Of a DNA stretch of 64,000 bases, positions 1 through 64,000 are shown piece by piece. Source of the stretch: Alphaproteobacteria bacterium. GTDB taxonomy: Bacteria > Pseudomonadota > Alphaproteobacteria > Micropepsales > Micropepsaceae. Position 1 is the first letter of the stretch; the number at the start of each line of letters is the position of its first letter. A program made the translations under genes and the position numbers. The stretch covers positions 769,226 to 833,225 of the forward strand of contig JAFKEU010000004.1 in assembly GCA_017308475.1 (NCBI GenBank), read 5' to 3'. The notes under the pieces are model-generated. The model was not told the DNA's origin. It worked only from the letters and a program-made list of their open reading frames with translations, and ran no database searches.

Positions 1-148
1 GTCCGCCGCCCACCAGCGGCAGCCCGTCGATCCGCGCCGTCTGCCATATCAGGCCCGTCCCCAGCAGCAGCGCCAGCGCGCCCACCACCGGACTTGTTGT
101 TGAGCCGGCGATCTTTCCCGTCAGCCAGCTCCACAGCACCGCGATCAT
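1..148 (-). CDS. Partial small membrane protein of the phage lysis module (spanin-like)
   Basis: The gene starts at the ATG on 148 and runs off the left edge, so only about 49 residues are visible. The ATG overlaps the stop of the holin-like gene as ATGA, which implies translational coupling. The visible part has a short polar start (MIAVLWSWLTGK), then one hydrophobic segment (about residues 20-37, ending ALLLGTGLIW). A single N-terminal membrane anchor directly after a holin is the usual layout of an inner-membrane spanin (Rz-like), but the periplasmic coiled coil that would confirm it lies outside the window. Confidence 0.5.
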   Translation of the reverse strand, partial: MIAVLWSWLTGKIAGSTTSPVVGALALLLGTGLIWQTARIDGLPLVGGG

Positions 149-351
149 CGCCGCCGCTCCTGTTTCACCAGCCGTCCGCCGATCCCCAGCAGCAAAAGGC
201 TCAGCGACAGCGCCGTCACCAGCCTCTCCGGCAGATGCTGCTTCAGATCGTCGGGCAGCGCGGCCCACACCGCCTGGATCGCCGCCGTCGCCGCCATCGC
301 CTGCATCGAGATCCAGCGCCAGGCACTCTTCCATTCCTCGACCGGCGTCAT
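145..351 (-). CDS. Small holin-like membrane protein (DUF7940-like)
   Basis: This 68-residue protein begins with a Trp-rich amphipathic stretch (EEWKSAWRW), has a helix rich in Ala near residues 17-32, a short acidic loop (LPDDLK), a second hydrophobic helix (ALSLSLLLLGIGG) and a basic tail (KQERRR). That two-helix plan matches small holin-like proteins that follow tail-fibre genes in alphaproteobacterial prophages and GTA-like loci. Its start overlaps the stop of the tail-fibre gene by 4 bases and its stop overlaps the next ATG, so the three form one translational unit. The holin role is inferred from position and topology. Confidence 0.6.
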   Translation of the reverse strand: MTPVEEWKSAWRWISMQAMAATAAIQAVWAALPDDLKQHLPERLVTALSLSLLLLGIGGRLVKQERRR

Positions 352-1745
352 GACCGCGCCTCCAGCACGGCAATGCGCGCGGCAAGCGCCTCAACCAGCG
401 CGTAAAGATCCTTCACCCCCCACAGCGCCAGGTGTCCGAACGGCTCGGCCGAGGCGTGCCAGGCATCCGCCGCGTCCGCCGGCCGCGTCACGCCCATGTG
501 CCAGGGCATGTGCTCGTATGCCTGTTGTGCGATGACGCCGAATGCCTTTTCGCCCGTCGCCTTCCATGCAAAGTCGCCCACCCACAGCGCCCGGATCGCC
601 GCGCGATAGTCGGACTGCTCGGCCAGCACGGTCTTCAGCCGTCCATCCGATGTGGTGTTGTAGGTCGTACTGCTGCCGTTGGTCGTCACCGTACCGGCCA
701 GGCTGGAGCCATAGTAATAGGCCATCAGGTAACCGGATGTGCTGTCCACCCGGGCCTGCAGCGCAATATCCCCGGAACCCGAAGCCCAGCCGGAGACGCC
801 GATCCCGCCCTTGCCTTCAATGCGGGTGCCCGCGCTGTTCCAGGGTGATGTCACGCCGGCCAGCAGGTTGCCGCCCGCGGTAATGACGGGGCCTTGCACG
901 AGATCAGTGTAGTTGTAGCCGAGGGAAAACAGATCAGGGTTGGCCGTGCCGCTGCCCGGACCGAATACCCACGTCTTGCCGCCGGCGTGGGTATCGGTGC
1001 ACTTGATGGCGTCGCTGGCGGCGGCATCGGAATATATGTGCAGCCTGGCGGAAGGCGCGGCGCCGATGCCGACGTTGCCGGCAAATGTGGGGCTGTCCAT
1101 GTTGATCATGCGCCCATCGGCGCGGCCATAGAAGGCGCAGCGCCAGTTGCCGCCGGCGTCCGACCGGAAGCAGGCCATGTCGCCCGCCGCGGTGATTATG
1201 TCGCTTCCGCCCGGCAGCACCAGGCTGGCGGCATCGTGGGTCAGCGTCAGCATATCGGCAAAGCGCACCAGCCGCAGCGCATTGGCACCCGTACCAAGGC
1301 TGGTGATGGCGGTCGTACCGGTGACCTCAACGCACAGCGCGCCCGCCGCGAAAAGGTCGCAGGTCGCGGCGGACGCGACGCTCACCTCCGGCCCGGCCAT
1401 CAGCGCGCCCAGGCCCGTCCACTGTCCGCTGCGATAGACCAGCGGACTGTCGCTGGTGGAAAGATGCGCGATCAGCCCGTCGAACGGCGTGAAGATGCGC
1501 CAGCCGCCATCGATGCGATAGGCGATCTTGTAGGCATTGCCCGCCCACGCGCCGGTAGGCGCCCCGCCGGTGACATAGGTATCGCCATCGGCGGGCGTGG
1601 CGGGCGGATCGTTGACCAATAGCCCCTTCAGGAAAACGCCGCCCAGCGCGTCGATCTGGATCAGCGCCTCGTTGATCTGGGCGCTGTCCATTTCCTGCAT
1701 CTGCGCCAATTCGGGCAGGCCCATGCGCGGGGTGCTAGCTGACAT
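348..1745 (-). CDS. Tail fibre/spike: DUF2793 N-terminus and S74 intramolecular chaperone C-terminus
   Basis: 465 residues. Residues about 20-130 match the DUF2793 domain found beside GTA/prophage baseplate genes (LLVNDPPATPADGDTY, GAWAGNAYKIAYR). The middle is low-complexity beta-rich sequence rich in Gly, Ser and Thr. Residues about 365-465 form a peptidase S74-type chaperone: the TTSDGRLKTV motif carries the Ser/Lys pair used for self-cleavage, followed by the FGVIAQQAYE segment and a C-terminal helix (LYALVEALAARIAVLEA) typical of the trimeric chaperone. In the family this domain trimerises the fibre and then cuts itself off. The start overlaps the hub-fusion gene by 11 bases. The likely role is receptor binding at the tail tip. 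Confidence 0.75.
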   Translation of the reverse strand: MSASTPRMGLPELAQMQEMDSAQINEALIQIDALGGVFLKGLLVNDPPATPADGDTYVTGGAPTGAWAGNAYKIAYRIDGGWRIFTPFDGLIAHLSTSDSPLVYRSGQWTGLGALMAGPEVSVASAATCDLFAAGALCVEVTGTTAITSLGTGANALRLVRFADMLTLTHDAASLVLPGGSDIITAAGDMACFRSDAGGNWRCAFYGRADGRMINMDSPTFAGNVGIGAAPSARLHIYSDAAASDAIKCTDTHAGGKTWVFGPGSGTANPDLFSLGYNYTDLVQGPVITAGGNLLAGVTSPWNSAGTRIEGKGGIGVSGWASGSGDIALQARVDSTSGYLMAYYYGSSLAGTVTTNGSSTTYNTTSDGRLKTVLAEQSDYRAAIRALWVGDFAWKATGEKAFGVIAQQAYEHMPWHMGVTRPADAADAWHASAEPFGHLALWGVKDLYALVEALAARIAVLEARS

Positions 1746-3753
1746 AAAGTGCTTCCTTTGCTTGACGCCCCCGCCCGATGAGTGACGAAAGCTGGTAGAC
1801 GCGAATGATCAGCGGATTGGGCAGGCCGCCGGGAAAATCCGCCGCCTGCTGCGCGGCGGTATAGACATAGGCGTGCTCGCCAAGGCCGGAGGCAGTGCGC
1901 ACCACCGTCTCACCGGCACATATCTCCAGGTCATAGGCTTGACGCGCCTCGCTCATCGGCGTTTCCGGCAGGGCGATGGCGGCGGCCGATGGCGCGCGGT
2001 CGCGCCGCCGCCACGACAGGTTGAGGTCGCCGCCGTCCCACGCAAAAGCCAGATGGCAGGGCGCCAGCGGGATCAGCGCGGTGCCCTCGAACGTCCTTGC
2101 CGCGCCCTGCCAGGAGACATCGGAAATGGGCCGCGATACCGGACCCCACAGATAGTTGAAAGGCTGGCGCGCCTGGCCGGTCGAAAGGCCCAATTGCACC
2201 AGGCTTTCATCCAGCACCACCACCCGCGCGCCCGCCGGTACGGGCGACCGCATCTGCCCTTCGCTGCCGCGCCGCCCGCGCAAGAGGTTGGTCAGCGTGT
2301 ATTCGCCGGGCCCGGTGAGCGCGGCGTCGGCATACTGCACCACCTCCCAGCCGCCATCCGGGTTCTGCACCGCCAGCGCATTGGCGCCGCCATAGACCGC
2401 CACACTGCCGGCCGACGACAATGCGCCATTCACCAGCCGCAGCTTCAGGCTGTTCACCCGGTCCCAGTGCCAGCGCGGCCCGCTGTAGAAATCTTCCACC
2501 GTCACGCCGAAACTGCATGGCGTCGTCAGGGTGACGTCGCGCACGTAGCCGGATGTCGTCGCGCTCCTCAACACCGCGACATCGCCCGGCCAGGGATCGG
2601 CATAGGCACCGACAAAGGGCGCGGCGATATTCTGATCGTCCCGCAGCCAGGGCAGCTCCAGGAAGATCAGCAGCGCGCGGCCAGGTTGCGACGGGGTCTG
2701 CCCCAACGCCGGCGCCCGCACCGGCCCGGCGTAGCGGTCATAAATGGACGGATCGGTGGCGATCGCCTGAACGGCGCGCGCGGTCCCGTCATCGATGCCG
2801 GTCAGGCGCAGGCGATGGGCGCGCCCGCCTGCCGTCAGCGCCACTTCATCGCCGGCATCCAGTGCCAGCGCCGAGGGCGGCAGCGAGAACTGCGCGCTCT
2901 CGCGCATCACCCATGCGTCCTGCAGCAGCCGCGCGCCGATGCCGCCAGCCTCCTCCTGGTCCATCACCAGCGGCAGGCTGGAGGTGGCGACGCGATTGGA
3001 CGTGCCCGCAAGCCGCCGCGATTCCACGCTGGCCTGGGCATAGTCCCGGCCGCCGTCGATATAGGCGATGCGCGAGGCCTGGGGCAGGTCGCTTTCCTGC
3101 GCCCGCACCAGCGAAATGGCGGCGCCATTGTCAGGCAGCACCAGGCCATCGGCGTCATAAGCCGTGGGCACCGCACGCCCGCGCATGGCAAAGACGATTT
3201 TGCCCTCCCGCTCCACCGCGTCAAAGAAGAAGGCCGTGGCGACCGTGCCCGCGCTCGCGCTCACCGCGATGCCACAGCGGCCGTCGCCCAGGTCGGCATC
3301 GCACAGATGGCCGAACACCCGCCCGACAGGCTGGTTCAGCGCCTGTGTCAATCCGCGAATCTCCGCCTGGAAGGCGCCGTCATTGCGCGTCACCTCGCCG
3401 ATGGTCCCGGCGCGCATCAGGACGCGCTGATCCACGGCGGCCCAGTTCACCCGCCAGATCTGGATCGCGGCATTGTCGTAAAGCCCCGCCGCCAGCTCGT
3501 CTTCGTTCAGCGTCGCCGACGACAGCGCCCCCGCCAGCGTCAGGTTATCGACCGCCAGCCCCAGGCCGGATTCGACCTGGCTGGCGGTAAAGCCGCTGAC
3601 CGCGTCGTATGTCACGCCATCGAATGAAAGACTGCGGTCATGGTCGGTGAAGCCCTGCACCACATTGTCTCGACGGGTCAGCTTCCAGCACCAGCACAGG
3701 GTGGTGGCGCCGCCGTCAAGATGCGCCTGAAGGCCGGAGGGTAACGTTTTCAT
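1735..3753 (-). CDS. Baseplate fusion: GTA gp13 (DUF2163) N-terminus joined to the gp15 C-terminus
   Basis: 672 residues. Residues 1 to about 160 are the DUF2163 hub protein of GTAs (GFTDHDRSLSFDG, GLTQALNQPVGRVF, LGDGRC). From about residue 175 the sequence instead resembles the C-terminal half of the large GTA gp15 baseplate protein (RAQESDLPQASR, FSLPPSALALDAGDEVAL, LLIFLELPWL, GGWEVVQYA, LRGRRGSEG). The gp13 C-terminus, the gp14 peptidase and the N-terminal and TIM-barrel part of gp15 are absent. The reading frame is continuous across the junction (about positions 3220-3275). Either an in-frame deletion produced a shortened baseplate or this is a relic. The family assignments come from memory of the RcGTA proteins. 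ATG start at 3753. Confidence 0.75.
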   Translation of the reverse strand: MKTLPSGLQAHLDGGATTLCWCWKLTRRDNVVQGFTDHDRSLSFDGVTYDAVSGFTASQVESGLGLAVDNLTLAGALSSATLNEDELAAGLYDNAAIQIWRVNWAAVDQRVLMRAGTIGEVTRNDGAFQAEIRGLTQALNQPVGRVFGHLCDADLGDGRCGIAVSASAGTVATAFFFDAVEREGKIVFAMRGRAVPTAYDADGLVLPDNGAAISLVRAQESDLPQASRIAYIDGGRDYAQASVESRRLAGTSNRVATSSLPLVMDQEEAGGIGARLLQDAWVMRESAQFSLPPSALALDAGDEVALTAGGRAHRLRLTGIDDGTARAVQAIATDPSIYDRYAGPVRAPALGQTPSQPGRALLIFLELPWLRDDQNIAAPFVGAYADPWPGDVAVLRSATTSGYVRDVTLTTPCSFGVTVEDFYSGPRWHWDRVNSLKLRLVNGALSSAGSVAVYGGANALAVQNPDGGWEVVQYADAALTGPGEYTLTNLLRGRRGSEGQMRSPVPAGARVVVLDESLVQLGLSTGQARQPFNYLWGPVSRPISDVSWQGAARTFEGTALIPLAPCHLAFAWDGGDLNLSWRRRDRAPSAAAIALPETPMSEARQAYDLEICAGETVVRTASGLGEHAYVYTAAQQAADFPGGLPNPLIIRVYQLSSLIGRGRQAKEALYVS

Positions 3754-3760
3754 TCTCTGT

Positions 3761-3784
3761 CATTCCCGCGCAAGCGGGAATCCA
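3761..3784. repeat. REP-like palindrome in the gp12/gp13 gap
   Basis: Short hairpin with stem TTCCCGC/GCGGGAA and loop GCAA, flanked by CA and TCCA. It matches the widespread repetitive palindrome of alphaproteobacterial intergenic regions and fills most of the 47 bp gap between the distal tail gene and the hub fusion. Confidence 0.8.
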
Positions 3785-3800
3785 TCTTGAAGGCAAAAGG

Positions 3801-4427
3801 TCAGAGTAGGATTTCCACCAGCGGAATCGACGGAATCTCCCCCGCCGCGAAACTGGCCAGGTTGATCGACAGAACGTCCGTGTCGAAGCGCACCGGGCAG
3901 TCAAAGGCGAAGCCCGCCGCGACCGCCGCACCATCGGCAGGCGCGGTATCGAAAGCGACAATCCCGGTGGCGGCATCGCACGACCAGCCGCCGATGGCTT
4001 CGACGCCATTCACGGCCACGCGCACCGTGCCGGCCACCGGCTTTTGAACTGTCCGCGTCCACGACCCCACACCCGAGGCATAAGTCTTGGTCAATTGAAA
4101 CTGCGTGGCGCTGCCGTCGCCGGTGCCGATGGCCTGGTCGGTGGGCGCGACGGAGGCGCCCGGCGCGCAGCTTTTCCAGTCGCTGAAATCCTTGAAGCGG
4201 AAGCCGTACAGCCGCCCCATCCGCGCCTCGAAGAAGCCGATCACGGCATGGATGTCGTCCAGCGTCCGCATCCCCGAGCCGACATCGAACTGGCGGCGCG
4301 AACCCGCCCATGTGGCATTGCGCTCCTCATGGCCCGAGCCAAGTGCGACAATCTCGGTTCGCCGCGCCGGCCCGCCGGTGGAATGAAAGGCGATGGACAG
4401 CGGAAAGCTGATTTCGTGGAAGTTCAT
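3801..4427 (-). CDS. GTA distal tail protein gp12 (DUF2460/TIGR02217 family)
   Basis: 208 residues, about the normal length for the family. It carries typical DUF2460 segments: FHEISFPLSIAF at the start, GGPARRTEIVALGSGHEERNA, a FFEARMGRLYGFRFKD motif, and the TDVLSINLA segment near the end. In RcGTA this protein forms the ring joining the tail tube to the baseplate. The ATG at 4427 opens the conserved N-terminus. The gene is separated from both neighbours by palindromic repeats, which is unusual for normally close-packed tail genes. Confidence 0.88.
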   Translation of the reverse strand: MNFHEISFPLSIAFHSTGGPARRTEIVALGSGHEERNATWAGSRRQFDVGSGMRTLDDIHAVIGFFEARMGRLYGFRFKDFSDWKSCAPGASVAPTDQAIGTGDGSATQFQLTKTYASGVGSWTRTVQKPVAGTVRVAVNGVEAIGGWSCDAATGIVAFDTAPADGAAVAAGFAFDCPVRFDTDVLSINLASFAAGEIPSIPLVEILL

Positions 4428-4438
4428 GCCTTAGACCT

Positions 4439-4486
4439 CGTCATGGCCGGGCAGCAAGCGAAGCGCAGCGCGACCCGGCCACCCAA
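4439..4486. repeat. REP-like palindrome, long-loop variant (family A related)
   Basis: Stem TCATGGCCGGG / CCCGGCCA around a 22-base loop, with CCCA after the second arm. The outer ends (GTCATGG...GGCCACCCA) match the family A palindromes at 8651, 15682 and 16023, but the inner stem differs. It lies in the 70 bp gap between the tape measure and gp12 genes. Confidence 0.7.
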
Positions 4487-4497
4487 CTTCGGTGCCG

Positions 4498-5025
4498 CTA
4501 CAGATTCCTGTTTCCCTGCGCCACCGCCCGCGCCAGCATCGCCGCCACCTGCGACTTCGATTGCAGAAAGCTCTGCGCGTCCGGCGTGGTGATGTTCACC
4601 GTCACATTGGTTGGCCGCAGCGCTGCATTGGGCGTGATGGCGCCGTCACTGGACGGGGTGAACAACTCAGGCCCCTTCTCCCCCACCAGATAGGTCTGGC
4701 CGGCCGCCACCGGCCCGCCCGCGGCGCGCGCGCCCGCCACCGGCAGGATCGACCCCGCCACCGATGCCACCAGGCTTTCCACCGGCTTGACGATGAACTG
4801 GCTCACTGCGATGCGGTCGAAATCGGCCAGCACCGAGGCGGTCAGTTGCGAGATCGACTGGCGCCCCGAAACCGCCGCCCGCGCGATGGAATTGGCAACG
4901 GCGTTGAAGCTGCGGTCCACCGCCCGCTCGATGCTGCCGGTCGCGCTCACGATCGGCCCGGCGACGAAATCGTTCAGTGCCTGGCCTGCCGCGGCAAGCG
5001 ACATGTTCACCGGATCATTCACCAT
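4498..5025 (-). CDS. GTA tail tape measure protein gp11
   Basis: 175 residues, compact like the short tape measure proteins of GTAs. Features are an Ala/Ser-rich helical N-terminal half, then ARAAGGPVAAGQTYLVGEKGPE, the hallmark glycine-rich segment of these proteins, followed by GAITPNAALRP and a VTVNITTPDAQSF strand. It would set tail length inside the tube. The start overlaps the upstream small gene by 11 bases. Confidence 0.8.
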   Translation of the reverse strand: MVNDPVNMSLAAAGQALNDFVAGPIVSATGSIERAVDRSFNAVANSIARAAVSGRQSISQLTASVLADFDRIAVSQFIVKPVESLVASVAGSILPVAGARAAGGPVAAGQTYLVGEKGPELFTPSSDGAITPNAALRPTNVTVNITTPDAQSFLQSKSQVAAMLARAVAQGNRNL

Positions 5026-5179
5026 CGGGATAAGCCTTCATCAATGCATCCAGATCGCCGCGCGTCATCGGGGGTGCCGCGCGGCCGAAATGGCCTTCGA
5101 CCAGCGCGCGCCATTCGCACAGTGACAGTGCCCAGAAATCGCGCGGCCTCAGCCTCAGCCGCCCCAGCCCCAGCACCAT
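5015..5179 (-). CDS. Small GTA tail-assembly protein (rcc01693 family)
   Basis: 54 residues from the ATG at 5179. The core LRLRPRDFWALSLCEWRALVEGH and the end TRGDLDALMKAYPDGE match the small protein between gp10 and gp11 in GTA clusters, thought to act as a tail assembly chaperone. The stop of gp10 and this start overlap as TGATG, indicating coupled translation; a TTG at 5182 is an alternative. A longer open frame upstream is just the overlap with gp10. Confidence 0.75.
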   Translation of the reverse strand: MVLGLGRLRLRPRDFWALSLCEWRALVEGHFGRAAPPMTRGDLDALMKAYPDGE

Positions 5180-5514
5180 CAACTCTGTCCAGGAAAAGGG
5201 CTGGCGTTCTCTTTCGCCTCCCCTTGAAGCCCCGCTGCCTCGAACGCGCCTGTCACGCCGCGCACCAGCGCGCCCAGGTCGCAGGGCAGGCGCAGCACTT
5301 CGGCCGGGCACATGTCATGACCGCCGCCGCGCAGCAGCGCCGCCGCCACGATGGCCAGGTCCGCCGCGCGCGTATGCGCCAGCCGCGCGCCCACCTGGGA
5401 CAGGTCGTCCAGCCCCAGCCCGTCCTCGATCTCGGCCAGCGCCCCCAGCGTCAGCAGCAGGCGATATTGCCGGCCGCCCGCTTCCAGCGCCGCTTCTCCT
5501 CTTGCCCTGTTCAT
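5179..5514 (-). CDS. GTA gp10-family tail protein (tail chaperone/adaptor)
   Basis: 111 residues. It begins MNRARGEAALEAGGRQYRLLLTLGALAEIEDGLGLDDL, the typical GTA gp10 pattern (a substrate-like strand, then LTLGAL and a Leu/Asp helix), and ends with a low-complexity tail. The start at 5514 is favoured because GGAGG lies 7 bases upstream; an in-frame ATG at 5520 sits too close to that site. It follows the major tail gene and is coupled to the next gene. Confidence 0.78.
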   Translation of the reverse strand: MNRARGEAALEAGGRQYRLLLTLGALAEIEDGLGLDDLSQVGARLAHTRAADLAIVAAALLRGGGHDMCPAEVLRLPCDLGALVRGVTGAFEAAGLQGEAKENASPFPGQS

Positions 5515-5528
5515 GGTCATGCCTCCAA

Positions 5529-5945
5529 TCACGACGCAGGCGTGAAGACCAGCGCGCCGGCGGACGCCAGCGACAGCGAGACCTTCACTTCCCCGTCATG
5601 GGGTCCGTCATACTGCAGCTGGGTGATGCGGAACGGCCCCTGCACCGTGCCGAAATCCGGGATCACGATCTGGTAATTGACCGTGGTGCCGTCGAAAAAG
5701 GTTTGGCGCAGCGATGCATCCGACGCGGCGTCCTTGAACACGCCGCTGCCCGACAGGCTGGCGGATTTGATCCCGCCTTCCAGCAGCTCGCGCCACATGC
5801 CGGTGGAATCGGCATTGGTAACGTCGACCGCCTGGGCATTGAACGCCAGCGAACTGGCACGAAGCCCCGCCACGCTGGTGAAAGTCTCCGGCGATCCGCC
5901 GTCACCGATCTTGATCAAAAGGTCCCTGCCGCGCTGGGCCGTCAT
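5529..5945 (-). CDS. GTA major tail tube protein gp9 (TP901-1 family)
   Basis: 138 residues, standard for the family. It starts MTAQRGRDLLIKIGDG and contains the SPETFTSVAGLRA and AVDVTNADSTGMWRELLEGG segments characteristic of TP901-1-type major tail proteins, plus the GVFKDAASDASLRQTF and YDGPHDGEVKVSLSLASAG end. AGGAG lies upstream of the ATG. Only 25 bp separate it from the connector gene, so the gp7 and gp8 genes normally found between them are missing. Confidence 0.9.
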   Translation of the reverse strand: MTAQRGRDLLIKIGDGGSPETFTSVAGLRASSLAFNAQAVDVTNADSTGMWRELLEGGIKSASLSGSGVFKDAASDASLRQTFFDGTTVNYQIVIPDFGTVQGPFRITQLQYDGPHDGEVKVSLSLASAGALVFTPAS

Positions 5946-5970
5946 GTCATTGCACTCCTGTTTGGATGGG

Positions 5971-6516
5971 TCACAGCCTGGTCACGCGGTAGGGCGCCAG
6001 CAGCGCCAGCGCGCCGTCGGGCACGGGCGCCGCATCGCCGCCGCGATGCTCGTAAAGCCAGGCGATGGTCTGAAGGATCGCGCTCTTGATGGGCGCGGGC
6101 ACGTCCGCCCCGACACCATAACCGGCGGTGAAGGCGATGGAGCAGGCATTGACCGCGCGCAGGCCGGGATGCGGCGAAGCGAATATCAGCCGCCCGCCAG
6201 GCGCATCGACCTGGTAACCGGACGCGTCCAGCACCGCGGCCGTATCGCCGGCGGCATACAACGTTACCGCGTCCACGCTGACCAGCGGCGGCAGTGGCAG
6301 CGCGATGCAGCCATCACCAATGCCGTCCAGCCACAGCATCCAGCCCTGCGCGGCAAAGGCCCGCCCGCAGTGCCACTCGCAGCGCACCCTGGCGGCGGCG
6401 ATCAGCGACGTTATCAGGTCGTCTTCGTCGGTACCGCTTTCCACGCGCAGCCAGGCCTTGGCCTCGGCCAGGCTCACAGGCTCCTGCGTGGGCGGCGACG
6501 TCAATTGCAGGGACAT
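5971..6516 (-). CDS. Head-tail connector/adaptor (GTA gp6)
   Basis: 181 residues. The N-terminus (EPVSLAEAKAWLRVESGTDEDDLITSLIAAARVRCEWHCGR) is the standard opening of phage gp6-like head-tail connectors of the phiE125 gp8 type, and the C-terminus has a PAPIKSAILQTIAWLYEHRG helix. It forms the ring attached to the portal. It is separated from the capsid gene by an unusual 312 bp gap filled with two palindromic repeats. Confidence 0.85.
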   Translation of the reverse strand: MSLQLTSPPTQEPVSLAEAKAWLRVESGTDEDDLITSLIAAARVRCEWHCGRAFAAQGWMLWLDGIGDGCIALPLPPLVSVDAVTLYAAGDTAAVLDASGYQVDAPGGRLIFASPHPGLRAVNACSIAFTAGYGVGADVPAPIKSAILQTIAWLYEHRGGDAAPVPDGALALLAPYRVTRL

Positions 6517-6535
6517 GGGTCATTTCCAAGGCCAG

Positions 6536-6626
6536 CCTCCCCTTCGCGCGCAAGGCGCGCCGGAAGGGGAGGTGTCGGCAACGCTGTGTCGGCGGAGCCG
6601 ACCGAGTTGCCGATGGAGGGGTTCAA
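6536..6626. repeat. Bipartite palindromic repeat, family B copy 1
   Basis: Two adjacent hairpins. The first has arms CCTCCCCTTC / GGAAGGGGAGG around a small inner palindrome. The second has arms GTCGGCAAC / GTTGCCGA. It ends in GATGGAGGGGTTCAA. The same plan with different inner stems occurs at 46301-46393 and, more loosely, at 6728-6810. Together with copy 2 it fills the gap between the capsid and connector genes. Confidence 0.8.
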
Positions 6627-6727
6627 AGAAAAAGCTCCCGTGACGGGGGAGAACGCCACGGGAGCCAGACCGCCGAAGCGGCCGCACGGCGCAAGCGCCG
6701 TAACTGTTGAAGCAAGCGCAGCCCCGA

Positions 6728-6810
6728 CCTCCCCCAGCGCGCGCGTCAGCGCGCTCGCACTGGGGGAGGTGGCCGTAGCAGCGCCTGCGCTGCGAAGGCC
6801 GGAGGGGTAA
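6728..6810. repeat. Bipartite palindromic repeat, family B copy 2
   Basis: First hairpin CCTCCCCCAG / CTGGGGGAGG with an inner GCGCGC palindrome, second hairpin GGCC...AGCAGCGC / GCGCTGC...GGCC, then GGAGGGGTAAC. It has the same layout as copy 1, but the stem sequences differ in a compensating way. Confidence 0.7.
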
Positions 6811-6828
6811 CCAGAAGTTGTCTGCGTC

Positions 6829-8067
6829 TTAGGACGCAGAGAACTTCATCAGCTTGATCGCCTCGAAATTCTGCACGCCGCCGCCGACGCGCTTGGTGGT
6901 GTAGAACAGCACGTAAGGCTTGGCGCTGTAGGGATCGCGCAGCACGCGGATGCCCACCCGGTCCACCACCAGATAGCCGCGGGCGAAATCGCCGAAGGCG
7001 ATGGCATAGGCGTTCGAGGCGATGTCGGGCATGTCTTCGGCTTCCGTCACCGGATAGCCGAAGATGGTGGCGGGCTGACCCGCCGCCGCGCCCGGCTGCC
7101 AGATGTAATTCCCGCTCGAGTCCTTGAACTTCCTGACCGCGCTTTCGGTCTTGCGGTTCATCACCCAGCGGCCGTTGGCGCGATAGGCCTGCTTGGGCGC
7201 ATAGGCCAGGGTCAGCAGCGCATCGGCCGGGTCCGACGCCGCGAAAGCGCCGTCCGCGCCGCTGGCCACATAGCCGATATTGCCCCAGCTCCAGCCGGCA
7301 TCCGCGACATTGGTATAGGCCAGGAACCCCTTGGGCTTGGCCGAACCGTCGCCGCTGACGAACGCTGCGCCTTCCTGTTCGGCGAAGACGATCTGCACCT
7401 CGTCGGCCAGCCACTGTTCGATATCCACCTGGGAATCGTCAAGCAGCGCCTGGGTCGCGGCGGGCATGGCGTAAAGCTCCATCGCCGGAAAATCCAGCGC
7501 CGCCAGCGTGGGCGTGCCGGTCTGGCTGATGGTGCCGGTCTCGCCCACCCAGCCGCTGGCCGCGCCGGCGGTGGTGATGGGCTTCCTGTATGTCGCCCCG
7601 CCGATGGCGCGCACGGATGCGATGGCGCGGATGGGCGAGGCCTGGCTCAGCACCCGGTCAATGGTGCGCTCGATCTCCAGCGGCACGGTATAGCCGCCAT
7701 CGGGGTTGGAGCCTTCGCTCATCGCCTTGACTTCGATGTCCGGGCCGTCGCCCTTGCGCACATAGCGGTCGAAGGCCGCCTTGCGCTCGGCATTCGCCGG
7801 ATCGAACCCCTTGCGCTCGCCGCCAAGCTGCGGGCGGTACGCCGCCAGCATCAGCGCATCGACCTTCTGCTTCTGCTCGCTCAGGGCGGCATCGATGCGC
7901 GCCACCTTGTCTTCATGCAGGACATCGGCGCCGCGCCGTTCCAGGCCCTTCAGCCGCTCCTCATTGGCGTCCTTGAACGCGGCGAAGCCGGCCAGGAATT
8001 CTTCGAAGGCCTGCTTGATCTCATAGCTGCTCTGGCCGTGTTCGACGGCCTTGGTTTCCAGTTCCAT
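6829..8067 (-). CDS. HK97-type major capsid protein (GTA gp5)
   Basis: 412 residues. An N-terminal coiled-coil scaffold region (about 1-110, ending before the protease site) is followed by the HK97 fold: EGSNPDGGYTVPLEIERTI at the maturation boundary, then WVGETGTISQTGTPTLAALDFPAMELYAMPAATQALLDDS, all highly characteristic. The C-terminal P-domain includes IFGYPVTEAEDMP and the AIAFGDFARGYLVVDR end. It would be cleaved by the adjacent prohead protease during head maturation. Confidence 0.95.
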   Translation of the reverse strand: MELETKAVEHGQSSYEIKQAFEEFLAGFAAFKDANEERLKGLERRGADVLHEDKVARIDAALSEQKQKVDALMLAAYRPQLGGERKGFDPANAERKAAFDRYVRKGDGPDIEVKAMSEGSNPDGGYTVPLEIERTIDRVLSQASPIRAIASVRAIGGATYRKPITTAGAASGWVGETGTISQTGTPTLAALDFPAMELYAMPAATQALLDDSQVDIEQWLADEVQIVFAEQEGAAFVSGDGSAKPKGFLAYTNVADAGWSWGNIGYVASGADGAFAASDPADALLTLAYAPKQAYRANGRWVMNRKTESAVRKFKDSSGNYIWQPGAAAGQPATIFGYPVTEAEDMPDIASNAYAIAFGDFARGYLVVDRVGIRVLRDPYSAKPYVLFYTTKRVGGGVQNFEAIKLMKFSAS

Positions 8068-8089
8068 GCTTTCTCCTTGTGCGCCGGCC

Positions 8090-8656
8090 CTAGGGATTTA
8101 GGGCGCGGCTTGCCTGACGAAACAGTTGGGCCAGGCCAGAGTCCGTCTGGCGTGCCCCGATGGCCGTGACCGTCGATCCCGCGAGCAGGGGAAAGGTCAC
8201 GACCGAAATTTCCCACAGCTCGACTTCCAGAAGCGTGCGCGTGGCTCCCGCCCCGCGCCGCGCGCGCCTTGTGCGAAAGCCGATGGAGAGGCCGTTCAAG
8301 GCCCCGTCGCGCAACAGCGCGGCGATGTCGCGCGCCTGCTCGACGTCGCTGGAAAGGCGGCCGCGCACATAAAGCCCGCGTCCATCCTCTGCGATCTGTT
8401 CCCACACCCCGATCGGCGCATGCGCGAAATGCTGGTACAGCATGCGCACCTGGCCCGCGCCCCGCCGCCGCAGGCTGGCGGCAAAGGCGCCCGGCGCCAC
8501 GGTATCGCCGCCGCCATCGGCCACGCCGAACAGCGAGGCATAGCCCTCGAACTGATCGGGCCCCAGCGGCGTCAATCCGGCAAACGTATTCTTCCGCGCC
8601 AGCGGGCGGCGCGTCGTGTGAACGGTGAAGGTCAAGGCAAGTTTCCTAAATGTCAT
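8090..8656 (-). CDS. HK97 prohead protease (peptidase U35, GTA gp4)
   Basis: 188 residues. Family motifs are FEGYASLFGVADGGGDTVAPGAF, MLYQHFAHAPIGVWE (His of the active site) and NGLSIGFRTRRAR (Ser of the active site), then WEISVVTFPL. It cleaves the capsid scaffold. The ATG at 8656 lies inside the end of a family A palindromic repeat, so the repeat may have supplied the start. A TTG at about 8635, preceded by AGGAAA, could be the older one. Confidence 0.9.
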   Translation of the reverse strand: MTFRKLALTFTVHTTRRPLARKNTFAGLTPLGPDQFEGYASLFGVADGGGDTVAPGAFAASLRRRGAGQVRMLYQHFAHAPIGVWEQIAEDGRGLYVRGRLSSDVEQARDIAALLRDGALNGLSIGFRTRRARRGAGATRTLLEVELWEISVVTFPLLAGSTVTAIGARQTDSGLAQLFRQASRALNP

Positions 8657-8680
8657 GGCCCGCGAATGCGGGCCACCCAG
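8651..8680. repeat. REP-like palindrome, family A copy overlapping the start of gp4
   Basis: Thirty bases with stem GGCCCGC / GCGGGCC and one loop difference from the two identical copies at 15682 and 16023. Its TGTCAT end is the reverse complement of the ATGACA start codons of the prohead protease gene. The bases GGTGA follow, as in the copy upstream of the GIY-YIG gene. Confidence 0.85.
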
Positions 8681-8726
8681 GTGACACCGCTGTTGCCGGT
8701 CACCGGTTGCGCACGATCCAACTGGA

Positions 8727-8776
8727 TGGCCCGGCCACCCGGAGCTACGCGACCGTGTGGCGGCCGGGCCATGACA
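8727..8776. repeat. REP-like palindrome, long-loop variant (family A related)
   Basis: Stem TGGCCCGGCC / GGCCGGGCCA with a loop of about 26 bases, ending in ATGACA like family A. With the copy at 8651 it fills the 128 bp gap between the protease gene and the small membrane protein gene. Confidence 0.65.
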
Positions 8777-8784
8777 ACCGGGGT

Positions 8785-9051
8785 TCAGGGTTGCGGCGCG
8801 GAATCCAGTTTCGTCTCGATCCGGTCCAGGCTTTCCTTGATGGACCGCACCTGTTCCTCGATCACCGCCACCTTCTGGATCGCGGCCTGGTCGGATTGGG
8901 TGGTGCGCTCCAGGTCGGCGATGCGCTCGGCGGCGCTGCCCGCCCAGAACAGCGCCCCCGCCGTCTGCAACAAAAAAGCCGCCACAAGGGCGGCCGGCAG
9001 GCGTTTTTCCGTTCCCCCCGAAGGCGGCCGGATCGTGTCGATCAAACTCAT
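8785..9051 (-). CDS. Small membrane protein with coiled coil in the GTA cluster (gp3.5-like)
   Basis: 88 residues: basic N-terminus, one transmembrane helix (about residues 19-37, LPAALVAAFLLQTAGALFWA) and a C-terminal coiled coil (AAERIADLERTTQ...EEQVRSIKESLDRIETKL). Small proteins of this kind occur between the portal and protease genes in GTA clusters; their function is unknown to me. The start overlaps the preceding stop as ATGA. Confidence 0.65.
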   Translation of the reverse strand: MSLIDTIRPPSGGTEKRLPAALVAAFLLQTAGALFWAGSAAERIADLERTTQSDQAAIQKVAVIEEQVRSIKESLDRIETKLDSAPQP

Positions 9052-9623
9052 GTGCTCACATCATTCCCGGAATAGGTGATCGCCGCGGGCGTGAACTTCC
9101 ACGCCCGCAAAATCTTCAGTACGTTCTCGAGCGCGTCCTTGACCGTGCCGCGGCGGATCGCCTCGACCATGTCCTCGGTGTTCAGCGACACCGTCGCCGC
9201 CTGGTGGCCGCGCGGGCCGGGCAGCGACAGGAACAGCGGCACATTGTTCATCACCCCGGTGATGACAAAGTCCTGGAACCAGCGCTGGCGGATGATCTTC
9301 GCCGCATGGCCCACCAGCATCAGCCCGATGCCGGTCGACAGATCGAAATCTTCCGAGATGCCTTCGGTCTCGACATAAGGCATCACACCGGATCGGTCGG
9401 GCCGCCATTCGTCGCCGAAAATGTCCACCGTGCGCCAGGCGCAATAGAAACCGCGGCACACCGGAAAGCGCGTTTCATAGATTGCGCAACCGCCGCCCGT
9501 ACAATGCTTGCAGGTCGAACCCGAAACCTTCTGGATCTCCGGTTTGTTGATGGTCGGCCAGGTGCAGCAGACGGTGCATTCACCGCAATCCCGGCCCGGT
9601 ATCAGTTCCATGCCTTCCCACAT
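9048..9623 (-). CDS. Cys-rich YkgJ-like putative metal-binding protein inside the GTA cluster
   Basis: 191 residues from the ATG at 9623 (alternatives GTG 9659 and ATG 9611). The N-terminal region has a cysteine cluster CGECTVCC, then CKHC, GGGCAIY and FPVCRGFYC, which resembles the CxxCxxxCC pattern of YkgJ/UPF0153 zinc- or iron-cluster proteins. The rest is an unrecognised domain (residues 70-191). It sits between the portal gene and the small membrane protein gene, where no structural GTA gene is expected. Its role is unknown; it could be a cargo (moron) gene. Confidence 0.6.
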   Translation of the reverse strand: MWEGMELIPGRDCGECTVCCTWPTINKPEIQKVSGSTCKHCTGGGCAIYETRFPVCRGFYCAWRTVDIFGDEWRPDRSGVMPYVETEGISEDFDLSTGIGLMLVGHAAKIIRQRWFQDFVITGVMNNVPLFLSLPGPRGHQAATVSLNTEDMVEAIRRGTVKDALENVLKILRAWKFTPAAITYSGNDVST

Positions 9624-9642
9624 GGCGTGAGTCTGGCACCTT

Positions 9643-10821
9643 CTAAAGCGTGTCGCCACCCTCCAGCGGCGAATAGCCCGCCGCCGCCCGCTTCTCGTTC
9701 ACGGTCAGAAAACTCGCCCCATCCAGCTTTTCCCACAGCGCCTGGCGCGCCTCGGCCAGCGCCTCCACCCGATCGGCGTCATAGTCCACGCGCAATCCCT
9801 CTCCGAAGCGGGGCGCCAGCCAGCGCGTCAGCGCCGCCGCCGTGCGCGCCACCAGCGGCAGCACCGTCTGGCGCCAGAAATTCAGGTTGGCCTCGGCATA
9901 ATTGGCATAGGTGTTGTCGCCGGGAATGCCCAGCAGCATCGGCGGCACGCCGAAGGCCAGCGCGATTTCCCGCGCCGCCACGCTGCGGGTTTCGGCAAAA
10001 TCCATGTCCGAGGGGGTATAGCCCATCGCCTTCCAGTCCAGCCCGCCTTCCAGCACCATGGGCCGCCCCGCATTGGAGGCGCCCTGATAGGCATCCTCCA
10101 GTTCGCGCTTCAGCCGGGTGAACTGCTCGTCGGTCAGGCCCGGCGCCCCGTCCGGGCCCCTATATATAAGTGCGCCGCTGGGCCGGGCGGCATTGTCCAG
10201 CAGCGCCTTGGTCCAGGCCGCGCCCTGGTTGTGCACGTCGATCGCAGTCCCTGCCACCTGCAGGGGCGAGAGACCATAATAATCATCCAGCGGATGGAAC
10301 AGCGCGCCATGCAGCACCGGCAGGAAGCCGGACGCATCGCGCGCGATGCGCGTGATGTGCCCGTCGACGCAATAGTCATAGGCCGCCGGCCAGCCGCGCG
10401 CCCCCGCCACCACCTTCACGCGGTCGGGCCGCAGCACATAAAGCTCGCGCGGGACTCCATCCAGGCTCACCGCCTCCAGATAGGCGTTGCCGGACGTCTG
10501 CAAAAAGCCGTACCAGCGCTCAAACAGCCCCGCGCCGTCCTCACCCGCATTGGGCCGCGCCAGAAGCGCCAGCAGCGGATGGCTTTCCAGCTCCTGGGGC
10601 CCATCATAGAGCAGGAACGGCACCGACGCCGCCGCGCCCGCGATCTTGCGCACACAGGCATAGGCGATCGTGTTGCCCATCACTCCGTTGCGCGCCAGTC
10701 CCGCCGCGTCGCGCGCCGACCAGCGCGCGCTGCCGGACAGGGACAGCGCGAACATTGTCCCACCAAAGGGGCCGCCACCGCTTTTCGCCTCGGGCGGGCT
10801 TTTGCGAAGAAAATCGAACAT
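9643..10821 (-). CDS. HK97-family phage portal protein (GTA gp3)
   Basis: 392 residues. Portal motifs include GNTIAYACVRKIAGAAASVPFLLYDG near the N-terminus, LLARPNAGEDG, YEAVSLDG-like GNAYLEAV, and the C-terminal GVPPMLLGIPGDNTYANYAEANLNFWRQTVLPL. It forms the dodecameric DNA entry ring. It starts 9 bp downstream of the terminase stop. Confidence 0.95.
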   Translation of the reverse strand: MFDFLRKSPPEAKSGGGPFGGTMFALSLSGSARWSARDAAGLARNGVMGNTIAYACVRKIAGAAASVPFLLYDGPQELESHPLLALLARPNAGEDGAGLFERWYGFLQTSGNAYLEAVSLDGVPRELYVLRPDRVKVVAGARGWPAAYDYCVDGHITRIARDASGFLPVLHGALFHPLDDYYGLSPLQVAGTAIDVHNQGAAWTKALLDNAARPSGALIYRGPDGAPGLTDEQFTRLKRELEDAYQGASNAGRPMVLEGGLDWKAMGYTPSDMDFAETRSVAAREIALAFGVPPMLLGIPGDNTYANYAEANLNFWRQTVLPLVARTAAALTRWLAPRFGEGLRVDYDADRVEALAEARQALWEKLDGASFLTVNEKRAAAGYSPLEGGDTL

Positions 10822-10830
10822 GGTCTGCCT

Positions 10831-12123
10831 TTACAGTTTTCGGATTTTCGGATCGGCGCGGCGGCTGCCGAACAGGTCGGCCAGCGCCCAGACCAGCGCG
10901 TCCATGCGGTCGGGGCTTTGGGCCGATTTGCTGCCGTCGTAGTGGCACATCTGGTCTTCCAGCTCGGCAAAGCAGCCCGCGTGATGCACCCGGCCCGCCT
11001 CATACAGCGCGGCGGCCGGCGCTGCGCGGGTCAGCTTGCCGCGCGTGGCATGCACCAGCGTGACCGGCGCATTCGCGTCGGCCTGCTGCAACACGCTCTT
11101 CACCATCTCGCCGCCCTGGTTGGCCTCGGCAATGATCGCGTCGGCCTCGAAATCGGCATAGGCCTGGCAGACGCGCGCCGCCCAGCCCGCGGGCGTCAGC
11201 GAACCGGCCGAGCGGTCGGCCAGCACAAATGCCCCTTCCTTGGCACGGCCCACGACCACGATGCCGCATTCATCGCCCGTGCTGCTCGCGGGAGGGTCGA
11301 CCGCGACGACGATCCGCTCCAGCACCGGAACGTCTCGCACCCGCGCCGCCTCGATCCAGCCGCGCTTCCACAGCGCGCCCTCATGGTCCTCGATCAGTTC
11401 GCCGTCCAGTTCCTGCCGCCCCAGGGCAGAGGTGCCATAGCGTGCCCGCATGAAGTCGTAAAAGCCGTCGGCCAGGTTGGCCGCATTGTCCGCCGTGCGG
11501 CTGGCCGTCACCACCACATCGGGCGCCGCCATCAGGGCCTTCAGCGCGGGCACATTGCGCGGCGTCGTCGTCAGCAGCATGCGCGGATCATCGCCCAGCC
11601 GCAGCGTCATCAGCGCCATGTCCAGCGCCCCCTGGCTGTCGCGCCACTTGGCAAATTCGTCACCCCATACAAGATCGAACTGGTGGCCGCGCAGGCCGTC
11701 CGGCTCCTCCGCCGACAGAAGTGTGGCGACCGCCCCCTGCGGCCACAGCACGCGGCCGTTCGACGGTTCGAACACCAGGCCCTGCGCCACATTCAGCAAT
11801 CCCGATTCCCCTTCCACCATCACCGCGCGGACGTCGCGCATGGTCGCCCCGATCAGGCCGATGCGGCCGGCGCGGCCTTCGGCGGCTTTTGCGGCCACCC
11901 ATTCGGCCCCGGCCCGCGTCTTGCCCGCGCCGCGCCCGCCCAGGAACAGCCAGATGCGCCAGTCGCCGTCCGGCGCAAGCTGGGCATCGCGCGCCTGATA
12001 GGGCCAGGACAGAAGCGCGGCCGCCTCTTCCTCGCTAAGGCTTTCGAGAAGGCTTTTGCGCTGCGAGCGCGGCAAGGCGTTTATCCAGTCGGCGCTCCAG
12101 CGCCGTTCGTGCGGCTGTTGCAT
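10831..12123 (-). CDS. Large terminase subunit (GTA gp2)
   Basis: 430 residues from the ATG at 12123. Walker A is GGRGAGKT in WRIWLFLGGRGAGKTRAGAEW, and the Walker B-like region follows LIGATMRDVRAVMVEGESG. The C-terminal RNase H-like nuclease domain begins VVAVDPPASSTGDECGIVVVG. It packages DNA into heads. An open frame extends upstream to 12240, but that part overlaps the preceding gene in another frame. With the chosen start the overlap is still 89 bp. Confidence 0.93.
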   Translation of the reverse strand: MQQPHERRWSADWINALPRSQRKSLLESLSEEEAAALLSWPYQARDAQLAPDGDWRIWLFLGGRGAGKTRAGAEWVAAKAAEGRAGRIGLIGATMRDVRAVMVEGESGLLNVAQGLVFEPSNGRVLWPQGAVATLLSAEEPDGLRGHQFDLVWGDEFAKWRDSQGALDMALMTLRLGDDPRMLLTTTPRNVPALKALMAAPDVVVTASRTADNAANLADGFYDFMRARYGTSALGRQELDGELIEDHEGALWKRGWIEAARVRDVPVLERIVVAVDPPASSTGDECGIVVVGRAKEGAFVLADRSAGSLTPAGWAARVCQAYADFEADAIIAEANQGGEMVKSVLQQADANAPVTLVHATRGKLTRAAPAAALYEAGRVHHAGCFAELEDQMCHYDGSKSAQSPDRMDALVWALADLFGSRRADPKIRKL

Positions 12124-12379
12124 GTTCGGCCACCTTCTTCTCGCGCACCGCCGCGCGTTCGCGTTCCAGCCGCGCCAGCCGTTCCAGGGTCCGTTCCAGG
12201 GACGACAGGGTGCGTGCATCGGCGGCCCGGCCCCGGGCATCGTCCTTGGCGCCGGCGGCTTCCACCGCCTGAAGCTGCGCTTCCAGGATCGTCATCAGTT
12301 TCTTCACCATCGCATCCAGCCATTCGCTCGTTGGCCCGTCATTGGCCGGCCGTTCCACCACCATGGCAATTCCGTTCAT
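12035..12379 (-). CDS. Putative small terminase/gp1-like protein
   Basis: 114 residues from the ATG at 12379 (ATG 12364 and TTG 12478 are alternatives). It is a short N-terminal segment followed by a long Ala/Arg/Glu-rich coiled coil (TLSSLERTLERLARLERERAAVREKK). Directly upstream of and overlapping the large terminase, it occupies the gp1 (small terminase) position of GTA clusters. Sequence similarity is weak, so the call rests on position and coiled-coil character. Confidence 0.55.
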   Translation of the reverse strand: MNGIAMVVERPANDGPTSEWLDAMVKKLMTILEAQLQAVEAAGAKDDARGRAADARTLSSLERTLERLARLERERAAVREKKVAEHATAARTALERRLDKRLAALAAQKPSRKP

Positions 12380-12563
12380 GAATCCGCAAAACAGCGGCGC
12401 CGCCGCCGTCGTCAGGACAGCGCCGCGTTCAGACCGCAATTCGGGAGATGGGGGCGATGTAAGGTTCAACCGCGCCAAAGGTCAAGGCGGTGGCGCGATT
12501 TCCCGCGCCTGTCCACGCTCTCCACCTTGAATCCGCCGCAAATATCGGTCAGCAATCCGCCCC

Positions 12564-14633
12564 ATGTCCCACCCGTCCCAAGGCCCCGGCAAAGGCTTCG
12601 GCGAGCTGGATCTGGCAAGGATCGAGCGGATCGCCCGTCGCTTCGCACCCGCCTTTGCCATTGTGATGGTGGTGATCGCGCTGCCGCTGGCCGCGCTCTA
12701 TCTGTTGCCCGCGCTGCTGGGGATTTTCGCGGCCCCGCTCGATCCGCATACCGACCTTTATGCCGTCAACCGCCCGGCCGCCATGACCTTCCTGGATACC
12801 GACGGCCGCCAGATCGGCCATCGCGGCGCCATCGTCGGCGAGCGGCTCAAGCTGGGCCAGATGCCGCCCTACCTGCCCGCCGCGTTCATCGCGATGGAGG
12901 ACCGGCGTTTTTATTCCCACAACGGCATCGATCCGCGCGGCCTGCTGCGCGCCGTGTTCCTGGACCTGCGCGCCGGCCATTTCGTGGCAGGCGGTTCCAC
13001 CATCAGCCAGCAGACCGCCAAGATCGTCTACACCAACCAGCAGCGCACCATGTCGCGCAAGCTGACCGAACTGATCGACGCCGCCGGACTGGAAAAGTCT
13101 CTCAGCAAGCAGCAGATCCTCGAGCTCTATCTCAACCGCATTTATCTGGGCAGCGGCGCCTATGGCGTGGACGGCGCGGCTCATGTCTATTTCGGCAAGA
13201 GCGCGAAGGACCTCACGCTGGCCGAATCCGCCATGCTGGCCACGCTGACGCGCGCGCCGTCCGTCTTCTCGCCGCGCCGCGATCTTTTGCGCGCCCAGCA
13301 GCGCGCCAGCTATGTGCTGGATGCGATGGTCGATACCGGCGCGATAACCGCGGACCAGGCGGCCGATGCCCGCGCCCATCCAGCTGTCGTGGTCGACCGC
13401 GCCAGCCTGGATGCGCGCAACTGGTTTCTTGACGATGCCGCGAACCGCGCCAGGGATCTGGTCGCCCGCGCTGGCGCTTCCGCAAATGCCGACCTGGTGG
13501 TCTACACCACCCTGGAGCCGAAGGTGGAGGAAGCCGCGCGCCAGGCCGTCCAGACCGTGATCGACAAAAGCGGCAAGCGCACCCGCACACATGAAGCCGC
13601 GGTGGTGGTGATGAAGCCCGACGGCGCGGTCAGCGCCATGATCGGCGGCGTCGATTACCAGGAATCGGTGTTCAACCGCGCCACCCAGGCGCATCGCCAG
13701 CCCGGCAGCGCCTTCAAGCCCTTCGTCTATCTGGCGGCGCTGGAAGCGGGCATCAGCCCCTGGGACACGCGCGACGACGAGCCGGTGGACATCAATGGCT
13801 ACAAGCCCACCAATTTCGGCAATGAATATTACGGCACGCTCACCCTGTCCGACGCCCTGGCGCACAGCGTCAACACCATCACCGTGAACCTGGCCCAGGA
13901 AGTGGGCGTGCGCGCAGTCATCGCCGCGGCAAGGCGCAGCGGCATCACCTCGCCGCTCCAGGACAATGCCAGCCTGGCGCTGGGCACTGCCGAGGTCACG
14001 CCCCTGGAACTGACCGGCGCCTATGCCGTCTTCGCCAATGGCGGCTTCAAGGTGACGCCCTATCTGATCAACGAAATCGATATCGCGGACAAGCCCGTCT
14101 ACCGCCGCGCCGCGCCCACGCAGCAGCGGGTGATCGACGCCGATGTGAACCGCGACATGACCGCGATGCTTTACAACGTCGTCACCTCCGGCACCGGCCA
14201 TTCGGCCTCGCTGTTCGGGCGCGAGGCGGCAGGCAAGACCGGCACCACCCAGGATTCCCACGACGCCTGGTTCGTGGGCTTCACCACCGACTATGTCGCG
14301 GCGGCCTGGGTGGGCAATGACGATTCCTCGCCCACGCGCGGGGTGACCGGCAGCACGCTGCCGGCGCGGATCTGGCGCCAGACCATGCTGGCCGCCGAGC
14401 ATGGCAAGCCGCTGAAGCCGCTGGACCGCTCGCAGCCGCCGCCGCCGGTGGATTCGGTGATGATGGCGTCCGGCGCGATCTGGGACGATGAGTCCGCCGC
14501 CAAAGTCTTTCCCGCCACCCAGATGCCTGAACTGCCGCAACAGCAGCCACAAAAGGAACACCACCATTACACCGGCATCCTGGGCTGGCTGTTCGGCGAC
14601 GATGACGACGAGCAGGACAATTCGGGCCGCTGA
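12564..14633 (+). CDS. Penicillin-binding protein 1A-family transglycosylase/transpeptidase
   Basis: 689 residues, bifunctional peptidoglycan synthase. Residues about 30-55 are a single membrane anchor. The GT51 domain (about 75-260) has the catalytic MEDRRFYSHNGID glutamate and the GGSTISQQ motif. The transpeptidase domain (about 330-610) has SAFK in PGSAFKPF (nucleophile Ser near residue 382), SVNT, and GKTGTT. The C-terminus is a Pro/His-rich tail and an acidic end. It is divergent from the GTA cluster, marking its boundary; the 180 bp between holds the promoters. Confidence 0.95.
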   Translation: MSHPSQGPGKGFGELDLARIERIARRFAPAFAIVMVVIALPLAALYLLPALLGIFAAPLDPHTDLYAVNRPAAMTFLDTDGRQIGHRGAIVGERLKLGQMPPYLPAAFIAMEDRRFYSHNGIDPRGLLRAVFLDLRAGHFVAGGSTISQQTAKIVYTNQQRTMSRKLTELIDAAGLEKSLSKQQILELYLNRIYLGSGAYGVDGAAHVYFGKSAKDLTLAESAMLATLTRAPSVFSPRRDLLRAQQRASYVLDAMVDTGAITADQAADARAHPAVVVDRASLDARNWFLDDAANRARDLVARAGASANADLVVYTTLEPKVEEAARQAVQTVIDKSGKRTRTHEAAVVVMKPDGAVSAMIGGVDYQESVFNRATQAHRQPGSAFKPFVYLAALEAGISPWDTRDDEPVDINGYKPTNFGNEYYGTLTLSDALAHSVNTITVNLAQEVGVRAVIAAARRSGITSPLQDNASLALGTAEVTPLELTGAYAVFANGGFKVTPYLINEIDIADKPVYRRAAPTQQRVIDADVNRDMTAMLYNVVTSGTGHSASLFGREAAGKTGTTQDSHDAWFVGFTTDYVAAAWVGNDDSSPTRGVTGSTLPARIWRQTMLAAEHGKPLKPLDRSQPPPPVDSVMMASGAIWDDESAAKVFPATQMPELPQQQPQKEHHHYTGILGWLFGDDDDEQDNSGR

Positions 14634-14672
14634 CGGATTCCGTGCGCGGCGGGGCATGCTATAACCCGCGCC

Positions 14673-15668
14673 ATGCTGAAGCGCCGCGATCTTCTGATTT
14701 CTGCAATCACCTCCGCCGCTGCCCTGGCCGTGTCGCCGGCGGCGGCCGCCACGCCGATCCGCTTCGTCACCGACTGGAAGGCGCAGGCCGAACATGGCGG
14801 CTTCTACCAGGCACTCGCCCAGGGCCTTTATGCCAAGCGCGGCCTGGACGTGAAGATCGTGCCCGGCGGGCCCGACGTGAATGTGCCCCAGCTTCTGGCC
14901 AATGGCGCCGCCGATTTCGGCATGGGCTCCAACAGCTTCATCGCGATGAACCTGGTAAAGGCGTCCATCCCGATCCGCGCGGTGATGGCGATCTTCCAGA
15001 AGGACCCGCAGATCCTGATGTCGCATCCGCGCCGCGACATCAATTCCATCGCCGACATGAAGGGCAAGCCGGTCTTGATCTCGGCCGCCTCGATGACCGC
15101 CTTCTGGCCGTGGCTGCGCGCGAAATTCGGCTTCACCGATTCCCAGATCCGCAAATACACCTACAACCTGGCGCCGTTCATCGTCGATCCCAACGCCATA
15201 CAGGAAGGCTATCTGACATCCGAGCCCTTCACCGTGGAACAGCAAGCCCACTGGAAGCCCAAGGTGTTCCTGCTCTCCGACTATGGCTACCCCGGCTATG
15301 CCAACATGGTGCTGGTGCCGCAGAAGCGCATCGACACCGACCCCAGGACGGTACAGCGTTTCGTCGACGCCACCCGCGACGGCTGGCTGCACTATCTGGA
15401 AAATCCGGCGAAGGGAAATGCGCTGATCAAGCGCGACAATCCCGACATGACCGACGCCATCCTGGCCCAGGCGCTGGACAAGATGGAGCGCTACGGAATG
15501 ATCCTGTCGGGCGACGGCCTCGCCTTCGGCCTGGGAAGCATGACCGACAGGCAGTGGAAGATATTCTACGACACGATGCGCGCCGAAGGGCTCTATCCTG
15601 CCGGGCTGGACTATCGCAAGGCATTCGACCTGCGCTTCGTGCGCTCCACCCTGCAGAAGTTTCAGTAG
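14673..15668 (+). CDS. ABC transporter substrate-binding protein, NMT1/THI5-like
   Basis: 331 residues with a Tat-type signal (MLKRRDLLISAITSAAALA, twin Arg, cleavage near AAA-TP). The mature part follows the ThiY/NMT1 pattern: FVTDWKAQAEHGGFYQALAQGLY, a GLDVKIVPGG strand, and NGAADFGMGSNS. Such proteins bind thiamine-pyrimidine precursors, riboflavin or aromatic sulfonates; which one applies here cannot be told from sequence. Its ATPase and permease partners lie about 400 bp downstream, beyond the GIY-YIG cassette. Confidence 0.85.
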   Translation: MLKRRDLLISAITSAAALAVSPAAAATPIRFVTDWKAQAEHGGFYQALAQGLYAKRGLDVKIVPGGPDVNVPQLLANGAADFGMGSNSFIAMNLVKASIPIRAVMAIFQKDPQILMSHPRRDINSIADMKGKPVLISAASMTAFWPWLRAKFGFTDSQIRKYTYNLAPFIVDPNAIQEGYLTSEPFTVEQQAHWKPKVFLLSDYGYPGYANMVLVPQKRIDTDPRTVQRFVDATRDGWLHYLENPAKGNALIKRDNPDMTDAILAQALDKMERYGMILSGDGLAFGLGSMTDRQWKIFYDTMRAEGLYPAGLDYRKAFDLRFVRSTLQKFQ

Positions 15669-15681
15669 GTTTGCACATTTC

Positions 15682-15711
15682 TGTCATGGCCCGCGAAAGC
15701 GGGCCACCCAG
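15682..15711. repeat. REP-like palindrome, family A, left arm of the GIY-YIG cassette
   Basis: Thirty bases, stem GGCCCGC-GAAA-GCGGGCC with flanks TGTCAT and ACCCAG. It is a perfect inverted repeat of 16023-16052. The bases immediately following, AGGTGATAT, end at the ATG of the GIY-YIG gene, so the repeat edge provides its Shine-Dalgarno sequence (AGGTGA). Confidence 0.92.
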
Positions 15712-15718
15712 GTGATAT

Positions 15719-16012
15719 ATGCCGGGTGCCTATTACGTCTACATCCTGGCCAGCAAGCACAACGGCACCCTCTACATTGGCGTCACCAACGACCTGGCAC
15801 GCCGCATCTGGGAGCATCGTGAGGGCCTGGCCGAGGGCTTTACGAAGAAATATGACGTCAAGCGGCTGGTCCATTTCGAAGTCTTTGACAATATCAATGA
15901 CGCGATCCATCGTGAAACACGGCTGAAGAAATGGAAGCGGCAGTGGAAAATCGATTTGATCCAGTCCCGCAACCTGCTCTGGGACGATCTGTACGAAAGC
16001 CTCAAGGGATAG
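15719..16012 (+). CDS. Single-domain GIY-YIG nuclease
   Basis: 97 residues, the GIY-YIG fold alone. Motifs: YYVYILASKHNGTLYIGVTNDL (the Y-x-Y and Y-I-G strands), RRIWEHREG (catalytic Arg), then a His/Tyr stretch, and the late RETRLKKWKR helix, all standard for the small alphaproteobacterial GIY-YIG proteins of unknown role. It is framed by perfect 30 bp inverted repeats and inserted between the substrate-binding and ATPase genes of an ABC importer, so it looks like a cassette rather than part of the operon. Confidence 0.9.
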   Translation: MPGAYYVYILASKHNGTLYIGVTNDLARRIWEHREGLAEGFTKKYDVKRLVHFEVFDNINDAIHRETRLKKWKRQWKIDLIQSRNLLWDDLYESLKG

Positions 16013-16022
16013 CCGCTTTCAA

Positions 16023-16052
16023 CTGGGTGGCCCGCTTTCGCGGGCCATGACA
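16023..16052. repeat. REP-like palindrome, family A, right arm of the GIY-YIG cassette
   Basis: Exact reverse complement of 15682-15711. It lies 10 bp after the GIY-YIG stop and 10 bp before the TTG start of the ABC ATPase, whose GGGGGG ribosome-binding stretch follows the repeat directly. Confidence 0.92.
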
Positions 16053-16062
16053 TGGGGGGCCC

Positions 16063-16809
16063 TTGCTTTCGCTTTCAGCCATCTCCAAACGCTTCAGCCC
16101 GACTCGGAAAGAGGGCGGCACCGAAGCCCTGCGCGACCTGTCCTTCGGCGTCGCCGATGGCGAATTCGTCTCGCTGCTGGGACCGTCGGGCTGCGGCAAG
16201 TCCACCGCGCTGCGCCTGATCGCGGGCCTCATGCCGCCCGACGCCGGCACCATCGCATGGCCGAACGGAAAGCCGCCCATCGGCTTCGTCTTCCAGGACG
16301 CCACTTTGATGCCTTGGACCGACGCGCAGAGCAATGTGCGCCTGCCGCTGGACCTTCAGCATGTACCGCGCGCCGAAGGAAACGCGCGCGCCGCCACGGC
16401 ACTCGCCCGCGTCGGCCTTTGCGGCTTCGAACGCGCCTATCCCCGCGAACTGTCCGGCGGGATGAAGATGCGGGTATCCATTGCCCGCGCGCTGGTAACC
16501 CGGCCCAGGCTGTTGCTGCTGGACGAGCCTTTCGCCGCGCTCGATGAACCAGCGCGCGCCGCGCTGAATGACGATCTGTTGCGGCTGTGGCAGGACGCGC
16601 CCGATCAAAAAAGCCTCACCGTGATCTTCGTCACCCACAGCGTTGGCGAAAGCGCCTATCTGTCCAGCCGCGTGCTGGTGATGACACCACGCCCCGGACG
16701 CATCGCCGCCGACATTGCATTGCCGCCCGGCCCCCGCCGGCGCCTGTCGCCGGAATTCCTGGAGATCGAACGGCGCATTGCCGCTGCATTGCCGGCGGCC
16801 GCGGCATGA
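16063..16809 (+). CDS. ABC transporter ATP-binding protein (nitrate/taurine/thiamine-precursor type)
   Basis: 248 residues. Walker A is GPSGCGKST, the Q-loop is VFQDATLMPW, the signature is LSGGMKMR and Walker B is LLLLDEPFAALD, followed by the switch His in VTHSVGES. It powers the importer made with the downstream permease. No in-frame ATG lies close upstream; the TTG at 16063 follows GGGGGG. The start region sits at the edge of a palindromic repeat, so the native 5' end may have been altered. Confidence 0.92.
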   Translation: MLSLSAISKRFSPTRKEGGTEALRDLSFGVADGEFVSLLGPSGCGKSTALRLIAGLMPPDAGTIAWPNGKPPIGFVFQDATLMPWTDAQSNVRLPLDLQHVPRAEGNARAATALARVGLCGFERAYPRELSGGMKMRVSIARALVTRPRLLLLDEPFAALDEPARAALNDDLLRLWQDAPDQKSLTVIFVTHSVGESAYLSSRVLVMTPRPGRIAADIALPPGPRRRLSPEFLEIERRIAAALPAAAA

Positions 16810-17585
16810 CGCGCCTGCGCGATATCCTGCTGCCCTTGATCGTGCTCGCCGCCCTGCTGGGCTTCTGGGAATGGAAGGTGGCGCACGACGCCATCCCTCC
16901 TTACGTCCTGCCCGCCCCCTCGGCCATCGCCCGCGCACTGGCGGAGAATTTCTCCTCCCTGATGGCCTCGCTCGCCACCACCCTCACCGTCACCCTGCTG
17001 GCCTTCCTCGCCGCCACCGCGTCCGCGCTGGCGCTCGCCATCCTCTTCTCTGAAAGCCGCACCGTTGAGCGCACTTTCCATCCCTATGCCGTGGTGCTGC
17101 AGGTCACGCCCATCGTCGCCATCGCGCCCCTGATCCTGCTCTGGATCGGCTATGACCGCGTCACCCTGGCCGAAACCCTGATCGCCGCACTGGTCGCCTT
17201 CTTTCCGGTCCTCTCCAACTCCACGCTGGGCCTGCGCTCGGCGGATTTCAATCTGGTCGACCTGATGCGCCTTTACGGAGCATCGCGCCTGCAAATCCTG
17301 TGGCGCGTGCGCCTGCCCACGGCCCTTCCCTTTCTGCTGTCGGGCATGAAAACCGCGGGCGGCCTGTCGCTGATCGGCACGGTAGTGGCCGAATTCGTCG
17401 CCGGCAGCGGCGCGGCCACCGGCCTTGCCTGGCGTATCGTGGAAGCGGGCAACCGGCTGGAGATCGCCACCATGTTCGCCGCGCTGGCGCTGCTGGCGGT
17501 AACGGGCGTTGGGATCTATGCCGCGCTCTCGCTGCTGGAATACTGGCTTCTGCGCCGCTGGCACGAAAGCGCAATCGCGCGCTGA
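16806..17585 (+). CDS. ABC transporter permease (BPD type, SsuC/ThiX-like)
   Basis: 259 residues, about six membrane helices, starting MTRLRDILLPLIVLAALLGFW. The EAA-type cytoplasmic loop lies in VDLMRLYGASRLQILWRVRLPTALPFLLSGMK, where it contacts the ATPase. The ATG overlaps the ATPase stop as ATGA. A longer open frame beginning at 16587 is only the overlap with the ATPase gene. Confidence 0.92.
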   Translation: MTRLRDILLPLIVLAALLGFWEWKVAHDAIPPYVLPAPSAIARALAENFSSLMASLATTLTVTLLAFLAATASALALAILFSESRTVERTFHPYAVVLQVTPIVAIAPLILLWIGYDRVTLAETLIAALVAFFPVLSNSTLGLRSADFNLVDLMRLYGASRLQILWRVRLPTALPFLLSGMKTAGGLSLIGTVVAEFVAGSGAATGLAWRIVEAGNRLEIATMFAALALLAVTGVGIYAALSLLEYWLLRRWHESAIAR

Positions 17586-17588
17586 ACC

Positions 17589-18842
17589 TTATCTGTGCAG
17601 CTTCACCGGCGCCGTCTCGCCCATCCGCGCCATGCCCAACAGGCCCACCAGAAGCGCCACCGACATGTACCAGGCCGGCGCGATCGGCGATCCCGTCACC
17701 GCGATAAGCCAGGTGATCACGAACTGCGCCGTGCCGCCGAAGATGGAAATCGCCAGCGCATAGATGATGCCGACCGATCCCGCCCGCAGCGACGGCGGCA
17801 GGGTTTCGGTCAGGCTGGCCAGGATCGCCGGTCCATAGAAGGCCACCAGTGCGCCCATCGCTCCCGACACCGCCACCAGGCCATAAAGGCTGGGCCAGTG
17901 CGTCAACGCCAGATAGAACGGCACGCCCAGCGCCAAAAGGATCAGCGTGCCGCCGATCATCACCTGCCGCCGGCCGATCCGGTCGCTCAGCCAGCCACTG
18001 AACAGGGCGCCGATCATGCCGCACAGGCCCGTGGCCGCGGTTGCGGCAAAGGCCAGCCGCGCGGGCATCCCCAGCGTATGGATGGCGAAGACGCCAATAT
18101 AATTGGTGACGTAGGTCGAGATGGTGTTGGAGGCCAGCATGGCGATGCCCATCAGGCCCAAAATCAGCTGCGGCCGCGAAAGCCGCGCGACCCTTGGCCC
18201 GCTTTCGATGTGAAGCGTCTCGGGCAGCCGCCTGCGGATGATCAGCGCGAAGGGCACCACCGCCACGCCCACCAGCATGGCAATGCGCCAGCCCCAGCTT
18301 CCGAACTGGGCGTCCGACAGAAGATTGGCCAGCGTCAGTCCCACCAGGCCGGACGCCAGGTTGGCCGCATACTGGGTGGCGTGCTGCAGCGAGACATAAA
18401 GCCCGCGCCGGTGCGCCGGCGCCGCTTCCAGCAGGAACGCGGTGGCCGGTCCAACCTCGCCCCCCAGGGCAAAGCCCTGCGCCAGGCGCAACAGCACCGC
18501 GATGATGGGTGCGGCCATGCCGATCTGCGCGTAGCCGGGCGTGACCGCCAGGCCCAGCATCGATCCCCCCATCAGCGCAAAACAGAACAGCATCGCCGGC
18601 TTCCTGCCGATGCGGTCGCCCAGGGGCCCGATCAGCGCCCCGCCCAGCGGCCGGGTCAGGAACCCGACCCCGAACGTCGCCAGTGTCGCCAAAAGGCTGA
18701 AGGTGGAATCGGTGGATGGAAAAAACGCCTGCCCGATCTGGACGGCAAAGAAGCTGAAGGTCAGAAAATCATAGAATTCCAGGGCGTTGCCGGCGATTAC
18801 CGCGCCAATCTGGCCGATTGTCAGCGTGCGTTGCTGCTGCAT
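17589..18842 (-). CDS. MFS transporter, metabolite:H+ symporter (MHS) family
   Basis: 417 residues with 12 predicted helices. Motifs: GNALEFYDFLTFSFFAVQIG in helix 1, TRPLGGALIGPLGDRIGRKP (the MFS loop 2-3 signature) and RLAQGFALGGEVGPATAFLLE in helix 4. These are typical of MHS carriers for small organic acids or osmolytes such as citrate, ketoglutarate or proline-betaine. The substrate is not evident. It converges with the ABC permease, 3 bp apart. Confidence 0.88.
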   Translation of the reverse strand: MQQQRTLTIGQIGAVIAGNALEFYDFLTFSFFAVQIGQAFFPSTDSTFSLLATLATFGVGFLTRPLGGALIGPLGDRIGRKPAMLFCFALMGGSMLGLAVTPGYAQIGMAAPIIAVLLRLAQGFALGGEVGPATAFLLEAAPAHRRGLYVSLQHATQYAANLASGLVGLTLANLLSDAQFGSWGWRIAMLVGVAVVPFALIIRRRLPETLHIESGPRVARLSRPQLILGLMGIAMLASNTISTYVTNYIGVFAIHTLGMPARLAFAATAATGLCGMIGALFSGWLSDRIGRRQVMIGGTLILLALGVPFYLALTHWPSLYGLVAVSGAMGALVAFYGPAILASLTETLPPSLRAGSVGIIYALAISIFGGTAQFVITWLIAVTGSPIAPAWYMSVALLVGLLGMARMGETAPVKLHR

Positions 18843-18969
18843 CTTGCCCCGTTCCCCGCCTCACTATGCCCAGTTCCCGGCGGACAATAATACAAAAATG
18901 CAGTGTTGTTTTTCAAAAACTACATCAAATGGCTGTTGAAGTCTTGATTTCCCCGGCCCGGCATGGGAC

Positions 18970-19323
18970 ATGACCCCCGCCATGGCCAATCCATCTCCTC
19001 AGGTTCTGACCGCCAACCGCCTCAGGGACGGCACCGTGCTTTATCGCAAGGGCGATGGCTGGGTGCTGACCCTGGCCGAGGCGGACATCTATGCCGACAA
19101 ACCCGCGGCCGATGCCGCGCTGGCCGCCGCCACCGACGCGCTGGTCCGCAACGAATTCGTGGCGCCCTATCTGTTCGAAGTCCGCCGGCAGGACGGCCCG
19201 GCCGTTCCGGTCAAGGAGCGCGAGGTCATCCGCGCCGCCGGTCCCACCGTCCATCCCCATACCGGCAAGCAGGCGGGCCAGCTGCCGCCCGACCCGGCCC
19301 GGACGAGCGACGCCCATGCTTAA
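18970..19323 (+). CDS. DUF2849 protein upstream of sulfite reductase
   Basis: 117 residues. It has the DUF2849 pattern QVLTANRLRDGTVLYRKGDGWV, then a helix with DAALAAATDALVRNEFVAPYLFEV. In Alphaproteobacteria this small cytosolic protein is almost always coded just before the nitrite/sulfite reductase, as here, where its stop overlaps the next start by 8 bases. The function is unknown, presumably accessory to assimilatory sulfite reduction. An ATG at 18982 is an alternative start. Confidence 0.85.
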   Translation: MTPAMANPSPQVLTANRLRDGTVLYRKGDGWVLTLAEADIYADKPAADAALAAATDALVRNEFVAPYLFEVRRQDGPAVPVKEREVIRAAGPTVHPHTGKQAGQLPPDPARTSDAHA

Positions 19324-21010
19324 TCCCACTCCCGTCCAGCCCAACATGTACCGCTACGACGAATTCGACGCCAAATTCGTGGCCGAGCGGGTGGAGCAGT
19401 TCGCCTACCAGGTCGAACGCCGCCTCAAGGGCGAGTTGACCGAAGACCAGTTCAAGCCGCTGCGCCTGATGAACGGGCTCTATCTGCAGCTGCACGCCTA
19501 CATGCTGCGCATCGCCGTGCCCTACGGCACTCTGTCGTCGCGCCAGATGCGCAAGCTGGCGCACATCGCGCGCACCTACGACAAGAATTTCGGTCATTTC
19601 ACCACCCGCACCAACCTGCAGTTCAACTGGATCAGGCTGGTGGACGTGCCGGCCATCCTGCGCGAGCTGGCCAGCGTGGAGATGCATTGCATCCAGACAT
19701 CCGGCAACTGCGTGCGCAACGTCACCGCCGACCATTTCGCCGGCGCGACGGATGAGGAGATCGAGGACCCCCGCCCCCTGGCCGAGATCATCCGCCAATG
19801 GTCGTCGCTGCATCCCGAATTCGTCTTCCTGGCCCGCAAGTTCAAGATCGCGGTCGGCGCCTGCGAAAAGGACCGCGCCGCGCTGCTCTATCACGACATG
19901 GCGGTGCAGATCGTCCGCAACGGCGAAGGCCGCATCGGCTACAAGGTGTTCGCCGGCGGCGGCATGGGCCGCACCCCCTATCTCGCCCATGTGATGAGCG
20001 AGTTCGTGGAACGCCAGGACATCCTGGCCTATCTGGAGGCGGTGCTGCGCGTCTACAACCAGGACAGCCGCCGCGACAACATCCACAAGCAGCGCATCAA
20101 GATCCTCGTCAACGCCATCGGGCCGGAGGAAATGCGCCGCCGCGTGATGCGAGAATTCCAGGAACTGAAGACGATGGGCACGCTGGAACTGCCGAGGGCC
20201 GAGCTGGACCGCATCGCCGCCTATTTCGCGCCGCCCGCCTTCGAGACAGGCCTGCCCGACACGATCCCCGACGCGGGCGCCGACTTCGCCGACTGGGTGA
20301 AGACCAATGTCCACCCGCACAAGGCGCCCGGCTACGCCATCGCCACCATCACCTTGAAGACGCCGGGCCAGGTGCCGGGCGACGCCACCGCCGAGCAGAT
20401 GGAAGCCATCGCAGATCTGATGGACGAATTCAGCGTCGGCGAAGTGCGCGTCAGCCACGAACAGAACCTGGTGCTGCCGCATGTCCGCAAGAAGGACCTG
20501 CCGGCCATCCATGCGAAACTGAAGGAACTGGATTTCGCTGCGCCCAATGCCGGCCTGATCACCGACATCATCGCCTGCCCCGGCCTGGACTATTGCGATC
20601 TGGCGAATGCGCGCTCGATCCCCATCGCCCAGAAGATCGCCAAAAGATTCGAAGACCTGGACCGCCAGCACGATATCGGCGAACTGAAGATCAAGATTTC
20701 CGGCTGCATCAATGCCTGCGGCCACCACCATGCCGGCCATATCGGCATCCTGGGCGTCGACAAGAAGGGCGTGGAGTTCTACCAGCTCCTGCTGGGCGGC
20801 TCGGGCGCCGAGGACGCCAGCATCGGTACCATCATGGGACCCGGCTTCACCGAACATGAGATCACCGATGCGGTCGAGCGGGTGGTCAACCTCTATCTGG
20901 CCAAGCGCGAAGCGGGCGAGCGCTTCCTCGACACCTATCGCCGCATCGGCATGGAGCCCTTCAAGAACGTCGCCTATCAGGAACAGATGTATGCCGCTCA
21001 TACGGGCTGA
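19316..21010 (+). CDS. cysI: Assimilatory nitrite/sulfite reductase hemoprotein
   Basis: 564 residues. Two ferredoxin-like siroheme domain repeats are present. The [4Fe-4S]-siroheme ligands are in IACPGLDYC (near residue 420) and ISGCINACGHHH (near residue 461). The N-terminus includes THTRTNLQ-type FTTRTNLQFNWIRL. It reduces sulfite to sulfide for cysteine synthesis; the DUF2849/DUF934 neighbours favour sulfite over nitrite. An open frame continues upstream to 19091, but the ATG at 19316, coupled to the DUF2849 stop, is the likely start. Confidence 0.93.
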   Translation: MLNPTPVQPNMYRYDEFDAKFVAERVEQFAYQVERRLKGELTEDQFKPLRLMNGLYLQLHAYMLRIAVPYGTLSSRQMRKLAHIARTYDKNFGHFTTRTNLQFNWIRLVDVPAILRELASVEMHCIQTSGNCVRNVTADHFAGATDEEIEDPRPLAEIIRQWSSLHPEFVFLARKFKIAVGACEKDRAALLYHDMAVQIVRNGEGRIGYKVFAGGGMGRTPYLAHVMSEFVERQDILAYLEAVLRVYNQDSRRDNIHKQRIKILVNAIGPEEMRRRVMREFQELKTMGTLELPRAELDRIAAYFAPPAFETGLPDTIPDAGADFADWVKTNVHPHKAPGYAIATITLKTPGQVPGDATAEQMEAIADLMDEFSVGEVRVSHEQNLVLPHVRKKDLPAIHAKLKELDFAAPNAGLITDIIACPGLDYCDLANARSIPIAQKIAKRFEDLDRQHDIGELKIKISGCINACGHHHAGHIGILGVDKKGVEFYQLLLGGSGAEDASIGTIMGPGFTEHEITDAVERVVNLYLAKREAGERFLDTYRRIGMEPFKNVAYQEQMYAAHTG

Positions 21011-21506
21011 AGACGGCCGCGCGGTCGCCGCCGCCGATAACTTTGTCCGCGTGGGCGATGAAGACGCACTGCCGGCCGATGTGGAGAAGGGGGGCGCGGT
21101 GACGGTGTCGCTGGCGCGCTTCCGGCGCGACCGCGAGCAGCTTCTGGCCCGCAACACGCCATTGGGCGTGCGCCTGAAGGCCGAGGAAAATCCCGAGCTT
21201 CTGGGCGAGGATGTCAGCCGCTTCGCCCTGATCGAATTGGAGTTTCCCAAATTCCGCGACGGCCGCGCCTTTTCCTGGGCACGGATGCTGCGCACGCGGC
21301 TGGGCTTTTCCGGCGAGATCCGCGCCGTCGGCGACTTCCTCTACGACCAGGTCAATTACCAGCGCCGCGTCGGCTTCAATGCCTGGGACGCGCCCGATCA
21401 CCTCACGCCCGAGCTGTTCGATCGCGCCTTTGGCGAGATGACCAACGTCTACCAGCCCAGCACCGACGGGAAGAAGACGATCCGCCAGTTGCGCGCGGGG
21501 CTTTAG
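20991..21506 (+). CDS. DUF934 protein of the sulfite reductase operon
   Basis: 171 residues. Matches DUF934: an N-terminal receptor-like strand (PLIRAEDGRAV), then RFALIELEFPKFRDGRAFSWARMLRTRLGFSGEIRAVGDFLYDQ and the C-terminal motif NVYQPSTDGK. In this pathway DUF934 follows cysI, overlapping it by 20 bp here. The usual next gene, cysH, is not found, so APS/PAPS reductase must be elsewhere. Confidence 0.88.
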   Translation: MPLIRAEDGRAVAAADNFVRVGDEDALPADVEKGGAVTVSLARFRRDREQLLARNTPLGVRLKAEENPELLGEDVSRFALIELEFPKFRDGRAFSWARMLRTRLGFSGEIRAVGDFLYDQVNYQRRVGFNAWDAPDHLTPELFDRAFGEMTNVYQPSTDGKKTIRQLRAGL

Positions 21507-21679
21507 TTTTTCCCCCTCCGGCGCGTTGCTCCAGCCACCGGCCCCTTTTCTGTGAAGGGGGGAAGCCGGGGTTTGTTGCTGCCGACGTGTCCGAAAATTT
21601 ATCTTCAGCCTCTTTTCGTTCAGCCGCCGTTCAGATGGCCGGGCCGAAAGTTCCGCCCGCATTTCAGATGGAAATTTCC

Positions 21680-22354
21680 ATGCCCAAGACCCTCCTGCCC
21701 ATGGTGGCGTCGCTTCTGCTTTGCGGCACCGCCACTGCCGCCCTGATCGTCACCAACGCCAGTGCCGGCCCCTCGACCGAGACCAGGCCAGTGATGGTGG
21801 CGCTGGCCGAAGCGCCCCATCTGGGCACCGTGATGGCAGCGCCCCCGGCCGATGCCGGCGCCGCGCCCGGGATGCGCGACATGAGAGGCCGCCGCGGCGC
21901 CATGTGCGGCGAGATCGGCGCCCGCACCGCCGGCCGGCTTGCCTATCTTGAGACCCGGCTCGACCTCGCCGCCGCCCAGACGCCGCTGTTCGACCGCTGG
22001 AAGAACACGCAGATGGCTGCCGCCCGGCGCCTTCAAGACAAGTGCGACGCCCGCATGAAGATGGACAAGCCCATGCGCGCCGCGGCTCGCACGCCGCTCG
22101 AACGCCTGGCGCGCGAGGAAGAGATGCTGAAGGCACGCCTGGCCGACATCAGCGCCGAGCGTCCGGCCCTGCAGGCCCTTTACGGCAGCCTGACCGACGA
22201 GCAGAAAGCCGAATTCGGTCGCGGCGGACACCGGATGGCCATGCGGATGATGCGCCACGGCCCCATGAACGGGCCCATGCGCGGCAGTCCCGGGATGCAA
22301 GGGCCTGCGGGCACGCCGCCCGATGCGCCGCCGCCGCCCGCGCCGCCCCAATAA
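21680..22354 (+). CDS. Periplasmic Spy/CpxP-like protein (LTxxQ repeat)
   Basis: 224 residues from the ATG at 21680 (GGAAA upstream; ATG 21668 is also possible). Signal peptide MPKTLLPMVASLLLCGTATAA. The central helices contain ETRLDLAAAQTPLFDRWKN and LYGSLTDEQKAEF, the two LTxxQ-type motifs of Spy/CpxP proteins that act as periplasmic chaperones or metal sensors. The C-terminus is rich in Met, His, Gly and Pro (MAMRMMRHGPMNGPMRG), which suggests metal binding. Confidence 0.75.
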   Translation: MPKTLLPMVASLLLCGTATAALIVTNASAGPSTETRPVMVALAEAPHLGTVMAAPPADAGAAPGMRDMRGRRGAMCGEIGARTAGRLAYLETRLDLAAAQTPLFDRWKNTQMAAARRLQDKCDARMKMDKPMRAAARTPLERLAREEEMLKARLADISAERPALQALYGSLTDEQKAEFGRGGHRMAMRMMRHGPMNGPMRGSPGMQGPAGTPPDAPPPPAPPQ

Positions 22355-22397
22355 GCCCACCGGGCAAGCCCACCGGCTTTCGCGGAACGGTCACGGA

Positions 22398-22483
22398 ACA
22401 GGGCGTCCATCCTTTTTGATGGTCGCACGGCCGACGGCTCGCTTCGCTCGCCTGGCCGCTGCTCCCGGGACGCCCTGTTTTTT
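22398..22483 (+). terminator. Probable long-loop terminator after the Spy-like gene
   Basis: Perfect 11 bp arms ACAGGGCGTCC / GGACGCCCTGT followed by six or more Ts. The 59-base loop holds a smaller palindrome (CGGCTCGCTTCGCTCG). The T run favours a terminator, although the large loop is atypical and it could be a repeat element. Confidence 0.55.
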
Positions 22484-22541
22484 CTTGCGCCCGACGCCCG
22501 CCTGCCCCAAACAGGCCCCGCAAAACCTGCCGAGGGGAGTC

Positions 22542-23711
22542 ATGAACGCTCCTGTCCGCCCCGCCGCGATGCCGCATTTCGCCACCATCGCCAAGGCAAT
22601 CGAGACGTTGAAGCCCACCGAACCCTTGTACCTGCTGTTCCCGGACAGATTTCGCACGGCGGCGAAACGGTTCCTGGACGGATTTCCGGGCGACGCGCTT
22701 TATGCGGTCAAGGCCAATCCCAGCATCCAGGCACTGGACCAGATCTGGGCGGCGGGCGTGCGCCATTTCGATACCGCCAGCCTGGGGGAGATCGAGCTGG
22801 TCAAGAACCGCTTTGCCGATGCGATCTGCCACTTCATGACCCCGGTGCGCATGCCGGGCGCCGCCAGGGTCGCGTTCGGGAAATACGGCGTCACCGACTA
22901 TGTGGTCGATTGCGACGCCTCGCTGGACAAGCTTCTGGCCGAAGTGCCAGAGGCGAAAAAGCTGCGCATCTTCGTGCGCGTCGCCACCCCGCTGGGCGGG
23001 GCGATCCTGGAACTGTCCAGCAAGTTCGGCACCACCCCCGCAGAGGCCGCGCGCCTGCTCAAGCGCGTGGCCAAGACCGGCGCCGCCCCCGCGCTGACCA
23101 TGCATGTGGGATCGCAGAGCCTGTCGCCCTTCACCTATGCACAGGCGATCGAGATGGCGCGCCGCACCGCCAACATGGCAAAGGTGCCGCTGGCGGCGCT
23201 GGATGTGGGCGGCGGCTTTCCCGGTCCCTATCTTGGCAACGACGTGCCGCCCTATCACTGGTATTTCGACACCATCCGCGAGTCCGTGGCGCAGATGGAC
23301 AATCCCGACATCCCGCTTCTGTGCGAGCCCGGCCGCGCCCTGTGTGCCGAGGGCATGGGCCTTGTCACGCTGGTGGTGCTGGCCAAGGGCGCCAGCCTCT
23401 ACATGAACGACGGCACCTATGGCAGCTTCGACGAACTGACCCTGCCGGGCTGGACCGGCGATTATCCGGTCAGCGCCTGGCGCCTGGACGCCAAGGGCGT
23501 CGCGCAGAAGCTGGAAGGCACGCCCAAACCCTTCCGCGTTTTCGGTCCCACCTGCGACACGCTGGATGTGCTGCCGCGCCCCGTGGTGTTGCCGCAGCAG
23601 ACCGGCGACGGCGACTTTTTGCTGTGGGAGGCGATGGGGGCATATTCGGTGGCCGTGCGCACAACCTTCAACGGCTTTTATCCGGATAGTTGGGCCGTCA
23701 TCGGCGATTGA
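22542..23711 (+). CDS. Ornithine decarboxylase, group IV PLP enzyme (alanine-racemase fold)
   Basis: 389 residues. PLP-binding lysine in ALYAVKANP (near residue 51), HVGSQS motif, GGGFPGPY phosphate loop, CEPGRALCAEG, and the catalytic Cys in GPTCDTLDVL, the eukaryote-like ODC arrangement. It makes putrescine from ornithine; lysine as an extra substrate is possible. The ATG at 22542 has GAGGGGAG 6-8 bases upstream; the longer open frame from 22323 is not needed. Its last five codons are part of a 92 bp tandem duplication. Confidence 0.9.
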   Translation: MNAPVRPAAMPHFATIAKAIETLKPTEPLYLLFPDRFRTAAKRFLDGFPGDALYAVKANPSIQALDQIWAAGVRHFDTASLGEIELVKNRFADAICHFMTPVRMPGAARVAFGKYGVTDYVVDCDASLDKLLAEVPEAKKLRIFVRVATPLGGAILELSSKFGTTPAEAARLLKRVAKTGAAPALTMHVGSQSLSPFTYAQAIEMARRTANMAKVPLAALDVGGGFPGPYLGNDVPPYHWYFDTIRESVAQMDNPDIPLLCEPGRALCAEGMGLVTLVVLAKGASLYMNDGTYGSFDELTLPGWTGDYPVSAWRLDAKGVAQKLEGTPKPFRVFGPTCDTLDVLPRPVVLPQQTGDGDFLLWEAMGAYSVAVRTTFNGFYPDSWAVIGD

Positions 23712-23899
23712 GGCTTGCTGCCCGCTTCGCGGGCGTTCGGCCGGGCGAAAGCTCCACCGGAGCTTTCGCTGATCCGTCCTCACGGGCCGTCATCGGCGAT
23801 TGAGGCTTGCTGCCCGCTTCGCGGGCGTTCGGCCGGGCGAAAGCTCCACCGGAGCTTTCGCTGATCCGTCCTCACAGGCCGTCATCGGCGACTGAGGCT
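23694..23899. repeat. 92 bp tandem repeat, two full copies and a partial third
   Basis: Copies begin at 23694, 23786 and 23878, a spacing of exactly 92 bp. Each unit starts with the last codons and stop of the ornithine decarboxylase gene (AVIGD-stop), then contains a GCCCGC-TTC-GCGGGC hairpin and a perfect GCGAAAGCTCC-ACC-GGAGCTTTCGC hairpin. Copies 1 and 2 are identical until the last bases; copy 3 stops after about 22 bases. The second hairpin is probably the gene's terminator, present twice. Confidence 0.95.
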
Positions 23900-24063
23900 C
23901 ATGCCCGCTCCCCAGGATGCTGCCTGAAGTGGCATTCGTAACCCTTGCTTAAATCTTCTCCTTCTAGATATCCCCACATGCCTGATGGAACCCGTGGCGG
24001 CGCGGTCCATACGGCCAACAAACCGGGCGAGTGCCGGGGGGCGCGAGGTCAGAGGGCAAGATC

Positions 24064-24576
24064 ATGGGTCAGCCACGGCTGAACCTCAGCAAGGTGCGCT
24101 GTCTGCTGGCGGACCGGGACGTGTTCACCCGCGGATTGATCGCCCAGATGCTGCGCGGTTTCGGCATGGGCACCATCCAGATGGCATCCAATGGCGAACA
24201 GCTGCGCGAGCTGGTGACCAAGGAATGCCCCGATGTCTGCCTGATCGAAGCGGCGCTGCCCGACATCGAAGCCTCCGAACTGATCGCCTGGATCCGCAAA
24301 CAGCCCGAGCCGCTGCGCTTCGTGCCGATCATCGTGCTGTCCGGGTATACCCAGCTGCGCCTGGTCACGGCGGCGCGCGACGCCGGCGCCAATCTCGTCA
24401 TCCGCAAGCCCGCCTCCGCCCAGATGCTGTTCGACCGGCTGGCCTGGGTCGCCAACAGCCGGCGCCCCTTCATCGAGAACGACAATTTCTTGGGGCCCGA
24501 CCGGCGGTTCCGCAAGGGCCCGCCGGCGAAGGCCAAATCCCGGCGCAAGACCGACGTCACCGGAGAGCCCGCATGA
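24064..24576 (+). CDS. Receiver-domain protein lacking the phosphorylatable Asp, with GPDRR tail
   Basis: 170 residues. CheY-like fold from about residue 8 to 128: acidic pair in LLADRD, a Ser in IIVLSGYTQ, and the conserved Lys in VIRKPAS. The phospho-acceptor position reads LIEAALPD, so Asp is replaced by Glu. The C-terminal tail RRPFIENDNFLGPDRRF is a motif seen on alphaproteobacterial single-receiver proteins and is shared with the protein at 37671-38204. It is coupled to the next gene by ATGA. It may be constitutively on, or signal without phosphorylation. Confidence 0.8.
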   Translation: MGQPRLNLSKVRCLLADRDVFTRGLIAQMLRGFGMGTIQMASNGEQLRELVTKECPDVCLIEAALPDIEASELIAWIRKQPEPLRFVPIIVLSGYTQLRLVTAARDAGANLVIRKPASAQMLFDRLAWVANSRRPFIENDNFLGPDRRFRKGPPAKAKSRRKTDVTGEPA

Positions 24577-25085
24577 AACAGTTGCTTCATTTCCCCAGGA
24601 CCCGCCTGTCGGAAGGGGCAAGGGCATTCGGCGGCGTCACGCGCGAGGAGGCCATCAAGGGCGCTCTGGACCAGATGGAATCCATGCGCGGCGACGCCGA
24701 CCTGGTGATCGAAAAAAGCATCGCCACGCTGGAACAGATCGCGGCCGCGCCGCAGGACGGCGGCTTCTTTTCGCCCGGCCAGTTGTCGGCGATGCTGGCA
24801 CGCTGCGACCAGATCGTTACCCTGGCGGGGACCTTCGGCTACCGCGCGCTGGACGCGGCCACCTGCTGCCTGTGCGATCTGCTGGAGGGCCTCAGGCAAT
24901 CGGGCCTCAAGGACATTGCCTCCATCAGGGTGCATGTTCGCACCATGCGCCTTCTGGCACCCGGCGCGCCCCCGCTGGCGGCCGGCCATCAGAACAGGGT
25001 GCTGGCGGAGCTGACCAAGATCTTAGCCCATCACGGCTTTGCCCGCGCATCCGACATGGCGGACAAGGCGGGCATCGCTTCGTGA
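24573..25085 (+). CDS. Helical protein of unknown function coupled to the receiver gene
   Basis: 170 residues, not recognised. It appears all-helical, with a central LARCDQIVTLAGTFGYRALDAATCCLCDLLEG helix and a conserved-looking HVRTMRLL segment, which could form a four-helix (Hpt-like) bundle. No transfer histidine motif is obvious. Its ATG overlaps the receiver stop, so the two products probably work together. Confidence 0.65.
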   Translation: MKQLLHFPRTRLSEGARAFGGVTREEAIKGALDQMESMRGDADLVIEKSIATLEQIAAAPQDGGFFSPGQLSAMLARCDQIVTLAGTFGYRALDAATCCLCDLLEGLRQSGLKDIASIRVHVRTMRLLAPGAPPLAAGHQNRVLAELTKILAHHGFARASDMADKAGIAS

Positions 25086-25158
25086 CGCGCAAAAGCCGGA
25101 CAGGGAAAACGAAACGTTAAGCGTAATGCGCCAGCATGGGGATCGAGGATCGCCTCCC

Positions 25159-25743
25159 ATGCCTGCATCCACGCCCGCCTCGGATCGACTGGCCCATCTT
25201 CTGGCCCTGGCAGACCAGGGACCGGCGCTGCGCGCCGCGCTGGCCGAGGAAGTGGCCGAGCTTCTCATCCACTGGCCCGAAGACTGCCCCCGGGCCATGC
25301 GCGCCACATGCGAGACGCTGCTGGCCAGATGCGCCCGCGATGTCGAGCCCGCCGGCCGTGCGCGGCTGCGCGTGCTGCTTTACGCCGATCCGGCGCTGTC
25401 GGCGCGCGCGCTGCCGCGCCAGTGCCCGGACCGCGCGCTGGTGCAAACCGCCCGTGCCGGTGGCGATGTCGGCGCCGCGCTGGCCGGCGCGCTGGGACTG
25501 GACACCGGCACCGCCCGGGACATCCTGCATGACGAAAGCGGCGAAGGGCTGGTGATGGCCTGCAAGGCCGCGGGGCTGGACCGCGCCGCATTTTCCGCGC
25601 TGGCGCTGACCATCGGCCCCCGCCGGGGGTCCGCCGCCACCTATGCGCTGCTGGATTCCTTCGACGCCATCACGGCGAGCGAGGCACGCCGGCGCCTGCG
25701 CGAATTGAGCCCGCCACAGCAGGACGCATTGCTGCCGGCCTAG
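25159..25743 (+). CDS. DUF2336-like helical repeat protein
   Basis: 194 residues. Pattern resembling DUF2336: LLYADPALSARALPRQCPDRALVQTARAG, then a DILHDESGEGLVMACKAAGLDRAAF segment like the family's alpha-helical repeats. These alphaproteobacterial proteins are of unknown function. It converges with the RF3 gene with a 4 bp overlap of stops. The start at 25159 is the only convenient ATG; a longer frame begins at 25039. Confidence 0.6.
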   Translation: MPASTPASDRLAHLLALADQGPALRAALAEEVAELLIHWPEDCPRAMRATCETLLARCARDVEPAGRARLRVLLYADPALSARALPRQCPDRALVQTARAGGDVGAALAGALGLDTGTARDILHDESGEGLVMACKAAGLDRAAFSALALTIGPRRGSAATYALLDSFDAITASEARRRLRELSPPQQDALLPA

Positions 25744-27281
25744 CTCTCCGCGTGAACCTCGTGACGCTCGCGCGTCTTGAGTAGCTTCACGTTGGGAAAA
25801 CGTTCGGCGACATAGCCGATCTCCCATGCGCTCTTGGCCAGGAACACCGGCGCGCCGTCCCGGTCGGCGGCCATGCCGCCCCGGTTGGCGGCGGCGAATT
25901 TCTCGATCTCGGCCGGTGTGCCCGACAGCCAGCGCGCCGCATCGAAGGGTGAGGCTTCCAGATCGGCGGCCAGGTCGTATTCGGCCACCAGCCGCGATTT
26001 CAGCACATCCAGCTGCAGCGCGCCCACCACGCCCACGATCCATTGCGAACCGATGGCCGGCTTGAACAATTGCGTCACGCCTTCCTCGGCCAGGCTTTCC
26101 AGCGCCCGCGCCAGGTGCTTCTGCTTCATCGGGTCGGCCAGCCGCACCCGGCGCAATATCTCCGGCGCGAAATTGGGAATGCCGGTGAACACCACATTGC
26201 CCGATTCCGACAGCGTATCGCCCACCCGCAGGACGCCATGGTTGGGAATGCCGATGATGTCGCCGGGCCAGGCCTCGTCCACCGTCTCGCGCTCGGAGGC
26301 GAAAAACAGGATGGGATTGTGCACGCCGATGGTCTTGCCCGTGCCCGACTGTTTCAGCTTCATGCCGCGGCGGAATTCGCCGCTGGCCAGCCGCAGGAAC
26401 GCCACCCGGTCGCGGTGGTTGGGGTCCATGTTGGCCTGCACCTTGAAGACGAAGCCGGTGACTTCCTTGTCGCCCGGCTCGGCCGCCTTGCCCACGGCGG
26501 CCTGCGCGCGGGGTGGCGGCGCGTATTGCGCCAGCGCGTCCAGCAGCGGGGCGACGCCGAAATTCTTCAGCGCCGAGCCGAAATAGACCGGCGACAGATG
26601 GCCCTCGCGATAGGTCGCAAGATCGAAGGCGGGCAATCCCGCGCGCGCCAGCAGAACATCCTCGTCCAGTTTCGCGGCCTCTTCCTCATTGGGTACGCCT
26701 TCGTTGAAGGCCAGGAAGCTGCCGGTGTGAAGGTCCTCCACGCCGCGAAAATTCAGCCCCATGCCGCAGGGCCACATCATCGGCGCCGTCTCAATCTGCA
26801 GCTGGTCGGAAATCTCGTCCAAGAGCTCGAAGGGATCGCGCGCCTCGCGGTCCATCTTGTTGACGAAGGTCATGATGGGAATGTCGCGCAGGCGGCAGAC
26901 CTCGAACAGCTTGCGGGTCTGCGCCTCGATGCCCTTGGCGGCGTCGATCACCATCACCGCAGAGTCCGCCGCCGTCAGGGTGCGGTAGGTGTCTTCCGAA
27001 AAATCCTCATGGCCCGGCGTGTCCAGAAGGTTGAACACCGCGTCCTTGTATTCAAACGTCATCACCGCGCTGGTGACCGAGATGCCTCGTTCCTGCTCGA
27101 TCTTCATCCAGTCGGACTTGGCGCGGCGCGCGTCGCCGCGCGCCTTGACCCGGCCGGCGGCATGGATCGCCCCGCCCAGAAGCAGCAGATGCTCGGTCAG
27201 CGTGGTCTTGCCCGCGTCGGGGTGGGAGATGATGGCGAAGGTCCGCCGTCGGGCGGCCTCGCTGGCAGGGGTACGGCTCAT
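25740..27281 (-). CDS. prfC: Peptide chain release factor 3
   Basis: 513 residues. Translational GTPase: G1 ISHPDAGKTTL, G2 region with ARRAKSDWMKIEQERGISVTSAV, G3 DTPGHEDFSEDTYR, G4 FVNKMDREARDP. The EF-Tu-like domain 2 and the RF3 C-terminal domain follow. It recycles RF1/RF2 from the ribosome. The ATG at 27281 (MSRTPASEAARRR) is chosen; the extension to 27422 is low-complexity and antisense to the chrA end. Confidence 0.95.
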   Translation of the reverse strand: MSRTPASEAARRRTFAIISHPDAGKTTLTEHLLLLGGAIHAAGRVKARGDARRAKSDWMKIEQERGISVTSAVMTFEYKDAVFNLLDTPGHEDFSEDTYRTLTAADSAVMVIDAAKGIEAQTRKLFEVCRLRDIPIMTFVNKMDREARDPFELLDEISDQLQIETAPMMWPCGMGLNFRGVEDLHTGSFLAFNEGVPNEEEAAKLDEDVLLARAGLPAFDLATYREGHLSPVYFGSALKNFGVAPLLDALAQYAPPPRAQAAVGKAAEPGDKEVTGFVFKVQANMDPNHRDRVAFLRLASGEFRRGMKLKQSGTGKTIGVHNPILFFASERETVDEAWPGDIIGIPNHGVLRVGDTLSESGNVVFTGIPNFAPEILRRVRLADPMKQKHLARALESLAEEGVTQLFKPAIGSQWIVGVVGALQLDVLKSRLVAEYDLAADLEASPFDAARWLSGTPAEIEKFAAANRGGMAADRDGAPVFLAKSAWEIGYVAERFPNVKLLKTRERHEVHAES

Positions 27282-27309
27282 GGTGGCGGGGGGTAGCAGG
27301 CAGGCCAGT

Positions 27310-28449
27310 TTAGTGCAACCACAGCGCCGCGCCCGCTGCCGCCGCCGCGCAGAGTGCAACCACCGCCCAGGCCGGAACCGCGATGCGCAGCAGCACCAGC
27401 GCCGCCAGCGCGACCGCCGCATCCACCGGCGTGAAGATCGCGCTGGTGATCACCGGCGACCACAGCGCCGCCGCCAGAAGCCCCACCACCGCCGCGTTGA
27501 TCCCCGCCAGCGCCGCGGCCAGCCTGGGGTGATGCGCCACCGCCTGCCACAGGGGCCAGCCGCCCGCCACCAGCAGCAGCGACGGCAGATAGATGGCGCA
27601 AAGGCACAGCAGCGCCGCGCCCCACCCGCCCATGGCCGCGCCCAGGAAGGCGGCAAAGGAAAACAGTGGCCCAGGCATCGCCTGCGCCGCGCCATAACCC
27701 GCCATGAAAGTTGCACTGTCCAGCCAGCCCGGCGTCACCACCGCCTTTTGCAGAAGCGGCAGCACCACATGGCCGCCGCCGAACACCAGCGCGCCGGAGC
27801 GATAGAACGCATCGAACAGCGCCAGCCGGTGATCCAGCCCCGCCAGCAGCGGCAATCCCACCAGCAACAGAAAGAACAGCGCCAGCAGCAGCCCCGCATA
27901 TCGCGGCGCCGCAACCGGAGCGGCGATCTGCGGCGGCACTTTCAGGATCAGCGCGCCCACGCCTGCGCCCGCCGCGATCGCAACGAGCTGGCCGGCCGTC
28001 ACCGGCAGCAACAGCACCAGCGCCGCCGCAAACGCCGCCATCAGGAGACGCTGCAGGTCGGGCGTCAGCCGCCGGCCCATCACCCACAGCGCCTCGGCCA
28101 CCACCGCCACGGCGGCGATCTTCAGGCCATGCATCCAGGGCGCGTTTGCCACATCGCGCCGCGCCGCCAGCGCGAATGCCGCCATCAGCAGCGCCGACGG
28201 CAGGGTGAAGCCGATCCAGGCCGCGATCAGCCCGCCCCATCCCGCCCGGCGCCGGCCCAGCACCATTGCCACCTGGCTGGAGGCGGGACCGGGCAGGAAC
28301 TGGCAGAAGCCGACGATCCCCGCATAGGCTTCCTCGTCCAGCCAGCGGCGGCGCGCCACGAATTCCTTGCGGAAATAAGCCAGATGCGCCACCGGCCCGC
28401 CGAAACTGGTCAGGCCCAAGCGCAGGAATACCCACAGCACTTCCAGCAT
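27310..28449 (-). CDS. chrA: Chromate transporter ChrA, two-CHR-domain form
   Basis: 379 residues, about ten membrane helices, with two homologous CHR halves. First half: RLGLTSFGGPVAHLAYFRKEFVARRRWLDE and FCQFLPGPASSQVA. Second half: SGALVFGGGHVVLPLLQ and AQAMPGPLFSFAAFLGA. This is the classic long-chain ChrA that exports chromate by antiport. Followed closely by the RF3 gene. The DUF1453-like gene upstream is 16 bp away, suggesting cotranscription. Confidence 0.93.
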   Translation of the reverse strand: MLEVLWVFLRLGLTSFGGPVAHLAYFRKEFVARRRWLDEEAYAGIVGFCQFLPGPASSQVAMVLGRRRAGWGGLIAAWIGFTLPSALLMAAFALAARRDVANAPWMHGLKIAAVAVVAEALWVMGRRLTPDLQRLLMAAFAAALVLLLPVTAGQLVAIAAGAGVGALILKVPPQIAAPVAAPRYAGLLLALFFLLLVGLPLLAGLDHRLALFDAFYRSGALVFGGGHVVLPLLQKAVVTPGWLDSATFMAGYGAAQAMPGPLFSFAAFLGAAMGGWGAALLCLCAIYLPSLLLVAGGWPLWQAVAHHPRLAAALAGINAAVVGLLAAALWSPVITSAIFTPVDAAVALAALVLLRIAVPAWAVVALCAAAAAGAALWLH

Positions 28450-28465
28450 CGCTGCTCCCCGCGGA

Positions 28466-29029
28466 TCAGCGCGCGGCCGCCGCCATCACCCGCCGCGCAC
28501 GGATGAACATCTCCAGGCTGCGCACGCAAAACAGCGCCACGCTGAAGACAATGGACGCATCGGCGATCAGGACGGCGTTCAGGTGCCAGGCCGCCGCCTC
28601 CGCCGCCGCGCCATAGCGCAGCCCCATGCGCAGCAGGATCAGCACCACCAGCACCAGCATCGCCGCCTGTCCGCCGCGCACCATCAGCGTGCCGTTTTCG
28701 GAATGCACCTCGATCGCCATGGTGCGGCCCCAGTACCAGCCGGCGACCGCGCCCAGCGCCGCCGCCACCGCCAGGATCGCCCAATCCATCGGCATGAAGG
28801 CCGACGCGGCGATAACGAGATGGCCGCCGGGCGCGCCATACGCGCCGCGCTGCGGCGCCAGCAGGGCCAGCGCCCCAAGGAGGATGAACAGCGCCGGCCG
28901 GATCCACAGCCGGTGCAGTTTCAGCGGCTGCGGCCGCGACATCTTGCGCATGCGCAAATACAGGATCGGCACCAGCACCAGGAACGGCAGGAAGGGTGCG
29001 TATGGCGCCAGGGGACCGTGGTGTGGCAT
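28466..29029 (-). CDS. DUF1453/CcdC-like integral membrane protein
   Basis: 187 residues with about five hydrophobic helices. It starts FLPFLVLVPILYLRMRKMSRPQPLKLHRLWIRPALF, the segment typical of CcdC/DUF1453 proteins, and has VAGWYWGRTMAIEVHSENG in the middle. The function is unknown. It lies 16 bp before chrA and 9 bp after the DUF1491 gene, so the three may be one operon. Confidence 0.7.
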   Translation of the reverse strand: MPHHGPLAPYAPFLPFLVLVPILYLRMRKMSRPQPLKLHRLWIRPALFILLGALALLAPQRGAYGAPGGHLVIAASAFMPMDWAILAVAAALGAVAGWYWGRTMAIEVHSENGTLMVRGGQAAMLVLVVLILLRMGLRYGAAAEAAAWHLNAVLIADASIVFSVALFCVRSLEMFIRARRVMAAAAR

Positions 29030-29038
29030 GACGCGACG

Positions 29039-29374
29039 TTACACGATTTCCTCGTCCACGAAAGCGCGGCCTTGCCGGTCCTCGATCTCAACGATCCACA
29101 GGTCGGGATCGAATTTCACCTGCTTGTCACACCACTGGCCGGCGCGCGCCTCGTCCGTCCAGCCGCCCAGCGGCTGGCTCCACACCAGCGCGCCCCTGCC
29201 GTCGCGCGTCTGGTTCAGTACCTGAACGCTGCCGTCCATCTTCGCCACCTTGATGATGACGGCGCCAGCCTCCTCCGCCCCGCGCCTGACGATGAAGGCG
29301 CTGGCGCCTTCAACCTCGGCACGCCTTATCAAGGCGCGGACGAAAATCCCCGCTTTCAGTCTTGGTGTGCTCAT
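29039..29374 (-). CDS. DUF1491 family protein
   Basis: 111 residues from ATG 29374. Pattern MSTPRLKAGIFVRALIRRAE, then FIVRRGAEEAGAVIIKV and VEIEDRQGRAFVDEE, matches DUF1491, a small cytosolic alphaproteobacterial family of unknown function. The next 138 bp up to the histidine kinase gene holds no gene. A slightly longer start at 29395 is possible. Confidence 0.8.
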   Translation of the reverse strand: MSTPRLKAGIFVRALIRRAEVEGASAFIVRRGAEEAGAVIIKVAKMDGSVQVLNQTRDGRGALVWSQPLGGWTDEARAGQWCDKQVKFDPDLWIVEIEDRQGRAFVDEEIV

Positions 29375-29512
29375 GGGTGCGCCGGTCATGCTCATGACGC
29401 GGCCCTCACGTCCCGACCAATGCGAAGAGCCGGACCAGGTCGATCTCGGACCCACGCACAGGGAACACTAGCGTCTGCCATGCCGAAGACTAGGACAGCG
29501 CAGCCCCCGCTG

Positions 29513-31213
29513 TCACGATGCCGCGCGAAACGGAATGATCTTGGCGCTGCTCAGCCGCCCGCCCACCTCGTCCACCGCCGCGTAAGGCAGCCGCACGCTG
29601 ACCGTGGTGCCCTCGCCCAGCACCGACGACAGTTCGGCCGCGCCGCCATGCATCGCCGCCAGCGCCTTGACCAGCGCCAGGCCAAGGCCGGTGCCCTCCT
29701 TGGCGCGCGTCTCGGCCCCTTCCACCTGCTCGAAGGGCTGGCCCAGGCGCTTGAGGTCTTCCTGGGAAATGCCGGTGCCGGTATCGCTGACCGCCAGCAT
29801 CACCCCTTGCGCCGACGCCTCGGCGCGCACATGCACCGTGCCGCCGGGCGGGGTGTATTTGACGCCGTTGGACAGAAGATTGACCAGGATCTGCTTGACC
29901 GCGCGCCGGTCGGCATAGATCCGGCGCGCGCCGGGCGCCACATCCAGCGTCATCGCCACGCCCGCGCGCTCTGCGGGTATCTTCAGGAACCGCACCGCGC
30001 TCTGGACCGTCTCTTCCAGGTCGAACAGTTCCTCCGCCAGTTCGAACTTGCCCGCCTCGATCTTGGACATGTCCAGCACCGAATTGATCAGGTCCAGAAG
30101 ATGGGTGCCCGATTCAAAGATCAGCCGCGAATATTCCTGGTAGCGCGGACCCACCGGCCCGAACATCTCGCGCGTCATCACCTCGGAAAAGCCGATGATG
30201 GCGTTCAGCGGCGTGCGCAGCTCGTGGCTCATATTGGCCAGGAAGCGGCTCTTGGCGCGGCTGGCCCCAAGGGCTGCGTCGCGCGCCTCGACCAGCGCGC
30301 GCTCCTGGGCCTTGCGCTCGGTGATGTCGCGCGTCACCGCCACGATGTCACCGCCCGCGCCGGGACGGCAGCGGATCTCGGCCCACACATGGCGTCCGTC
30401 CTTGTGGCGCAGCCGCACCTGCGCCTCGCCCAGCCCGCCGAAATAGGCGGCCTCCATCAGCGCGGCCTGCACCACCTTCAGGTCATCCGGATGGACCAGC
30501 TCTGCCGGCGCCAGGCCCAGTATCTCCTCCGGCGCGCGGCCCAGAAGCGCGTGGGTGGCCGGACTGGCGAAGCGCACGCAGCCATCGGTGGAATGGCGGG
30601 TGATCAGGTCCATCGAATTGTCTGCCAGGAAGCGGTACATCGCCGCCCCTTCGGCGGCCGCGGCATCGGCCGCGCGCTGGCGGTCCTGCGCCGCGGCGGC
30701 GACCAGCACCGCCTGCACCAGCGCCGTCAGTACCGAGGCGGCATAGATCGCCCAGAGCGGCAGGGCGCCCGGCAGCGTCAGTCGTGCGGCCGGCAGCGCG
30801 CCCTGGGCCTCCAGCCCGGCCAGCACCACCAGCGCCAGCCCGGCAGCGAGCCCGGCGCGGACCACGGCGGGCCGTCCGCCGGACAGTGCCGCTTCCGCCG
30901 GCACCAGCACGAACCAGACCAGCAGGGGCGAGGACAGGCCGCCCGTCAGCGCCGCCATGTAGCCCACCAGCAACGCAAAAAGGCTCAGGCTTACCTGTTC
31001 CAGAAGCGGCACGGGCAGCCGGGTCAGGCCCAGAACCGCCAGAAGGGCCGGCGCCATCAGCCCGGCCAGGGCCAGGGCTTCGACCAGGTCGGGCTGGTCC
31101 ACCAGCACGAAAAATCCAACGGCCAGCACCGCGCCAACCGCGCCCTTGGCGGCCTGGACAGCCACAAAGCGGCGGCGTTGGCCGCCATCGTCGGCAAAAG
31201 AATACCGCAACAT
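29513..31213 (-). CDS. Membrane PAS-sensor histidine kinase (DivJ/PleC-like arrangement)
   Basis: 566 residues from ATG 31213. Residues about 20-180 hold six hydrophobic segments, followed by a PAS domain (about 205-320: MYRFLADNSMDLITRHSTDG, DITERK), HisKA with the phospho-acceptor in FLANMSHELRTPLNAIIGFSE, and HATPase_c with NLLSNGVKYT, SDTGTGIS and GTGLGLALVKALA. The order of multi-helix sensor, PAS and kinase is like Caulobacter DivJ, but I cannot assign it as the orthologue. No response regulator adjoins it. It is divergent from a second kinase. Confidence 0.88.
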   Translation of the reverse strand: MLRYSFADDGGQRRRFVAVQAAKGAVGAVLAVGFFVLVDQPDLVEALALAGLMAPALLAVLGLTRLPVPLLEQVSLSLFALLVGYMAALTGGLSSPLLVWFVLVPAEAALSGGRPAVVRAGLAAGLALVVLAGLEAQGALPAARLTLPGALPLWAIYAASVLTALVQAVLVAAAAQDRQRAADAAAAEGAAMYRFLADNSMDLITRHSTDGCVRFASPATHALLGRAPEEILGLAPAELVHPDDLKVVQAALMEAAYFGGLGEAQVRLRHKDGRHVWAEIRCRPGAGGDIVAVTRDITERKAQERALVEARDAALGASRAKSRFLANMSHELRTPLNAIIGFSEVMTREMFGPVGPRYQEYSRLIFESGTHLLDLINSVLDMSKIEAGKFELAEELFDLEETVQSAVRFLKIPAERAGVAMTLDVAPGARRIYADRRAVKQILVNLLSNGVKYTPPGGTVHVRAEASAQGVMLAVSDTGTGISQEDLKRLGQPFEQVEGAETRAKEGTGLGLALVKALAAMHGGAAELSSVLGEGTTVSVRLPYAAVDEVGGRLSSAKIIPFRAAS

Positions 31214-31409
31214 TGCCTCTGCCCGGGGAAAGTCCCCAATCTGAGCGGGCTTCAGTTTCCGTCCGTTATCGTTAATGAAGTTTGAACGGGGGCCAGTTCC
31301 GGTCACGGATCGGCAACCAGTCCAGGGCCTTCTGCCCTAACCAATCCGAAACCGGCAGGGCGCACACTGGCGCCTTGGGCCCGCGAAGGGCCATCCCACA
31401 GGAGCGCCG

Positions 31410-32999
31410 GTGACGAGAGCCGAACCCGCGTGCATCGCCCTGCCGGAACCGGGCGCCGAGGCCGCCCTGCTGCCGCTGCTCGATACCTTGCGTGTGGCTG
31501 TCACCACCTTCGACACCCAGGGCCGGCTGACCTATGCCAACGCCCATCTGAACTACCTCTTTGCGTGCCTGCCGCCGCGCGAGGAACTCGTCGGGCTTGG
31601 CTATGGCGAATTGCTGCGGCTGGTGGCGGCGGGCGGCGAGATCGCGCCTGCCGTGCTTGCCGGCGGCATCGATGCCTTCGTCGCCGCCTGCCTGGCCCAG
31701 CTCCAGCCGGGAAATTTCCTTCCGCGCGACATCGACCTTGCCGGCGGGCGGGTGGTGGAGGTCAAGGCCCGCCGTTCCCCGGGCGGCGACGCCATCCTTC
31801 TGTGGAGTGACGTCACCCAGGCACGCGCCCAGTTCTCCCGGCTGGAGGAAGCGGTGGCACTGTCGGCCGACGCCTTCGCCTTCTACGACCGCGACGACCG
31901 GCTTGTCATGGCCAACGCGCTTTATGCCCGCTTTGTCGGCGTGGAGCTGGACGCCCTGCCCGGACGCACGTTCCGGGAGGTGATGACAATGGTGGCGCTT
32001 TCCGGCCGCACCGTGCTGGAAACCGATCCGCAGGTCTGGATGCAACGCCGGATGGTGATCCACGCCCAGCCGGCCGGCCATGTGACGGTGAAGACGAATG
32101 ACGGCAGGGCCTGGCTGGTGCGCGACCGCGCCACGTCCGATGGCGGCCGTGCGGTGATCTTTACCGACATCACCGACAAGGTGCGCGCCGAGGCCGCGCT
32201 GGCCGAACAGGAAGATGCGCTGGAACGTTCGCGTGCCGAGGCCCGGCGCCAGAGCGACTATCTGGCCGACCTGGCGCGCCGGCTGGACCAGGCGACGGCA
32301 CGCGCCGACAGCGCCAAGACCACATTGCTGCGCACCATGAGCCACGAGCTCAAGACGCCGCTGAATGCCATACTGGGCTTTTCCGACCTGATGGCGACGA
32401 TGGCCGACCGGCTTTCCGCCGATCAGGTCCGCGAATATGCCGGCCTGATCCGCCAGGGCGGGACCAACCTTCTGAAGATCATCAACCAGATCATGGATCT
32501 CACCAAGATCTCGGCCGGCCGCTACGAGCTCCACCGCACCCCGGTGGACGTGGGCGCCATGCTGTGGCTGGGGCGCGACGGTTTCGGCGAACTGGCCGCC
32601 CAGCGCGGCGTGACCATCGATGCCGGCCGCGTGTCTCTGGGGATGATGGCCGACGCCGACGAGGCGGTGCTGGCCGCGATGATCCATGGCCTGATCGACA
32701 ATGCCGTCACCCACACCGATCCGGGCTGCAAGGTGAGCCTGTCGGCGGCGCGCCAGGACGGCATGATCGTGATCGGCGTGCACGACAACGGCCGGGGCGT
32801 GCCTGCCGAGGACCTGGCCCGCATCCAGGAGCCTTTCGAGCATGGCGGACGCGGCGAAGGCGCCCATCACACCCAGGGCGCCGGGCTTGGCCTGACACTG
32901 ATAAAAGCGTTCGCCGGCCTGCATGGCGGCCGCCTGGAACTTTCCAGCGGCAATGGCGACGGCTTCACGGCCCGCCTGATCCTGCCCGCCTCGGCCTGA
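31410..32999 (+). CDS. Soluble tandem-PAS histidine kinase
   Basis: 529 residues with GTG start at 31410 and no membrane segment. Two PAS domains (about 20-135 and 148-265, the second ending in IFTDITDK), a coiled coil, HisKA with TMSHELKTPLNAILGFSD, and HATPase_c with HGLIDNAVTHTD, VHDNGRGVP and GAGLGLTLIKAFAGLHGG. The second PAS contains the FYDRDDRLVMANALY pattern. It is divergent from the membrane kinase across 196 bp, so the two may share control. The partner regulator is not visible. Confidence 0.88.
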   Translation: MTRAEPACIALPEPGAEAALLPLLDTLRVAVTTFDTQGRLTYANAHLNYLFACLPPREELVGLGYGELLRLVAAGGEIAPAVLAGGIDAFVAACLAQLQPGNFLPRDIDLAGGRVVEVKARRSPGGDAILLWSDVTQARAQFSRLEEAVALSADAFAFYDRDDRLVMANALYARFVGVELDALPGRTFREVMTMVALSGRTVLETDPQVWMQRRMVIHAQPAGHVTVKTNDGRAWLVRDRATSDGGRAVIFTDITDKVRAEAALAEQEDALERSRAEARRQSDYLADLARRLDQATARADSAKTTLLRTMSHELKTPLNAILGFSDLMATMADRLSADQVREYAGLIRQGGTNLLKIINQIMDLTKISAGRYELHRTPVDVGAMLWLGRDGFGELAAQRGVTIDAGRVSLGMMADADEAVLAAMIHGLIDNAVTHTDPGCKVSLSAARQDGMIVIGVHDNGRGVPAEDLARIQEPFEHGGRGEGAHHTQGAGLGLTLIKAFAGLHGGRLELSSGNGDGFTARLILPASA

Positions 33000-33255
33000 A
33001 CCGGAACTTCCGGGCATTTTCCAGGTCCATGTTCCGGGAACTTTTCCTGCAAATCACTTCAATTTTAATTGCAAGCGATTCAATCACACCTCGAATTTGA
33101 ATCGAAGCGCATCCTTTGCAGCAACGCTGCGTTTTCGACACCAGCGGGAACTGTGCCCGCTGCGCCGATTGGCTTCAAATTTAAGGAAAGGGTTCAGGGC
33201 GCGGAAAATGGTGGCGCATCAGGCTGGCTGCGTTGCAAATCGGAAGTGAGTTTCC
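33000..33255. other. Intergenic region after the PAS kinase
   Basis: 256 bp that are less GC-rich than the surroundings (a TTTTAATTG stretch near 33062). I see no gene, clear terminator or repeat; it presumably holds the promoter of the small membrane protein at 33256. Confidence 0.5.
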
Positions 33256-33561
33256 ATGATTTTCCGGGCCATTTTCTGGATAGGGCTGGTGTCGCTGTTG
33301 GCGCCGCACGAGCCCGATCTTGGCCTGGGACGCCCGGGCGCCGGCACCTTGCAGACACCCCGCTTGACCACCGTCCTGTCCGCCGCCAGCGGTCTCTCGC
33401 GGACGGACAGCGACTGTGGTTCGCAATGTGCCGGCGGCCTCGGCTTCTTCGCGCGGATGGGCCTGGGCCCCGGCGGTCGGATCGCCGAAGGCTTGGCCCG
33501 GGTTAAAGGGGAAATCGACGCCGACATCAGTGCCCGCGCCGCCCGCCAGCGCGCGCTTTAA
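33256..33561 (+). CDS. Small single-helix membrane protein of unknown function
   Basis: 101 residues. The N-terminal helix FRAIFWIGLVSLLAP is followed by the HEPDLGLGRPG motif, which I recognise from conserved small alphaproteobacterial proteins. The rest is Ala/Gly-rich with two cysteines (DCGSQC) and a GLARVKGEIDADI helix. GGAAGTGA lies upstream of the ATG. Its stop overlaps the stop of the convergent DUF6456 gene by 4 bp. Confidence 0.65.
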   Translation: MIFRAIFWIGLVSLLAPHEPDLGLGRPGAGTLQTPRLTTVLSAASGLSRTDSDCGSQCAGGLGFFARMGLGPGGRIAEGLARVKGEIDADISARAARQRAL

Positions 33562-34388
33562 AGTCTCTCCTCCGCCATCGCCCCGTCGTCCATCATCCAT
33601 GCCCGCATGGCCGCGCGCCCGGCCACGACATTGAAGCCGTATTGGCTCGCCAGCCGGTCCAGCGCGATGGTCAGAACCACCCGCCCCGATCGTCGTGACC
33701 AGCCGCGCACCTGTTCCACCTCTTCCAGCGGCGCCAGGTGGCAGCAGACATCGAACAGAAGGTCACCCAGCACCGGGCCTGCCGCCTTCAGCGCCCGGTT
33801 CAGCCGCTGGCGCGCGGCGATCGCCACATCGCTGATGTTTTCGCCCGATCCGCCGCGCGATCCGGTCACCACCGGCTGGCTCCAGTCCACGCCCATGCGC
33901 GGGGTCAACTGGCCCAGCGTATAGTCGCGGCGCAGCCTTTCGCCCGCCGCGAACTGCCGGTCATCGACCAGCGCGCGAAATTTCAGCCGCGCCAGCGGCG
34001 ATTCCGCCATGTTGACCTGGACGGTTTGACCGCCGCCCGGTTCGTGCGCCTGCATCAGCCGGTGCTGGTCGCCAAAGCCGCCCTCGGCGCGCACAAGCAG
34101 CGCATGCCCGCCCGGCGCGATCACATGCCGGCCCGGCCCGTCGGGCTGAATCCATTCCAGCGCCAGGAAGCGGGCCACCAGATCGGCCGCCACCGTGACC
34201 CGGCTGGCCGCGGCCGCGGACGGACTGCGCGCCACCGCATGCACGGCGCCGCGCGCGAACAGCGCCTGGCGCGCCCCCGCCAGGCGGCGCAGCACGCGGC
34301 GGCCCTCCTGTTCCACTTCCTTTTCGCTGCGGAGGCGATTTTCGCCCGCGGCAGCCTGGCCGCGCCCATGGTCTTTCTTTCCGCTCAT
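33558..34388 (-). CDS. DUF6456 domain protein
   Basis: 276 residues from the ATG at 34388, coupled (ATGA) to the upstream DnaA-domain-IV-like gene. The C-terminal half matches DUF6456: FAAGERLRRDYTLGQLTPRMGVDWS, SDVAIAARQRLNRALKAAGPVLGDLLFDVCCHL, LEEVEQVRGWSRRSGRVVLTIALDRLASQYG. The N-terminal half is Arg/Ala-rich, with a winged-helix-like stretch about residues 20-110. Pairing with a DnaA-like DNA-binding protein suggests a role at DNA, perhaps regulatory; this is inference. Confidence 0.78.
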   Translation of the reverse strand: MSGKKDHGRGQAAAGENRLRSEKEVEQEGRRVLRRLAGARQALFARGAVHAVARSPSAAAASRVTVAADLVARFLALEWIQPDGPGRHVIAPGGHALLVRAEGGFGDQHRLMQAHEPGGGQTVQVNMAESPLARLKFRALVDDRQFAAGERLRRDYTLGQLTPRMGVDWSQPVVTGSRGGSGENISDVAIAARQRLNRALKAAGPVLGDLLFDVCCHLAPLEEVEQVRGWSRRSGRVVLTIALDRLASQYGFNVVAGRAAMRAWMMDDGAMAEERL

Positions 34389-34729
34389 GGCGTCAGGCCC
34401 GCCGCGCGGCGCAAAAGGCTTTCCATCCAGCGCAGGGTGGAATCGAATTCGGCGCTGGCCTCGCGCATGCCCTCGACCAGGTGGCAGGCGTGATGGACGG
34501 TGGACCGGTCGCGGCCGAATTCGCGCGCCAGCTGCCTGTGGCTCATGGCGAACACCAGCCGCGCCAGATGGATGGCGATCTGCCGGGCGCGCGCCACATG
34601 CGGGCGCCCGCGTGTCGGCTTTCGCATCTTCTCCTCCACCGGCACGCCATAGACCTGCGCCACCACAAAGCGCGCCAGGCTGGCACGTTGAGCGGTCAGG
34701 AAGACCGCCGGATCCTGCATTGAATTCAT
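34385..34729 (-). CDS. DnaA domain IV-like DNA-binding protein
   Basis: 114 residues. The region RARQIAIHLARLVFAMSHRQLAREFGRDRSTVHHACHLVEGM is the helix-turn-helix of DnaA domain IV, with the FGRD.STV.HA signature that reads DnaA boxes. The AAA+ ATPase is absent. It could bind DnaA-box-like sites without promoting initiation. The N-terminal about 40 residues and the C-terminus (LRWMESLLRRAAG) are unique. An IS1595 element is inserted 61-69 bp upstream of its start and may alter its expression. Confidence 0.82.
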   Translation of the reverse strand: MNSMQDPAVFLTAQRASLARFVVAQVYGVPVEEKMRKPTRGRPHVARARQIAIHLARLVFAMSHRQLAREFGRDRSTVHHACHLVEGMREASAEFDSTLRWMESLLRRAAGLTP

Positions 34730-34790
34730 GTCCCCACTCCTTTTCCGGCCCGCCGGGCCCCTTCGACGGCGCCTTTGTGCCGCATGGAGG

Positions 34791-34823
34791 ACAATTATCC
34801 CAATTACGTAGTTGACACCACAA
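34791..34823. repeat. Left end of the IS1595 element: 8 bp target duplication and 25 bp terminal repeat
   Basis: ACAATTAT (34791-34798) is the target duplication. The terminal repeat 34799-34823 begins CCCAATTACGTAGTTG and ends CACCACAA. It is a perfect inverted copy of 37409-37433. Confidence 0.97.
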
Positions 34824-34868
34824 AGCCAAAAGGCTAGTATTTAGCGGTAATTTTGAAGGCCGCCCCCG

Positions 34869-35816
34869 ATGGGTAAGAATATTTTCTCCGAAAAGCACTT
34901 CCACGACGAGGAAGCCGCCCGCCAGTGGTTTGAGGCTGCCCGTTGGCCGACTGGCCCCTATTGCCCGTCCTGCGGCTCTACGGAGCCCTACAACACCAAG
35001 AAGCCGGGCCGGTACCGCTGCCGGGCCAAGGAATGCCGCCGGGATTTCACAGTCATGACCGGCTCTGTGATGGAGCGCAGCCACGCCAAGCTGACCCAGT
35101 GGGCAATGGCTTTCTGGCTGGCCGCATCCTCCAAGAAAGGCTTTTCCGCCCATCAGCTGCACCGTGCCCTTGGCTGCCAGTACAACACCGCCTGGTTCAT
35201 GCATCACCGGATCATGGAAGCGATGCGCCAGGGCGGGTTGGACCTGCCTCCGATGGGCGGCAACGGCCAGATTGTCGAGGCGGACGAAACCTACTTCGGT
35301 CCCGTTTCGACGCCGATTGAGCCCAAGGTGAAGCGTTCAACGCCCTATACTAAGGGCGGCAAGGTTGGCGTCGGCCAGAAGCGGGCCATCGTCTCGCTGG
35401 TGGAACGCGGCGGCAAAGTCCGGTCGTTCCATGTTCCCCGCGCCGACAAGGCCACGGTGGCGAAGATCGTGCGGGACAACATCCACCACGAAAGCCGCCT
35501 CCATACGGACGAGAGCCGCCTTTACATCGGCGCGGATGAGCATTTTGCCAGCCACGAAACGGTCAACCATAGCCGCAAGGAATATGCTCGTGGCGATGTC
35601 ACCACCAATTCAGCGGAAGGCTATTTCTCGATCTTCAAGCGCGGCATGAAAGGCGTCTATCAGCACTGCTCCGAGAAGCATCTGCATCGTTATCTGGCGG
35701 AATATGACTTCCGCTATAACCACCGTGAGGCGCTGGGGTTTGATGATATGACCCGCGCTATCGCCGCCGTGAAGTCAGGCGAAGGAAAGCGTCTCACCTA
35801 TCACCAAGCTGACTAA
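34869..35816 (+). CDS. IS1595-family transposase
   Basis: 315 residues. N-terminal zinc ribbon with CPSC and CRAKEC (about residues 36-60), a helix-turn-helix segment (KKGFSAHQLHRALG), and the ISXO2-like DDE domain with first Asp in IVEADETYFG, second Asp in RLHTDESRLY and the late catalytic stretch TTNSAEGYFSIFKRGMKGVYQH. The C-terminal EYDFRYNHR is a hallmark of the family. Full length with no frameshift, so probably active. Confidence 0.96.
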   Translation: MGKNIFSEKHFHDEEAARQWFEAARWPTGPYCPSCGSTEPYNTKKPGRYRCRAKECRRDFTVMTGSVMERSHAKLTQWAMAFWLAASSKKGFSAHQLHRALGCQYNTAWFMHHRIMEAMRQGGLDLPPMGGNGQIVEADETYFGPVSTPIEPKVKRSTPYTKGGKVGVGQKRAIVSLVERGGKVRSFHVPRADKATVAKIVRDNIHHESRLHTDESRLYIGADEHFASHETVNHSRKEYARGDVTTNSAEGYFSIFKRGMKGVYQHCSEKHLHRYLAEYDFRYNHREALGFDDMTRAIAAVKSGEGKRLTYHQAD

Positions 35817-35960
35817 GGGCCGGTCCTTTAAAGGATTGGCGGCACACTTCAGCCGGTGGCGTGAAAAGTAAGTTTTACGCGCCTGTGGGAAAGTCCCGCA
35901 TTGCGCTAGACTCCACCTTTGTGGCGCGAACTGCTAAAATGATTCGATGAATCGGAAACG

Positions 35961-35988
35961 AAAAGGGGCCCCTGCAAGGGCCCCGTTT
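35961..35988. terminator. Bidirectional terminator-like hairpin after the transposase
   Basis: Stem GGGGCCC / GGGCCCC with loop CTGCAA, an A run on the left and GTTTC on the right. It separates the transposase from the cargo genes. Confidence 0.6.
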
Positions 35989-36006
35989 CTGACGGTCCGT
36001 AGCATG

Positions 36007-36102
36007 GTGCCTCGGGACCCTCGGTAGTTCAGACGGGTGGAGAAGACTCCACCGGACTTACCAAGTCAAGGCACTTAATCAAGTCTGTCGAAAGGGACAG
36101 CC
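36007..36102 (+). promoter_or_regulatory. Structured leader before the small HTH cargo gene
   Basis: Nested complementarity: GTGCCT (36007) pairs with AGGCAC (36069); inside it GGTAGTTCAGACGG pairs imperfectly with CCGGACTTACC, closing on a perfect GTGGAG-AAGA-CTCCAC hairpin. A second hairpin, CTGTC / GACAG (36085-36100), holds the likely Shine-Dalgarno AAAGGGA in its loop, just before the ATG at 36103. It could be a small RNA, a regulated leader or a transposon-internal structure. Confidence 0.5.
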
Positions 36103-36297
36103 ATGAGAAGAGTGCCCAGCCCGCCGGTAACGGCGGAAGTTGCCGCTATTATTAAGCGGGCACTGATTAAGGGTTTATATCAGCATCAAATCGCAAGCGC
36201 TCTTGGCATCAACCAAGGGCGTATAAGCAAGGTGAAGACTGGCAAGGTCTTCTCCGAAATAGCGCCAGCGGCTGATTTGCCGCCAGCGTTCGGTTAA
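36103..36297 (+). CDS. Small helix-turn-helix protein (IS1595 cargo)
   Basis: 64 residues. The segment YQHQIASALGINQGRISKVKTGK is a clear helix-turn-helix, similar to small phage/plasmid HTH proteins. It could regulate the cargo genes. The Shine-Dalgarno sits in a hairpin loop. The stop overlaps the end of the convergent 55-residue gene by 4 bp. Confidence 0.65.
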   Translation: MRRVPSPPVTAEVAAIIKRALIKGLYQHQIASALGINQGRISKVKTGKVFSEIAPAADLPPAFG

Positions 36298-36461
36298 CGC
36301 TTAATGGGCGGGGGCTCGCCTTCGCGGGCCTCCGCTCTCTTTTCGCCGCGCGCCTTCGGAATATTCTTCAGTTGAGTCGGAGAGCCTTTGAAGGCTCCGG
36401 CTAACGTTGCCTTCAACCGCGCCTGAATTTCTTCCCTCTCCTGGTCTGATTTCGATGCCAT
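36294..36461 (-). CDS. 55-residue basic/acidic helical protein (IS1595 cargo)
   Basis: 55 residues from ATG 36461, with GAGGAAA upstream. Starts MASKSDQEREEIQARLKATLAGAFKGSP and ends in a charged tail. Not recognised. Its ATG overlaps in the antisense direction with the ATG of the HEPN-like gene (36455), so the first codons of the two genes share bases. The layout would suit a regulator or antitoxin for that gene, but nothing in the sequence proves it. Confidence 0.55.
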   Translation of the reverse strand: MASKSDQEREEIQARLKATLAGAFKGSPTQLKNIPKARGEKRAEAREGEPPPIKR

Positions 36462-37147
36462 CCAAATTTCCTCCTCGAATCTACCGATTCCATCTGCCCG
36501 CCGAAGAAATCGAAGGGGCGACCCATGTCGGCCACGCATTAGAGATGCTGGAACGATATGAGCAAGATTTTACAATGAATATCCATCTTCTTGCCTTTGC
36601 AGACCAACAAATACGCGACCGCTCAAAACAGGGTCCTGCTCCTGATGATGTCGATCTCTGGAGAAAGAATATCGGAATATTAGGGGCTTGGAGAAATATC
36701 GCCGGTCGAGATGGCGCAATGGCGCTCTACAATTACGGGAAAGCACTAGAGGCAATTAGCGAGTTGCTGGGAAATCCCCCGCTCGGCCTCTGCCCCACAT
36801 TGAGAAATCTAATCGACTACAAAGCATTCAAGGCCCAGCGGAAAAGGTTCGATACAGCCTTTCCCAATATTATTCTAATTCGCCACGCTGTTTCTCATGC
36901 TGCCGAATTGATGGCGCACCCTGCCGACGCTCGGCAAAACTTATTCAGCGGGGATTACTCTGGTGGCGGTATCGAAATAAAAGCTTCTGGTTTTGGCGGC
37001 GGCCTATATGTCGACGGCGTTTACGAGGACACTGTTACTCGCACGATTGATGGCAAAGTTCTCACCTACAAACTGTCCGGTAAATCTGCGCTGGAATTAG
37101 AAGCTATTAGGCTGGCGGTCTGGGCGATTTTCCAGCCTCCTGAGTAG
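36455..37147 (+). CDS. HEPN-like cargo protein of unknown function
   Basis: 230 residues. An all-helical N-terminal two-thirds carries ILIRHAVSHAAEL near residues 142-154, an R-x4-H motif as in the active site of HEPN ribonucleases, here in the characteristic "I R x x x x H" helix. A beta-rich C-terminal part (GGGIEIKASGFGGGLYVDGVYED) follows. Base composition is clearly less GC-rich than the host. The HEPN assignment is tentative. The ATG at 36455 is chosen because the upstream extension overlaps the antisense gene. Confidence 0.55.
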   Translation: MPSKFPPRIYRFHLPAEEIEGATHVGHALEMLERYEQDFTMNIHLLAFADQQIRDRSKQGPAPDDVDLWRKNIGILGAWRNIAGRDGAMALYNYGKALEAISELLGNPPLGLCPTLRNLIDYKAFKAQRKRFDTAFPNIILIRHAVSHAAELMAHPADARQNLFSGDYSGGGIEIKASGFGGGLYVDGVYEDTVTRTIDGKVLTYKLSGKSALELEAIRLAVWAIFQPPE

Positions 37148-37327
37148 GTTTCTGGCGATTGCCCGTAAGTCAAATTTGCCGTCGATCAGCGTCATCTGCC
37201 CATTCGCGGGATCGCCCTGAACAAAGGCATTCCGCTCTTTGCGGAACTGAGAAAACAATTCAGCGCTAATCGCGGCTTCAATTTCGCCATGCGGCCTGAC
37301 CGCGACCTTTGGATTGTCCGTAGACAT
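37097..37327 (-). CDS. 76-residue cargo protein of unknown function
   Basis: 76 residues, ATG 37327, near the right end of the IS1595 element. Contains KVAVRPHGEIEAAISAELF and GQMTLIDGKFDLRAIARNLLRRL. Not recognised. It overlaps the 3' end of the HEPN-like gene by 51 bp on the other strand, so one of the two ends could be misjudged. Confidence 0.5.
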   Translation of the reverse strand: MSTDNPKVAVRPHGEIEAAISAELFSQFRKERNAFVQGDPANGQMTLIDGKFDLRAIARNLLRRLENRPDRQPNSF

Positions 37328-37408
37328 GCGGACATTATACCTATTTTAGCCTGCTTCCGCAAATCTCGATAAAATGTCGGCCTGTCAATGTCTTACACCA
37401 TATCGCGC

Positions 37409-37441
37409 TTGTGGTGTCAACTACGTAATTGGGACAATTAT
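37409..37441. repeat. Right end of the IS1595 element: 25 bp terminal repeat and target duplication
   Basis: 37409-37433 is the exact reverse complement of 34799-34823. ACAATTAT at 37434-37441 repeats the left target duplication. Confidence 0.97.
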
Positions 37442-37670
37442 CCTATATCCCCAATCAGGGAGGATAGGAATATCGACTTTAGCGTGTGGAGCGAGAGAAA
37501 ATATGCTTAAGAGAAAAGGATTTATCTCTTAGAAAAATATTTCGTGCCCCGTGGGATAGGCGCATTTTCCCGCATTGACAGCGTAAATCCATACGGTTGG
37601 CTGTTGAACCGGGATCATACTATAGGTTGTGGGACTATAGTCGTAACCTGGCCATGCTAGGCCGGCACTG
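37442..37670. other. Intergenic region right of the IS1595 element
   Basis: 229 bp, AT-richer than most of the window. Before insertion it was contiguous with the promoter region of the DnaA-domain-IV-like gene. I see no gene, and no clear terminator. Confidence 0.5.
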
Positions 37671-38204
37671 TCACAAATGGGAGAAGTCCACCCGCGACTT
37701 GCGGGGCACACGCACCCGCCGGTCGCTGCCGGCAAAGGCTTCGCGACTCCTGGCGCGGCGGTCGGGCCCAAAGAAGTCCGGCGCCAGGATAAAGGGCCGT
37801 GGTGCTTCCAGCGCGCTCTTCAGCTTGGTGGCCACGGTCCTGGGGCTGATCGGCATGGTCAGGACGTCCGTGGCGCCCAGGTCGCGCGCCGCCTCCACAT
37901 CGCGGCGTCGCGCCCGGTCATGCAGCACGAAGACGGGAATCATGGGATCGAGCATGGCGCGCGCGCGCCGCACCGCCACGGTAAAGGACATTTCGCCCGC
38001 CGCCAGCCCATCCTCGCAGAAGACGGCGCCGAAATGCTCCACTCTCAGAAGCTCCAGCGCGCGATCGGGGCGCTCCACCATCGTCGCGCGGGTGACGCCG
38101 GCGATCGCCAGCACCGAACGCAGTAGCGACAGGCCGTGGCCTTTCGGGCCCACCAGCATCACCCGCAGATCCGTCAACACTGCCTGTTGCACCTGATCCC
38201 GCAT
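37671..38204 (-). CDS. Degenerate receiver protein with GPDRR tail
   Basis: 177 residues from ATG 38204 (a TTG-initiated extension to 38303 is unlikely). CheY-like layout: LRVMLVGPKGHG, AVFCEDGLAAG, IPVFVLHDRARRRDV, GATDVLTMPISPRTV. The acidic pair is lost (VGPKG), the acceptor region reads FCEDGL and the conserved Lys is replaced (TMPIS), so classical phosphorylation is doubtful. The tail RPFILAPDFFGPDRRAR resembles that at 24064-24576, indicating one family. Probably a phosphorylation-independent regulator. Confidence 0.75.
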   Translation of the reverse strand: MRDQVQQAVLTDLRVMLVGPKGHGLSLLRSVLAIAGVTRATMVERPDRALELLRVEHFGAVFCEDGLAAGEMSFTVAVRRARAMLDPMIPVFVLHDRARRRDVEAARDLGATDVLTMPISPRTVATKLKSALEAPRPFILAPDFFGPDRRARSREAFAGSDRRVRVPRKSRVDFSHL

Positions 38205-38314
38205 CCGGGCGCGCTGCGCCCGCAATATTTGTTTATGGCGCGATCCTGCGCCTTTCTGGCTTAATCCGGCGTAAAATGGCTTGGTAAACAGACCCGACCC
38301 CAAAAGGCTTCCGC

Positions 38315-38650
38315 ATGGCCCTTCGCTTCATATCGCTTGCCCTGGCCCTTGTGCTGGCCGGTTGCGGCCTGTTCGGCCCCAAGATCACCCGCGAGATGCG
38401 GCGCACGCCCGAATATCGCGCCGGCTATCAGGACGGCTGCTCGAGCGCGCCGGGGCCTGACGCCAACAAGCGCAACGGCTTCGACCAGATCAAGGACCAG
38501 GACGCTTTCCGCACCGAAAGGAATTATCGCGCCGGCTGGAATGCGGGCTACACCGCCTGCCGCACCTATACGCCCCAGGGCCAGCCGCGTCCCTATTCCG
38601 GTCCCATCCAGGACCAGAACCCCGGCAATGGCGGCCTGCCCCACTATTGA
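38315..38650 (+). CDS. Small lipoprotein with internal duplication
   Basis: 111 residues. Signal peptide ends in the lipobox LAGC (Cys near residue 17), so it is lipid-anchored. The mature part has two similar units, EYRAGYQDGCSS and NYRAGWNAGYTAC, suggesting a duplicated Y-R-A-G motif with paired cysteines. The Pro/Gly-rich C-terminus is disordered. Function unknown. Divergent from the receiver-like gene. Confidence 0.7.
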   Translation: MALRFISLALALVLAGCGLFGPKITREMRRTPEYRAGYQDGCSSAPGPDANKRNGFDQIKDQDAFRTERNYRAGWNAGYTACRTYTPQGQPRPYSGPIQDQNPGNGGLPHY

Positions 38651-38729
38651 CCGTAAACAGTTAATTTACTTTTGGAGCGCACCTTTGTTCCGTATACGGC
38701 GTTTACATCCGGATACGCAGAGGTCGCAC

Positions 38730-38843
38730 ATGCTCGGTCTTCTGGTTCCTCATTACCCGCCTTCCCCCCGCCCGCGGCTGTTGCCGGTCAACTGGCTGAA
38801 GCGCCTTCTGGCGCAGCTGCATTCGCTGTTCGCGCGGCCGTAA
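38730..38843 (+). CDS. Possible 37-residue peptide
   Basis: Open frame MLGLLVPHYPPSPRPRLLP followed by an amphipathic helix (VNWLKRLLAQLHSLFARP). No clear ribosome-binding site. It could be a chance frame in the 329 bp between the lipoprotein gene and the sodB terminator; nothing else is visible there. Confidence 0.25.
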   Translation: MLGLLVPHYPPSPRPRLLPVNWLKRLLAQLHSLFARP

Positions 38844-38919
38844 AGCGGTTTTGCTGCGTCGCACCTGCCGGCATGCCCATTGCCGGCCCCGCATCCTTAT
38901 CCCGGCGCCTGCCGCCAAA

Positions 38920-38953
38920 TGAAAATCCCCACAGCCCAACCGGACTGTGGGGA
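38920..38953 (-). terminator. Terminator of the superoxide dismutase gene
   Basis: On the minus strand: TCCCCACAG stem, 10-base loop, CTGTGGGGA, then TTTTCATTT, starting 27 bp after the sodB stop. Confidence 0.85.
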
Positions 38954-38979
38954 CAGAGCCTGCGTGGCAAGGCGGCGCC

Positions 38980-39609
38980 CTATTCGGCGGCGGCGCGCAC
39001 CGCCTTCTTGCTCATATTCTCGGAGGCGAATTCCCAGTTCAGGATCTTGCCAAGCACTGCCTCCAGATATTTGGGGCGGGCATTCTGGTAGTCCAGATAA
39101 TAGGCATGCTCCCACACATCGACGGTCAGCAGGCAGTTGGTGCCGACCGCCATCGGCGTCTCGGCATTGGGGGTCTTCTCGATCGCCAGCTTGCCGTCCT
39201 TCATCACCAGCCAGGCCCAGCCCGAGCCGAACTGCGTCTTGCCCGCATCCGCCAGCTGCGCGATCAGCGCATCCTTGCTGCCGAACGCGGCGGCGATGGC
39301 GCTGTTCAGTTCGCCCGACGGTTCGGTCTTGGCGGGGGTGAGGCTGCGCCAGTAGAAATCGTGATTCCACACCTGGCCGGCATTGTTGAAGAGCGTCTTT
39401 TCCTTGGCGTCGTTCGACTTGAATGTGGCCTGGACGATCTCTTCCAGCTTCATGCCGGCGAATTTGCTGCCTTCGACCAGCTTGTTCAGCGTGTCGACAT
39501 AGGTCTGGTGGTGCTTGTGGTAGTGGAAGGAAATCGTGTTCGCGGAAATGGTGGGGGCCAGGGCGTCTTCGTCCCAGGGCAGCGGGGCAAGCTTGAATGG
39601 AGCAGGCAT
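38980..39609 (-). CDS. sodB: Superoxide dismutase, Fe/Mn family
   Basis: 209 residues. Metal ligands are in HYHKHHQTYVD (first His pair region), NHDFYW (His) and DVWEHAYYLDYQN (Asp and His). The residues GSGWAWLV are typical. The overall pattern (WNHDFYWRSL with Gln/Gly context) fits the iron form, though this is not certain. Cytosolic, no signal peptide. The ATG at 39609 opens MPAPFKLAPLPW; the open frame upstream to 39684 is noncoding. A terminator follows. Confidence 0.95.
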   Translation of the reverse strand: MPAPFKLAPLPWDEDALAPTISANTISFHYHKHHQTYVDTLNKLVEGSKFAGMKLEEIVQATFKSNDAKEKTLFNNAGQVWNHDFYWRSLTPAKTEPSGELNSAIAAAFGSKDALIAQLADAGKTQFGSGWAWLVMKDGKLAIEKTPNAETPMAVGTNCLLTVDVWEHAYYLDYQNARPKYLEAVLGKILNWEFASENMSKKAVRAAAE

Positions 39610-39833
39610 GGAAAACTCCCGATCGGAATAAGGATGGACGGACGGATTACCCGTTAACGCCGGACAGGTCAAAAGGCTCCCCAAAACCCCGCCGTGTCCG
39701 CAAAGAGTTGAAACGGGCTACAATTTGCGGGGCATCGTGAACGCTTTTACCCGATTGTCACTCGACATTCTTTGGCACGTCGCGCAAAACTTCAACAAGC
39801 GGGGGAGGCAATCTGCACAGCCAGGAGGCAACG

Positions 39834-40052
39834 ATGCCCGCTTACGAAATCTGCTATCTGGATGACGGTGGCAGCCTGACCTACAAGTTCTCCGCCACCT
39901 GCGACAACGACCAGCGTGCAAAAATTCTGGCCCATGCCATGAAGCTGCCCAACATCAAGCGCCTGCAGGTTTGGAGCGGCAAGTCCCTGATCTATGCCCG
40001 GCCTAATGTGGACGGCGCCGACGGCAGCCACCAGATGCTGAGGGCCAGCTGA
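39834..40052 (+). CDS. Small conserved protein of unknown function
   Basis: 72 residues. AGGAGG lies 5-6 bases before the ATG, a strong ribosome-binding site. MPAYEICYLDDGGSLTYKFSATCDND, then a helix (RAKILAHAMKLPNIKRLQVW), suggests a small alpha-beta protein. I do not recognise a named family. Confidence 0.6.
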   Translation: MPAYEICYLDDGGSLTYKFSATCDNDQRAKILAHAMKLPNIKRLQVWSGKSLIYARPNVDGADGSHQMLRAS

Positions 40053-40198
40053 AATATTTCTCCTGTCGCGGATCGATTTTGCCCTTGCGGCGTTGCGTGA
40101 TCGCCCGATGGGCGGACGTGGATAAAAAAAGCCGCGCCGCCGACTTGCTTCCCGAGCGGGATGACCAGGGAAGACGGGCACAGGGAAGGATGGGTCCC

Positions 40199-40405
40199 AT
40201 GATGCGCCGTTATAGAGTCCTGTTTCTCGACCGCTGCCAGACCGTCACGCGGGAAGAACTGATCGACGCCCGCGATGATGGCGCCGCGGTCGACCGGGCC
40301 GACAGCCTGGCCGGCACCCAGGCCGCCGAGGTGTGGGAGGGCCTGCGCCAGGTGGCGCGGCTGGCCCGCGGCCGGCCGCCTCCGCAGCCGCCCTACGCCT
40401 ATTGA
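40199..40405 (+). CDS. Small conserved protein of unknown function
   Basis: 68 residues. YRVLFLDRCQTVTREELIDARDDGAAVDRAD followed by an Ala-rich helix and a Pro-rich end. Layout is similar to small alphaproteobacterial stress proteins; no function assigned. Its stop overlaps the end of the convergent aminotransferase gene by 7 bp. An ATG at 40190 is also possible. Confidence 0.5.
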   Translation: MMRRYRVLFLDRCQTVTREELIDARDDGAAVDRADSLAGTQAAEVWEGLRQVARLARGRPPPQPPYAY

Positions 40406-41826
40406 GCCGTCAGGCCTTCGGCCCGAACCCAGTCCAGGGTCCGTGCCAGGGCCCGGCCGAAGCGGTCGAACAGTTCATTCACCTCCGCCTCGCTGATCAC
40501 CAGCGGCGGACAGAAGGCGATGCGGTCGTTCAGCAGCGGCCGCACGATCAGCCCCTCCTCCTCGCAGAAGCGCGAGCAGGTCAGCGCCACCAGCTTGCCC
40601 GGCTCGAAATTGCGCCTGGTCTTCTTGTCGGCCACCAGTTCGATGCCGCCGATCAGGCCCACGCCGCGCGCTTCGCCCACCAGCGGGTGTTCCGCCAGCG
40701 CCGTCAGCCGCGCGTTGAACACCGGCGCCACCTTGCGGACATGGCCGATCAGGTCGCGGCGGCGATAGATCTCGATGGTCTTCAGCGCCACCGCCGCGGC
40801 CACCGGATGGGCGCTATAGGTGAAGGCATGCCACAGCCCGCCGATGCGGACGGCTTCCTGTTCGATGATTTCGGTCAATTCCGGCGACAGCATCACCGCC
40901 GAGATCGGGATATAGGCCGATGACAGCGCCTTGGCGATGGACATGGAATCGGGCTGGAAGTTGTAGGTCTCGCAGCCGAACCAGTTGCCGGTGCGCCCGA
41001 AGCCGCAGATCACCTCATCGTCCACCAGCGGGATGGCATAGCGCGCCAGCACCCTGGTGATGGCTTCGAAATAGCCTTTCGGCGGCACGATGGCCCCGCC
41101 CGCGCCCATCACCGCCTCGGCGAACATGGCCGCGATGGTGTCGGGCCCTTCCTGCTGGATCAGCGCCTCCAGGTTGGCGGCAAGGCGCACCGAATAGTCT
41201 TCCTCGCTCTCCCCCGCCTCGGCGCCGCGATAGTAATGCGGACACTCCGCGCGCAGGGTGAAATCGAACGGCAGGTCGAAGCTTTTGTGGAACGCGTCCA
41301 GTCCCGTCAGGCTGGCGCTGGCCAGCGTCACCCCGTGGTAGGCCCGGTCGCGGGCGATAATCTTCTTTTTGGTCCTGTGGCCGCGCGCATTGGCGGCATA
41401 CCACAGGAACTTGATCTGGCTGTCATTGGCTTCCGAGCCGGAATTGGCGAAGAACACCTTGCCCACGGGAAAGGGCGCCATCTCCTTCAGCGTCTCGGCC
41501 AGCTGGATGGCGGGCTCGTGGCTCTTGCCCCCGAAAATGTGCTGGAACGAGAGCTTGCGCATCTGCTGCGCGGCGGCCTCGGCCAGTTCCTCCTCGCCCC
41601 AGCCCAGCGCCGTGCACCACAGCCCGCCCATCGCCTCCAGATAGTCCTTGCCGTCCTTGCCATAGACGAAGACACCCGAACCGCGCTCGATCACCGTGGG
41701 CCCGGTCTGGTTGAGCAGTGTCAGGTTGGTGAAGGGGTGCAGCAGGCTGGCCATGTCGCGCGCCTGAACATTGCTGAGGCGGCCGTGGGGCGTGTTGCCG
41801 GGATGTGTGCTGGTATCGGAAGGCAT
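40399..41826 (-). CDS. Class III PLP aminotransferase (omega-amine/pyruvate type)
   Basis: 475 residues. Fold type I, subgroup III: GxGV-type start region VIERGSGVFVYGKDGKDYLEAMGGLWC, FFANSGSEANDSQIK for the PLP phosphate, YHGVTLASASLTGL, Asp in LVDDEVICGFGRTG, and the PLP Lys in SIAKALSSAYIPISAV. This pattern is that of omega-transaminases acting on beta-alanine, putrescine or amines. The substrate is unknown. With the ornithine decarboxylase elsewhere in the window, a polyamine role is possible but not shown. Confidence 0.9.
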   Translation of the reverse strand: MPSDTSTHPGNTPHGRLSNVQARDMASLLHPFTNLTLLNQTGPTVIERGSGVFVYGKDGKDYLEAMGGLWCTALGWGEEELAEAAAQQMRKLSFQHIFGGKSHEPAIQLAETLKEMAPFPVGKVFFANSGSEANDSQIKFLWYAANARGHRTKKKIIARDRAYHGVTLASASLTGLDAFHKSFDLPFDFTLRAECPHYYRGAEAGESEEDYSVRLAANLEALIQQEGPDTIAAMFAEAVMGAGGAIVPPKGYFEAITRVLARYAIPLVDDEVICGFGRTGNWFGCETYNFQPDSMSIAKALSSAYIPISAVMLSPELTEIIEQEAVRIGGLWHAFTYSAHPVAAAVALKTIEIYRRRDLIGHVRKVAPVFNARLTALAEHPLVGEARGVGLIGGIELVADKKTRRNFEPGKLVALTCSRFCEEEGLIVRPLLNDRIAFCPPLVISEAEVNELFDRFGRALARTLDWVRAEGLTAQ

Positions 41827-42013
41827 CGGTCACCTGTGACGCGGCAAGCTTCGCCGCGGGCCGACTTTAGCGTCTGAACCGTCCCGTGCCAGCACCGGGC
41901 GCGCCCGGTCCGGCATGCGCGGGACGCGCGGCGGCGCCGCGCATGCCGATGAGAAGGCAATTGCGCCGCGCCGGTCCCGATTTTAAGTTGCCGCGTCCTT
42001 TCGGCTTTCCCTC

Positions 42014-42790
42014 ATGCGCCTCCAGCTTTTTGCCGCGCGGGCGGCCTTCGCCGCCCTGATACTCGCCCTGCTGCTTGCGGCGGTGGCGGTCGTGGGCGTG
42101 CGGCTGGACCGGCTGTCCTTCGGCACGGGCCTGGCCCTGATGGCGCCGGCCACGGCGCTGGGCGTGATCGCCCTCTTCGGCGCCCTGACCTGGCTGTGGC
42201 GGGCCGCCGGCCGCAATGCGGGCGAGGGCAAGCGCCCCGGCCTGATCGCCCTCTTCGGCGCGCTGGCCTTTCTCTATGTCCCGCTCTCCAGCAGCTGGTA
42301 CGGGCTGGTGATGCCGCCCATCACCGATGTCTCCACCGACACCGACAATCCGCCGCACTTCGTCGCGCTGGCGAAACTGCGCACCCCGCAGATGAACCCG
42401 CTGGGCTTCGACGGCCAGGCCACCATCCCCTACCGCGGCGAGCAGCGGACGATTTCCTACGTCCTGCACGAATTCAAGAATGGCGAGATCACCCGCCCCT
42501 ATCCGCGCTTCTTCCCTCGCAGCGAGGCGCCGGTGAAGACGCTGTTCTGGCGCAGCTTCGAGACGGTGAAGCGCCTGGGCTGGCGCGTCGCCGCCTTCAG
42601 CGAGAAGGACGGCCGCATCGAGGCCACCACCCGCTCGCCCTGGTTCGGACGCGTCTTCGACATCGTGCTTGAAGTGCGCCCCGCCGGCGCGGGTGCGCGC
42701 GTGGCGGTCAGGGCCGAAAGCCGCAGCGACCGCGACGATCACGGCTATGCCCTGCGTCTGGTGCGCAAATTCCTGGCCGCCAATCCCTAG
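42014..42790 (+). CDS. Membrane protein with C-terminal DUF1499 domain
   Basis: 258 residues. The N-terminal about 95 residues hold three helices. From about residue 105 the DUF1499 domain shows MPPITDVSTDTDNPPHFVAL, VKRLGWRVAAFSEKDGRIEATTRSPWFGRVFDIVLEVRP and SRSDRDDHGYALRLVRKFL, a family of unknown function in which the domain is often periplasmic. Convergent with the MBL gene, 3 bp apart. Confidence 0.85.
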   Translation: MRLQLFAARAAFAALILALLLAAVAVVGVRLDRLSFGTGLALMAPATALGVIALFGALTWLWRAAGRNAGEGKRPGLIALFGALAFLYVPLSSSWYGLVMPPITDVSTDTDNPPHFVALAKLRTPQMNPLGFDGQATIPYRGEQRTISYVLHEFKNGEITRPYPRFFPRSEAPVKTLFWRSFETVKRLGWRVAAFSEKDGRIEATTRSPWFGRVFDIVLEVRPAGAGARVAVRAESRSDRDDHGYALRLVRKFLAANP

Positions 42791-42793
42791 CCG

Positions 42794-43666
42794 CTATCGC
42801 AGCGCGACCAGGCCCTGTTGCGCCAGATGGTCCAGATGCGCCTGCACCTGCACGCCCGCCGCTGCTCTGAGCGCGGGCGCGATGTCGGGATAGAGCCTGG
42901 CGGCGATGGCGGCGGCGCCACGCGCTCCGCCCCGCCAGGCCGCCAGCACTTCGGCCTCGCGCATCCGCCGGTGCGCCAGCAGCGCTTCCAGATAGCCGCG
43001 CGGCTCCGCGATCGGGGCGCCGTGCGTCGGATAAAGAACGCGATCCCCCCGTGCGATCAGTTTTTCCAGGCTGGCCATATAGGCGCCCATGCTGCCGTCG
43101 GGCGGCGCGATCACGCTGGTCGACCAGCCCATCACATGATCGCCGCAGAACAGCGCGCCTTCCTCTGCCAGCGCATAGGCCATGTGGCCGCCGGTATGGC
43201 CGGGCGTGGCCACACAGGTCAGGGTAAAGCCCTCGCCCGCGATGACCTGACCGTCCGTCACCATCTCATCGGGCACGAAGCCATGGTCATGGGCCTCGTC
43301 CACGGCCGCGCCCTCCTCCAAGACCGGCGGCGCCGCCGCCATCGCCATGACGGGCGCGCCGCTCCACGCCTTCAGGGCCCTGGCGGCCGGCGAGTGATCG
43401 CGATGGCTGTGGGTGACAAGGATGTGGCTGAGCTTTCGCGCGCCGATCGCCCGCTTCAGCGCCTCGATATGCCGGGGCAGATCCGGCCCCGGATCGATCA
43501 CCGCGACGCCGGCCTTGCCCCCCACCAGATAGACGCCGGTGCCGCGAAAGGTGAAGGGCCCTGGATTGGGCGCCAGCACGCGCGCCACAAGCGGCGACAG
43601 CCTCTCGGCCACGCCATGGGCGGCGTCGAAATCGCGGTTGAAGACCAGGCGGGAACTTTCGGCCAT
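42794..43666 (-). CDS. MBL-fold metallo-hydrolase (LACTB2/RNase-like)
   Basis: 290 residues. Metal motif HSHRDHS, with further ligands in ATPGHTGGHMAY and FCGDHVMGWS, and YPTHGA near the end. The C-terminal about 60 residues form a winged-helix-like domain (HRRMREAEVLAAW, AHLDHLAQQGLVAL) as in the LACTB2 family. Cytosolic hydrolase; the substrate is unknown. Confidence 0.9.
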   Translation of the reverse strand: MAESSRLVFNRDFDAAHGVAERLSPLVARVLAPNPGPFTFRGTGVYLVGGKAGVAVIDPGPDLPRHIEALKRAIGARKLSHILVTHSHRDHSPAARALKAWSGAPVMAMAAAPPVLEEGAAVDEAHDHGFVPDEMVTDGQVIAGEGFTLTCVATPGHTGGHMAYALAEEGALFCGDHVMGWSTSVIAPPDGSMGAYMASLEKLIARGDRVLYPTHGAPIAEPRGYLEALLAHRRMREAEVLAAWRGGARGAAAIAARLYPDIAPALRAAAGVQVQAHLDHLAQQGLVALR

Positions 43667-43808
43667 GCCCTGTCCTGCCGCAACGGTAACGCCCCGGCAA
43701 GGCCCGGGACGATTTGTTAACGCCCCGCTTGCTATCCTGGCCGCCTCCCTGACGCGGCGTTGAGCATTCCATGGCGCCCGACAGGGTCATGATCGCCAGG
43801 ACGCTGCC

Positions 43809-44963
43809 GTGCCGCTAGACCGTTCGATCCGCTTTCTGACGTCCCTTGGCGGGGCATCGACCAGCCGCGTGCTCAATCTCTGCCGCATCGCCGCCGACAA
43901 TACGGACAATCCCGAACATGCTCAGCGGCCGCTGTTCCTTTCGCCGATCATCAATCGCGGCTTCCTGGTGAAGCACCGCACACGCTCCGACGAAACCTAC
44001 CTGTTCAATTCGCCCCGCACGGTGGCCACCAAGCTGATCCTGCCTTTCGACCATGGCGACCTGCGGGCAGGCGGCCGTTCGGTGTTCATCGACCAGCGCG
44101 GCTATGAGGATGCGCTGCGCAGCGCGGGCAATTACCGGCCCGAGACGCTGGAGCGCGACATGAACGTCCTGAGGCTTCTGGCCAGCGTTCCCTCGCTCGA
44201 TCCCTTCCTGGTGCGCGAGCATCTGCGCAACAACAGCGTCGAGGTGGCTCCCTGCTATTTCGCCATCTCACCGGGCGACCAGGAACGCATGCACCGCTTC
44301 GTCAGCCAGGAAATGTCGAAGCTGATCCAGCTTGCCAGCGACGGCGGCGGCGAGGAGCAGGACACCGCCCGCATGGTCAGCGCGCTCCTGTCCACCGAGG
44401 TCGGCGACAGGCTGGCGCCGCTGCGCGCGACGCTGGGACTGACCGGCGGGGATTTCCGCGAAGGCGTGTTCAGCTGGCGCGGCTTTCTCTATTACAAATG
44501 GTCCATGAACCGCTTCTGGCCCGACGTGATGGGCGTTCTGCGCGAGATCAGCCGCGTGTATCCCATGGGCGCGGTTGACGCCGAGCAGAAAGCCTACCTC
44601 ACCCGGGCGCGCCAAGACATCATCCGCATGGTGCGCGACAGCGGCCAGCACGTGACCCGGGCGCTGACGGTCTATGACGAATCCTTCGCCGACCTGGTGG
44701 CCCATCAGAGCCCCAAATCCTTCCGCGACTTCCTGATGTCGGCGCCCTTCATGTTCCTGGAACTGGGCGAGAAGCTGGCCGCGATTTCCCATATCGTCAG
44801 CTTCTGGCGTTACCGCTTCCCGCTGGGCGCCCTGGCCCAGGTGGACGCCGAGGAGCTTTCGGCGATCTTCCAGGATTTTTCCAGCGGCTTTGCCGAAAAT
44901 CCCCGCGAGCGCTCCGCCTTCAACCGCCCGCCCCAGGCGATCGAGGTTCTTTCCGCCCTCTGA
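43809..44963 (+). CDS. Conserved-looking protein of unknown function
   Basis: 384 residues with GTG start. No signal peptide or membrane helix. SRVLNLCRIAADNTDNPEHAQRPLFLSPIINRGFLVKHRTRSDETYLFNSPRTVATKLILPFD looks like a well-structured N-terminal domain; the rest is helical. I do not recognise the family. It stands alone in a transcription unit, with 100 bp before the SYLF gene. Confidence 0.7.
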   Translation: MPLDRSIRFLTSLGGASTSRVLNLCRIAADNTDNPEHAQRPLFLSPIINRGFLVKHRTRSDETYLFNSPRTVATKLILPFDHGDLRAGGRSVFIDQRGYEDALRSAGNYRPETLERDMNVLRLLASVPSLDPFLVREHLRNNSVEVAPCYFAISPGDQERMHRFVSQEMSKLIQLASDGGGEEQDTARMVSALLSTEVGDRLAPLRATLGLTGGDFREGVFSWRGFLYYKWSMNRFWPDVMGVLREISRVYPMGAVDAEQKAYLTRARQDIIRMVRDSGQHVTRALTVYDESFADLVAHQSPKSFRDFLMSAPFMFLELGEKLAAISHIVSFWRYRFPLGALAQVDAEELSAIFQDFSSGFAENPRERSAFNRPPQAIEVLSAL

Positions 44964-45066
44964 TGCACCCGCCTTGCGTTCATTTGGACGGGCATTTGCG
45001 CTGTGGCGCGATGGAACTTTCGGCCGGAGTGTGGCGTTATCCCGGCGGACCCCGAAGGATCACCCC

Positions 45067-45690
45067 ATGCTCAAGCACCTTGCCCAGATGATAGCGGCCG
45101 CGGCCATGCTCGCCGGCCTCGCCATGCCCGCCCGCGCCGACGACATGTCCGACCTGCTGCACGACGCCAACCGCACGGTCGACAACCTCAAGCACGACCC
45201 GGCCTTCGCGACCGCCCGCAACATGCTGCAGAACGCCCGCGCGGTGTACATCGTGCCCAAGCTGGTCAAGGGCGGCTTCATCTTCGGGGCCGAGGGCGGC
45301 GACGGCGTGATCCTGCGCCGCCAGGGCCGCACCTGGTCGCAGCCGCGCTTCTACAGCATGGGTTCGGCCTCCTTCGGCCTGCAGGCCGGCCTGCAGGAGG
45401 CCCAGCTTGTCTTCATCATCAATTCCCAGCGCGCCCTCAGCGGCATCGAGCATGGCAATTTCAAGCTGGGCGCGGGCGCCGGCATCACCGTGGTCAACCT
45501 GTCGTCGGGCGCGGAGGGCGCCACCACCGCCCATGGCGGCGACATGGTGGTTTGGACCTCCGGCAGCGGCGCCTATGCGGGCCTGACCTTCAACGGCACC
45601 GTGATCAGGCCGGACAAGGACATGAACGCCCAGCCGCTGGACCAGAAGGCGGCCCAGCGCCTGCGGGCCAACCTCAACAGCATCTGGTAG
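45067..45690 (+). CDS. SYLF/Ysc84-domain periplasmic protein
   Basis: 207 residues, signal peptide MLKHLAQMIAAAAMLAGLAMPARA. The mature protein is the SYLF domain: RAVYIVPKLVKGGFIFGAEGGDGVILRR, WSQPRFYSMGSASFGLQAG, and HGNFKLGAGAGITVVNLSSG, MVVWTSGSGAYAGLTFNGTVI. The domain binds lipids in other organisms. Role in bacteria unknown. ATG 45067 is chosen because it opens the signal peptide. Confidence 0.9.
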   Translation: MLKHLAQMIAAAAMLAGLAMPARADDMSDLLHDANRTVDNLKHDPAFATARNMLQNARAVYIVPKLVKGGFIFGAEGGDGVILRRQGRTWSQPRFYSMGSASFGLQAGLQEAQLVFIINSQRALSGIEHGNFKLGAGAGITVVNLSSGAEGATTAHGGDMVVWTSGSGAYAGLTFNGTVIRPDKDMNAQPLDQKAAQRLRANLNSIW

Positions 45691-45836
45691 CAGGCCGGGC
45701 TGGCGACCCCCGGCCGTGGATGGCAGCACCGCTGGCCAACAATTCACGGCAGGTCTAAGCTTTCCGCCGTCTCTCGTGCGGCTTTTCATTCAGCCTGACG
45801 ATCGCATTTCCATTTTTGCAGCAGAGGAACCCCCCA

Positions 45837-46223
45837 ATGAAGAAACTGACCCTTGTTGCCGGCGCCGTCGCGCTGGTCCTGTCCCCGGTCCTGGCCCTGC
45901 CCGCGCTGGCGGACGCCGCCCAGGAAGTCTCCACCGCCGCCACCCATGCCGGCCTTGCCGCCAAGCAGGGCGCCATCGACGGCGTGCACATGCACCTGCA
46001 TCACGCGCTGAACTGCCTGGTCGGCCCGGGCGGCGAAGGCTTTGACGCGGGCCAGGCCAATCCCTGCGCCAAGCAGGGCAATGGCGCGATCCCCGACACC
46101 ACCGACGCCGCCATGAAGGCCAAGCTGGAAGGCGCCGTCGCTTCGGCCAAGTCCGGCATCGCCGCGACCGACCTGGCGATGGCCAAGGCCGATGCCGAAA
46201 AGACCGCGGCGGCACTGAAGTAA
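45837..46223 (+). CDS. Small secreted Ala-rich protein
   Basis: 128 residues with signal peptide MKKLTLVAGAVALVLSPVLALPALA. The mature part is Ala-rich with a HMHLHHALNCLVG motif and a later Cys (NPCAKQ), suggesting a disulfide or metal site, and long Ala/Lys helices. Not recognised. A strong terminator follows directly. Confidence 0.65.
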   Translation: MKKLTLVAGAVALVLSPVLALPALADAAQEVSTAATHAGLAAKQGAIDGVHMHLHHALNCLVGPGGEGFDAGQANPCAKQGNGAIPDTTDAAMKAKLEGAVASAKSGIAATDLAMAKADAEKTAAALK

Positions 46224-46246
46224 GCCGTCCCGATCGACGCGAAGAG

Positions 46247-46279
46247 CCCTCCGTCGCCGCCCGGCGCCGGAGGGTTTTT
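46247..46279 (+). terminator. Intrinsic terminator after the Ala-rich protein gene
   Basis: CCCTCCG / CGGAGGG arms around a GC-rich loop and five Ts (46275-46279). Confidence 0.88.
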
Positions 46280-46300
46280 CTTTGCGTCGCCACGGATTTC

Positions 46301-46393
46301 CCTCCCCCTTCGGCGCGAAAGCGCCGGGAAGGGGGAGATGTCGCAGCGATGTGTCTGCGGCACGCAGACCGAGCTGCGACAGAGGGGGTTCAA
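46301..46393. repeat. Bipartite palindromic repeat, family B copy 3
   Basis: Same two-hairpin plan as at 6536: CCTCCCCCTTC / GGAAGGGGGAG, then GTCGCAGC / GCTGCGAC, ending AGAGGGGGTTCAA. The outer positions match copy 1 while both inner stems differ in compensating fashion. It ends 5 bp before the YqhA stop. Confidence 0.85.
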
Positions 46394-46397
46394 TAAA

Positions 46398-46946
46398 TCA
46401 GTGCTCTTTCGGCTTTTCCGCCCGGTTGCCGACATAATCCATGGCGGCGAACAGCAGGCCCGACGCGACGAAGGTCAGGTGCAGGACCAGCATCCATTTC
46501 AGCCGCGGCTCGTCCAGCGCCACCTCCGGCTCGGTCAGCGTCATGAAGGCGCGCAGCAGCGAGATCGCGCTGATCGCCACGATCGAGCCGATCAGCTTCA
46601 TCTTCAGGCCCGAGAAATCCAGCGTGCCCATCCATTGCGGCCGGTCCTCGGCATTGTCGGTATTGATCTTGGAGACGAAATTCTCGTAGCCCGAGAAGAT
46701 CACGATCACCACCAGGTTGCCGGCCAGCGACAGGTCGATCATCCCCAGCGCTGCCAGGATGATCCGCTCGGGATCGACATGGGCGATGTCGAAGGCCTGC
46801 GGCAGGGCATGCAGCAATTCGCCCAGGAAGGCCGACAGCAGCATGGCCAGCGACACCACCAGCCCCAGGTAGAAGGGCGCCAACAGCCAGCGCGACTTGA
46901 ACAGCACGCCTTCCAGCAATTTTTCGATGACATTGCGTTGATGCAT
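46398..46946 (-). CDS. YqhA/UPF0114 family membrane protein
   Basis: 182 residues from ATG 46946. Three to four helices: [28 protein letters not shown] is the characteristic UPF0114 start, then [26 protein letters not shown] and [27 protein letters not shown]. The family's function is not known to me. Divergent from uvrB. Confidence 0.9.
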
Positions 46947-47042
46947 CGTCGCCCCCTCGGTTCGCCGCTTCCTAGTCATAAATCACGACGGAACCGCGGC
47001 AAGCCCCCTGCACAAACCCGGAACGCGGCCTATATTGCCCCC

Positions 47043-49433
<2,391 letters not shown>

Positions 49434-49456
49434 TGATTCGCGCTCAAATCTATAAC

Positions 49457-50083
49457 TTAAGGCATGCGCCTTTGCAGCAACTCACAAGCAGCCTCATCAA
49501 TCTTTTTTAGTCCAGCTTCAATCGCTTCAACCTTTTGGTTGACATCGCTCAGCGTCAACTCATTGCGTATGAGCATAAAGGAATGGGCAATGCTGCCCCT
49601 GCGGCCACCAAATGCGTGCAAGTCATTCATCAAAGCCAAGTCGAAAGTTTCTGGGTCAATTCCAATAGGCAGCAATAGGGCTTTTTGATTGTCTTCGGTC
49701 ACTCCGTGATTTTCATTGATCACGTGTCGAAATCGTTTCAAGGCCTCATCAGAGAAAACGTCCAAATTTGATACCAACTCCTGCGAGAGTTTCTTCTTAG
49801 CCTTTTCTGGCAAATCCCCAATTAACTTTGAGGCCACCAGTGAAACGAGAGAAAAGCAAATTGTCCCGCTATCCTTAAAAAGCTTACGCGCATCAAGCGC
49901 CACGGCCCAGGATATCGCTTCCAGATATTCTTCCATGGCGGCGTGAGCGAAAAGAACAAAAGACTGAACTTTAAGATGTTGCAGCGAAGTATTCGATTTT
50001 TCAATCGGAACACCCCTCACTAAGAGGCGGGCATCGACGAGAGCGCGCTCGAAAGAAATGAAATATTGAGTGGGCGTTTCCAT
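49457..50083 (-). CDS. HEPN-like protein in an AT-rich accessory patch
   Basis: 208 residues from the ATG at 50083, with GAGGG upstream. All-helical. VQSFVLFAHAAMEEYLEAISWAVA resembles the first helix of HEPN domains, and RRGSIAHSF holds an R-x4-H pair as in HEPN RNase sites. GC content is far below the host average. It lies 7 bp after a DUF262-like remnant. HEPN/DUF262 neighbours occur in defence-type islands, so a toxin or antiviral nuclease is possible, but the assignment is tentative. Confidence 0.55.
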   Translation of the reverse strand: METPTQYFISFERALVDARLLVRGVPIEKSNTSLQHLKVQSFVLFAHAAMEEYLEAISWAVALDARKLFKDSGTICFSLVSLVASKLIGDLPEKAKKKLSQELVSNLDVFSDEALKRFRHVINENHGVTEDNQKALLLPIGIDPETFDLALMNDLHAFGGRRGSIAHSFMLIRNELTLSDVNQKVEAIEAGLKKIDEAACELLQRRMP

Positions 50084-50090
50084 ATCGCCC

Positions 50091-50635
50091 TCAATTTTCG
50101 CGGCCCAGTTCAAAAGGTGGATTTACGTCCAGATGGGACACTCGCCTAATTTTTTTGAACCAAGTAACGAACCTCTTATTCACCGCCTCCTTGCTCTTTG
50201 TGGTTGTTTCGAGCGACGCCAGAAATTCACGGTCGTCCCGACAAAGATTTACGAACGCGCCTTTGAAAGTGGCCTTGTTCGCTAGTGCCCACTTTTTAAT
50301 TGCAGGGACAGCTAAGGAACTGATTTGAATATCGAACACTGCCCGATTAAATCTGGTATCAAATTGCCCACCCTTCCACTTACGGCAGACGTTTTGAATT
50401 CCGAAAATATCAATGGCAGCCCCAATCGATCCCTCCATGTCTTCGATATCGCCAAGAATCTGCTTCTTTATTGGTGCATCAGAAAATTTAGCATTTAGAC
50501 TTTTCGTAATATCATCGAGAAATTGCTTTAGATTACCTGGATAGGCCGCTCCATTTCGCTTAGTTTGATCTTGGATGCCGTTGAAACCGACTTCTTTTTC
50601 ACAACCATCCCAGCCCCCATTTGAACAAGATACAT
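50091..50635 (-). pseudogene. DUF262-like C-terminal remnant, likely frameshifted
   Basis: The frame from about 50540 down to 50091 codes for a segment resembling the C-terminal domain of DUF262 proteins (GSIGAAIDIFG, VCRKW, DTRFNRAVFDIQISSLA, FVNLCRDDREFL, NKRFVTWFKKI). No good start exists in that frame. In another frame, ATGs at 50635-50607 open a lysine-rich stretch (MVVKKKSVSTASKIKLSEMERP) that stops at 50528, suggesting one frameshift near 50530-50560. The ParB-like catalytic N-terminus is absent. AT-rich and followed by the HEPN-like gene. Confidence 0.5.
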
Positions 50636-50729
50636 ATAGTATCTTGATTGTGGTGCGCGCCAAGAGGGTTGCGAGATTCCGGAGACACAATACTTATCTG
50701 CATCGTCCGCGCTTTGGCGGCGCGCTGCC

Positions 50730-50811
50730 CCCCTCACCCGTCCTGTCGCGCGACGCGCGACAGGACACCCTCTCCCACAAGGGGGAGAGGGGAAGGTCGC
50801 GCCTCGAACCC
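50730..50811. repeat. Family C palindromic repeat, copy 1
   Basis: CCCCTCACCCG, then a perfect inner palindrome (TCCTGTCGCG-CGAC-GCGCGACAGGA), CACCCTCTCCCACAAGGG, GGGAGAGGGGAAGGTCGCGCC and a tail. The outer boxes are identical in plan to copies 2 and 3, the inner stem is different. Confidence 0.85.
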
Positions 50812-50903
50812 GCAGGGGGAGCGGGGAAAACCGGATGCGCATTGCCGAACACACGCCGGTCCCCCGCATCATTCGCCAATGTCCGAGAGTTCGCTGGAAA
50901 TCC

Positions 50904-50964
50904 CTCTCCCCTTGTGGGAGAGGGTGGCATATCGAGCGTCAGCGAGATATGCCGGGTGAGGGGT
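50904..50964. repeat. Family C palindromic repeat, copy 2 (reverse orientation, left of the DUF559 gene)
   Basis: Read on the plus strand: CTCTCCCCTTGTGGGAGAGG, GTGGC, inner stem GCATATC...GATATGC, GCCGGGTGAGGGGT. It is the inverted partner of copy 3. Its end GAGGGG lies 5 bases before the GTG start of the DUF559 gene and can act as its Shine-Dalgarno. Confidence 0.9.
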
Positions 50965-50968
50965 AGCG

Positions 50969-51307
50969 GTGAAACACGATTTTGCCCGCCGCTTGCGGCG
51001 CGAACAAACCGATGTGGAGCGCAAGCTCTGGCTTGCGCTGAGAGCCCGCCGCTTCCATCGCGCGAAATTCCGCCGCCAGCAGCCCATCGGTGCCTACATC
51101 GTGGATTTCGTCAGCTTCGAAGCCGGGCTGGTGGTCGAACTTGACGGGGACCAGCATGGTTCCGAAGACGGCCTGGCCTATGATGCCAAGCGGACGCAGG
51201 CGCTGGAGCGCGACGGCTTTCGGGTTCTTCGCTTTCCAAACCACGAAGTGAATCAGAATTTCGATGGCGTGCTGGAGGCGATTGCGCGGGCTTTGGGAAT
51301 AGGCTGA
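50969..51307 (+). CDS. DUF559 (Vsr-like PD-(D/E)XK) nuclease
   Basis: 112 residues. Pattern of the small DUF559 family: ARRLRREQTDVERKLWLALRARRF, FRRQQPIGAYIVDFVSFEAGLVVELDGDQH (the catalytic Asp/Glu positions of a Vsr/PD-(D/E)XK fold), AYDAKRTQALERDGFRVLRF. The GTG start at 50969 lies at the edge of a repeat. Inverted copies of that repeat enclose the whole gene (50904-50964 and from 51309), with the right copy beginning 2 bp after the stop. Biological role unknown. Confidence 0.88.
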   Translation: MKHDFARRLRREQTDVERKLWLALRARRFHRAKFRRQQPIGAYIVDFVSFEAGLVVELDGDQHGSEDGLAYDAKRTQALERDGFRVLRFPNHEVNQNFDGVLEAIARALGIG

Positions 51308-51308
51308 C

Positions 51309-51390
51309 ACCCCTCACCCGGCGCGGGCGCTCGCGCGCCCGCGCCACCCTCTCCCACAAGGGGAGAGGGGAAGGTCGCGCCTCGAACCCC
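51309..51390. repeat. Family C palindromic repeat, copy 3 (forward, right of the DUF559 gene)
   Basis: ACCCCTCACCCGGC, an inner palindrome of GCGGGCGC/GCGCCCGC type, GCCACCCTCTCCCACAAGGGG, AGAGGGGAAGGTCGCGCCTCG. Forms the inverted partner of copy 2. Confidence 0.9.
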
Positions 51391-51458
51391 ACAAGGGAAG
51401 AGGGAAACACAGAACCCGCCCGGTTGACTCCCCCGCCCCGCGCGCGCGTGATGGCGCG

Positions 51459-51713
51459 ATGACTGTGACCGGCCTTGTCGGCATCGCCGCCGCCTGCTGT
51501 ACCACCGGCGCCTTTATCCCCCAGGTGGTCAAGACCTGGCGCTCGCGCAGCGCCGCCGACATCTCCGGCCACATGTTCGCGATCATGGCCGCCGGCAATG
51601 CGCTGTGGCTGGCCTACGGCATCGCCCGCATCGACTGGGCGATCATCGGCGCCAACGCCGTCTCGCTGGCGCTGACCCTGACCATGCTTGCCCTCAAGCT
51701 GCGCCACGGCTGA
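51459..51713 (+). CDS. SemiSWEET/PQ-loop sugar transporter
   Basis: 84 residues, three helices, half of a SWEET transporter that works as a dimer. PQ motif in FIPQVVKTWRSRSAADIS, then MFAIMAAGNALWLAYG and ANAVSLALTLTMLALKL. Likely passive transport of a sugar across the inner membrane. Stands alone after the DUF559 cassette. Confidence 0.9.
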   Translation: MTVTGLVGIAAACCTTGAFIPQVVKTWRSRSAADISGHMFAIMAAGNALWLAYGIARIDWAIIGANAVSLALTLTMLALKLRHG

Positions 51714-52019
51714 GGCGCATATCCACCTGTCTCTCCACACGCCCCCGTGCCAGCATCGGCGGATGATGATGGCGGAAGAGGACGCATCGCAAAATCACAA
51801 CCGCCCGCCGGTTGCGCCGTTGCTGGACAGGCGCTGTCCGACAAGGGGGAGGGGGCGGAAAATTGCGCCCCAAAACCGCCGCGGCAAACCGGCAAATCCG
51901 CCCCCGCCCCTGTGGCATAGGCCGATGGGGAAAGGCCGCCCCATTTGACCGCGGACAAGACAAGCCCCGGCAAATCAGGCTACCCAGTCCCCGTGCCCTC
52001 CAGGACCCTTGGCCCACGC
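51714..52019. other. Intergenic region before the ExoD gene
   Basis: 306 bp without a convincing gene. There is a short open frame from 51688, but its codon pattern is poor. It may hold the exoD promoter; no terminator or repeat was recognised. If exoD starts at the TTG on 51945 the gap is shorter. Confidence 0.45.
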
Positions 52020-52634
52020 ATGCCCGCCCCCCTCCCCGACCATCTCGGCCTGGAAGAGGTGCTGGGCCGCGTCATCGCCCTGGGCCACCACAATGGGGAG
52101 GACGCCGCCGCCCATGGCCGCGTCAGCGTCGCCAACCTGATGGCCACCATCGGCGAACGCTCCTTCGGCCCCTTGCTGCTGGTGCCCAGCCTGATCGCCC
52201 TGTCGCCGGTGGGGGCGATCCCGGGCCTGCCCGCCGTCACGTCGGTGGTGATCATCCTGATCACCGTCCAGATCCTTTTGGGCCAGCCGCATTTCTGGAT
52301 TCCGCCCTGGCTGGGCCGGCGCAGCGTCGATGCCGGCAAGCTGGAACGCGGCCTGTCGGCCCTGCAGCCCGCCGCCCGCTTCATCGACCGCTTCCTGCTG
52401 GGCGCGCGCCTGACCTGGCTGACCACCGGGCCGTTCTTCTATGCCATCGCTCTTCTGTGCCTCTTGATCGCGCTCGTCACCCCGCTGCTGGAGATCATCC
52501 CCCTGGGCGGCATCCCCCCCAACGCGGCGCTGGTCGCCTTCGCGCTGGCGATCACCGCGCGCGACGGAATCTGGGCGCTGCTGGCCTTCATCTTCACAGC
52601 GGGCAGCGTATATCTTTTGATGATGGCGCTATGA
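52020..52634 (+). CDS. ExoD-family membrane protein
   Basis: 204 residues from ATG 52020. Pattern of ExoD: VSVANLMATIGERSFGPLLLVPSLIALSPVGAIPGLPAV in the first helices, then QILLGQPHFWIPPWLGRRSV and a C-terminal set of helices with IPLGGIPPNAALVAFALAITARDG. Linked to exopolysaccharide and alkali tolerance in rhizobia. Four to five membrane segments. Confidence 0.88.
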   Translation: MPAPLPDHLGLEEVLGRVIALGHHNGEDAAAHGRVSVANLMATIGERSFGPLLLVPSLIALSPVGAIPGLPAVTSVVIILITVQILLGQPHFWIPPWLGRRSVDAGKLERGLSALQPAARFIDRFLLGARLTWLTTGPFFYAIALLCLLIALVTPLLEIIPLGGIPPNAALVAFALAITARDGIWALLAFIFTAGSVYLLMMAL

Positions 52635-52901
52635 GTTGCGGGCCCCTCTGGCCCCGACTGTTCCGTCCTGTAACAGTTGCGTTGCGGTTGCGAAGGCCCG
52701 CTTTCCCGGATTGCGCCCGGACCCCGCCGCGCGTATTGTCGCGGCCACGTGGAGTTACGCCCCGTCACAGAAGAAGCGCACCTGACGATATCCTGCCGCC
52801 TTTCCTAGAGTGCGCGCCTGGACGACTCTCCTTCCCTGCGACACCGTAAGCCCCGTTCCACCGGCATAGGCCGGCGGACACCAATGCAGGAACTTTTTGC
52901 A

Positions 52902-53105
52902 ATGACTATCGGTACCGTCAAATTCTTCAACACCACCAAGGGCTATGGCTTTATCGCCCCGGAAGGCGGCGGCAAGGACGTGTTCGTCCACGCCACGGCC
53001 GTGGAAGCGGCGGGCATGCGCTCGCTGGCGGAAGGCCAGAAGGTCTCCTTCGACATCGTGCCCGACGCGCGCGGCGCCAAGGCCACGAACATCAAGGCCG
53101 TCTGA
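52902..53105 (+). CDS. Cold-shock protein, CspA family
   Basis: 67 residues, one cold-shock domain: GTVKFFNTTKGYGFIAPEGGGKDVFVHATAV, holding the RNP1 (KGYGFI) and RNP2 (VFVHA) motifs. It binds single-stranded RNA/DNA. AGGAACT lies upstream of ATG 52902; an earlier ATG at 52884 is less likely. The 267 bp upstream is long for this genome and may form the structured leader usual for such genes. A terminator follows. Confidence 0.95.
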   Translation: MTIGTVKFFNTTKGYGFIAPEGGGKDVFVHATAVEAAGMRSLAEGQKVSFDIVPDARGAKATNIKAV

Positions 53106-53126
53106 GGCGGTTTTGACGACTGACGG

Positions 53127-53160
53127 GAGCCGGCGGGAAATCCTGCCGGCTCTTTCTTTT
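53127..53160 (+). terminator. Terminator of the cold-shock gene
   Basis: GAGCCGGCGGG / CCTGCCGGCTC stem (one mismatch), AAAT loop, then TTTCTTTT. It lies between convergent genes and may serve both. Confidence 0.88.
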
Positions 53161-53168
53161 CTGAGGGC

Positions 53169-53615
53169 CTATTGCGTGACCTGCTGCGCCGTCGAGGTCT
53201 GGTCCTTGCGCGGCGCCGCAAAGGAAATGTCCACCTGCTGCTGCCTGGCGTCCGGCCCGTCTGTGATGAAGTCGGCGCTGTGCTCGCTGTCCGCCCGCCC
53301 CGGCAGCGAGGCGCTCAGCGTGTATTTGCCCGCCGGCGCCTTGAACAATACCCACGGCCCGTCGCAGTCCATCTCGACCAGCGTCTGGCCGCCGCGCTTG
53401 AGCATCACATGCTCGCCGGCTACGAATTCCTGGGCGCCATTGGAAAAGACCGCCTTCACCGGATAGGCATCCCATTTGGGGTCGTCCTTGGACGAGCCCA
53501 CGCCGGTACAGACCGATTCCACGCCGTTGCTCACCATCGGCGTGTCCTGCGCGGCATTCGCGGAAAGACAGGAAAGCGAAACAATCGCAAGGCATGACAG
53601 GAGAACGAGGCGCAT
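53169..53615 (-). CDS. Periplasmic protein of unknown function
   Basis: 148 residues with signal peptide MRLVLLSCLAIVSLSCLSANA. The mature part is beta-rich: AYPVKAVFSNGAQEFVAGEHVMLKRGGQTLVEMDCDGPWVLFKAPAGKYTLSASLPG, a carboxypeptidase-regulatory-like (transthyretin-type) pattern. Two cysteines. Role unknown. Confidence 0.65.
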   Translation of the reverse strand: MRLVLLSCLAIVSLSCLSANAAQDTPMVSNGVESVCTGVGSSKDDPKWDAYPVKAVFSNGAQEFVAGEHVMLKRGGQTLVEMDCDGPWVLFKAPAGKYTLSASLPGRADSEHSADFITDGPDARQQQVDISFAAPRKDQTSTAQQVTQ

Positions 53616-53765
53616 GGGTAACCTCCCGGTAAATCGGCAGTCGCCCCATCCGGAAACCGCGATCGGCTGACCCGGTTCCCACCCCCTCGCCGGTGTCTTT
53701 GATCGCGATCAGTGCGCCCGTTCCCCCGCCCGGGTCTGATGCCGCCGTTTCAAGGAGTTTTGGTC

Positions 53766-53927
53766 ATGGACAAGAAAGAGCCGAAAGACCTGCGCGACGG
53801 GCTGAAGGGCTCGCTGCAGGTCCCCGAACCGCCTCTGGCTGGCGCCGAACCGATGCATCGGCTTCAGGATGCGCCGGCCGTCGCGCCGGGCAGCCCAACT
53901 TCGACCGGTCAGGCGACCCACGAATAG
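53766..53927 (+). CDS. 53-residue polar protein
   Basis: MDKKEPKDLRDGLKGSLQVPEPP and a Pro/Ala-rich rest. AAGGAG lies 9 bases before the ATG, so translation is likely. Disordered. Function unknown. Confidence 0.5.
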   Translation: MDKKEPKDLRDGLKGSLQVPEPPLAGAEPMHRLQDAPAVAPGSPTSTGQATHE

Positions 53928-53998
53928 CCGCACCGGGCCGGGTAGCCTGCCCCGTGCGCGCATGACATTATCCGCGCCACAAAAGTCGGGAACCGATT

Positions 53999-56761
53999 GT
54001 GGACGCAGATAATTTTCTGGATGGCACGAGGCTGGTGGATGGGGTGCAGCTGCGCCGCGACCTGACGGCACTGGCAAAGGCCACACCCGATGTGACCACC
54101 CTGCGCCAAGCCGGCCTGACCCTGATCAGGACGGCGTTTCTGGAAGGCCGGGAAAAGGTCCGCTTCGCCGTCGAGCATGAAGGCCTTCAGGGCCTTCCCG
54201 CCGCCCGGGCCCTGTCGGACCTGCAGGACGTGCTGATCCAGGTGATCTACGACTTCGCGGTCAAGCACGTCTATTACGCCCAGAATCCGTCCAGCGCCGA
54301 ACGCATCACCATCGTTGCCACTGGCGGTTATGGCCGCGGCGAACTGGCGCCGGGCTCGGACATCGACCTTCTGTTCGTGCGCCCCTTCAAGCAGACCGCC
54401 TGGGGCGAAAGCGTCATCGAATTCATCCTCTACATGCTCTGGGACATGGGGCTGAAAGTGGGACATGCCACCCGCTCGCTGGCCGAATGCGTGCGCCTGG
54501 CCAAGCAGGACATCACCATCCGCACCGCCATCCTGGAGGCGCGCTATCTGTGGGGCGACACGGGGCTTTACGAAGAGTTGCGCAAGAAATTCTGGAACGA
54601 AATCGCCACGGGCAATGGCCGGGACTTCGTCGAAGCCAAGCTGGCCGAGCGCGATCAGCGCCATGCCCGCCAGGGCGAAAGCCGCTATCTGGTGGAGCCC
54701 AACATCAAGGAAGGCAAGGGCGGCCTGCGCGACCTGCAGACTCTCTACTGGATCGGCAAATACCTCTATCATGTTGAGGACGCCGCCGACCTGGTGCCGC
54801 ACGGCGTTTTCACCCGCGACGAGTATGAAATCTTCCAAAAGGCGGAAGCCTTTCTGTGGAACGTGCGCGTCCACCTGCATTACCTGCTGGGCCGGGCAGA
54901 GGAGCGGCTGTCCTTCGACGTGCAGCCGGCGCTGGCCGCCGAGTTGGGCTATGTCGATACCAACAAGCCGCGCCGGGCAGTCGAACAGTTCATGAAGGCC
55001 TACTTCCTGGTGGCCAAGGATGTCGGCGATCTGACGCGCATCTTCTGCGCCGCCTTGGAAGAGCAGCACAAGAAACATCGCCGTTCACTGCGCCGCATCC
55101 TGCCGGGCTTTCTCAAGCCGCGCGCCGCGGACGACGATTTCTATGTCGAGAACGGGCGGCTGATGGCGCGAGCGGGCATCTTCCGCCAGGATCCGGCCAA
55201 CATCATCAGGATATTCTGCATCGCTGACGCCAAGGGCGCGGAGATCCATCCCGACGCGCTGCGCACCATCACCCGCTCGCTGGACCTGATTACCGACGAA
55301 ATGCGCCAGAGCCGGGAGGCCAACAAGGCATTCCTGGAAGCCTTGACCTCGCGTCACGATCCCGAACGGGCGCTGCGGTTGATGAACGAAGCGGGTGTCC
55401 TGGGTCGCTTTATTCCCGAATTCGGCCATGCCGTGGGGCTTATGCAGTTCAACATGTATCACCACTACACGGTCGACGAGCATCTCATCCGTGCAGTCGG
55501 CAACATCGCCTCGATCGAGCGCGGCGAAAGCAGGGACGACAATCCGCTGGCTACCGAGGTGGTCAAGCGCATTCAGAACCGTGACATTCTTTACTGCGCC
55601 ATCCTTCTGCACGATGTGGCCAAGGGGCTGCCCGGCGACCACAGCGATGTGGGCGCCGAAATCGCGCGCAGCCTGTGTCCACGGCTCGGCCTGTCGGCCC
55701 CCGACACCGCCGCCGTCGCCTGGCTGGTCAAGTATCATCTGGTGATGAGTGACACCGCCCAGCGCCGCGACGTCTCCGACCCCAAGACGGTGCGCGACTT
55801 CGTGGAAATGGTGCAGTCGCCCGAGATGCTGCGTCTGCTTCTGGTGCTTACCGTTGCCGATATCCGCGCCGTGGGACCCGGCGTATGGAACGGCTGGAAG
55901 GGCCAGCTCCTGCGTGAACTTTACTATGCCGCCGAGAACATGATGACCGGCGGCGACCAGGCGCCGTCGCGCAGCATGCGCGTTGCGGGCGCCAAGGAAG
56001 CGCTGGCCGCGAAACTGACTGACTTCACGCCCGCCCAGCGCGAGCGCGCGCTGACGCGTCATTACGACAATTACTGGTTGGCCTTCGAGCCTGAGGAACT
56101 GGAACGCCATGCCCGCCTGATCGCGGGCGCCGACGCCAAACACGAACTTTTGGCCATGTCGGCGGACTCCAACGCCTTCCGCGCCGTTACCGACATCACC
56201 ATTTACACCCCCGACAATGCCGGCCTCTTCTCCCAGATCGCGGGGGCAATCGCCATGTCGGGTGGCTCCATCGTCGACGCCAAGGCCTTCACCACCACAG
56301 ATGGCTTTGCAGTGGATGTCTTTGCGGTGCAGGACGCGGAAGGAGAAGCATTCGGCGATCGCGACCGCATCGCCCGCCTGCGCAAAGGCATCGAACAGAC
56401 CCTGCGCGGGGAGGTCTGGCCCCGCCAGCAGCTCGCTGGCCGCGCCCAGCGGGTCCGCACCAGTGCCTTCCGCATCACCCCCAAAGTACATTTCGACAAC
56501 GAGGCATCGCGCATAGCCACGGTCATCGAGGTGGAGTGCCTGGACCGGCCGGGCCTGCTCTACGATATGACCCACGCCCTGTTTGAATCGGGCCTTTCGA
56601 TCTCCACCGCCATGGTCACCACCTACGGCGAGCGGGCCATCGACGTTTTCTATGTACGCGACGGCTTCGGCCACAAGATCAGCCAGCCTGGGCGCCTTCA
56701 GGCCATAGAAGCCCGACTCATGATGGCCCTGGGCGAAAAGCCGGCCATGGCAGCCTCCTGA
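53999..56761 (+). CDS. glnD: Bifunctional uridylyltransferase/uridylyl-removing enzyme GlnD
   Basis: 920 residues. Nucleotidyltransferase domain (about 90-230) with GGYGRGELAPGSDIDLLF near residue 115; GlnD PII-uridylyltransferase region with NIKEGKGGLRDLQTLYWIGKYLY; HD domain with HHYTVDEHLIRAV and LLHDVAKGLPGDHS (about 480-545); two ACT domains (about 728-800 and 838-910, VECLDRPGLLYDMTHAL) that sense glutamine. It modifies PII and controls nitrogen assimilation. GTG start at 53999. Here murJ, often next to glnD in this group, is absent. Confidence 0.96.
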   Translation: MDADNFLDGTRLVDGVQLRRDLTALAKATPDVTTLRQAGLTLIRTAFLEGREKVRFAVEHEGLQGLPAARALSDLQDVLIQVIYDFAVKHVYYAQNPSSAERITIVATGGYGRGELAPGSDIDLLFVRPFKQTAWGESVIEFILYMLWDMGLKVGHATRSLAECVRLAKQDITIRTAILEARYLWGDTGLYEELRKKFWNEIATGNGRDFVEAKLAERDQRHARQGESRYLVEPNIKEGKGGLRDLQTLYWIGKYLYHVEDAADLVPHGVFTRDEYEIFQKAEAFLWNVRVHLHYLLGRAEERLSFDVQPALAAELGYVDTNKPRRAVEQFMKAYFLVAKDVGDLTRIFCAALEEQHKKHRRSLRRILPGFLKPRAADDDFYVENGRLMARAGIFRQDPANIIRIFCIADAKGAEIHPDALRTITRSLDLITDEMRQSREANKAFLEALTSRHDPERALRLMNEAGVLGRFIPEFGHAVGLMQFNMYHHYTVDEHLIRAVGNIASIERGESRDDNPLATEVVKRIQNRDILYCAILLHDVAKGLPGDHSDVGAEIARSLCPRLGLSAPDTAAVAWLVKYHLVMSDTAQRRDVSDPKTVRDFVEMVQSPEMLRLLLVLTVADIRAVGPGVWNGWKGQLLRELYYAAENMMTGGDQAPSRSMRVAGAKEALAAKLTDFTPAQRERALTRHYDNYWLAFEPEELERHARLIAGADAKHELLAMSADSNAFRAVTDITIYTPDNAGLFSQIAGAIAMSGGSIVDAKAFTTTDGFAVDVFAVQDAEGEAFGDRDRIARLRKGIEQTLRGEVWPRQQLAGRAQRVRTSAFRITPKVHFDNEASRIATVIEVECLDRPGLLYDMTHALFESGLSISTAMVTTYGERAIDVFYVRDGFGHKISQPGRLQAIEARLMMALGEKPAMAAS

Positions 56762-56826
56762 TGCGCCCGGCTTGCGTGGACGGCGCCTTGGCCGCATAAC
56801 ACCGGCCGATCCATAAGAATTTCCGC

Positions 56827-57849
56827 ATGACACAGACACACGCACCTCTGGTTCTTTCGGGCATGCAGCCCACCAACACCTTGCATCTGGGAAATTACCT
56901 GGGTGCCCTGAAGAACTGGGTGAAGATTCAGGGGGAGATGCCCTGTCTGTTCTGCGTGGTGGACATGCATGCCATCACCGCCGATGCCGGCTATGGCAAG
57001 CCCGCCGAACTGGCCCGGGCCACGCGCGAGGTGACGGCCGCCTATATCGCCGCCGGGGTGGACCCCAAGCGCACGCCCATCTTCAACCAGGGCCAGGTGC
57101 CCGAGCATGGAGAGCTGGCCTGGGTGCTCAATTGCGTGGCGCGGCTGGGCTGGATGGACCGAATGACCCAGTTCAAGGAAAAATCGGGCAAGCACAAGGA
57201 ACGTGCCAGCGTCGGCCTCTACACTTACCCCGTGCTGATGGCCGCCGACATTCTGGTCTACCGGGCCACGCATGTCCCGGTAGGCGAGGACCAGAAACAG
57301 CACCTGGAACTGGCCCGCGACATTGCCGCCAAGTTCAACAATGACTATGGCGTGCCGGACTTCTTCCCCCAGCCAGAGCCGGTGATCATGGGGCCCGGCA
57401 CGCGGGTGATGAGCCTGCGCGACGGCACCAAGAAGATGTCCAAGTCGGACGAAAGCGATATGAGTCGCATCAACCTGACCGATGATGCCGATACGATCGC
57501 GAACAAGATCAAACGGGCGAAGACCGATCCCCTGCCGCTGCCCGCCAGCAAGGACGAGCTGAAAGACCGGCCGGAAGCGGAAAACCTGCTCTCAATCCAT
57601 GCCGCCCTGTCGGACCAGTCGCTGGAGGCTTCCGTCGCAGAATTCGCCGGCCGGCAATTCTCCGCCTTCAAACCGGTGCTGGCCGACCTGACCGTGGCCA
57701 GGCTGGAGCCCATCAACAAAGAGATGCGCCGCCTGCTGGCTGACCCGGCCGAGATCGACCGGATATTGCGGGACGGCGCCCGGCGCGCGCGCGCCATCGC
57801 CACGCCGGTGATGGACGAGGTCAAGAAAACCATCGGGTTCATTGCATGA
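56827..57849 (+). CDS. trpS: Tryptophanyl-tRNA synthetase
   Basis: 340 residues, class I synthetase. HIGH-like motif in [23 protein letters not shown] in [12 protein letters not shown] (near residue 205), plus the TrpRS-typical [22 protein letters not shown]. It charges tRNA-Trp. 65 bp after glnD. Confidence 0.97.
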
Positions 57850-57898
57850 AACGGAGCATCGACCAGGCGAGCGTATGTGAGCTGTCCTGCGTGCGACC

Positions 57899-58648
57899 AT
57901 GAGAAATGTTCTGGTCACAGGCGCAGCGAAGCGACTGGGCCGCGCAATCGCGCTTGACCTGGCGGCTGATGGCTGGAATGTCGTCATCCATTATCACGGC
58001 TCGGAAGAGGACGCCGACAGCGCTGCCCAGGCGGTGCGCGCCTTCGGCATGGAAGCCGCTGTGGTCAAATGCGACCTGTCGAAGGAACCCGAGACCGAAC
58101 ACCTGATCGAACGCGCCGCGGCCGAACTGGGGCCCTTGACCGCGCTGATCAATTCCGCCTCGCTGTTTGAGGACGATGAGTGGAACAGCGTCACCCGCAA
58201 AAGCTGGGATGATCACATCGAGACCAACTTGCGCGCGCCCTTCGTGCTGGCTCAGCATTTCGCTCGTCAGATTCCTGATGACGCCGGCGGCAACATTATC
58301 AACATCATCGACCAGCGGGTGCTGAAACCCACGCCTCAGTTCCTTTCCTACAGCCTTTCGAAGGCGGCGCTTTACTGGCTGACCACCACCCTGGCGCAGG
58401 CCATGGCCCCCAGGATTCGAGTCAATGCGGTGGGGCCCGGTCCCACCATTCGCAACGCCCGCCAGTCGGAAGCCGACTTCGCCCGCCAGCAGTGCGCCAC
58501 CATCCTGGGGCGCGGCGCTGCTCCCGCCGACATCTGCGCCGCCATCCGCTATCTTCTGTCGGCAGAGGCCGTCACCGGCCAGATGCTGGCGGTCGATGGC
58601 GGCCAGCACCTGATCTGGAAGACGCCCGACGTGCAGGTCCGCGAGTGA
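57899..58648 (+). CDS. Short-chain dehydrogenase, FolM/pteridine reductase-like
   Basis: 249 residues. NADPH site TGAAKRLGRAIALDLA, N-A-S region LINSASLFEDDEW, catalytic Tyr/Lys in SYSLSKAAL, and AVGPGPT. The TGxxKR form and its position just before folB indicate a dihydromonapterin/dihydrofolate reductase of the FolM type in pterin metabolism. 10 bp before folB. Confidence 0.85.
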   Translation: MRNVLVTGAAKRLGRAIALDLAADGWNVVIHYHGSEEDADSAAQAVRAFGMEAAVVKCDLSKEPETEHLIERAAAELGPLTALINSASLFEDDEWNSVTRKSWDDHIETNLRAPFVLAQHFARQIPDDAGGNIINIIDQRVLKPTPQFLSYSLSKAALYWLTTTLAQAMAPRIRVNAVGPGPTIRNARQSEADFARQQCATILGRGAAPADICAAIRYLLSAEAVTGQMLAVDGGQHLIWKTPDVQVRE

Positions 58649-58658
58649 GCTGAGTGAC

Positions 58659-59051
58659 ATGAGCAAGATGGATCCGCCCCGCATCGCCAGCGCCGCGCGC
58701 GGCATCCGCCATGTATTCATTCGCAACCTGGATCTTCTGGCCCATATCGGCGTCTACCGCACTGAACAGGGCCGCACCCAGCCGGTGCGCATCAACGTGG
58801 ACCTTGGCACCCTCGACGATCCCAACACCGGCGACATGCTGGAAAATGTCGTTGACTATCACGCCGTCGAAAAGCGGATCCGAGCCATCATTGCCGAGGG
58901 CCATGTCCGCTTGGCAGAAACCCTGGCCGAGCGCATCGCCGCCGCCTGCTTCGAGGACAACCGCGTCAAAAGCGTTCGCGTCCGGGTGGAGAAGCTGCAC
59001 GCCCTGACCGGGGCCGAAGCGGTAGGCGTCGAGATCGAGCGCGTGCGCTAA
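58659..59051 (+). CDS. folB: Dihydroneopterin aldolase
   Basis: 130 residues. Typical FolB sheet: HVFIRNLDLLAHIGVYRTEQGRTQPVRINVDLG, then VVDYHAVEKRIRAII and HVRLAETLAERIAAACF (catalytic Lys/Glu region), followed by SVRVRVEKLHAL. Splits dihydroneopterin in folate synthesis. Coupled with the SDR gene. Confidence 0.93.
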   Translation: MSKMDPPRIASAARGIRHVFIRNLDLLAHIGVYRTEQGRTQPVRINVDLGTLDDPNTGDMLENVVDYHAVEKRIRAIIAEGHVRLAETLAERIAAACFEDNRVKSVRVRVEKLHALTGAEAVGVEIERVR

Positions 59052-59126
59052 GCACAAAATCCAACGCTTTCAGTAACTTGGACATTTCCGAATGAAATGA
59101 ACCGAGGCGTCGCTTGCAAAAACCAA

Positions 59127-59144
59127 TCTAAGATATATCTTAGA
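59127..59144. promoter_or_regulatory. Palindromic operator upstream of the PadR-family gene
   Basis: Perfect 18 bp palindrome TCTAAGATATATCTTAGA, in an AT-rich window 32 bp before the start codon. PadR regulators bind such inverted repeats at their own promoter, so autoregulation is likely. Confidence 0.75.
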
Positions 59145-59175
59145 CTGGGTCTAAATATTTTTTTGGAGGCCTGTC

Positions 59176-59748
59176 TTGCGATTTTCCCATCATGGCCATT
59201 GCGGCCACCATCATTTCGGCCGCTTCGGCCGCTTCCGCGGCGGCGAGTTCGGCGCGCCCTGGGAAATGGAAACTGGCGGCCGTGGACGCCGCCGCGTCTT
59301 CGATTCCGGAGAGCTGCGCCTGGTCCTCTTGAAGCTGATTTCCGACCAGCCGCGCCACGGCTATGACCTGATCCGCAGCATCGAGGAGCTGACCGGCGGC
59401 GAATATTCGCCCAGCCCGGGTATCGTCTATCCCACCCTCACCCTGCTGCAGGAGATGGGGCACATCCGCGAAGACGACACAGGCGGCGGACGGAAGACCT
59501 TCGCCATCACGCAGGACGGCGCTGTTTTTCTGGCCCAGAACAAGACCGTGGTCGAAGCCCTGTTCGAACGCCTGGCGGCGCTGGGGATAGAGCGCGCCAG
59601 GACCGACCGCATGCCCATCCGCCGCGCCATGGGCAACCTCAGGACGGTTCTGATACACCGGCTCGGCCGCGAACAGGTCAGTGCCGAAACGCTGCACCAG
59701 ATCACCGCCATCCTGGATGATGCCGCCCAGCGCATCGAAAGGCTGTGA
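59176..59748 (+). CDS. PadR-family metal-responsive regulator, NfeR/YqjI-like
   Basis: 190 residues with TTG start; GGAGG lies 6 bases upstream. N-terminal His-rich metal-binding stretch (SHHGHCGHHH), then GELRLVLLKLISDQPRHGYDLIRSIEELTGGEYSPSPGIVYPTLTLLQEMGHI, the PadR winged helix, very like E. coli YqjI (NfeR), a Ni/Fe-responsive repressor of a ferric reductase. A coiled-coil dimer region follows. A perfect palindrome lies just upstream. The next gene is a broken DUF2218 gene; the expected siderophore-interacting reductase is absent. Confidence 0.88.
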   Translation: MRFSHHGHCGHHHFGRFGRFRGGEFGAPWEMETGGRGRRRVFDSGELRLVLLKLISDQPRHGYDLIRSIEELTGGEYSPSPGIVYPTLTLLQEMGHIREDDTGGGRKTFAITQDGAVFLAQNKTVVEALFERLAALGIERARTDRMPIRRAMGNLRTVLIHRLGREQVSAETLHQITAILDDAAQRIERL

Positions 59749-59749
59749 C

Positions 59750-59919
59750 ATGACGGCTCAAAATCTGTCCAGCCGCGCAAAGGTATCCACGGCGAACGCC
59801 AGCCCCTATCTGCAGCAGCGGTGCAAGCACTGGGCGCATCCACCTCACGTCGAACCTGTGACTGGGGCGCGGGCGGCCTGAAAGTTCCTCTTGTCCACCT
59901 CCCCTATGGCATGGGCTAG
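59750..59919 (+). pseudogene. Truncated DUF2218 gene
   Basis: MTAQNLSSRAKVSTANASPYL, then QQRCKHWAH, is the start of DUF2218 proteins (normal length about 95 residues), but the frame stops after 43 codons at 59881. A shifted frame continues with LKVPLVHLPYG, like the family's next strand, then stops near 59919. So a frameshift and loss of the 3' part are likely. It lies 2 bp after the PadR stop, the usual place for DUF2218. Confidence 0.7.
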
Positions 59920-60036
59920 AATGGGGACATGAGAAATGCCTGTCGAACGCATTTTGTGGATAGCCCGCCCCCCGCTGTTGGACAGCGCGGGGTCGAAAGC
60001 TCGCGCTCGCGCCAAAATCTCCGCGCCTTATCCACA
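59891..60036. promoter_or_regulatory. Cluster of DnaA-box-like sites upstream of uvrC
   Basis: TTATCCACA at 60028-60036 is a perfect consensus DnaA box. TGTGGATAG at 59955-59963 (reverse) differs at one base. TTGTCCACC at 59891-59899 is a weak match. Around them are G/C-rich runs and a GTTGGACAGCGCG stretch. It could bind DnaA or be part of a replication or regulatory region; no AT-rich unwinding element is obvious. Confidence 0.4.
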
Positions 60037-60098
60037 TCCAGGGGGGAGGGGGGGGCCAATTTCGGGGCCGCACAATTATATTGCCGAAGCGGGGTGCA

Positions 60099-61961
60099 AT
60101 GAACGCGCCGCCACTGAAGGGCGCCGAGCGCATCGCCGCCTATCTCAACACCCTTCCCGACGCGCCCGGCGTCTACCGCATGCTGAATGCGGCGGGCGAA
60201 GTGCTGTATGTCGGCAAGGCCAAGAGCCTGAAGAAGCGGGTCTCCTCCTATGCCACCGGGCGCGTCCATTCCGAGCGGCTCACCCGCATGGTGACCGACA
60301 CCGCCGAGATGGTCTTCGTCACCACCGAGTCGGAAACCGAGGCCTTACTGCTGGAGAGCAACCTCATCAAGCGGCTGAAGCCCCGCTACAATGTCAGCTA
60401 TCGTGACGACAAGAGCTTCCCTTACATCCTGGTGCGCCGGGACCATGCCTTCCCCCAGCTTCTGAAGCATCGCGGCGCCCGCAACACCAAGGGCGTCTAT
60501 TTCGGACCCTTCGCCAGCGCCGGGGCGGTCACCCGCACCCTCAACACACTGCAGCGCGCCTTCCTGCTGCGCTCCTGCTCGGATTCAGTGTTCGACAGCC
60601 GCTCGCGCCCCTGTCTTCTGTTTCAGATCAAACGCTGCAGCGCGCCCTGCGTGGGCCGCGTCGACGAAGCCGGCTATCGCGAACTGGTCGAGGAAGCCGA
60701 AAGCTTCCTGAAGGGCAAGAGCCGCGCGGTACAGGACCAGCTCACAGGGGAAATGAACTCCGCCGCCGAGGCGCTGGATTTCGAAGCCGCCGCGCGCCTG
60801 CGCGACCGGTTGCGCGCCATGAGCCATATCCAGGCCAGCCAGGGCATCAATCCGTCCACATTCGACGAAGCCGACCTGTTTGCTGCCTATAGCGAGGGCG
60901 GGCACACCTGCATCCAGGTCTTCTTCTTCCGTGCCGGGCAGAATTGGGGCAACCGGCCCTATTTTCCGCGCCACGATCGCGATCTTCCCCTGGCCGAGGT
61001 GCTGGAAAGCTTTGTCGGCCAGTTCTATGACGAACGCACGGCTCCGAAGCTGATCCTGGCCTCGGAGAAATTGGCCGCCGCTGGTCTTCTTGCGGACGCG
61101 CTGGCTTTGCGCGCCGAGCACAAGGTCGAAATCGCCACTCCCCAGCGCGGCGAGAAACGCGAAATCATGGACCGCGCCCTGACCAATGCGCGCGAGCAGC
61201 TTGGCCGCCGCCTGGCCGAAAACAGTGCCCAGGCCGAATTGCTGGAGGGCGTGGCCGACCTGTTCGGGCTGGAACAGCCGCCCCGCCGCATCGAGGTCTA
61301 TGACAATTCCCACATCCAGGGGGCCCACGCCCTGGGCGCCTTCATCGTCGCGGGCGAGGGCGGCTTCGAGAAGGGCCAGTACCGCAAGTTCAACATCAAG
61401 GCCGACGATCTCACCCCCGGCGACGACTATGCCATGATGCGCGAGGTGCTGACCCGCCGCTTTGCCCGCATGGTGAAGGAAGAGGAAGAGACCGAAGACA
61501 ATCCGCGCTGGCGCCGTCCCGACCTGGTGATGATCGACGGCGGCCCTGGCCAGCTTTCCGTCGCATGTCAGGTCTTTGCCGACCTTGGCGTAGAGGATGT
61601 GGCACTGGTCTCCATCTCCAAGGGCCCCGACCGCGACGCCGGCCGCGAGCATTTCTACATGCAGGGCAAGGAGCCCTTCCGCCTCGATCCGCGCAGCCCG
61701 GTCCTCTATTACCTCCAGCGCCTGCGCGACGAGGCGCACCGCTTCGTCATCGGCGGCCACAGGAAAAAGCGCAGCGCCGCCATCGGTGCCAACCCGCTGG
61801 ACGAAATCGCCGGGGTGGGAGCGGGCCGCAAACGCGCTCTGCTGCAGCATTTCGGCTCGGCCCGGGCAGTGTCGGCAGCCAGCGTGGCCGACCTTGCCGC
61901 GGTGCAGGGCGTCAACGAGACGCTGGCCCGCAAAATCTATGACTTCTTTCATCCCGGCTGA
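60099..61961 (+). CDS. uvrC: Excinuclease ABC subunit C
   Basis: 620 residues. N-terminal GIY-YIG nuclease (about 15-95: [26 protein letters not shown]) for the 3' incision, a cysteine-containing region ([15 protein letters not shown]), a UVR domain ([17 protein letters not shown]) that contacts UvrB, the RNase H-like nuclease (about 385-540: [30 protein letters not shown]) for the 5' cut, and a C-terminal tandem helix-hairpin-helix. Start at the ATG on 60099. Confidence 0.97.
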
Positions 61962-62017
61962 AGCCCCATGCAAAAACCGGGGATGACGCGCCGCTCTCGC
62001 CCTTCTAGACTGGCATC

Positions 62018-62647
62018 ATGTTCGCCCTGCCCAATGCTCTGACCATCCTGCGCATCGTTCTGGTACCGGCATTCGCCATCGCCTTCGTGATCCCGGGCGA
62101 GACGGCGCGGCTGACCGCCTTCTTCATTTTCGTGACGGCGGGAGTGAGCGACTGGCTCGACGGTTTCGCCGCCAGGAAGCTCAAGGCCGGATCGGATTTC
62201 GGTCGCATGCTGGACCCCATCGCCGACAAGGTCTTGGTCGCCGTGGCGCTGATGATGCTAGTCGCCGAGGGCACCTTCACCCGCTACAACCCCACCACCG
62301 GCATGTTGAGCCTGCTGAAGCTGGTGCCCGCGCTGATCATCCTGTCACGCGAGATACTGGTGTCGGGCCTGCGCGAATTTCTGGCCGGCACGCGGGTCAG
62401 CGTGCCTGTCACTGCCATCGCCAAGATCAAGACCGCCGTACAGATGGTGGCGATCGGAGCGATGATTCTGACGCCTATCGCCGATTCCCTGGTGCCGGGA
62501 ATTCCTTCACTCACCTATGCGGCACTGGCCTATATCCTGCTCTATGTAGCGGCGGGCCTGACGGTCTATACGGGCGTGGTCTATTTCCGCAACGGCATGC
62601 GCCATATCCGTCCCGGGTCCACGCCGGAACCACCCGCGCCTGGGTGA
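62018..62647 (+). CDS. pgsA: CDP-diacylglycerol-glycerol-3-phosphate 3-phosphatidyltransferase
   Basis: 209 residues. CDP-alcohol phosphotransferase motif DWLDGFAARKLKAGSDFGRMLDPIADK (metal-binding Asp residues), four or more helices. Makes phosphatidylglycerol phosphate in the membrane. Starts FALPNALTILRIVLVPAF. The C-terminal tail is Pro-rich. Confidence 0.95.
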   Translation: MFALPNALTILRIVLVPAFAIAFVIPGETARLTAFFIFVTAGVSDWLDGFAARKLKAGSDFGRMLDPIADKVLVAVALMMLVAEGTFTRYNPTTGMLSLLKLVPALIILSREILVSGLREFLAGTRVSVPVTAIAKIKTAVQMVAIGAMILTPIADSLVPGIPSLTYAALAYILLYVAAGLTVYTGVVYFRNGMRHIRPGSTPEPPAPG

Positions 62648-62654
62648 ATCGCTC

Positions 62655-63542
62655 ATGAGTTTTCTCTGGGTCGTCTTTACCCTGGCTGCCGCAGCGGGCC
62701 AGACGGCCCGCAATGCGTTGCAGCGCGAGCTCGTCAGGCCGTTGGGGGCGGCAGGCGCCACCCATGTGCGATTTCTCTTCGCCCTGCCCTTCGCCGCCCT
62801 CTTCCTGCTGGCGGTCATGACCATCCGCCACTCCGCACTTCCGCCGGTGAGCGGCATCTTCCTGGTCTGGCTGGCGGTGGGGGCGCTGACACAAATCGTC
62901 GCCACGCTGCTGATGTTGCTGACCATGCAGCACCGCTCCTTTGTTGTTTCCATCGCCTTCCTCAAGATGGAGCCGGTGCTGACCGCCATCCTGGGATTCA
63001 TCTTTCTCGGCGACAGGCTGACCCCGCTGATGGTAGCCGCAATCCTGCTTGCCACCCTTGGCATGCTGCTGATCTCGTTGAGGCCGGGCGGCGGGGGCAC
63101 CGGTCTCAAGGCGGCGCTGTTGGGACTTGCGTCCGGAGGTTTTTTCGCCGCATCGGCGGTAGGCTTCCGTGGCGCCATCCTGGCACTGCCGCACACCGGC
63201 TTCGTGCTGGCCGCCACCTTCACATTGTTCACGGGACTGTTGCTGCAGTCGGTGGTGATGTCGGCGTGGCTGCGCGTCACCGCGCCCGGCACCCTGACCC
63301 TGATGCTGAAGTCCTGGAAGGTCAGCGGCGGCGCCGGCCTGATCGGCGCGCTGGCATCGGAGTTCTGGTTCCTGGCCTTCGCGCTGGCGACCGCCGCGAG
63401 CGTTCGGACACTGGGGATGATCGACGTGGTCTTCGCCCAGGCGGTATCGCATCGCATGCGCCAGCATGTCAGCGCGCGCGAAATGGCCGGCATCGCCATC
63501 CTGCTGGCGGGAGGCGTGCTGCTGGTCTGGGCGGAAAGCTAG
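62655..63542 (+). CDS. EamA/DMT-type transporter
   Basis: 295 residues, about ten helices in two repeats. First repeat starts SFLWVVFTLAAAAGQTARNALQRELV; GLIGALASEFWFLAFALATAASVRTLGMIDVVFAQAV is in the second. Resembles the drug/metabolite transporter superfamily. The substrate is unknown. It starts 7 bp after pgsA, probably cotranscribed. Confidence 0.88.
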   Translation: MSFLWVVFTLAAAAGQTARNALQRELVRPLGAAGATHVRFLFALPFAALFLLAVMTIRHSALPPVSGIFLVWLAVGALTQIVATLLMLLTMQHRSFVVSIAFLKMEPVLTAILGFIFLGDRLTPLMVAAILLATLGMLLISLRPGGGGTGLKAALLGLASGGFFAASAVGFRGAILALPHTGFVLAATFTLFTGLLLQSVVMSAWLRVTAPGTLTLMLKSWKVSGGAGLIGALASEFWFLAFALATAASVRTLGMIDVVFAQAVSHRMRQHVSAREMAGIAILLAGGVLLVWAES

Positions 63543-63545
63543 GGC

Positions 63546-64000
63546 TCAGGCCGTTGCCGGCACCTTGCCGCGCACTTCCTCCGAATAGGCGTTCATCAGC
63601 GTCTCGGTGAGCGCGCCGGGCTTGAAGCTGTAAGGCCCGATCTCCGACACCGGGGTGACTTCCGCGGCCGAGCCGGTGAGGAAGCATTCGCTGAACCCGC
63701 TCATCTCCTCCGGCTGGATGTGCCGCTCGACCACCGTAACGCCGCGCGCCTTGGCAATCGCGATCACCGTCTGGCGGGTGATGCCGTTGAGGAAGCAGTC
63801 GGGCGTGGGCGTATGCAGCACTCCATCCCGCACGAAAAAGACATTGGCGCCCGTCGCCTCGGCGACATAGCCGCGATAATCGAACATCAGCGCGTCGGCA
63901 TAGCCCTTGGCCTCGGCCTCGTGCTTGGAGAGGGTGCAGATCATGTAGAGGCCGGCGGCCTTGGCATGCACCGGCTCGGTCTCCGGAGAGGGCCGCTTCC
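63546..64000 (-). CDS. ilvE: Branched-chain amino acid aminotransferase, C-terminal part
   Basis: Runs off the right edge; about 151 residues visible, read as KRPSPETEPVHAKAAGLYMIC..., so the start lies outside. Fold type IV pattern: HEAEAKGYADALMFDYRGYVAEATGANVFFVRDGVLHTP, CFLNGITRQTVIAIAK, ECFLTGSAAEVTPV. It transfers the amino group in valine, leucine and isoleucine synthesis. Convergent with the EamA gene, 3 bp apart. Confidence 0.93.
   Translation of the reverse strand, partial: KRPSPETEPVHAKAAGLYMICTLSKHEAEAKGYADALMFDYRGYVAEATGANVFFVRDGVLHTPTPDCFLNGITRQTVIAIAKARGVTVVERHIQPEEMSGFSECFLTGSAAEVTPVSEIGPYSFKPGALTETLMNAYSEEVRGKVPATA

Follow-up and report, generated by a model that had tools for sequence, protein, structure and literature searches.

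Knowledge of BoxC repeats in E. coli goes back to the 1990s; a paper of 2015 described their triplex form and wide spread and, in its accessible part, did not settle their origin or mechanism (PMC4666352). TM_ECO, the name used there for what was formerly called BoxC or the PIT element, is an intrastrand triplex motif with 3610 copies in 262 proteobacterial genomes. MG1655 carries five inverted pairs, each made up of one type A and one type B copy, strain counts such as 1 and 29 are given, and triplex formation of the E. coli form is documented in vitro (PMC4666352). The same accessible text reports no transposase or integrase remnants around TM_ECO, and it reports that promoter or terminator activity was absent in published tests of E. 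coli PIT elements. REP/REPIN sequences are likewise short palindromes found as inverted pairs, with a dedicated nuclease gene (RAYT) between inverted copies, according to the available portion of PMC3733652.

The locus described here recalls both: a DUF559 nuclease gene stands between inverted copies of a BoxC-like repeat. Neither the repeat nor the protein family is new in itself, but a search of the open-access literature yielded nothing tying DUF559 or YcjD to BoxC or to palindromic repeats (subscription papers and preprints lay outside its scope). On balance we favor taking the gene and its inverted repeats as a two-part cassette; we predict that the nuclease acts on the repeat subfamily that accompanies it and so likely drives the spread of that subfamily. 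This reading is built on the observed association of gene and repeat, the pairing of paralogues with their own repeats, the tracking of protein by element similarity, the dispersed doublets, the polymorphic E. coli sites and the Deinococcus cassettes.

The gene and its protein

The window, by which we mean the whole 64,000-nt stretch analyzed (GCA_017308475.1, contig JAFKEU010000004.1, positions 769,226-833,225 of the forward strand; 3.45-Mb genome), contains at 50969..51307 on the plus strand an ORF, also recognized by Pfam, for a DUF559 (YcjD/Vsr-like, PD-(D/E)XK) nuclease of 112 aa with a GTG start. Its match to PF04480 (E 4.2e-40, 136.4 bits against a cut-off of 20.6) extends over residues 3-109 of 112 and makes it a full-length DUF559 member. 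E57, D59, H63, R75, R88 and five more residues are invariant in 43 DUF559 sequences, with D46 nearly so, and this conservation suggests a catalytic role. After DUF559 itself, the nearest folds are the homing endonuclease catalytic domain (PDB 3r3p) and Vsr. The gene is free-standing and intergenic, being neither intron- nor intein-encoded. A PADLOC search with the protein returned no match at E <= 0.001, and a Pfam scan of the five neighboring proteins found no methyltransferase among them. Between uvrB and the cassette lie two minus-strand genes, one for a RiboL-PSP-HEPN protein (49457-50113, E 3.9e-13) and one for an NsnA-like protein (50091-50690, PADLOC E 2e-11); the two (49457-50690) are possibly a defence pair.

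The repeat elements of the window

The first-pass annotation placed the gene between inverted repeats, and the pairing is exact: 27-nt core arms (50902-50928 and 51343-51369) and 14-nt inner arms (50951-50964 and 51309-51322) are each 100% complementary. The left element (50902..50964, minus strand) consists of hairpin 2 (50902-50924), a variable hairpin 1 (~50926-50953) and a tail (GGGTGAGGGGT, 50954-50964) that points toward the gene. The right element (51309..51369, plus strand) begins 2 nt past the stop codon, as had been stated, with its tail ACCCCTCACCC at 51309-51319, a variable hairpin 1 at ~51320-51345 and hairpin 2 at 51347-51369. Because the flanking tails face the gene, the left element supplies at its inner end a GAGGGG (50958..50963, plus strand) that does end 5 nt before the GTG at 50969, placed as a Shine-Dalgarno sequence; by its position it may serve as the ribosome site. 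The third copy that had been noticed upstream is also there (50730..50791, plus strand), forming a tail-outward inverted pair with the left element; similarity runs on to 50829 through a plus-strand continuation (50792..50829) of the same similarity family as that of the right element (51370..51407, plus strand), with 51360-51407 83% identical to 50782-50829.

On its C-rich strand the element reads as a tail with CCCTCACCC, the variable hairpin 1 and then hairpin 2, which is CCCTCTCCC-loop-GGGAGAGGG. The window holds six copies of CCCTCTCCC, all at the cassette, against 0.88 expected, and none of 100 shuffles reaches six. The exact palindrome (two 9-nt arms) occurs at five places in the 3.45-Mb genome, three of them at the window gene, a fraction that is not a probability since the copies cluster; allowing an arm one base shorter brings the places in the genome to seven. 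All five exact-palindrome copies fold as a single-stranded tail followed by hairpins 1 and 2. Hairpin 1 varies in sequence among the five and is nevertheless largely self-complementary in each (20-26 positions of 27-44-nt spacers), which is the pattern expected from selection on the fold and not on the sequence.

The first-pass annotation took this repeat family to differ from that of a GIY-YIG gene in the same window, which is correct. The family is not a new one: it is a variant of the published BoxC/PIT/TM element. The likeness lies in three C/G blocks, CCCTCNCCC, a second CCCTCNCCC, a loop and GGGNGAGGG (the reverse complement of the published pattern), and two CCCTCNCCC blocks and one GGGNGAGGG block with a hairpin loop of 3-6 nt are present in all three window copies. 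Inverted pairs of two spacer types and a copy number that is patchy among strains are further points in common with the account in PMC4666352. The spacer differs, the 3 nt given in the available part of PMC4666352 being replaced in the window copies by a 27-29-nt self-complementary hairpin; short spacers do occur in other DUF559-associated elements (L026 and L102, for example), and for these reasons we class the window copies as a variant form of BoxC.

The window has other repeated sequences. One, at 51816-51885, recurs as ~42-67 nt of 82-84% identity at four other places of the same genome (G000, contigs C5, C13, C9 and C8). A perfect 92-bp tandem duplication, its copies 100% identical, occupies 23692-23875. 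A pair of 36-nt inverted repeats (34788-34823 and 37409-37444), 94% complementary and separated by 2.6 kb, is richer in AT than its surroundings and possibly marks the ends of an insertion sequence.

A GIY-YIG gene in the same form

That two unrelated nuclease folds in one window share the repeat-gene-inverted repeat form was a claim of the first-pass annotation that stands. The GIY-YIG gene (15719-16012; PF01541, E 8e-18) lies within a cassette at 15682-16052, between what by eye are putative ABC transporter genes (substrate-binding and ATP-binding), and is flanked by 34-nt inverted repeats, beginning TGTCATGGCCCGC, that are 97% complementary. The form is that of the DUF559 cassette, whereas the nuclease fold is unrelated and so is the repeat, which is of GTCATGGCCCGC type. 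Small GIY-YIG genes of other genomes have inverted flanks (score at least 16 on the scale described below) at 14 of 23 usable loci, a count made without control ORFs on 30 fetched loci, seven of which were left out as too short.

Association of DUF559 genes with repeats across bacteria

Enrichment of such repeats next to DUF559 genes, the check proposed with the first-pass annotation, is very strong. A detector of hairpins (C/T-rich stem of at least 7, loop of 3-12, within 220 nt of the gene) finds one on at least one side at 71 of 77 DUF559 loci, against 10 of 298 neighboring ORFs of the same loci, and on both sides at 46 of the 77 against 0 of the 298; 25 loci have a hairpin on one side only and six have none detected. 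These 77 loci represent 59 genomes as grouped here and are not independent. Some DUF559 genes carry doublets or tandem elements on each side. Tail direction, assigned by script at the 46 two-sided loci, is toward the gene in 24, away from it in 4 and mixed or undecided in 18.

A second measure is blind to composition and independent of orientation: the upstream flank is locally matched to the reverse complement of the downstream flank, the latter counted from the end of the homology match since repeats can overlap the 3' end of the ORF. Scores of at least 16 are reached at 34 of 59 DUF559 loci and by 1 of 377 neighbor ORFs; in the direct-repeat control the same score is reached at 18 of 59 and by 3 of 377. 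This count includes the degenerate locus L003 (negative) and leaves out six partial homologues (L037-L042, from Planctomycetes, Verrucomicrobia, Comamonadaceae and Binataceae), which have no inverted flanks (scores of 7-9).

The search of genome contigs yields 34 loci encoding DUF559 relatives, 28 of them near full length; of these, a hairpin is detected beside 26, and on both sides of 18. Their hosts, labeled as in the records and nearly all MAGs, are Alpha-, Beta-, Gamma- and Deltaproteobacteria, Spirochaetes, Gastranaerophilales, Chloroflexi, Ignavibacteria and Bacteroidota. In eight more records, from E. coli, Azospirillum, Sinorhizobium, Shinella, Deinococcus and a phage scaffold, at least one flanking element can be recognized by eye. 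The general principle put forward in the first-pass annotation, of repeat-associated nuclease cassettes in alphaproteobacterial genomes, is thus supported by the enrichment and reaches past the Alphaproteobacteria.

Gene and palindrome also occur together at the level of the genome. Among 289 alphaproteobacterial species genomes, 67 have a full-length DUF559 (E <= 1e-25), 54 have at least three exact palindromes on the forward strand and 43 have both (odds ratio 34, p 7.4e-24, a statistic that ignores phylogeny); the odds ratio is 20.9 for genomes of at least 3 Mb and 38.4 below that size. The reversed palindrome pattern has counts of zero in most of the same genomes and of single digits at most. 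No full-length DUF559 is found in 11 of the 54 palindrome-bearing genomes. Conversely, 24 DUF559 genomes have fewer than three copies of this one palindrome, as is to be expected where the element is of another subfamily.

Paralogues and their own repeats

One genome, G012, has ten DUF559 matches; nine were examined, of which eight are near full length and have elements, while at the partial ninth (L110) no element was seen by eye. When the upstream flanks of these eight paralogues are matched with the downstream flanks in all 40320 permutations, the true pairing scores highest, and the own partner is the single best for seven, the exception, L105, being slightly closer to the partner of L103. 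The five paralogues of G239 behave in the same way (true pairing best of 120 permutations, own partner best in 5 of 5). Over all 77 loci, the flank score of own pairs averages 22.9 against 10.4 when shuffled, the highest of 5000 shuffles being 12.7, and the own partner flank is the single best at 31. Between genomes, element similarity tracks protein similarity (r 0.29, equaled in 0 of 5000 permutations); the correlation is modest, and since crossed flanks alone are compared, neighboring genes are unable to contribute to it. The pairing with own partners and the tracking of protein by element together indicate that gene and repeat travel or evolve together.

The window genome has paralogues of its own. 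Its second DUF559 gene (L002, G000:C13:294535-297852) has a distinct element subfamily, of CCCTCCCC type; the third, the degenerate L003, is without a flanking element.

Repeats away from the gene and cassettes at junctions closed in relatives

Ten element stretches of genome G263 comprise seven tail-outward inverted doublets, two tail-inward pairs and one single hairpin. A doublet used as query has 39 other places among the matches listed, of which 36 extend along almost all of the ~106-bp stretch, and a stricter regular-expression scan of 400 kb of G263 finds 11 elements. The gap orthologous to one G263 doublet site measures 92 nt in the relative G349, against 230 in G263. In another relative, G037, the same gap (L173, G037:C13, as against L172 in G263) holds a different repeat, which starts GTCATCCCC. 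G347 was considered as an empty orthologous site and was not used, its upstream match being weak (64%). For the window cassette there is no clean empty site: the semiSWEET-ExoD pair is kept in G289, the upstream neighborhood is not.

In Deinococcus, whole cassettes occupy two junctions of a single operon, both of which are closed in relatives. On a plasmid of Deinococcus NW-56 a DUF559 gene separates hpaE from an oxidoreductase gene; these two genes overlap by 4 nt, with no repeat at the junction, in D. deserti, D. ficus and D. proteolyticus. The last of these carries its own DUF559 gene elsewhere in the same operon, at the hpaB-oxidoreductase junction, in a cassette whose inverted ends have an outer arm that is perfect over 15 nt or more. 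The tails of that cassette point outward, making it a doublet with a gene inside; the tails-inward layout exists too. No clear target-site duplication is seen at these two Deinococcus cassettes, the flanks of which are too diverged to exclude short ones.

BoxC and ycjD in E. coli

The ycjD gene of E. coli, flanked by sapF and fabI, belongs to DUF559, and the short-spacer element downstream of it fits the TM_ECO pattern as published in PMC4666352. No element is seen upstream of ycjD, the MG1655 element nearest to it is degenerate, and the strict hairpin detector finds none in the ycjD flanks of KE47. Queried with sapF-ycjD-fabI, 2013 of 5375 matching E. coli genomes are without a place covering at least 80% of it; in two sapF-fabI interval records (L211 and L212) an efflux gene cluster adjoins sapF instead. 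The DNA of the window cassette itself has no match in the E. coli collection.

Further matching places were counted in 60 records evenly spread over 5393, with lineage uncontrolled: the 37 records with ycjD have 11-27 (median 18) and the 23 without it 1-16 (median 4; p 4.8e-9). Among the ycjD-negative records, those of O157:H7 and some others still have at least a dozen element places; since records without the gene keep up to 16, ycjD is not needed for the persistence of the elements.

Individual sites are polymorphic. Of 5375 genomes, 1623 match the recA-recX query over at least 80% of its length, and in these the gap is occupied; in three other genomes it is 16 nt instead of ~190. At ypfG-tkt (L216/L220) two strains have identical flanks of 223 and 252 nt, with a BoxC-type element in one only; nrdA-nrdB (L215/L221) repeats the pattern, with a BoxC-type element against other repeat sequence between near-identical flanks. 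At ypfG-tkt and nrdA-nrdB the sequence of the alleles that lack BoxC is, we presume, of REP/BIME type, as if two repeat families, BoxC and REP/BIME-like, were competing for shared intergenic sites. No target-site duplication is found at recA-recX, ypfG-tkt or nrdA-nrdB; the alleles are replacements, and their swapping indicates that such sites change by replacement.

Alternative explanations

The elements might be target and not passenger, a free-standing homing-type DUF559 gene having inserted in or beside pre-existing BoxC-like repeats that spread by other means. A fold nearest, after DUF559, to the homing endonuclease catalytic domain and Vsr would suit such a gene, as would tails toward the gene at 24 of 46 two-sided loci, as if it had landed between two doublets, and the complete doublets on both sides of the L112 gene. 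We consider this unlikely nonetheless, because paralogues of one genome pair with their own repeats and protein similarity tracks that of the element, because the hpaE-oxidoreductase junction is closed and without a repeat in three Deinococcus relatives, and because 2 of the 5 exact palindromes of the window genome, no more, lie away from the gene. DUF559 could also be a Vsr-type mismatch-repair nuclease, with repeats tolerated nearby or with a gene that moved once together with flanking repeats. The sole bench work on DUF559 found, in the accessible part of PMC12907096, has Caulobacter VsrA, a DUF559 protein, causing SOS induction in the absence of ScmA methylation and proposes it as a VSP repair enzyme; the YcjD profile detects Vsr, as the available text of PMC1189080 has it, and the window protein has a Vsr-like fold. 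A repair role of this kind leaves unexplained, however, the two-sided inverted repeats (46 of 77 loci against 0 of 298), the paralogue-specific repeats and the co-occurrence in genomes, and the five scanned neighbor proteins of the window gene include no methyltransferase; we regard it as unlikely, though a live rival.

Strong hairpins close against the ends of a gene also bring to mind terminators or mRNA stability elements at operon ends, with small genes of mobile type landing in the same gaps. There is little to be said for this when neighboring ORFs have hairpins on both sides in 0 of 298 cases and on either side in 10 of 298, when the elements are inverted, dispersed as doublets and absent from one orthologous gap, when the small GIY-YIG genes examined carry other repeats, and when tests of PIT elements for promoter or terminator activity were negative, according to the accessible part of PMC4666352. 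Many hosts are GC-rich, and C/G-rich hairpins might simply be common in such genomes; yet the reversed pattern is absent, or counted in single digits, in the genomes surveyed, the neighbor-ORF controls come from the same loci, and AT-rich hosts such as Gastranaerophilales (L019 and L027) have the same flanks, so that a composition artefact is barely conceivable.

A proposed mechanism and its relation to known systems

How the two-part cassette that we prefer might work can be outlined by analogy. The DUF559 protein would cut or nick the folded element (its hairpins, possibly the BoxC intrastrand triplex) or the target of the element; repair would then copy the element into intergenic sites, and this copying would replace resident sequence in a homing-like manner, without target duplication. 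The nuclease would thereby drive the spread of its repeat as RAYT does for REP, with an unrelated, homing-endonuclease-like fold.

An I-Bth0305I-type homing endonuclease sits in an intron. By comparison with such enzymes (PDB 3r3p), the window protein stands alone as a 112-aa domain encoded in an intergenic cassette. Of the DUF559/YcjD/VsrA proteins (PF04480; PDB 3hrl) it is a full member, and the cassette offers a role for a widespread domain still of unknown function in Pfam. With respect to BoxC, the accessible part of PMC4666352 reports no mobility gene, whereas here a nuclease gene is the partner. Since both gene and repeat exist in K-12, such a partner makes the question of BoxC origin testable there at once; were the partnership real, it would be one without an HUH transposase, and the missing engine of a decades-old repeat.

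The system closest in its way of working is, by analogy, REPIN/RAYT. The traits in common are the gene between inverted copies and the dispersed inverted doublets (the latter read in G263). The differences are that DUF559 is PD-(D/E)XK/Vsr-like and not an HUH tyrosine enzyme, and that there is no GTAG tail; because the protein is not an HUH enzyme, the cassette falls outside REPIN/RAYT membership. The likeliest account is a partnership of REPIN/RAYT kind in which a homing-type PD-(D/E)XK nuclease is the driver, probably through cut-and-repair copying. More tentatively, and at somewhat less than even chances, there may be a second, independent REPIN-like world, in which the BoxC/PIT/triplex repeats, from E. 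coli to Deinococcus, would be non-autonomous copies of a homing element with a single gene. Its PD-(D/E)XK nuclease would recognize the folded form of its own repeat and spread that repeat through cut-and-repair replacement, and GIY-YIG nucleases would be the basis of a third such system. If so, nuclease folds with no relation to one another have each turned a palindromic repeat into a genome-wide replicator.
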